Source: Candidatus Bathyarchaeota archaeon (GTDB lineage: Archaea > Thermoproteota > Bathyarchaeia > 40CM-2-53-6). Taken from it: a DNA stretch of 18,125 bases. Numbering within the stretch: position 1 is the first letter of the stretch; each line of letters begins with the position of its first letter. Made by a program: the position numbers and the translations under genes. Where the stretch lies: positions 50,260 to 68,384 of the forward strand of contig VBBQ01000031.1 in assembly GCA_005888755.1 (NCBI GenBank). Reading direction: 5' to 3'. This document shows, in pieces, positions 1 to 18,125 of this stretch. The notes under the pieces are model-generated. The model searched no databases. It saw nothing but the letters and a program-made list of their open reading frames with translations, and was not told where the DNA came from.

Positions 1-3000
1 CCAACCGGCTCAACCAGTTTTACCTGGGTTCCATTCTCCAATGTTGTCCTAGCGAGTCCTAGCGCGTCCTGTTCCTCTTTGGGAAGGAACTTCAAGCCAA
101 GCCATCTGAAGATATAGTCGACTACGGACTTGGCGAATCGGATCTCCTGGTTGGTCGTTATGCCAGCTGGCTCGAACCGTGTATGCGTGAACTTGTTCAC
201 AAGCACCTTCAGTGGGACACCATACTGTAGGGCTAGAGAAATGGAGGTTGAGAACGCGTCCATCAATCCCGATATTGTGCTGCCCTCTTTCGACATCACC
301 ACGAATATCTCGCCGGGAGTGTTGTCATCGTAGAGGCCTACCATGAGATAGCCTTCGTTCTGGGCGATCGAGAACTTGTGAATGATCGCTTCTCTCTCTT
401 CTGGCAGTCGACGTCGGAAGGGCTTGAAGACCACCTGCTCCTTCGTCTTCTCGATTGCTTTGCTTTTGTCTTGAATCGTCGTGGTTAGCGGCTGGGTCCT
501 CTTAGAGCCGTCTCTATAGATGGCAATGGCTTTCAATCCCATCCTCCAAGCGGTGACGTAAGTCTCGACGATCTCTTCCACGGAAACGTTGCCGGGCATG
601 TTCACCGTCTTGGATATGGCACCGGAGACGAAAGGCTGGACAGCGGCCATCATCTTGACATGGCCCATGTAGTGTATGCTTCTCGTCCCCTTAGATGGCT
701 TGAAAGCGCAATCGAAAACAGGCAAGTGCTCTTGTTTGAGGTGAGGAGCGCCTTCTATCGTGTCGTGATCTTCAAGATACTTGAGAATCTCGCCAGCCTC
801 GGTCTTGGAATAACCGAGCTTGATTAGCGCTTCAGGAACAGTATTGTTGACTATCTTGATTACTCCGCCTCCTACGAGCCACTTGTATTTCACCAAGGCA
901 ATGTCAGGTTCGATGCCAGTGGTGTCGCAGTCCATCATGAACGCGATCGTTCCAGTAGGCGCAATGACGGATATCTGGGCGTTCCTGAATCCGAACCTCT
1001 CGCCCAAGGAGAGAGCGTCATCCCAGGACTTGAGCGCGGCTTTCAACAGCTCCTCGGAGACTCCCTCTGCAGAAATCTTGTAAGCGTGGGCCCTGTGCAT
1101 GTCGATCACGTTGAGAAATGGTTTCTCGTTTACAGCGTATCCTTTGAACGGGCCTAGCCTCTTGGCTATCCGCGATGATGCTGCGTATGCTCGACCGGAC
1201 ATTAGAGCGGATATGGCCGCAGCGTAATTTCGCCCCTGGTCGCTGTCGTACGGGAGGCCTCGCGCCATTAGCAGGGCACCTAGGTTGGCGTATCCAAGTC
1301 CCAGCGGACGAAAATCGTGACTATTCTTCTCAATGGCAGGGGTGGGATAGCCTGCGTTGCTGACAAGAATCTCTTGGGCGCTGATTACGATATCAACTGC
1401 GTGTTCGAAGGATTCGACGTCAAACTCCCCGTTCACGTCTCTGAACTTCATGAGGTTCAAGGAGGCAAGGTTGCACGCGGAGTCATCGAGAAACATGTAT
1501 TCAGAGCACGGGTTGGATGCGTTGATCCGATTCGTGTTCGGGCATGGATGCCAATTGTTGACTATCGTGTCGAACTGGATTCCGGGGTCGCCGCAAATGT
1601 AGGCGGCCTCGGCCATCTCTCTCACAAGGTTCCGGGCCTTGTAGACGTCTGCGACTTGATGATTCGTAATATATCGTGTCTTCCACTCCTTGTCCTCTAT
1701 CACGGCGTGCATGAACTCATCTGTGACTCGGACGCTGTGGTTGGCGTTCTGGAAGAAGATAGAGCTGTAGGCTTCTCCGTCGACGGCTCCGTCGTAACCT
1801 GCGTCGATTAGGGCCCAAGCCTTCTTCTCTTCCTTGGCTTTTGACCAGATGAACTCTTCAATATCGGGATGGTCGACGTTTAGAATGACCATTTTCGCGG
1901 CGCGACGGGTGCGTCCACCGGATTTTATGACTCCTGCGAACGCGTCGAAGCCTTTCATAAACGAGACAGGGCCACTGGCCTTTCCACCGGTCGACAAGTG
2001 TTCTCTTGACGATCGTAGAGATGAGAGGTTTGATCCGGTTCCGGATCCATACTTGAACAGCATGCCTTCAGTCTGGGCGAGCTGCATTATCGATCGCATG
2101 TCGTCTTGGACGGAGTTGATGAAGCAATTGTGTACGACGACGTTCTCCGATAGGTAGTGGCCGCTCAGTGTTTGTATGTCGTAGACAGGCTTTTCTCCTA
2201 GTTCTTCAATAGAGACTATGGTTTCCCACCGAACGTCCGGACAGTTTTTGCCCGGGCTCACTAGGGACTCTTGCAAGCGTTCTTGCTTGCGAGAACTGAT
2301 GAACCCAATCAGTTCTGAGAATCTCTTTCTCTCACTCCTTATGCTTATGTCGACCTCCCAGAGGTCATACCTATCTGGCCTCTTCTCCTTCTTCATACGA
2401 AGTCTGCTGTATATTCCCAGGCAAAGCAGCAGCCGTTGAACGTCTCTAGCGAGAGATCTACTGATTACGGCGAAGCCGACGTGGGAACTGTTGCTGCTTG
2501 TAGACACGGTTACGTATCCTTCAGCCTGAAAGAGACTCCTCAGATATTCGATGATGACCTCTTTGCTAGCTGCAACCAGGTTCCTGGGAGCTTGCATCGC
2601 GGCCCCTCTGTCGAGAAGATTGTATTTCGTTACGAATGGTGCTAGTGTCTCACCGTACATCCGCACCCTCCTATAGTTGACATCCGGGCTCTGGACTTTA
2701 ACCGGAGTTACGTTGTAGTGGGCGTTCTGGAATACTTTCCCTACCCTGCCTAGTACGAAATCGTATTCTTGATTGTTTGCTGTCTCGAATTCAAGAGTCA
2801 ATGACTTGTTCGTTCCGCCCGGGTATTGGCCAACGAACCCGTCAGACTGTAGCCAGCCAGCAAGCGCCGCCTCGTCCTCTGAGACGGAGTCATGCATACT
2901 TCCGTCGAATAAGGGTCTGGATGCTACTATCCCCTTGTGTGCGTGAAGTTGTAACTTTGTGCCTATCTTTAGCTCGTCGACGCGTTGCCAAGTGCCAACA

Positions 3001-3677
3001 GTTCTCCTTTTCGATGAAGTAAGTACAACATGGTCTCCGGTGACATCTACTGCAACTCCGTTGGATACTGTAATCCGGTACACTTTCTTGACCCCATTCT
3101 GCTTTACACCTGTTACCAGGGTGATTCCTTTGGAGTCATAGACAGGCAAGCCTAGCAGGTTGCGTGATACAATGTCACCAATAGGAGTCATGCCGTAGGG
3201 AGTGCTTATCATCGCGTCGTATGGTTGACAGGCGGAGCATTGGGGGCGGTCTTCGACTCCTACGTTGAACCATACTGGGCTGTTGAAGGCGGCCATCTGG
3301 TGGAGGAGGATGTGGGTGAGTTCTGACTCGAAATTCTCAGCTTCCTCCTCATCTATGAAGTAGTTTCCTTTTCGGCCCCAGCGGGCGATGGTTCCCGCAA
3401 CGCGGCCTATGAGTTGTTTGACGCTACTTTCTCTTCCTGGGGTTCCGAGTCTTCCGCGGAAGTATTTCGAGGCGACGATGTTTGTGGCCGTCTGGGACCA
3501 GAACGAGGGAACTTCGACGTTCTTCTGCTCGAAGATAACCTGTCCCTTGTGGTCGGTTATGACCGCGTCCCGGATCTCCCACTTTATTGCGTCGTATGGG
3601 TAGACGCCTGGTTTGGTATAGGACCTTTGATATCGGAATTCCCCTGGGGGAACCTTCGGTATTTGTTGGATTTCCAT
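1..3677 (-). CDS. nrdJ: Class II (B12-dependent) ribonucleotide reductase, intein-containing, C-terminus cut by window edge
   Basis: Reduces ribonucleotides to deoxyribonucleotides in the cytoplasm using adenosylcobalamin to make a cysteinyl radical. I translated the minus strand from ATG at 3677-3675; the frame stays open to base 1 (1225 codons, 857 after removing the intein), so the C-terminus lies outside. Recognisable blocks are CSA-CFINSV split by the intein, the radical motif NPCSE (Cys codon 1508-1506) followed 11 residues later by the second redox Cys in SACNLASLN, FRPLGLGYANLG, and APTGTIAFMMDCDTTGIEPD, typical of the large NrdJ form. By analogy with Thermotoga NrdJ, the CFIN Cys and the SAC Cys form the reducing pair and the NPC Cys carries the radical. 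All three are present. Near the left edge, SGLMDAFSTSISLALQYGVP and FRWLGLKFLP match the C-terminal region of the family. An AGGT lies 8 nt before the ATG. No partner subunit is visible, as expected for class II. Confidence 0.96.
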   Translation of the reverse strand, partial: MEIQQIPKVPPGEFRYQRSYTKPGVYPYDAIKWEIRDAVITDHKGQVIFEQKNVEVPSFWSQTATNIVASKYFRGRLGTPGRESSVKQLIGRVAGTIARWGRKGNYFIDEEEAENFESELTHILLHQMAAFNSPVWFNVGVEDRPQCSACQPYDAMISTPYGMTPIGDIVSRNLLGLPVYDSKGITLVTGVKQNGVKKVYRITVSNGVAVDVTGDHVVLTSSKRRTVGTWQRVDELKIGTKLQLHAHKGIVASRPLFDGSMHDSVSEDEAALAGWLQSDGFVGQYPGGTNKSLTLEFETANNQEYDFVLGRVGKVFQNAHYNVTPVKVQSPDVNYRRVRMYGETLAPFVTKYNLLDRGAAMQAPRNLVAASKEVIIEYLRSLFQAEGYVTVSTSSNSSHVGFAVISRSLARDVQRLLLCLGIYSRLRMKKEKRPDRYDLWEVDISIRSERKRFSELIGFISSRKQERLQESLVSPGKNCPDVRWETIVSIEELGEKPVYDIQTLSGHYLSENVVVHNCFINSVQDDMRSIMQLAQTEGMLFKYGSGTGSNLSSLRSSREHLSTGGKASGPVSFMKGFDAFAGVIKSGGRTRRAAKMVILNVDHPDIEEFIWSKAKEEKKAWALIDAGYDGAVDGEAYSSIFFQNANHSVRVTDEFMHAVIEDKEWKTRYITNHQVADVYKARNLVREMAEAAYICGDPGIQFDTIVNNWHPCPNTNRINASNPCSEYMFLDDSACNLASLNLMKFRDVNGEFDVESFEHAVDIVISAQEILVSNAGYPTPAIEKNSHDFRPLGLGYANLGALLMARGLPYDSDQGRNYAAAISALMSGRAYAASSRIAKRLGPFKGYAVNEKPFLNVIDMHRAHAYKISAEGVSEELLKAALKSWDDALSLGERFGFRNAQISVIAPTGTIAFMMDCDTTGIEPDIALVKYKWLVGGGVIKIVNNTVPEALIKLGYSKTEAGEILKYLEDHDTIEGAPHLKQEHLPVFDCAFKPSKGTRSIHYMGHVKMMAAVQPFVSGAISKTVNMPGNVSVEEIVETYVTAWRMGLKAIAIYRDGSKRTQPLTTTIQDKSKAIEKTKEQVVFKPFRRRLPEEREAIIHKFSIAQNEGYLMVGLYDDNTPGEIFVVMSKEGSTISGLMDAFSTSISLALQYGVPLKVLVNKFTHTRFEPAGITTNQEIRFAKSVVDYIFRWLGLKFLPKEEQDALGLARTTLENGTQVKLVEPV
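2127..3230 (-). mobile_element. Intein with LAGLIDADG homing endonuclease inside the ribonucleotide reductase
   Basis: A 368-residue in-frame insertion. It starts with Cys1 (TGT, 3230-3228) in CQPYDAMISTPYG, has the block B TxxH motif as VTGDHVVL, and ends VVVHN followed by Cys+1 of CFINSV. All residues needed for standard Cys1/His-Asn/Cys+1 splicing are there. The central part carries two LAGLIDADG-like helices, LAGWLQSDGFV and LRSLFQAEGYV, each with its acidic residue, so the endonuclease could be active. Precise removal restores QCSACFINSV, the normal class II reductase sequence. The junction sits directly before the redox-active Cys, so the reductase should not work unless splicing occurs. 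Junction placement is firm because both sides rejoin a conserved motif. Confidence 0.93.
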
Positions 3678-3783
3678 TGTTCTTACCTAACTCCTCTTCT
3701 TCTTCCCCGTGTCTCGGAGCGAGAACTGTAGGAGTAGCTCCGTACCATCTTGTCCGCTGATTAAAGAGATTTGTACAGAATCG

Positions 3784-3789
3784 TATAAA
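3784..3789 (-). promoter_or_regulatory. Possible box A (TATA) for the reductase gene
   Basis: The minus strand reads GTTTATACGA here. With the archaeal spacing of about 26 nt, transcription would start near 3761, giving a leader of about 84 nt before the ATG at 3677. The leader contains a potential stem (CGGAGC at 3714-3719 on the plus strand with GCTCCG at 3737-3742). No cobalamin riboswitch is recognisable. Prediction from motif and spacing only. Confidence 0.35.
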
Positions 3790-3857
3790 CTTGTAGTGTA
3801 ACTGGAAAAACCGTCTGAACATAAATGCGCTCTAAAGTGCAATGGTTTCTGAAACAT

Positions 3858-4487
3858 CTATTCTTTCAGACCGACTAGGACTCCGTCGCGGAGTGGAACG
3901 ATTACTGTTGACATTCCGGGATATCCGGATACTTCCTTGTTGAACCTGATCATGGTCTGAGTCAGCTCTGATTTTCCGCCTTTTGCAACGTCGCCGCCCC
4001 ACAGTGTGTTGTCGGCGATGAACAAGCCTCCCTTACGGAGCATTTTCACGCTGAGCTTGAACGCTTCGAGGTAGATTTGCTTGTCAGAATCAAGGAATAT
4101 CAGATCATATTCGTCTTTCAGAGTAGGTAGAATGCGTAACGCGTCTCCTTTGAGGACCTTGATGACTTTCTGGAGCTTGGCCTCGGCGATGTTCTTCTCA
4201 GCTCGCTTCACTCTTTCCGGATCTTTGTCGATGGTTGTCACCGAGCCCTTCAAGGGTGCGACTGCCCTTCCCAGCCATATTCCGCTATAGCCGATAGCGG
4301 TTCCTATCTCGAGGATGTTCTTGCTCTGGCTGCTACGCGCGAGGTTGTAAAGGAGACGACCGACAAGGGGTCCGATTATTGGGACGGCTCCCGTGTCGGC
4401 TTCTTCTTCCATCTTCTGGAGCAGGAGGTCTCTTGGCTGGGCGATCCGGTAGAGATAATCATCGATATAGTCGTAGGTTATAGCCAA
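3858..4487 (-). CDS. Class I SAM-dependent O-methyltransferase (caffeoyl-CoA OMT-like family)
   Basis: A cytoplasmic methyltransferase of 209 residues, the normal length for the family. The SAM-binding motif I is ILEIGTAIGYS at residues 58-68, the acidic residue of motif II is in VTTIDKDP (84-90), and the metal-binding positions of this cation-dependent family are represented by FLDSD (Asp133) and ADN (Asp159, Asn160). The substrate cannot be told from sequence; prokaryotic members act on varied catechol-like or hydroxyl acceptors. The start is TTG at 4487-4485: an in-frame TGA lies only two codons upstream, so no longer start exists. A box A-like ATTATTTAT (4521-4529) upstream on this strand predicts transcription from about 4499, a leader of about 12 nt without a Shine-Dalgarno motif. 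The next gene on the same strand ends 65 bp upstream, so it is probably transcribed separately. Confidence 0.9.
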   Translation of the reverse strand: MAITYDYIDDYLYRIAQPRDLLLQKMEEEADTGAVPIIGPLVGRLLYNLARSSQSKNILEIGTAIGYSGIWLGRAVAPLKGSVTTIDKDPERVKRAEKNIAEAKLQKVIKVLKGDALRILPTLKDEYDLIFLDSDKQIYLEAFKLSVKMLRKGGLFIADNTLWGGDVAKGGKSELTQTMIRFNKEVSGYPGMSTVIVPLRDGVLVGLKE

Positions 4488-4520
4488 AACTCAACAATCG
4501 GAGACGACCCTCGGGGCGGG

Positions 4521-4530
4521 ATAAATAATC
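4521..4530 (-). promoter_or_regulatory. Box A of the O-methyltransferase gene
   Basis: The minus strand reads GATTATTTAT, a good archaeal box A, in the 65-bp gap between the 178-aa gene and the methyltransferase. It would place the transcript start near 4499, 12 nt before the TTG. Based on motif and position only. Confidence 0.45.
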
Positions 4531-4552
4531 CTTTAGCGGATGGAAAAATTGT

Positions 4553-5089
4553 TCAGACGACATTCTGTGTGATGTTGAAAGATTGGGTTGCAGATTGATC
4601 CAGGAGTGAGCCTATGAAGAGTATCTCGTACAGCTGGTAGCTTATCGTGAACTTGAGCTGATGGTTTGCTGAGGTCTTGAAGTTGAAGAGGGTCGTGGCT
4701 TGGGCCGCATCGGGAAAGTTCCCTGATGGCGCCCAGCTCAAAACTGAACCATCATAGCTGTCTTGGATCTGCAGAGCAGTGAGCTTCACGGTGAATCCGC
4801 GAATGTACGCGGGGAGAGCGGTCTCGTTCACTTTACTGACGATGATCGAGTATGAGGTCGGGAGCGTGGTGCGAGGATATGTCAGGTTGGCGATGGAGAA
4901 GGCTAGGAAGACTTTGCCGTAACCGGAAACCTCCTGCACGACCCAGCTTCCACGGTTGGCGTACTGCGTTGATGAGACGTATTTGGTCCCGACTGACGGG
5001 ATCAGCGCGGGACTCGTGAACTGCCAGACTGCGATGATGACTACGATGATTAGGAGGAGCGAGGTGAGAATCTTTCCTCTCGGACCCAT
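4553..5089 (-). CDS. Membrane-anchored extracytoplasmic protein of unknown function
   Basis: A 178-residue protein starting at ATG 5089-5087. Residues 1-6 are basic (MGPRGK), followed by one hydrophobic segment at about 8-26 (ILTSLLLIIVVIIAVWQF), so it is an N-terminal anchor or uncleaved signal. The rest is polar and rich in Ser/Thr/aromatics with predicted beta character and several N-x-S/T sequons (for example NLT, NET, NIT), as expected of an archaeal outward-facing domain. I do not recognise a family. It is divergent from the small plus-strand helix-turn-helix gene at 5233, sharing a 143-bp upstream region. No Shine-Dalgarno sequence is visible before the ATG. Confidence 0.75.
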   Translation of the reverse strand: MGPRGKILTSLLLIIVVIIAVWQFTSPALIPSVGTKYVSSTQYANRGSWVVQEVSGYGKVFLAFSIANLTYPRTTLPTSYSIIVSKVNETALPAYIRGFTVKLTALQIQDSYDGSVLSWAPSGNFPDAAQATTLFNFKTSANHQLKFTISYQLYEILFIGSLLDQSATQSFNITQNVV

Positions 5090-5202
5090 GAGCGATAAGC
5101 CCGGTTCAAAGGGGTACGGTTCACATGCGTGTTACTGGGTGAAGAATCGCACAGTTACACTCGGATTAGTAGGATACGGAAGAAGAAGGTGGATTCGGGA
5201 GC

Positions 5203-5208
5203 CTATAG
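5203..5208 (+). promoter_or_regulatory. Possible box A for the small winged-helix-like gene
   Basis: CTATAG lies about 27 bp upstream of the ATG at 5233, the spacing expected for a leaderless archaeal transcript. It supports ATG 5233 over the TTG at 5212. Motif-based only. Confidence 0.35.
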
Positions 5209-5232
5209 CTATTGCCTAGCGGACCACGACCG

Positions 5233-5493
5233 ATGCTTCTCTGGTATGTCTGGATGCACATTGTGGATGGCGCATGGCATAAGCTGGACGAGATATCGAA
5301 ACAGTTGCGTATTCCGGGTAACGCTGTTTCATGGGCTGCAAAATTCCTCAGCGAGCATGGGATGGCGGAGCTTGGGTTTGAGGAGGATGAGATACGGCTC
5401 CAGAAGAGCCATCCGAGGCTAGAGGATGTGGTGAAGACATTACATGGATCGCCGAAGACTGACAGGCCGAGCGAGCTCTCAACCGACATCTAA
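5233..5493 (+). CDS. Small winged helix-turn-helix-like protein, putative DNA-binding regulator
   Basis: An 86-residue protein. Residues 7-50 read as a compact helical domain with the pattern WHKLDEISKQLRIPGNAV then WAAKFLSEHGMAELGFEED, which resembles the helix-turn-helix plus wing of small archaeal regulators: a helix, a turn after QLRIP, a recognition helix and a beta wing. The rest is a charged tail. The ORF can also start at TTG 5212, but the ATG at 5233 sits at the right distance from a box A-like CTATAG and begins just before the domain. It is divergent from the membrane-anchored gene at 4553-5089 and lies about 135 bp before the HemC homologue; either could be a target, but there is no direct evidence. 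The fold assignment is by eye. Confidence 0.6.
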   Translation: MLLWYVWMHIVDGAWHKLDEISKQLRIPGNAVSWAAKFLSEHGMAELGFEEDEIRLQKSHPRLEDVVKTLHGSPKTDRPSELSTDI

Positions 5494-5617
5494 AGCAACT
5501 GTCGCAAAGCTAAGATTCGCTAAAATGGAACCGTGATGTCAAGTCTTATTATCGCGATAGTCTGCGAGCGATTTACCCGATTCAACGCGGTCGACGCTAT
5601 CGTGAAACCATTGGCAC

Positions 5618-5622
5618 GGTGA
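5618..5622 (+). promoter_or_regulatory. Shine-Dalgarno motif preceding an ATA codon in hemC-like gene
   Basis: GGTGA, complementary to the archaeal 16S 3' end, followed by a 7-nt spacer and then ATA TTT CTC AAG in the hemC frame. An in-frame TGA lies upstream at about 5603 and there is no ATG, GTG or TTG between it and the conserved KVGARNSKLSL block. This makes ATA 5630 the best-placed start unless there is a sequence error. Confidence 0.45.
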
Positions 5623-5629
5623 CCCGAGA

Positions 5630-6559
5630 ATATTTCTCAAGGTCGGCGCCCGAAACAGCAAATTGTCCCTGATTCAGACCGATCTTGTGGTGGATCGGAT
5701 CAAACAGAAGAATGCCGGTTCGAAAATCGATCGGAAGATCGTCGAGACTTCTGGGGATGCTGGTAGGGGAAGGTCTCTGTTCTCTCTGGAACAGAGAGGA
5801 ATATTCGACAGGGAAGTTGATCAGGCGGTCTCAGAGGGCAGGGTCGACTTTGCGGTTCATAACATGAAAGACGTGCCTGTTAGCGACAGAAACACGCGAT
5901 TGGTGATCGCGAGCGTTCCAGAGAGAGGCTCTCCAGCTGAAGTACTTGTCAGTAATCGAGACAGGAGATTGAGGGATCTGCCTATAGGTTCTAGGGTTGG
6001 GACGAGCAGCCCGATCAGAGTCGCCCAGCTGAGACGTGCGAGACCAGATGTGAAGCCTGAGCCTCTGTTTGGAAACGTGGAGACACGGGTCGAGAGAGTG
6101 GACAAGGGAGAGTTTGACGCGGTCATACTCGCGGAGGCTGGACTGGCACGGCTTGGAATAGCTGAGAGAATTTCGGAGAGATTTTCCACAGACGATTTCA
6201 TCCCAGCACCAGGCCAAGGAGCACTGGCGATTGTTGCGAGACGGGACAATCTGAAGGTCATCGAAATATTGAGATCAGTGGAGCACCTGCCGACACGGGC
6301 CGAGGCGGAGGCGGAGAGAGAATTGGTCCGGATTCTCGAGGAGACAAGCAAAGTCCCTGTTGGCGGACTTGCGGCAGTAAGGGGAAACCAGATTCAGGTG
6401 AAAGCATGTGTTCTATCCTTGGATGGTAAGGAAAGACTGTCTGCGACAAGAACAGGAAACTCCGCGGACGGTACAAGACTGGCCCAGGAGATAGGAGAGG
6501 AACTGCTCGCGAAAGGGGCAAACCGAATCGGCGAGACATGGCGAAACGCGCGCCGCTGA
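5630..6559 (+). CDS. hemC: Divergent hydroxymethylbilane synthase (porphobilinogen deaminase) homologue with altered cofactor site
   Basis: Family members polymerise four porphobilinogens into hydroxymethylbilane on a covalent dipyrromethane cofactor (tetrapyrrole synthesis, cytoplasm). Length (309 aa from 5630) and block order fit HemC: KVGARNSKLSL near residues 4-14, AVHNMKDVP with the catalytic Asp at about 81, VGTSSPIR, GNVETR, APGQGALAI, and the C-terminal VPVGGLAAV. Important residues differ. The Cys that binds the cofactor (family GGCxxPxG) is Ser240 here (AGC, 6347-6349); the first Arg of the family SSLRR is Ile in SSPIR; the Arg of RGNV is Phe in FGNV. The conserved N-terminal motif lies upstream of the first standard start (TTG 5663). 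In that frame only ATA (5630-5632) is suitably placed, 7 nt after GGTGA. No other haem or sirohaem gene is in the window. It may be a divergent enzyme, a repurposed paralogue or a decaying copy. Confidence 0.85.
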   Translation: MFLKVGARNSKLSLIQTDLVVDRIKQKNAGSKIDRKIVETSGDAGRGRSLFSLEQRGIFDREVDQAVSEGRVDFAVHNMKDVPVSDRNTRLVIASVPERGSPAEVLVSNRDRRLRDLPIGSRVGTSSPIRVAQLRRARPDVKPEPLFGNVETRVERVDKGEFDAVILAEAGLARLGIAERISERFSTDDFIPAPGQGALAIVARRDNLKVIEILRSVEHLPTRAEAEAERELVRILEETSKVPVGGLAAVRGNQIQVKACVLSLDGKERLSATRTGNSADGTRLAQEIGEELLAKGANRIGETWRNARR

Positions 6560-7029
6560 AAAACCACCATCAAGAAAAACATGAGCCAAGAGTCTTCTCG
6601 GACAGGAAACTGTTTGAGCCAAGTTTTTCGGGTCAACCTCTTTTGCCGCGCAGGGGTTGGCCAAAACGTCCTTTTCCGGGAGGGTGTTCTTGGCTGGGGG
6701 TGTTTCCGTGCTTATTTCCTGGAGACGGGCTTGTTATCGCCTTGCTTGGCTGTTTTCGATCTCGGTGTGTTCCCCTAGGGACAAGCGTGGAATATGGCGT
6801 GTCTGGAAATCGCGGGCTTGGATTCCGGATCAGGGCTGATAATGGGCGATTTATGGCGATTCTCTAGCGATTTCGACAGGTTTCGTCGGCCGTTTCTCTG
6901 GGTCGTTCTTGGCTGTTTCTCGGTTGGAGCGGGGAGCATTATCGTGACGCATAATGTTGTCCTTCTTCCGATTACCTACGTCAGCTTAAGGTCTCAACGG
7001 TTGTTTTCTGGCCTCGGGACGCTTGTAAA
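6560..7029 (+). other. Gene-free 470-bp spacer with short direct repeats
   Basis: No convincing gene on either strand. Open frames here (for example 6538-6867) have erratic composition and no recognisable motif. The plus strand is rich in G and T. Short repeats are visible: TGAGCCAAG at 6582-6590 and 6615-6623; its near complement CTTGGCTG at 6689-6696, 6745-6752 and 6908-6915; and GCGATT at 6846, 6856 and 6867. It may hold the aldo/keto reductase promoter (AGCTTAAGG at 6983-6991) and an untranslated or structured RNA, but nothing specific can be named. Confidence 0.5.
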
Positions 7030-7863
7030 TTGCAGTTCAGACCGTTGGGTCGGACAGGCGAATCCATCCCGGTTATCGGTCAGGGAACATGGGGGATGGG
7101 CGGCGAGATGGGTCCAGACCCGTCAAAGGACAAAGCGTCTGTTGAAGCCATCAGACTCGGACTCGAACTGGGAATGAATTTTATCGATACTGCTGAAATG
7201 TATGGGGGAGGCCACAGCGAGGAAGTTGTCGCCGAGGCAATTGAGGGACGCCGGGAAGAGGTCTTTGTCGCATCAAAGGTTTCTCCGCGACACTTTGCGC
7301 ACGATGATGTTCTGCGTTCTGCGCGGATGAGCTTGAAGAGGCTCAACCGAAAACAAATGGACCTCTACCAACTTCACTGGCCAAACTCCAAGATTCCTAT
7401 CGCCGAGACGATGCGGGCGATGGAAAGGCTGGTAGAGGATGGTCTGGTCCGATTTATAGGAGTAAGCAACTTCTCCGTTGAACAGATGAGAGAGGCACAG
7501 GAATCTCTCTCCCGCGAGAAAATAGTCTCTAACCAAATCGAGTACAGTCTAGTCGATCGAAGCCCGGAAGCTGGAGTCCTCCAGTATTGTCAGAAGGAAG
7601 GCATAACGGTGATAGCGTACAGCCCTCTTGGTCAGGGAAAGATCCCGCGAGGACGCGGCGGCCCGTTCAAAGTCCTGGACGAGATCGCTGGAACGCTGGG
7701 ACGATCCCGAAACCAGATTGCGCTCGCGTGGGTCTTGCAGCATGACGATGTTGTAGCGATACCGAAAGCTGCTGACAAACAGCACGTGCATGAAAACGCG
7801 ACTGTCTCCGACTGGAAAGTACCAGGTGAAGACTACAAGAAACTGAATCAGGCATTCTCTTGA
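7030..7863 (+). CDS. Aldo/keto reductase
   Basis: An NAD(P)H-dependent oxidoreductase of 277 residues that interconverts carbonyls and alcohols in the cytoplasm. The TIM-barrel family motifs are present in order: RPLGRTG at the N-terminus, FIDTAEMYGGG with Asp53 and Tyr58, VASKVSP with Lys83, and DLYQLHWPN with His116, so the catalytic tetrad Asp-Tyr-Lys-His is complete. IGVSNFS, SNQIEYS and AYSPLGQG are further family signatures. The C-terminal part, IPKAADKQHVHENA, matches the usual 2'-phosphate/cofactor-binding segment (IPKxxxxxxxxEN). The substrate is unknown. The start is TTG; it gives the standard beginning MQFRPLGRTG and there is no ATG upstream near it. It converges on the MFS gene with a 71-bp gap. 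Confidence 0.93.
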   Translation: MQFRPLGRTGESIPVIGQGTWGMGGEMGPDPSKDKASVEAIRLGLELGMNFIDTAEMYGGGHSEEVVAEAIEGRREEVFVASKVSPRHFAHDDVLRSARMSLKRLNRKQMDLYQLHWPNSKIPIAETMRAMERLVEDGLVRFIGVSNFSVEQMREAQESLSREKIVSNQIEYSLVDRSPEAGVLQYCQKEGITVIAYSPLGQGKIPRGRGGPFKVLDEIAGTLGRSRNQIALAWVLQHDDVVAIPKAADKQHVHENATVSDWKVPGEDYKKLNQAFS

Positions 7864-7934
7864 TCGAAAATTCTGCCGATATTCTAGCGAGCACTAGCTA
7901 TCTTCGTTTCTTATTGCTGATCTAGGGCTCTTGA

Positions 7935-9260
7935 TTATCCCATGTGCTCAGGTATCGTCTTGAGCGACCGCACTGGCGAGAGCAAAACCCAGAGAAACGA
8001 TAGCGAGCCCCCGAGTATCGCTATTCCAATCGCGGTCCGCAGTCCCAGAAACTCTCCCAGAATCCCCCCCGTAATAGCTCCGAGAGGTATTGTACCCCAG
8101 ACTAGGAAACGCATCGTCGCGTTCATTCGGCCTTGAAGACGCAGCGGAACTATCGCCTGTCTCAAACTCACCTGGTTGACATTGTAAACTACGGTCGCGA
8201 TGAAGCTGATGAACTGGCCTGCCATGATGGAGAGCATGCTCCAGTTGACCCCAAACCCTCCCAGCGTAAACAGGGGAGATACCGTTAGGGACCCTGACAG
8301 ATAGTAGGGAATGGCCCCCAATCCTCCAATGAGGATGCTCCCGAGTATGGCAGGTCCAACTCCAATGTTCCTTGCCACCTTAGTAGAGACTGCGACTCCA
8401 ACCAGAGCGCCGACGCTGGCCACGCTGAAGATTATTCCCGCGGTAACTCCGGCGAGATTTTCGGAGACTCCAAGCCCAGCAGGGCTAGGCTGAATCAAGT
8501 AGAGTAGAAAGAGTGTGCCCAGCGCGGTTCCAAAGAAATTGGATGTCCCTGTACAGCCTGCGATCATCCGAAGCATTCTGTTGCTGAAAACAACATGGAG
8601 CCCTTCTCGAATATCAGCTAATACCGAAGGCTTCACGATTTCTTTGTCGATCACCTCTTCATGATCTATTCGTCCTAGTGCGAGTGCGGACGCGAAGAAT
8701 GAAAATGCATCAAAGACAATGGCGATGGGCGCGGTGATTATGCTGATGATGATTCCTGCTATTGTTGGTCCCGCAACCTGAGCTGTAGAGGCGCTTGCCT
8801 GCAGATTGCGGTTTCCTTCGACAAGCTGGTCCCTGCGCACTAGAGAGGGCAGGTAGGATTGGTATGTGATGTCGAAGAAGACCTGTAGGAATCCGACACA
8901 GAAGCTTATCGCGTAAAGAAATGGAATTCCGAGTTTTGTTATGACTCCCAGGACGGCTGCTATCGGAATTAGTGCGAGTATTGATCCACGTAGAATGTTG
9001 GAGGTAACCATGATGCGCTGTTTACGATGCCTGTCAATCCATACGCCGGCTACGAGCCCGAAGATCAACCAGGGCACGGACCCTGCGAAGTTGAGTATTC
9101 CGACCTGAACAGAGTCCGCGCTTAGAATGATAATGGCTGTTAGAGGCAGGGCTAGCCCGGTGAACTGGCTGCCAAACTGGGAAATGGTCTCGGATGTCCA
9201 GAGCTTTAGGAAGTTGGGATTCCGCCAGAGCGTCTCCTTCTGGACGGTCGTCGTCTCCAT
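7935..9260 (-). CDS. Major facilitator superfamily transporter (MFS_3-type exporter)
   Basis: An integral membrane secondary transporter of 441 residues with about 11-12 hydrophobic segments. The order NPNFLKLWTSETISQFGSQ at the N-terminus, the loop 2-3 motif GVWIDRHRKQR (equivalent to the MFS motif A), and YLPSLVRRDQLVEGNRN after helix 4 are characteristic of the MFS_3/EntS-like drug and siderophore exporter group. Substrate cannot be deduced. The ATG at 9260-9258 is preferred to an in-frame TTG at 9269: it lies about 26 bp from a box A (CTTAAGAAT on this strand, 9282-9290), which suggests a leaderless transcript. A palindrome sits directly upstream of the box A and may be the site of a repressor or activator. 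Confidence 0.92.
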   Translation of the reverse strand: METTTVQKETLWRNPNFLKLWTSETISQFGSQFTGLALPLTAIIILSADSVQVGILNFAGSVPWLIFGLVAGVWIDRHRKQRIMVTSNILRGSILALIPIAAVLGVITKLGIPFLYAISFCVGFLQVFFDITYQSYLPSLVRRDQLVEGNRNLQASASTAQVAGPTIAGIIISIITAPIAIVFDAFSFFASALALGRIDHEEVIDKEIVKPSVLADIREGLHVVFSNRMLRMIAGCTGTSNFFGTALGTLFLLYLIQPSPAGLGVSENLAGVTAGIIFSVASVGALVGVAVSTKVARNIGVGPAILGSILIGGLGAIPYYLSGSLTVSPLFTLGGFGVNWSMLSIMAGQFISFIATVVYNVNQVSLRQAIVPLRLQGRMNATMRFLVWGTIPLGAITGGILGEFLGLRTAIGIAILGGSLSFLWVLLSPVRSLKTIPEHMG

Positions 9261-9281
9261 GCGGAGCAAGATCTAATTCCG

Positions 9282-9290
9282 ATTCTTAAG
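9282..9290 (-). promoter_or_regulatory. Box A of the MFS transporter gene
   Basis: The minus strand reads CTTAAGAAT with its centre 26 bp upstream of the ATG at 9260, the spacing expected for a leaderless archaeal promoter. Motif and spacing only. Confidence 0.45.
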
Positions 9291-9301
9291 TGTCGCTCAC
9301 A

Positions 9302-9319
9302 TCGAATGGTCACATTCGA
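9302..9319. promoter_or_regulatory. Palindrome (operator-like) upstream of the MFS promoter
   Basis: Perfect 7-bp arms TCGAATG and CATTCGA separated by GTCA. It lies 11 bp upstream of the MFS box A as read on the minus strand, where a transcription factor dimer commonly acts. A second, shorter inverted repeat GTCAC-GTGTA-GTGAC follows at 9322-9336. The divergent 135-aa gene starts about 107 bp away, so either gene could be controlled. Confidence 0.4.
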
Positions 9320-9369
9320 CAGTCACGTGTAGTGACGAGATGCAAGGATCGGTCTCAGAAATCCGGAAG

Positions 9370-9394
9370 GTTGTGCAAAAAAATTAGGCACAAC
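9370..9394. promoter_or_regulatory. Inverted repeat, operator-like, upstream of the nucleotidyltransferase pair
   Basis: Perfect 7-bp arms GTTGTGC (9370-9376) and GCACAAC (9388-9394) flank an 11-bp A/T-rich core. The right arm abuts a box A-like ATTATTATG (9395-9403), centred 27 bp before the ATG at 9426. Binding here would block transcription factor B or TBP access, as in autoregulated toxin-antitoxin operons. Confidence 0.45.
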
Positions 9395-9425
9395 ATTATT
9401 ATGACTCGACCACTTCAATTAGCCT

Positions 9426-9833
9426 ATGTTCGTAAGGGTCAAGAAAGTAGGACCGAGACGATATGCCTACTTGGTAGACGGCGTAAGAGAAGGGAAACGC
9501 GTCCGGCAGAGAACTCTCTGCTATCTTGGCCCCGTCTCAAAAATCGTCTCAGGCATACCAGAGAATGTTAGAAAAAAGATTGAGGAAAGATTTCAGGTGA
9601 ACTGGGACAAAATAAATTATGAGATACGCCGGATTCCACTTACCTTCGAAGAAATATCTAGGGCAAGACGGGCGCAATTTGCCGTCTCTATCAGAAACCG
9701 TAAGATGGGCTTTCGAAGTCAAGGCGATCTGCCCAGAGCGGAAGGAGAACTCGCGGCTCTCTCCAAGCTCGCTGCGATAAAGTTCAGGAAAATGTTCGAG
9801 GAGATCGGAGAAAGAGAATACCGCATGCGATGA
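9426..9833 (+). CDS. Protein with IS1634-transposase-like N-terminus, putative antitoxin partner
   Basis: A 135-residue protein. The first 35 residues (MFVRVKKVGPRRYAYLVDG, then REGKRVRQRTLCYLG) resemble the N-terminal beta domain of IS1634-family transposases, including the RQR..LxYLG ending, but there is no transposase catalytic domain. The remainder is highly charged and helical. Its stop overlaps the start of the nucleotidyltransferase by 4 bp (ATGA), so the two are translationally coupled. Such coupling to a nucleotidyltransferase, together with the operator-like repeat upstream, suggests the antitoxin or regulator of a toxin-antitoxin-like pair. That role is inferred from context. A basic N-terminal beta domain could bind DNA. 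The ATG is at leaderless distance from ATTATTATG. Confidence 0.65.
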   Translation: MFVRVKKVGPRRYAYLVDGVREGKRVRQRTLCYLGPVSKIVSGIPENVRKKIEERFQVNWDKINYEIRRIPLTFEEISRARRAQFAVSIRNRKMGFRSQGDLPRAEGELAALSKLAAIKFRKMFEEIGEREYRMR

Positions 9834-10402
9834 CAACTGCAAGACGCTCCAACAAAATCACCTCGCGCCCACTCACTGCTCGAACACTCGTTTCAGAGCT
9901 CAAGAAGGAACCGAGCGAGCTGAAGAAGAAAATGCTCCTTCTCGGATACATTACCGACAGGCTTGAGAGGAAATCGCAATCTGTCTACCTTGTCGGAGGC
10001 CAGGCAGTCGAAACCTATACCGCCGGACAATTCACTACAGGTGATATCGACATCACCACCACAGATCAGGAGGCAACTGAGGAAATTCTTGCCCTATTAG
10101 GGTTCAAAAGGGAAGGAATGGTCTGGATTAACGAGGCGATAAGCGTCGCTGTTCACATTGTCGACATGGTTCCGAAACGCGTAGAGAAGGTACGCACGAT
10201 TCATGTTCGCAACTACGCGGTACGAGTTGTGGGAGTTGAAGAGTTGATAATCGACAGACTTGCCGCTGCGAAATTCTGGAAGAGCCAACGTGATGCGGAA
10301 CAGGCCAAGGCTCTCCTCAGCGGCTTCTCAAAAAGCATCGACGTGAAATATCTAAGAAGAAGGGCCAAAGAAGAGAAAGTTGACGACGTACTTCCCAAGT
10401 GA
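9830..10402 (+). CDS. Nucleotidyltransferase-fold protein (DUF6036-like), putative toxin
   Basis: A 190-residue protein with the minimal nucleotidyltransferase signature: YLVGGQAVE (Gly56-Gly57) followed by GDIDIT (Asp72, Asp74), i.e. GG...DxD. The C-terminal half has the pattern EELIIDRLAAAKFWKSQRD and then DVKYLRRRA, known from DUF6036-type proteins near restriction, abortive-infection and toxin-antitoxin loci. Related enzymes transfer nucleotides to tRNA or proteins; the target here cannot be predicted. It overlaps the upstream gene by 4 bp and converges on the intein-bearing gene with a 30-bp gap. A housekeeping role is possible but less likely for a small stand-alone member. Confidence is high for the fold, moderate for the toxin role. 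Confidence 0.75.
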   Translation: MTTARRSNKITSRPLTARTLVSELKKEPSELKKKMLLLGYITDRLERKSQSVYLVGGQAVETYTAGQFTTGDIDITTTDQEATEEILALLGFKREGMVWINEAISVAVHIVDMVPKRVEKVRTIHVRNYAVRVVGVEELIIDRLAAAKFWKSQRDAEQAKALLSGFSKSIDVKYLRRRAKEEKVDDVLPK

Positions 10403-10432
10403 GTTGGGAAACAAACTACAGGAACTTCTACA

Positions 10433-11776
10433 TCAACGAGCGTTGTAGACTAGGATTACAGGTTTTCCTTCGAACCTGTAGCTGCTGTCGATCCACGCTT
10501 TGTGTCGCCCGTATCTTTTCAGTGTAGATTCAGTATGGGTCTTGTCCCCATCTAGCCGATAGCCGGTCCATGTTCCATCCTGGCTAGAATACTCCGGCGG
10601 CAAATCGGCACAGTTATGGACAATGAAGGATAGAAGGTAGGTGTTTGACGGTGTCTCCATGTTGCAGACCTTGCCCGAGAAATTCTCTCGCTCGACCTTG
10701 TTTATCCTAACCCAGAAGCCGTTATCCGTCCTTACTACGTGACTGGCTTTGTTTGAGTGTTTGCTGCCGTCTTGATGGAATCGTATCTCGTATGATGGCT
10801 TCGCGTTGACCTTCCGTCCCTGGATTATCCCTCTCTCCTTTCTGTCATCCTCGTAGATGGCCGGAAGAATGCCGAGCCGCGAACCCATGAGCAGAGCCTG
10901 GTAGGCGGCTGTTTTGGAGGATGTTGCGAGTGTCCAAGTGTTCCCTCGTTTGAAACCGTCTCCTTTCAGCCATCCTTCGAGGAACGGTTGAGGATCGCGC
11001 TGTTCTAGAATCCACGATGGGATCTTCCTACTGACCACTCTGCTGCCAAACTCTTTCCTCATGAAGTCTGCCAAAGCAGGTTTCGAAAAACGTACAAGAA
11101 GTCCAGTTCTATGATGGTTGATCGTGCCCTTGACGCTCCAGTGCTTTTCCGCCATCCGAAGGATGTGCTCGGCAAGTTGCCGTTCCTTGTGTCCCAGTGC
11201 AAAGTACACTTGATTCCCTGTGGGATATCCTTCGGCCATGTATAGTCCGAGGAGGTAGAGGAGTTCGGGATCTCCTTCTCTATTGCCTTTGAAGAGGGGG
11301 AAGAAGACCCAATCTTTCTCTGTTAGCTCTCCCGCTGGTTTCCAGGTTTTCTTCAGTGATGGTCGTGTTTGAGGGTTGTACCATTTCGATTTTTGCGGAT
11401 TCGATTCGCAGGACAATACCGGATGTTCCGGAGTCAGACGTGTCTCTGGAAGAAGGAATGGCCTTACAACAACAAGCTCTCCAGCATAGTCTCTCTCGAA
11501 ATACCGCGATGGAAGCTCATAATTTCCGTTCGCCGATACTACCGAGTCCAGTTGTTCGCCCATTGATTCTATTCCAGGGTTGGTGAACACTGAGTCTCCC
11601 TTCGGGACGCACCAGAATGAGTATCCTTTGTCTTTGTATTTTTCGTAGATGTCTTTGAAACTGCCGTAGTCTTCTGTGTTGATCCAGCGGTAGTAGTGGT
11701 ACTTGTATCGTACCCGGATCTTGAACTTACTCGGATGGTTCTTTGAGCGTTTTTTTCTTTTCTTTCTTGATTCCAT
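10433..11776 (-). CDS. Small uncharacterised protein interrupted by an intein
   Basis: The ORF encodes 447 residues, of which 333 (56-388) are intein. The mature spliced product would be about 114 residues: an N-extein of 55 (very basic MESRKKRKKRSK start, then Tyr-rich KFKIRVRYKYHYYRW and YGSFKDIYEKYKDKGYSFW) and a C-extein of 59 beginning CADLPPEYSSQDGTW and ending GKPVILVYNAR. I do not recognise the host family. Composition (many Tyr, Trp, Lys, Asp) suggests a small soluble domain. ATG 11776-11774 is the only good start. It overlaps the end of the upstream 69-aa gene by 50 bp in another frame, so the two are probably coupled. The locus faces the nucleotidyltransferase pair, in a stretch that looks accessory. 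Confidence 0.8.
   Translation of the reverse strand: MESRKKRKKRSKNHPSKFKIRVRYKYHYYRWINTEDYGSFKDIYEKYKDKGYSFWCVPKGDSVFTNPGIESMGEQLDSVVSANGNYELPSRYFERDYAGELVVVRPFLLPETRLTPEHPVLSCESNPQKSKWYNPQTRPSLKKTWKPAGELTEKDWVFFPLFKGNREGDPELLYLLGLYMAEGYPTGNQVYFALGHKERQLAEHILRMAEKHWSVKGTINHHRTGLLVRFSKPALADFMRKEFGSRVVSRKIPSWILEQRDPQPFLEGWLKGDGFKRGNTWTLATSSKTAAYQALLMGSRLGILPAIYEDDRKERGIIQGRKVNAKPSYEIRFHQDGSKHSNKASHVVRTDNGFWVRINKVERENFSGKVCNMETPSNTYLLSFIVHNCADLPPEYSSQDGTWTGYRLDGDKTHTESTLKRYGRHKAWIDSSYRFEGKPVILVYNAR
10613..11611 (-). mobile_element. Intein with LAGLIDADG homing endonuclease in the small protein
   Basis: A 333-residue intein. The N-junction is SFW/CVPKGDSVFTNPGIESMG, with Cys1 codon at 11611-11609 and a good block A. 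Block B contains TPEH in RLTPEHPVLSC (the TxxH motif). Endonuclease helices are LLYLLGLYMAEGY and FLEGWLKGDGF, both with acidic residues, separated by the block D-like KIPSWIL. Block F is NTYLLSFIVHN followed by Cys+1 (ACA on the plus strand at 10610-10612). All splicing residues are intact, so it should splice and may home. It is distinct in sequence from the intein in the reductase. Confidence 0.88.
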
Positions 11777-11936
11777 TGCCGTTGTTTGGCTCAGAGTTGT
11801 TCACCAGCTGTTTTTCCCATTCGTGAGCGAGCCGGATGAAAACGTCCTTGCTGGGACACTTCAAGCGTTTCGTGTGGTACTGGACAAACCGGATGAAACT
11901 GTCGATATCATTGTCTTCTTCGAAGTCAACGGTCAA
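11727..11936 (-). CDS. Small acidic-then-basic protein of unknown function, upstream of intein gene
   Basis: At least 69 residues. An acidic beginning (DFEEDNDIDSF), a helical middle (VQYHTKRL, then DVFIRLAHEWEKQLV) and a low-complexity Asn/Lys-rich tail (NNGNGIKKEKKK) that overlaps the downstream gene by 50 bp. No family recognised. The only standard start is TTG at 11936-11934. The frame is open for 11 more codons back to a TAG at 11972-11970 and reads ATRYIL just before the TTG, which looks like a beta strand continuing into TVDF. A GGAGG (11963-11959) sits in this extension, 4 nt before an ACG and 22 nt before the TTG, so the true start may be upstream of the TTG. Overlap with the intein gene suggests a common transcript. 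Confidence 0.55.
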   Translation of the reverse strand: MTVDFEEDNDIDSFIRFVQYHTKRLKCPSKDVFIRLAHEWEKQLVNNSEPNNGNGIKKEKKKTLKEPSE

Positions 11937-12106
11937 TATGTAGCGCGTGGCCGTCTCTCCTCCGTTTCGCTATCCCGTCTCGCCGACTAAGCAACGTTCA
12001 CTGTTGAAGGTTAAGCGAATCGAAACCCGTGGACGGTCTCCATAGTACTATCGAATTACCCGTCACTATGAGAGATTGCGAGTGTTCGCTGGTCTAATGT
12101 TCTAGA

Positions 12107-12796
12107 TTAGTCTCTTTTCACAATAATGATATTTATCATGCGCCTAGTTTTGAAGCCGAGCTTCTCATACACACGTATTGCTCCAACATTCTCCGTACGG
12201 ACGTGAAGAAAAGGAATCTCACCTCTCTTCGTGATCTTTTGGATGAGTGTAGAGACGAGTGAGCTGGCGTATCCGCGGCCACGGTATTCGGGATGCGTGC
12301 AGACTGCGCTGATCTCGGTATGTCCGAGGGGTCGGAGTCGTTCTCCAGCCATCGCTACTAGTTGGCCCTTTTCACGGATTCCGAGATATGATCCTAGTTC
12401 AGGTGTTCGTCTGAAGAAGGGGCCGGGCTTGGTCACCTCGACGAGGGCGAGCATCTCATCAACCTGTGAAATGTCCAGATCCTCAAGGGTGTGTTTCATT
12501 GGCGGCCGCACCGACCCGTTCCATATCATCTGAACAGAATCTACCTTGCGAACAGTTGTCCAGCCGGCGGGAAGATCAGGCATTGCCGCTAGAGGAAGTG
12601 CGGTTGTTACTCCGGGACCGAGCAGCCGGGCGAGTGAATCATAGGATTCTGTCGATTGATCGCGTGTCGCGGCAAATGGAGCGACATCAACTGGGTAGCG
12701 TTTGGCGAGCTCATCGCCTTCAGCGAACGAAGCATGGGTCGTTGACAGGGCACTCCATACAGGATTGTCCAGCAGTATCAACTGATTCTGTTCCAC
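12107..12796 (-). CDS. GNAT-family N-acetyltransferase (FR47-like)
   Basis: A 229-residue acetyl-CoA-dependent acyltransferase. The acetyl-CoA pyrophosphate loop is YRGRGYAS (171-178), preceded by the strand EISAVCTHPE, and the end of the GNAT fold, LHVRTENVGAIRVYEKLGF (197-215), is complete. The N-terminal 100 residues form a second, weakly similar domain, as in FR47-like two-domain GNATs. The acceptor substrate is unknown. The start is GTG at 12796-12794, giving MEQNQLILLDNPVW; no ATG lies between it and the fold. Transcribed away from the GrpB relic; the 190-bp region between them should hold both promoters. Confidence 0.88.
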   Translation of the reverse strand: MEQNQLILLDNPVWSALSTTHASFAEGDELAKRYPVDVAPFAATRDQSTESYDSLARLLGPGVTTALPLAAMPDLPAGWTTVRKVDSVQMIWNGSVRPPMKHTLEDLDISQVDEMLALVEVTKPGPFFRRTPELGSYLGIREKGQLVAMAGERLRPLGHTEISAVCTHPEYRGRGYASSLVSTLIQKITKRGEIPFLHVRTENVGAIRVYEKLGFKTRRMINIIIVKRD

Positions 12797-12886
12797 GGTG
12801 AGTCAACTATCAACGAGTCCTGGCGATGCCGGGGAGAAAAGAATGTGTTTGCTAGTCTTCGGGAGTCTCGTCAAGAGATTGTAGTG

Positions 12887-12896
12887 ACATAAAATT
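12887..12896 (+). promoter_or_regulatory. Possible box A upstream of the GrpB relic
   Basis: ACATAAAATT in the divergent region between the acetyltransferase and the GrpB-like sequence; it predicts a transcript start near 12917. Weak evidence from motif alone. Confidence 0.3.
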
Positions 12897-12986
12897 GGCA
12901 GAACGTAAGAAACCCTCTCCACCGATGACCCGAGGAACAACTCCGGCAGGTTACCGTGGGGTGAACTCAAGCCCTTTGAAAGCTCG

Positions 12987-13483
12987 ATCACTCTCGTAGA
13001 GTACGATCCGGCATGGCCGGAAAACTTCTCTCGTGAAGCGAAGCGGATCAAAGCGGCCCTTAGTGAGCGTGCGCTTAGGGTGGAGCACGTTGGCGCAACT
13101 AGTGTGCCTGGGCTCGTGGCCAAGCCGATTATCGACATCCTTCCGATTGTGTCTGACTCTGCCGACGAGCCTTCGTTTGTTCCTGCTCTCGAGGCGGTGG
13201 GTTACGTTCCTCGGATTCGAGAGCCCGATTGGCACCAGCATCGCCTCTTCAAGGGTCCGGACACAACATCAACCTGCACGTGTTCACACAAGACTCGGAG
13301 GAGATTCAGAGAAGCTTGTTACTTCGAGACTGGCTTCGGACGATCGAGGCTGACCGCGAGCTCTACGCTCGCACTAAACGAGACCTTGCGAGCAGGAAGT
13401 GGAAGTATATGCAGAATTATGCGGACGCGAAGTCTGAGGTTGTGAAGGAGATTCTTGAGAGGGCAGAAGCGTCTGGTGGATGA
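12987..13483 (+). pseudogene. Frameshifted GrpB/UPF0157 nucleotidyltransferase-superfamily gene
   Basis: Two reading frames together give a nearly full GrpB family protein. From 12987 one frame reads ITLVEYDPAWPENF, VEHVGATSVPGLVAKPIIDI, and PDWHQHRLFKGPD. From about 13262 the next frame reads HNINLHVFTQDSEEI, then LLLRDWLRT, RELYARTKRDLA and YMQNYADAKSEVVKEI to the TGA at 13481-13483. The switch at 13260-13264 is explained by loss of one base between GAC and CAC. Upstream, the frame is open to a TAA at 12906 but holds no ATG, GTG or TTG before GTG 13080, which would remove the start of the domain. Either a decayed gene or a sequence with a single-base error. Members are mostly small proteins of unclear nucleotidyl-transfer function. 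Confidence 0.85.
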
Positions 13484-13567
13484 TTGTCGTGAAGGAAGAA
13501 TGGTCATGTATGGCCTGGTGAACGTGGGATTCTCAGCGTTTCACGAAGGGCGGGGTACGGGAAAAAA

Positions 13568-13585
13568 GACCGCCCCCCGGGGGTC
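13568..13585. terminator. Hairpin terminator with poly-T on both sides (convergent genes)
   Basis: GACCGCCCCCCGGGGGTC can fold around its CCCCCGGGGG core. On the minus strand it is followed at once by TTTTTT (13567-13562), ending the surface-protein transcript 90 bp after its stop. On the plus strand TTTTTT follows at 13601-13606, after the GrpB relic. It looks bidirectional. Confidence 0.6.
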
Positions 13586-13673
13586 GAGAAAGGCTGCTTA
13601 TTTTTTCTGACCGTTACCGTTTGGTGAGCGAACCAACTATCGGAGGATTCTTCCTCTTCCAGGTTACCCAGAA

Positions 13674-14630
13674 TTAAGCTCGACTGAGAGCTGGTCTTCT
13701 CCGATAGACGACTAGAGTAGCGATGGAGAGCCCGATTATCGTCTCGAACCACCAGAACGATAGGAGGGTGGATAATGCGGAGGAGGCGTTGCCGAAGGGA
13801 GCAAGGATGTTGGTGGCCGCGCTGTTGGAGGAGGGACGGTTACCCGTCGAGGTGCTGTTTCCTGGTCCGGGCTGTTCCGATTGTGGGCGGTAGTCTCCAA
13901 CCATCATGATGGCTTGGTAAACGTGGGACATCGTTCCGTTCGTGGCTGTGATTGCTACGATGTAATTTCCAACAGGTGTCGACATCGTTGTAGAAACTAT
14001 GGCGGTGTACCCGGCCAGGGTGCCTGCCGAGAGATCGACGGTGCTCGGTAGGAGAGAGAATGCGGGAGCGTTCGGGATGTTCGGTGTCACGGCCGCTGAA
14101 AGAGTCACTTGGCCCTTGAAGCCGCCTAGGCTGACCAGCTGTTCCTGTATCGCTATGTCCCAATCTTGGAGGGTCGAATATGATCCCCAGAGCCTTGTGG
14201 TAAAGTCGGAACCTGAGACAGGTGACACTGTGACTGGTATCACTAGGGAGTGGAACACGGAACCGATTGTCGCAACGATTGTCAAATTGTAGTTGCCAGG
14301 GATGTCCCCAGGGGTTAGCTGGAGATCCGTGTTCACGTTATCGTTCGGGCTCAGCGTCATCCCGGTCGAGAATCCCGCTCCAGCAAGACCCGTGCTGGGT
14401 CCAACCGGTGCATTAAGCTGGATTGTGCCCTCAAAACCGTTCAAGCTGGTAATAGTCAGCATAGTCTCAGCCCAATATCCCAACGGAACAATGACGCTGC
14501 CCGGGTTGGCGGACACGGTGAAATCGGGGGTTGTTGCGAGGACCGGCCTCGTGACACCAACGGTTCCAAACACCATGAGCACCACTAGTATGACGACAAT
14601 CGTTCCAGAGCCCAGTCCTTTTCGGAAGAT
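13674..14630 (-). CDS. Secreted surface protein with Ig-like repeats and C-terminal membrane anchor
   Basis: An outward-facing cell-surface protein. Two Ig-like repeats follow each other: the first from PDFTVSANPGSVIVPLG through LTITSLNGFEGTIQL, the second from SDFTTRLWGSYS through VSLGGFKGQVTL to TATNGTMSHVY. These are followed by a Pro/Ser/Asn-rich linker, a transmembrane helix (LLSFWWFETIIGLSIATLVV) and a basic cytoplasmic tail RRRPALSRA. The first standard start, GTG 14585, lies inside the signal-peptide core. A complete signal (FRKGLGSGTIVVILVVLMVF, ending VLA) begins just upstream in the same frame, after an in-frame TAG at 14642-14640. The perfect GGAGGT (14640-14635) places ATC 14630-14628 five nt after GGAGG. 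I therefore take 14630 as start (318 aa), with the unusual codon flagged. It lies downstream of the dockerin protein, with related Ig-like domains. Confidence 0.8.
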   Translation of the reverse strand: MFRKGLGSGTIVVILVVLMVFGTVGVTRPVLATTPDFTVSANPGSVIVPLGYWAETMLTITSLNGFEGTIQLNAPVGPSTGLAGAGFSTGMTLSPNDNVNTDLQLTPGDIPGNYNLTIVATIGSVFHSLVIPVTVSPVSGSDFTTRLWGSYSTLQDWDIAIQEQLVSLGGFKGQVTLSAAVTPNIPNAPAFSLLPSTVDLSAGTLAGYTAIVSTTMSTPVGNYIVAITATNGTMSHVYQAIMMVGDYRPQSEQPGPGNSTSTGNRPSSNSAATNILAPFGNASSALSTLLSFWWFETIIGLSIATLVVYRRRPALSRA

Positions 14631-14634
14631 GATT

Positions 14635-14640
14635 ACCTCC
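14635..14640 (-). promoter_or_regulatory. Strong Shine-Dalgarno GGAGGT before a signal peptide lacking a standard start
   Basis: The minus strand reads TAGGAGGTAATCATCTTCCG. The TAG is in frame with the signal peptide, so initiation must occur after it, and the only codon at normal spacing is ATC (14630-14628). A TATA-like TATACA lies at 14692-14687 and predicts a transcript start near 14664, giving a short leader that contains this site. Confidence 0.5.
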
Positions 14641-14782
14641 TAGCTTTGGCAAGCTTAGAATGCTCTCGTTGGACACTTAAGCGCGCTGTATACAAGTGCA
14701 CATCAACATTGGTTCTGAAAGCTTGGGGTGGACTGGGTTCTCCCTCAATAAGAAAGGGAAACGGATAACGGTAACTAGATTG

Positions 14783-17506
14783 CTAGTTGAAAACTGGCAA
14801 TTGATACTCGATGGCTGCTAGTGCTAGGTCGAGGATGGTGACTTTCCCATCCGCGTTCAGGTCATATGAGACGTTGTACCCGGGTCCGCCCATCTTTGAG
14901 CCATACGAGATGGCTATCAGGGCCAGGTCGAGTATGTTGATTGCTCCATCGTCGTTCACATCGGGGTCCCTAGACACAGAACAACTGGCATTGTTGCTGG
15001 AGATGTTGACAGTGCACGCAGCTCCCAGCCATGAAGAACTTGTCGGTATGGTCAGGACAAACCTCGCGGTCGAGCTGGAGCCATAGCCAACCGATACGGT
15101 GTAGGTCTTGGAGAAGACCGTCTGACTGGTAGTGCTATTTGTCACGATGATCGAGACTGTACCATTAACAGTCTTACTGGTCGTATCTGGGGTGAAGTTG
15201 CCTGAGACCGATACTATCACGCTGTCAAAGGTAAGGGTCTGCTGAAATTGTGGCTCACTGGTTTGAGCAGTGAAAGGCTTCATCAATGGATACCGGTCAA
15301 CTGAGCCGACACAACAGACCGAGTAAATAGTGTCTCCTATGCCATCATTGTCCGGGTCGCTTCCGCCGTAGTCGGACCAGTAGTTCCCCCCGATGGGATA
15401 GCCGTCGTCCCAAGTGATGCCGGTATTGGACTGGTAGGCTTGCGAGTCGTTCTGGATGAAATTGTTGTGATAGATGGCCGACTGGTTTGTCCCGGTGATT
15501 TGCATGCCGATGTGAGTGTACGATATGTTGTTCCCTGCGACGATTACGTTTGTGGAATAGTCGAGTTCGATGCCCGAGCTTTCACCATAAGCCTGGTAGA
15601 AACCGTCGGAGATACTATTACCTGTGACCATCAGATTGCTCGAATGGATGATTGAGAGTCCGTCGATGAAGGTCCCCCCGTCTATCGTGTTGTCTGAGAT
15701 GGTCGCTCCGTTTACAAACATCACTTTCAGAGGATACCTTGAGAGACTGAGTCGCAGGTTTGAAACTCTGACATTACGACAGTTTGCGATAATCAATTGT
15801 CCGACGCTTACTCCATCCACAGTCAGGCCTGAGCAGTCCGTGTAATAGTAGAGAGGCTGGCCGTTTACGAGATTGTACAAGCTCGGGTCGACATCGTACG
15901 TGTATGTGCTCGGATAGGGGTTGATATTGTACGAGCTGAGCTGTGCAGGAGACCCGCTCAGATCGATTCCGCTAGCATCGAATCGATTTCCCCTCAGAGT
16001 TACATTCATCGAGCTGGAGATACTCGCATCTAGATGGCCCGCATCGCCGTACAGGTTGCTGATCGCCCTTCCGAACTCGTTACGGAGCAGCTTGACATTG
16101 CTGCTCGAGGTTATGTCAACTCCATCTGGGTTGCTACACGAGTCAGGGGAACCGTAGCATGCTACGCCATCGTTCATGGCGGAGTCTTTGATCACTCCAT
16201 TCTGCACGTTCGCGAGCTCGATGCCATCCGACCCGGGGTTGTTGATATAGACATTGTCTATCGTGAAGTACGCTTTCGTGTCGGATATTACGATTCCAGG
16301 GCTGGCGCAACACAAGAAGTCTGTGGAGATCGCCCAGCCTTGAATCACATAGGGATCGGTGAATGTTCCTGACCCTCCCGTTACACCATTCGCAATTGTG
16401 AAACCCGTGTCTCCGTGTATGACGATCGGATCGTGATCAGTAAGACCATTCACGTTTATCGTCACTGACGTGGACAGATTTCCGCTGGTCGCTGTCACAG
16501 TTATTGTAAAGCTCTGCTCCACCATGGTGGTACTCTGGATCGCCACGTAGAGTGTTGACTCCTTGGGCTCACCAACCCATACAGTGACTGTCGTATCCAT
16601 CGTCACCGAAAGCCCGGACGACGGTGTAGCAACAGCGGCAAGGTTCACGGTCCCCTCGAACCGCCCTAGACTGCTCACGTAGAACGGGTCCGATACATTC
16701 TGTCCCGGCAGGACGGTGACTGACGAAGCACCAGCTACCATGAAGTAAGGATTGGTAGGCGGCGTCGAGGGAGAACCAGACGCTTGCATCCAGTCGACCT
16801 CAACATTCGCAAACCAAGGCGCGCCAACCTCGATACCGGCGAGGTTAGTATTCCCGGCAGAGGTGTCAAATTCGGTAAAGTCTCCTACTAAGACGCCATC
16901 AAAGTAGGTGTAGAGTGTCCCCTGCACCATGTCTACCCTGAGGACGTGCCACGTGTCCAACTCTGGCGAATAGCCCGGAAATCGCGCCACACCGCGACCA
17001 TCGTCACTAATCCCAAACCCAGGATTGGTGCGAACGCAGCTGCACTGGCCGAGGGGGTCGGGAACATAGTAGCCATCGGCGAGGAAGCTGTACGAGTGGC
17101 CGGCTGTCCGAACGCCGAGAGCAATGGACCCGACTGGGTTGCCGATCCACCGTCCGCGGAGTGAGACGCTCCAGTTTGTTACCCCTGCGGGAGCATGGTT
17201 CCATTCAACTGCTGCACCAACATAGCCATCGTCGAGGAGCGTCAAGATCCCATTGCTGCCGTTGAAGTACGACGGAGGGGCGCCGCCGGTAGTCCATCCT
17301 GCGGCCTGAAGCTGGTCGATAGACGAGTAGTTGAAATCGTCTCGGAAGCTCCAGGAATCGGAAGATTGGGCCCTGGCAAGGATCGTGTTCAGGCTAGGGA
17401 CTGCCGTTAGGGTAGAGAGTAGAATCAGGAATACTGCGACGACTATTTTTCTTAGAGATATACCTCCGGAAGGTGAGGACGGTATCCTTACTGAGAGGAT
17501 TCTCAT
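14783..17506 (-). CDS. Secreted NosD-like parallel beta-helix protein with C-terminal dockerin
   Basis: A 907-residue extracellular protein. Order: leader with signal peptide (hydrophobic core IVVAVFLILLSTLTAV, about residues 22-37, cleavage near ILARA-QSSD); a concanavalin/LamG-like beta-sandwich (about 45-240, SWSFRDDF, LRGRWIGNP, WHVLRVDMVQGTLYTYFDG); an Ig-like repeat (SVTVLPGQNVSDPF); a NosD-type right-handed beta-helix (from GDTGFTIANGVTGGSGTF, with repeated NVxLxxNxF and NxISDG turns); another beta domain; and a type I dockerin (DVNDDGAINILDLALIAISY and DLNADGKVTILDLALAAIEY) with two Ca-binding loops. Roles would be in surface carbohydrate binding or assembly. The ATG at 17506-17504 is chosen: a box A AGTATTTATT (17531-17540) lies 29 bp upstream, and the longer start at 17590 would precede it. 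An internal GGAGGT (17467-17462) lies within codons 14-15. Confidence 0.88.
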   Translation of the reverse strand: MRILSVRIPSSPSGGISLRKIVVAVFLILLSTLTAVPSLNTILARAQSSDSWSFRDDFNYSSIDQLQAAGWTTGGAPPSYFNGSNGILTLLDDGYVGAAVEWNHAPAGVTNWSVSLRGRWIGNPVGSIALGVRTAGHSYSFLADGYYVPDPLGQCSCVRTNPGFGISDDGRGVARFPGYSPELDTWHVLRVDMVQGTLYTYFDGVLVGDFTEFDTSAGNTNLAGIEVGAPWFANVEVDWMQASGSPSTPPTNPYFMVAGASSVTVLPGQNVSDPFYVSSLGRFEGTVNLAAVATPSSGLSVTMDTTVTVWVGEPKESTLYVAIQSTTMVEQSFTITVTATSGNLSTSVTINVNGLTDHDPIVIHGDTGFTIANGVTGGSGTFTDPYVIQGWAISTDFLCCASPGIVISDTKAYFTIDNVYINNPGSDGIELANVQNGVIKDSAMNDGVACYGSPDSCSNPDGVDITSSSNVKLLRNEFGRAISNLYGDAGHLDASISSSMNVTLRGNRFDASGIDLSGSPAQLSSYNINPYPSTYTYDVDPSLYNLVNGQPLYYYTDCSGLTVDGVSVGQLIIANCRNVRVSNLRLSLSRYPLKVMFVNGATISDNTIDGGTFIDGLSIIHSSNLMVTGNSISDGFYQAYGESSGIELDYSTNVIVAGNNISYTHIGMQITGTNQSAIYHNNFIQNDSQAYQSNTGITWDDGYPIGGNYWSDYGGSDPDNDGIGDTIYSVCCVGSVDRYPLMKPFTAQTSEPQFQQTLTFDSVIVSVSGNFTPDTTSKTVNGTVSIIVTNSTTSQTVFSKTYTVSVGYGSSSTARFVLTIPTSSSWLGAACTVNISSNNASCSVSRDPDVNDDGAINILDLALIAISYGSKMGGPGYNVSYDLNADGKVTILDLALAAIEYQLPVFN

Positions 17507-17530
17507 ATGATTTTTCGGTGGGGTTTCGCG

Positions 17531-17540
17531 AATAAATACT
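17531..17540 (-). promoter_or_regulatory. Box A of the NosD-like gene
   Basis: The minus strand reads AGTATTTATT about 29 bp upstream of ATG 17506, consistent with leaderless transcription and with choosing that ATG. The 17541-17749 spacer upstream holds nothing else recognisable. Confidence 0.5.
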
Positions 17541-17749
17541 TTCCTCACATGACGATACCCTAAGCTATCAGTTGGTAGAAAACTCTGCAAATCGGAGATC
17601 TTTCATATTCTAGAATCCTATCAGATACCCTTGCTGTACTTTGGCTGTTATTTCTCGACGAACATTGGGCTCAAGTCAAAGAGAACGACCTCAGATTGGC
17701 ATGATAGGCGATGGTCCTACTCTCTATTTCGCAATAAGGGGAATGTTGC

Positions 17750-18124
17750 CTATGTTGCGCCGATCGGGGGATGACTCCGCACTGGGAGGAAGAGGTGCAT
17801 TTCGGCTTGACTTCGATAGAACTCCAGCGAGGGACGCTTCGGGTCCGTGTCGTGAGTCCGGGCCATTTCTTCGAAGAGACTGGGTAGCTTGGAGAGGATC
17901 TTCTCCCAGTCCATGAGTTTGCTGCGGGCGTACCATCCGCCCGGGATCAATCCTGTTTCCAGTTGCATCTTCTCTGGATCGTCAGAATCGATTCGTGCTA
18001 CGCATGCGTAGTACTCTTCTCCCTCAGGCGTGTGCTGAAAGGTGCCGTAGAACTTGCGACCTTTCAAGGTGGAAAGCTTGGACTCAAGCAGGTCGAACGC
18101 GGCAGAGGGACCTTTCCCTTTCAT
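17750..18124 (-). CDS. GyrI-like small-molecule-binding protein, possibly N-terminally cut by the window edge
   Basis: A 124-residue stretch from an ATG at 18124-18122, one base from the window end. FDLLESKLSTLKGRKFYG, EYYACVARIDSDDPEKM, GLIPGGWYARSKLMDWE and SLEFYRSQ.EMHLFLPV are arranged as in GyrI-like/effector-binding domains (also called SOUL or AraC-type binding folds), which bind cationic hydrophobic ligands or hydrolyse small molecules. The last beta strand ends LFLPV, the usual family end, so the domain is essentially full. No DNA-binding domain is attached in the part seen. Whether the ATG is the true start or a further upstream part exists cannot be seen. Confidence 0.8.
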   Translation of the reverse strand: MKGKGPSAAFDLLESKLSTLKGRKFYGTFQHTPEGEEYYACVARIDSDDPEKMQLETGLIPGGWYARSKLMDWEKILSKLPSLFEEMARTHDTDPKRPSLEFYRSQAEMHLFLPVRSHPPIGAT

Positions 18125-18125
18125 A

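Follow-up and report, generated by a model that had tools for sequence, protein, structure and literature searches.

The window, by which we mean the whole 18,125-nucleotide stretch of Candidatus Bathyarchaeota DNA that was analysed, carries a small host gene interrupted by an intein, a short partner gene that overlaps the start of the host, and a gene for an MFS transporter further downstream (Table 1). The intein is inserted between W55 and C+1 of the host. It begins with Cys1 (CVPKGDS...), has TPEH (TxxH) at intein residues 60-63 within a block B that reads RLTPEHPVL, and ends in NMETPSNTYLLSFIVHN (...SFIVHN), followed directly by Cys+1. The LAGLIDADG pair consists of ELLYLLGLYMAEGY (LLGLYMAEG) and PFLEGWLKGDGF (FLEGWLKGDG), and in the window copy both motifs have their acidic residues (MAEG and KGDG). 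In Pfam, LAGLIDADG_3 (PF14528) matches the intein over its cut-off (E=1.1e-8). The splicing-domain family PF14890 reaches 14.7 bits (E=0.027; cut-off 35.8) in a match that is interrupted by the nested endonuclease, and TIGR01445 reaches 14.3 bits (cut-off 24.5). Since the Pfam splicing-domain match is sub-threshold, it is the set of motifs and the comparison with relatives that carry the intein assignment. Judged on these, this segment is a class-1 intein of full length that carries a putative LAGLIDADG endonuclease, a standard element of the ordinary homing type in an unusual host.

Table 1. Genes and features of the intein locus; positions are those of the window.
Feature	Position	Strand	Description
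Upstream partner gene	11727-11936	(-)	69 aa from TTG; overlaps host start by 50 bp
Precursor ORF	10433-11776	(-)	447 aa; intein within 114-residue host
N-extein of host	11612-11776	(-)	55 aa; starts Lys/Arg-rich, ends ...GYSFW
Intein	10613-11611	(-)	333 aa; precursor residues 56-388
HINT splicing domain			Intein residues ~1-110 and 291-333
LAGLIDADG endonuclease			Nested in intein; intein residues ~111-290
C-extein of host	10433-10612	(-)	C+1ADLPPEY...LVYNAR; 59 aa plus stop
Two ORFs	9426-10402	(+)	135 aa, and 190-aa DUF6036/AbiEii-like nucleotidyltransferase; between C-extein and MFS gene
MFS transporter gene	7935-9269	(-)	Conserved downstream neighbour; right edge of replaced block
NosD-type repeat protein	14783-17590	(-)	935 aa, predicted exported
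NrdJ	3-3677	(-)	Vitamin B12-dependent ribonucleotide reductase with its own LAGLIDADG intein

The first-pass annotation had described an intact intein with complete splicing signals and two LAGLIDADG motifs, and the copies in relatives bear this out with a single exception. An intein is present in 12 of the 15 genomes that carry the host, as 11 complete copies and one that is split over two contigs (G013). All 11 complete inteins, which come from 11 species, are exactly 333 aa long and free of indels, and C1, T60-P-E-H63, H332, N333 and C+1 are invariant among them; VHN|C is also present in the C-terminal fragment of the twelfth. The exception is G014, the only complete copy in which the endonuclease no longer has its first catalytic acid (MAEG to MAGG). 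This loss fits decay of the endonuclease after fixation, as in the homing-cycle model (PMC1654191). The annotation had also proposed a search for homologues free of the intein, and three were found (G003, G009 and G012), with the host joined exactly at W|C (...YW or WW|CADLPP). With precisely this segment absent at W|C from three homologues, the insertion is not a matter of chance. All of the genomes compared are MAGs, in which chimeric contigs are a possibility.

Searching 151 genomes with the spliced host gave matches in 15, all of them members of one family (f1) of soil Bathyarchaeia, where the host is found in 15 of the 21 MAGs searched. The named records among them are MAGs from soil that carry the labels Candidatus Bathyarchaeota (BA_2 to BA_25), Crenarchaeota or archaeon (13_1_40CM and 13_2_20CM series), together with a single Centralia MAG. 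When 256 genomes from the class and 398 from the phylum were searched by profile for distant homologues, the matches were at chance level only. The six MAGs of the family without a host match are 52-87% complete, and one of them (G001) contains the first 32 residues of the partner gene, suggesting that the host is probably a core gene of the family. The W and C that flank the insertion site are invariant in all homologues, in agreement with the earlier proposal that the intein sits in a conserved core, and the N-extein is 75-98% identical among relatives. Extein pN is 0.00-0.10 at pS values from about 0.3 to saturation; for the C-extein of clade A, the window's clade, pN is about 0.02 at a pS of 0.66. 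Purifying selection on host and partner is strong, and the very low pN of the host with pS near saturation indicates that the spliced protein is needed.

No match of note to the host was found in Pfam, NCBIfam, PHROG, PADLOC or the PDB sequences. PNPase_C was considered and rejected, as the match spans only 15 residues and lies below the cut-off. With Foldseek and VIA-align 2, an AlphaFold model of the host (pLDDT 70) reached no structural match better than Z 3.2, and a scan of viral contigs revealed no relatives of host or intein. On these searches the idea that the host is a fragment of a larger known protein was rejected, and the annotation's view of it as small and unrecognised stands after both family and structure searches. 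We conclude that the host is a genuine small protein without a known family, restricted to one lineage.

The partner gene is homologous to ATG-started genes that read MRYILTVDFE... As the annotation had stated, it overlaps the host by 50 bp, and both the gene and an overlap of this type are kept in 15 of 15 host-bearing genomes, which also answers the question of whether the upstream gene always accompanies the host. Outside the window's clade the partner ORF starts four codons further upstream, with ATG or once GTG, and the host frame may begin six codons earlier, with ATG in most of those copies; at L034 the earlier host start is required, since host codon 1 is ACG. The annotated starts of both ORFs are therefore uncertain by a few codons. 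The partner start position used elsewhere (window position 11948, minus strand) is ACG in all clade-A genomes and ATG or GTG in other lineages, and a GGAG-type purine stretch lies upstream of the ACG. Clade A has either a non-standard start at 11948 or a shift of the start to the TTG at 11936.

An AlphaFold model of the partner (pLDDT 66) has two helices after an N-terminal extended stretch, with no strand assigned. Among other matches, it shows weak similarity to the ribbon-helix-helix proteins CopG, MazE6, TacA2 and AtaR at Z of about 3.6-4.1, values that lie in the range of common structural arrangements. Ten members searched against Pfam (E up to 10, default filters) had no match, a result with which a divergent ribbon-helix-helix member is still compatible. 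The partner thus resembles these regulators and antitoxins in its two predicted helices after an N-terminal stretch and differs from them in having no sequence family match and a neighbour without a toxin family. We regard a weakly ribbon-helix-helix-like, DNA-binding partner as a lead and not a result. The most economical guess is that the host may be a basic, nucleic-acid-associated protein co-translated with this small ribbon-helix-helix-like partner, as suggested by models of low confidence (pLDDT 66-70). A toxin-antitoxin pair was also considered for the two genes and set aside: they are core-like in one family (15 of 21 MAGs) and vertically conserved, and no toxin domain was detected with Pfam, NCBIfam or PADLOC.

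The MFS gene adjoins the host downstream in 14 of 16 fetched loci, and the upstream side is variable. The gap between host and MFS gene contains inserted ORFs that differ between genomes; one of them (L038:2595-3200) encodes a 201-aa protein of no known function with relatives in L039, L041 and L042. Elsewhere in the window, the protein with NosD-type repeats has a C-terminal dockerin-like domain, here in an archaeon. The annotation had suggested a conserved two-gene unit, possibly of mobile origin. The unit is indeed conserved, while its single copy number, its MFS neighbour, purifying selection and confinement to one family argue against mobile origin. The host and its partner belong to the chromosome and are maintained as a unit by vertical descent; they are no mobile cassette.

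To follow the intein between species, we used the synonymous difference (pS) in RPB2 as the species yardstick. Two sister pairs differ in intein presence, G003 (without) and G008 (with), and G009 (without) and G016 (with), at an RPB2 pS of 0.10-0.11. Between the window and G014, pS is 0.08 in RPB2 (at most 0.11 in RPB2 stretches of intein length), 0.05 in the MFS gene and 0.03 in the partner gene, as against 0.47 in the intein and 0.41 in the C-extein. ORF1, MFS, GNAT and the N-extein all fall at 0.03-0.16, and the borders of the divergent block are abrupt. At the nucleotide level, identity between the two is mostly 92-100% until the end of the N-extein and about 75-95% across the intein; it is lost in the intergenic region, where different ORFs are inserted, and is about 98% again in the MFS gene. 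The two plus-strand ORFs of the window belong to the block in which it differs from its sister genome. G013, the third member of this trio, has a third intein allele, and the intein tree rejects the window and G014 as sisters (p=0.023).

A second case is G009, whose left half resembles its sister G016 and whose C-extein resembles that of the distant intein-free G012. The C-extein pS is 0.32 between G009 and G012, at an RPB2 pS of 0.73, and 0.92 between G009 and G016. The C-extein data reject a grouping of G009 with G016 (p=0.006), and RPB2 rejects a grouping of G009 with G012 (p=8e-12). This pattern fits a precise loss of the intein, or an avoided gain, through recombination with an intein-free allele. 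Recombination tracts begin at, or span, the intein insertion site. The intein of G020, which belongs to another genus, falls inside the window's clade (support 96/99), with an intein pS of 0.47-0.59 to that clade compared with about 0.80 in RPB2, and an AU test rejects its exclusion from the clade (p=0.026). In the reverse test, RPB2 does not reject G020 with the window's clade (p=0.136), and an intein tree with clade A held without G020 costs nothing (p=0.36). As these two values are non-significant, the G020 transfer rests mainly on the silent-site distances and one AU test. The RPB2 tree needs at least three changes by gain or loss of the intein. Overall, the sequence comparisons show that intein alleles have been exchanged, gained and lost between species of soil Bathyarchaeia.

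The left flank of the intein shows unusually little silent change. In the partner gene (first 49 codons), pS within the window's clade is 0.21, and in the N-extein it is 0.10, both below the minimum of 0.34-0.37 for RPB2 stretches of equal length. The low silent divergence stops abruptly at the insertion site, and the mean within-clade pS of the intein (0.47) and the C-extein (0.66) is inside the RPB2 range. The silent-conserved stretch covers window positions 11612-11976 on the minus strand and homologous DNA in L032, L033, L035, L037, L038, L039 and L041. Between clades, silent divergence of the partner gene is ordinary, which tentatively favours a sweep of the left haplotype over constraint. 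Concerted evolution from extra copies of the partner and N-extein DNA was rejected because these occur as a single copy in each of 14 genomes, and homing-linked gene conversion does not serve as a simple cause either, since the flank has diverged less than the intein itself. Somewhat doubtfully, we suggest that endonuclease-driven recombination with breakpoints at the insertion site re-assorts the host halves between species, so that each half has a history of its own. It is also conceivable that partner and N-extein, the left part, are kept near-identical across species by a nucleotide-level function or by repeated sweeps.

Our preferred reading, to which we assign a probability of roughly 0.87, is that a small, conserved and lineage-specific protein has been entered by a class-1 homing intein carrying a nested LAGLIDADG endonuclease, and that alleles with and without this intein circulate by recombination. 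Splicing would proceed through an N-S shift at Cys1, transthioesterification to Cys+1 and cyclisation of Asn333, and excision, as the invariant residues suggest, would leave the two halves of the host joined as one continuous protein of about 114 aa. The endonuclease would cut intein-free copies at the W|C site, repair of the cut copies would bring in the intein plus part of its flanks, and intein-plus and intein-minus alleles would hence pass between species by recombination. An old intein that is inherited vertically, with the sister divergence produced by a locally raised mutation rate and the intein-free species by simple losses, is unlikely. It would agree with the mean within-clade pS of the intein, which is close to the RPB2 average of 0.52, and three losses on the RPB2 tree would be enough; against it stand the abruptly bordered divergent block that separates the window from G014, amid flanking genes at 0.03-0.16, and the C-extein of G009, which is so much closer to that of G012 than to that of its sister.

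The annotation had further raised the idea of the intein as a switch. In the form considered here, the switch would be post-translational and to the benefit of the host, the small protein staying inactive until a soil condition such as redox or temperature triggers splicing. Cases of conditional protein splicing have been reported, in RadA of Pyrococcus and in mycobacterial DnaB (PMC5790916, PMC6195587), and the presence of the intein in 12 of 15 genomes, with splicing residues and endonuclease conserved in nearly all copies, would agree with a switch. In three close relatives, nevertheless, the host gene is free of the intein, and two of these have a sister that carries it; the intein-free species retain the same host protein (79-86% identity). 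Allele replacement between species is the behaviour of a homing element, and the intein copies compared showed neither an additional domain nor an atypical splice motif. The analysis turned up no evidence for a regulatory switch, which we consider very improbable, and unneeded. Least credible is the reading of the 69-aa ORF and the host as one gene joined by a frameshift in their A-rich overlap. The overlap with its A-rich stretch is kept in all 15 genomes, but the shift would have to be +1 (or -2). Every copy also retains an ATG or TTG start codon for the host, either at the host start or a short way upstream of it, and the run of A is variable; a frameshift fusion is not favoured.

Most reports of inteins concern large enzymes that are conserved across many lineages. 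That one occurs in a small, one-family protein suggests that extreme conservation around the site may suffice for homing. The locus is also a record of recent exchange among uncultured soil Bathyarchaeia, for which gene flow is difficult to quantify, and draws attention to a two-gene unit that is highly conserved. The mechanism is a familiar one, but its target, the host protein, is unusual and puzzling. Among the papers of the library searched, none names inteins together with Bathyarchaeota.

The genome that contains the window (G000) is unusually rich in inteins, with about 10 or more (L128-L138, on contigs C1, C3, C11, C17, C18, C30, C32, C37 and C43). Their hosts include a CDC48-type ATPase, EF-2, MCM, a Hel308-like helicase, an A-type ATP synthase subunit, DNA polymerase B, 2-oxoacid:ferredoxin oxidoreductase, NrdJ and endonuclease IV, and additional candidates include a radical-SAM protein. 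Every host named here is a large enzyme of a known kind, so that the 114-aa host stands out as exceptional. Among the inteins of this genome that were compared, the closest is that of endonuclease IV (AP endonuclease; G000:C3:19.1-21.1 kb), which aligns over the full length with 29% identity (E=3e-35) but is longer (about 377 aa) and occupies a DT|CH site in a TIM-barrel enzyme. The NrdJ intein, in the usual kind of host, has no meaningful sequence similarity to the intein described here. The presence/absence polymorphism and the transfer between species are shared with halobacterial inteins (PMC4071816). In Cys1, TxxH, the LAGLIDADG pair between the splicing halves, HN and Cys+1, the intein is like the class-1 LAGLIDADG inteins of archaeal PolB, MCM, RFC and RIR1. 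It differs in its location: class-1 inteins usually occupy large replication, nucleotide or ATP enzymes, whereas this one lies in a 114-aa host of a single archaeal family.
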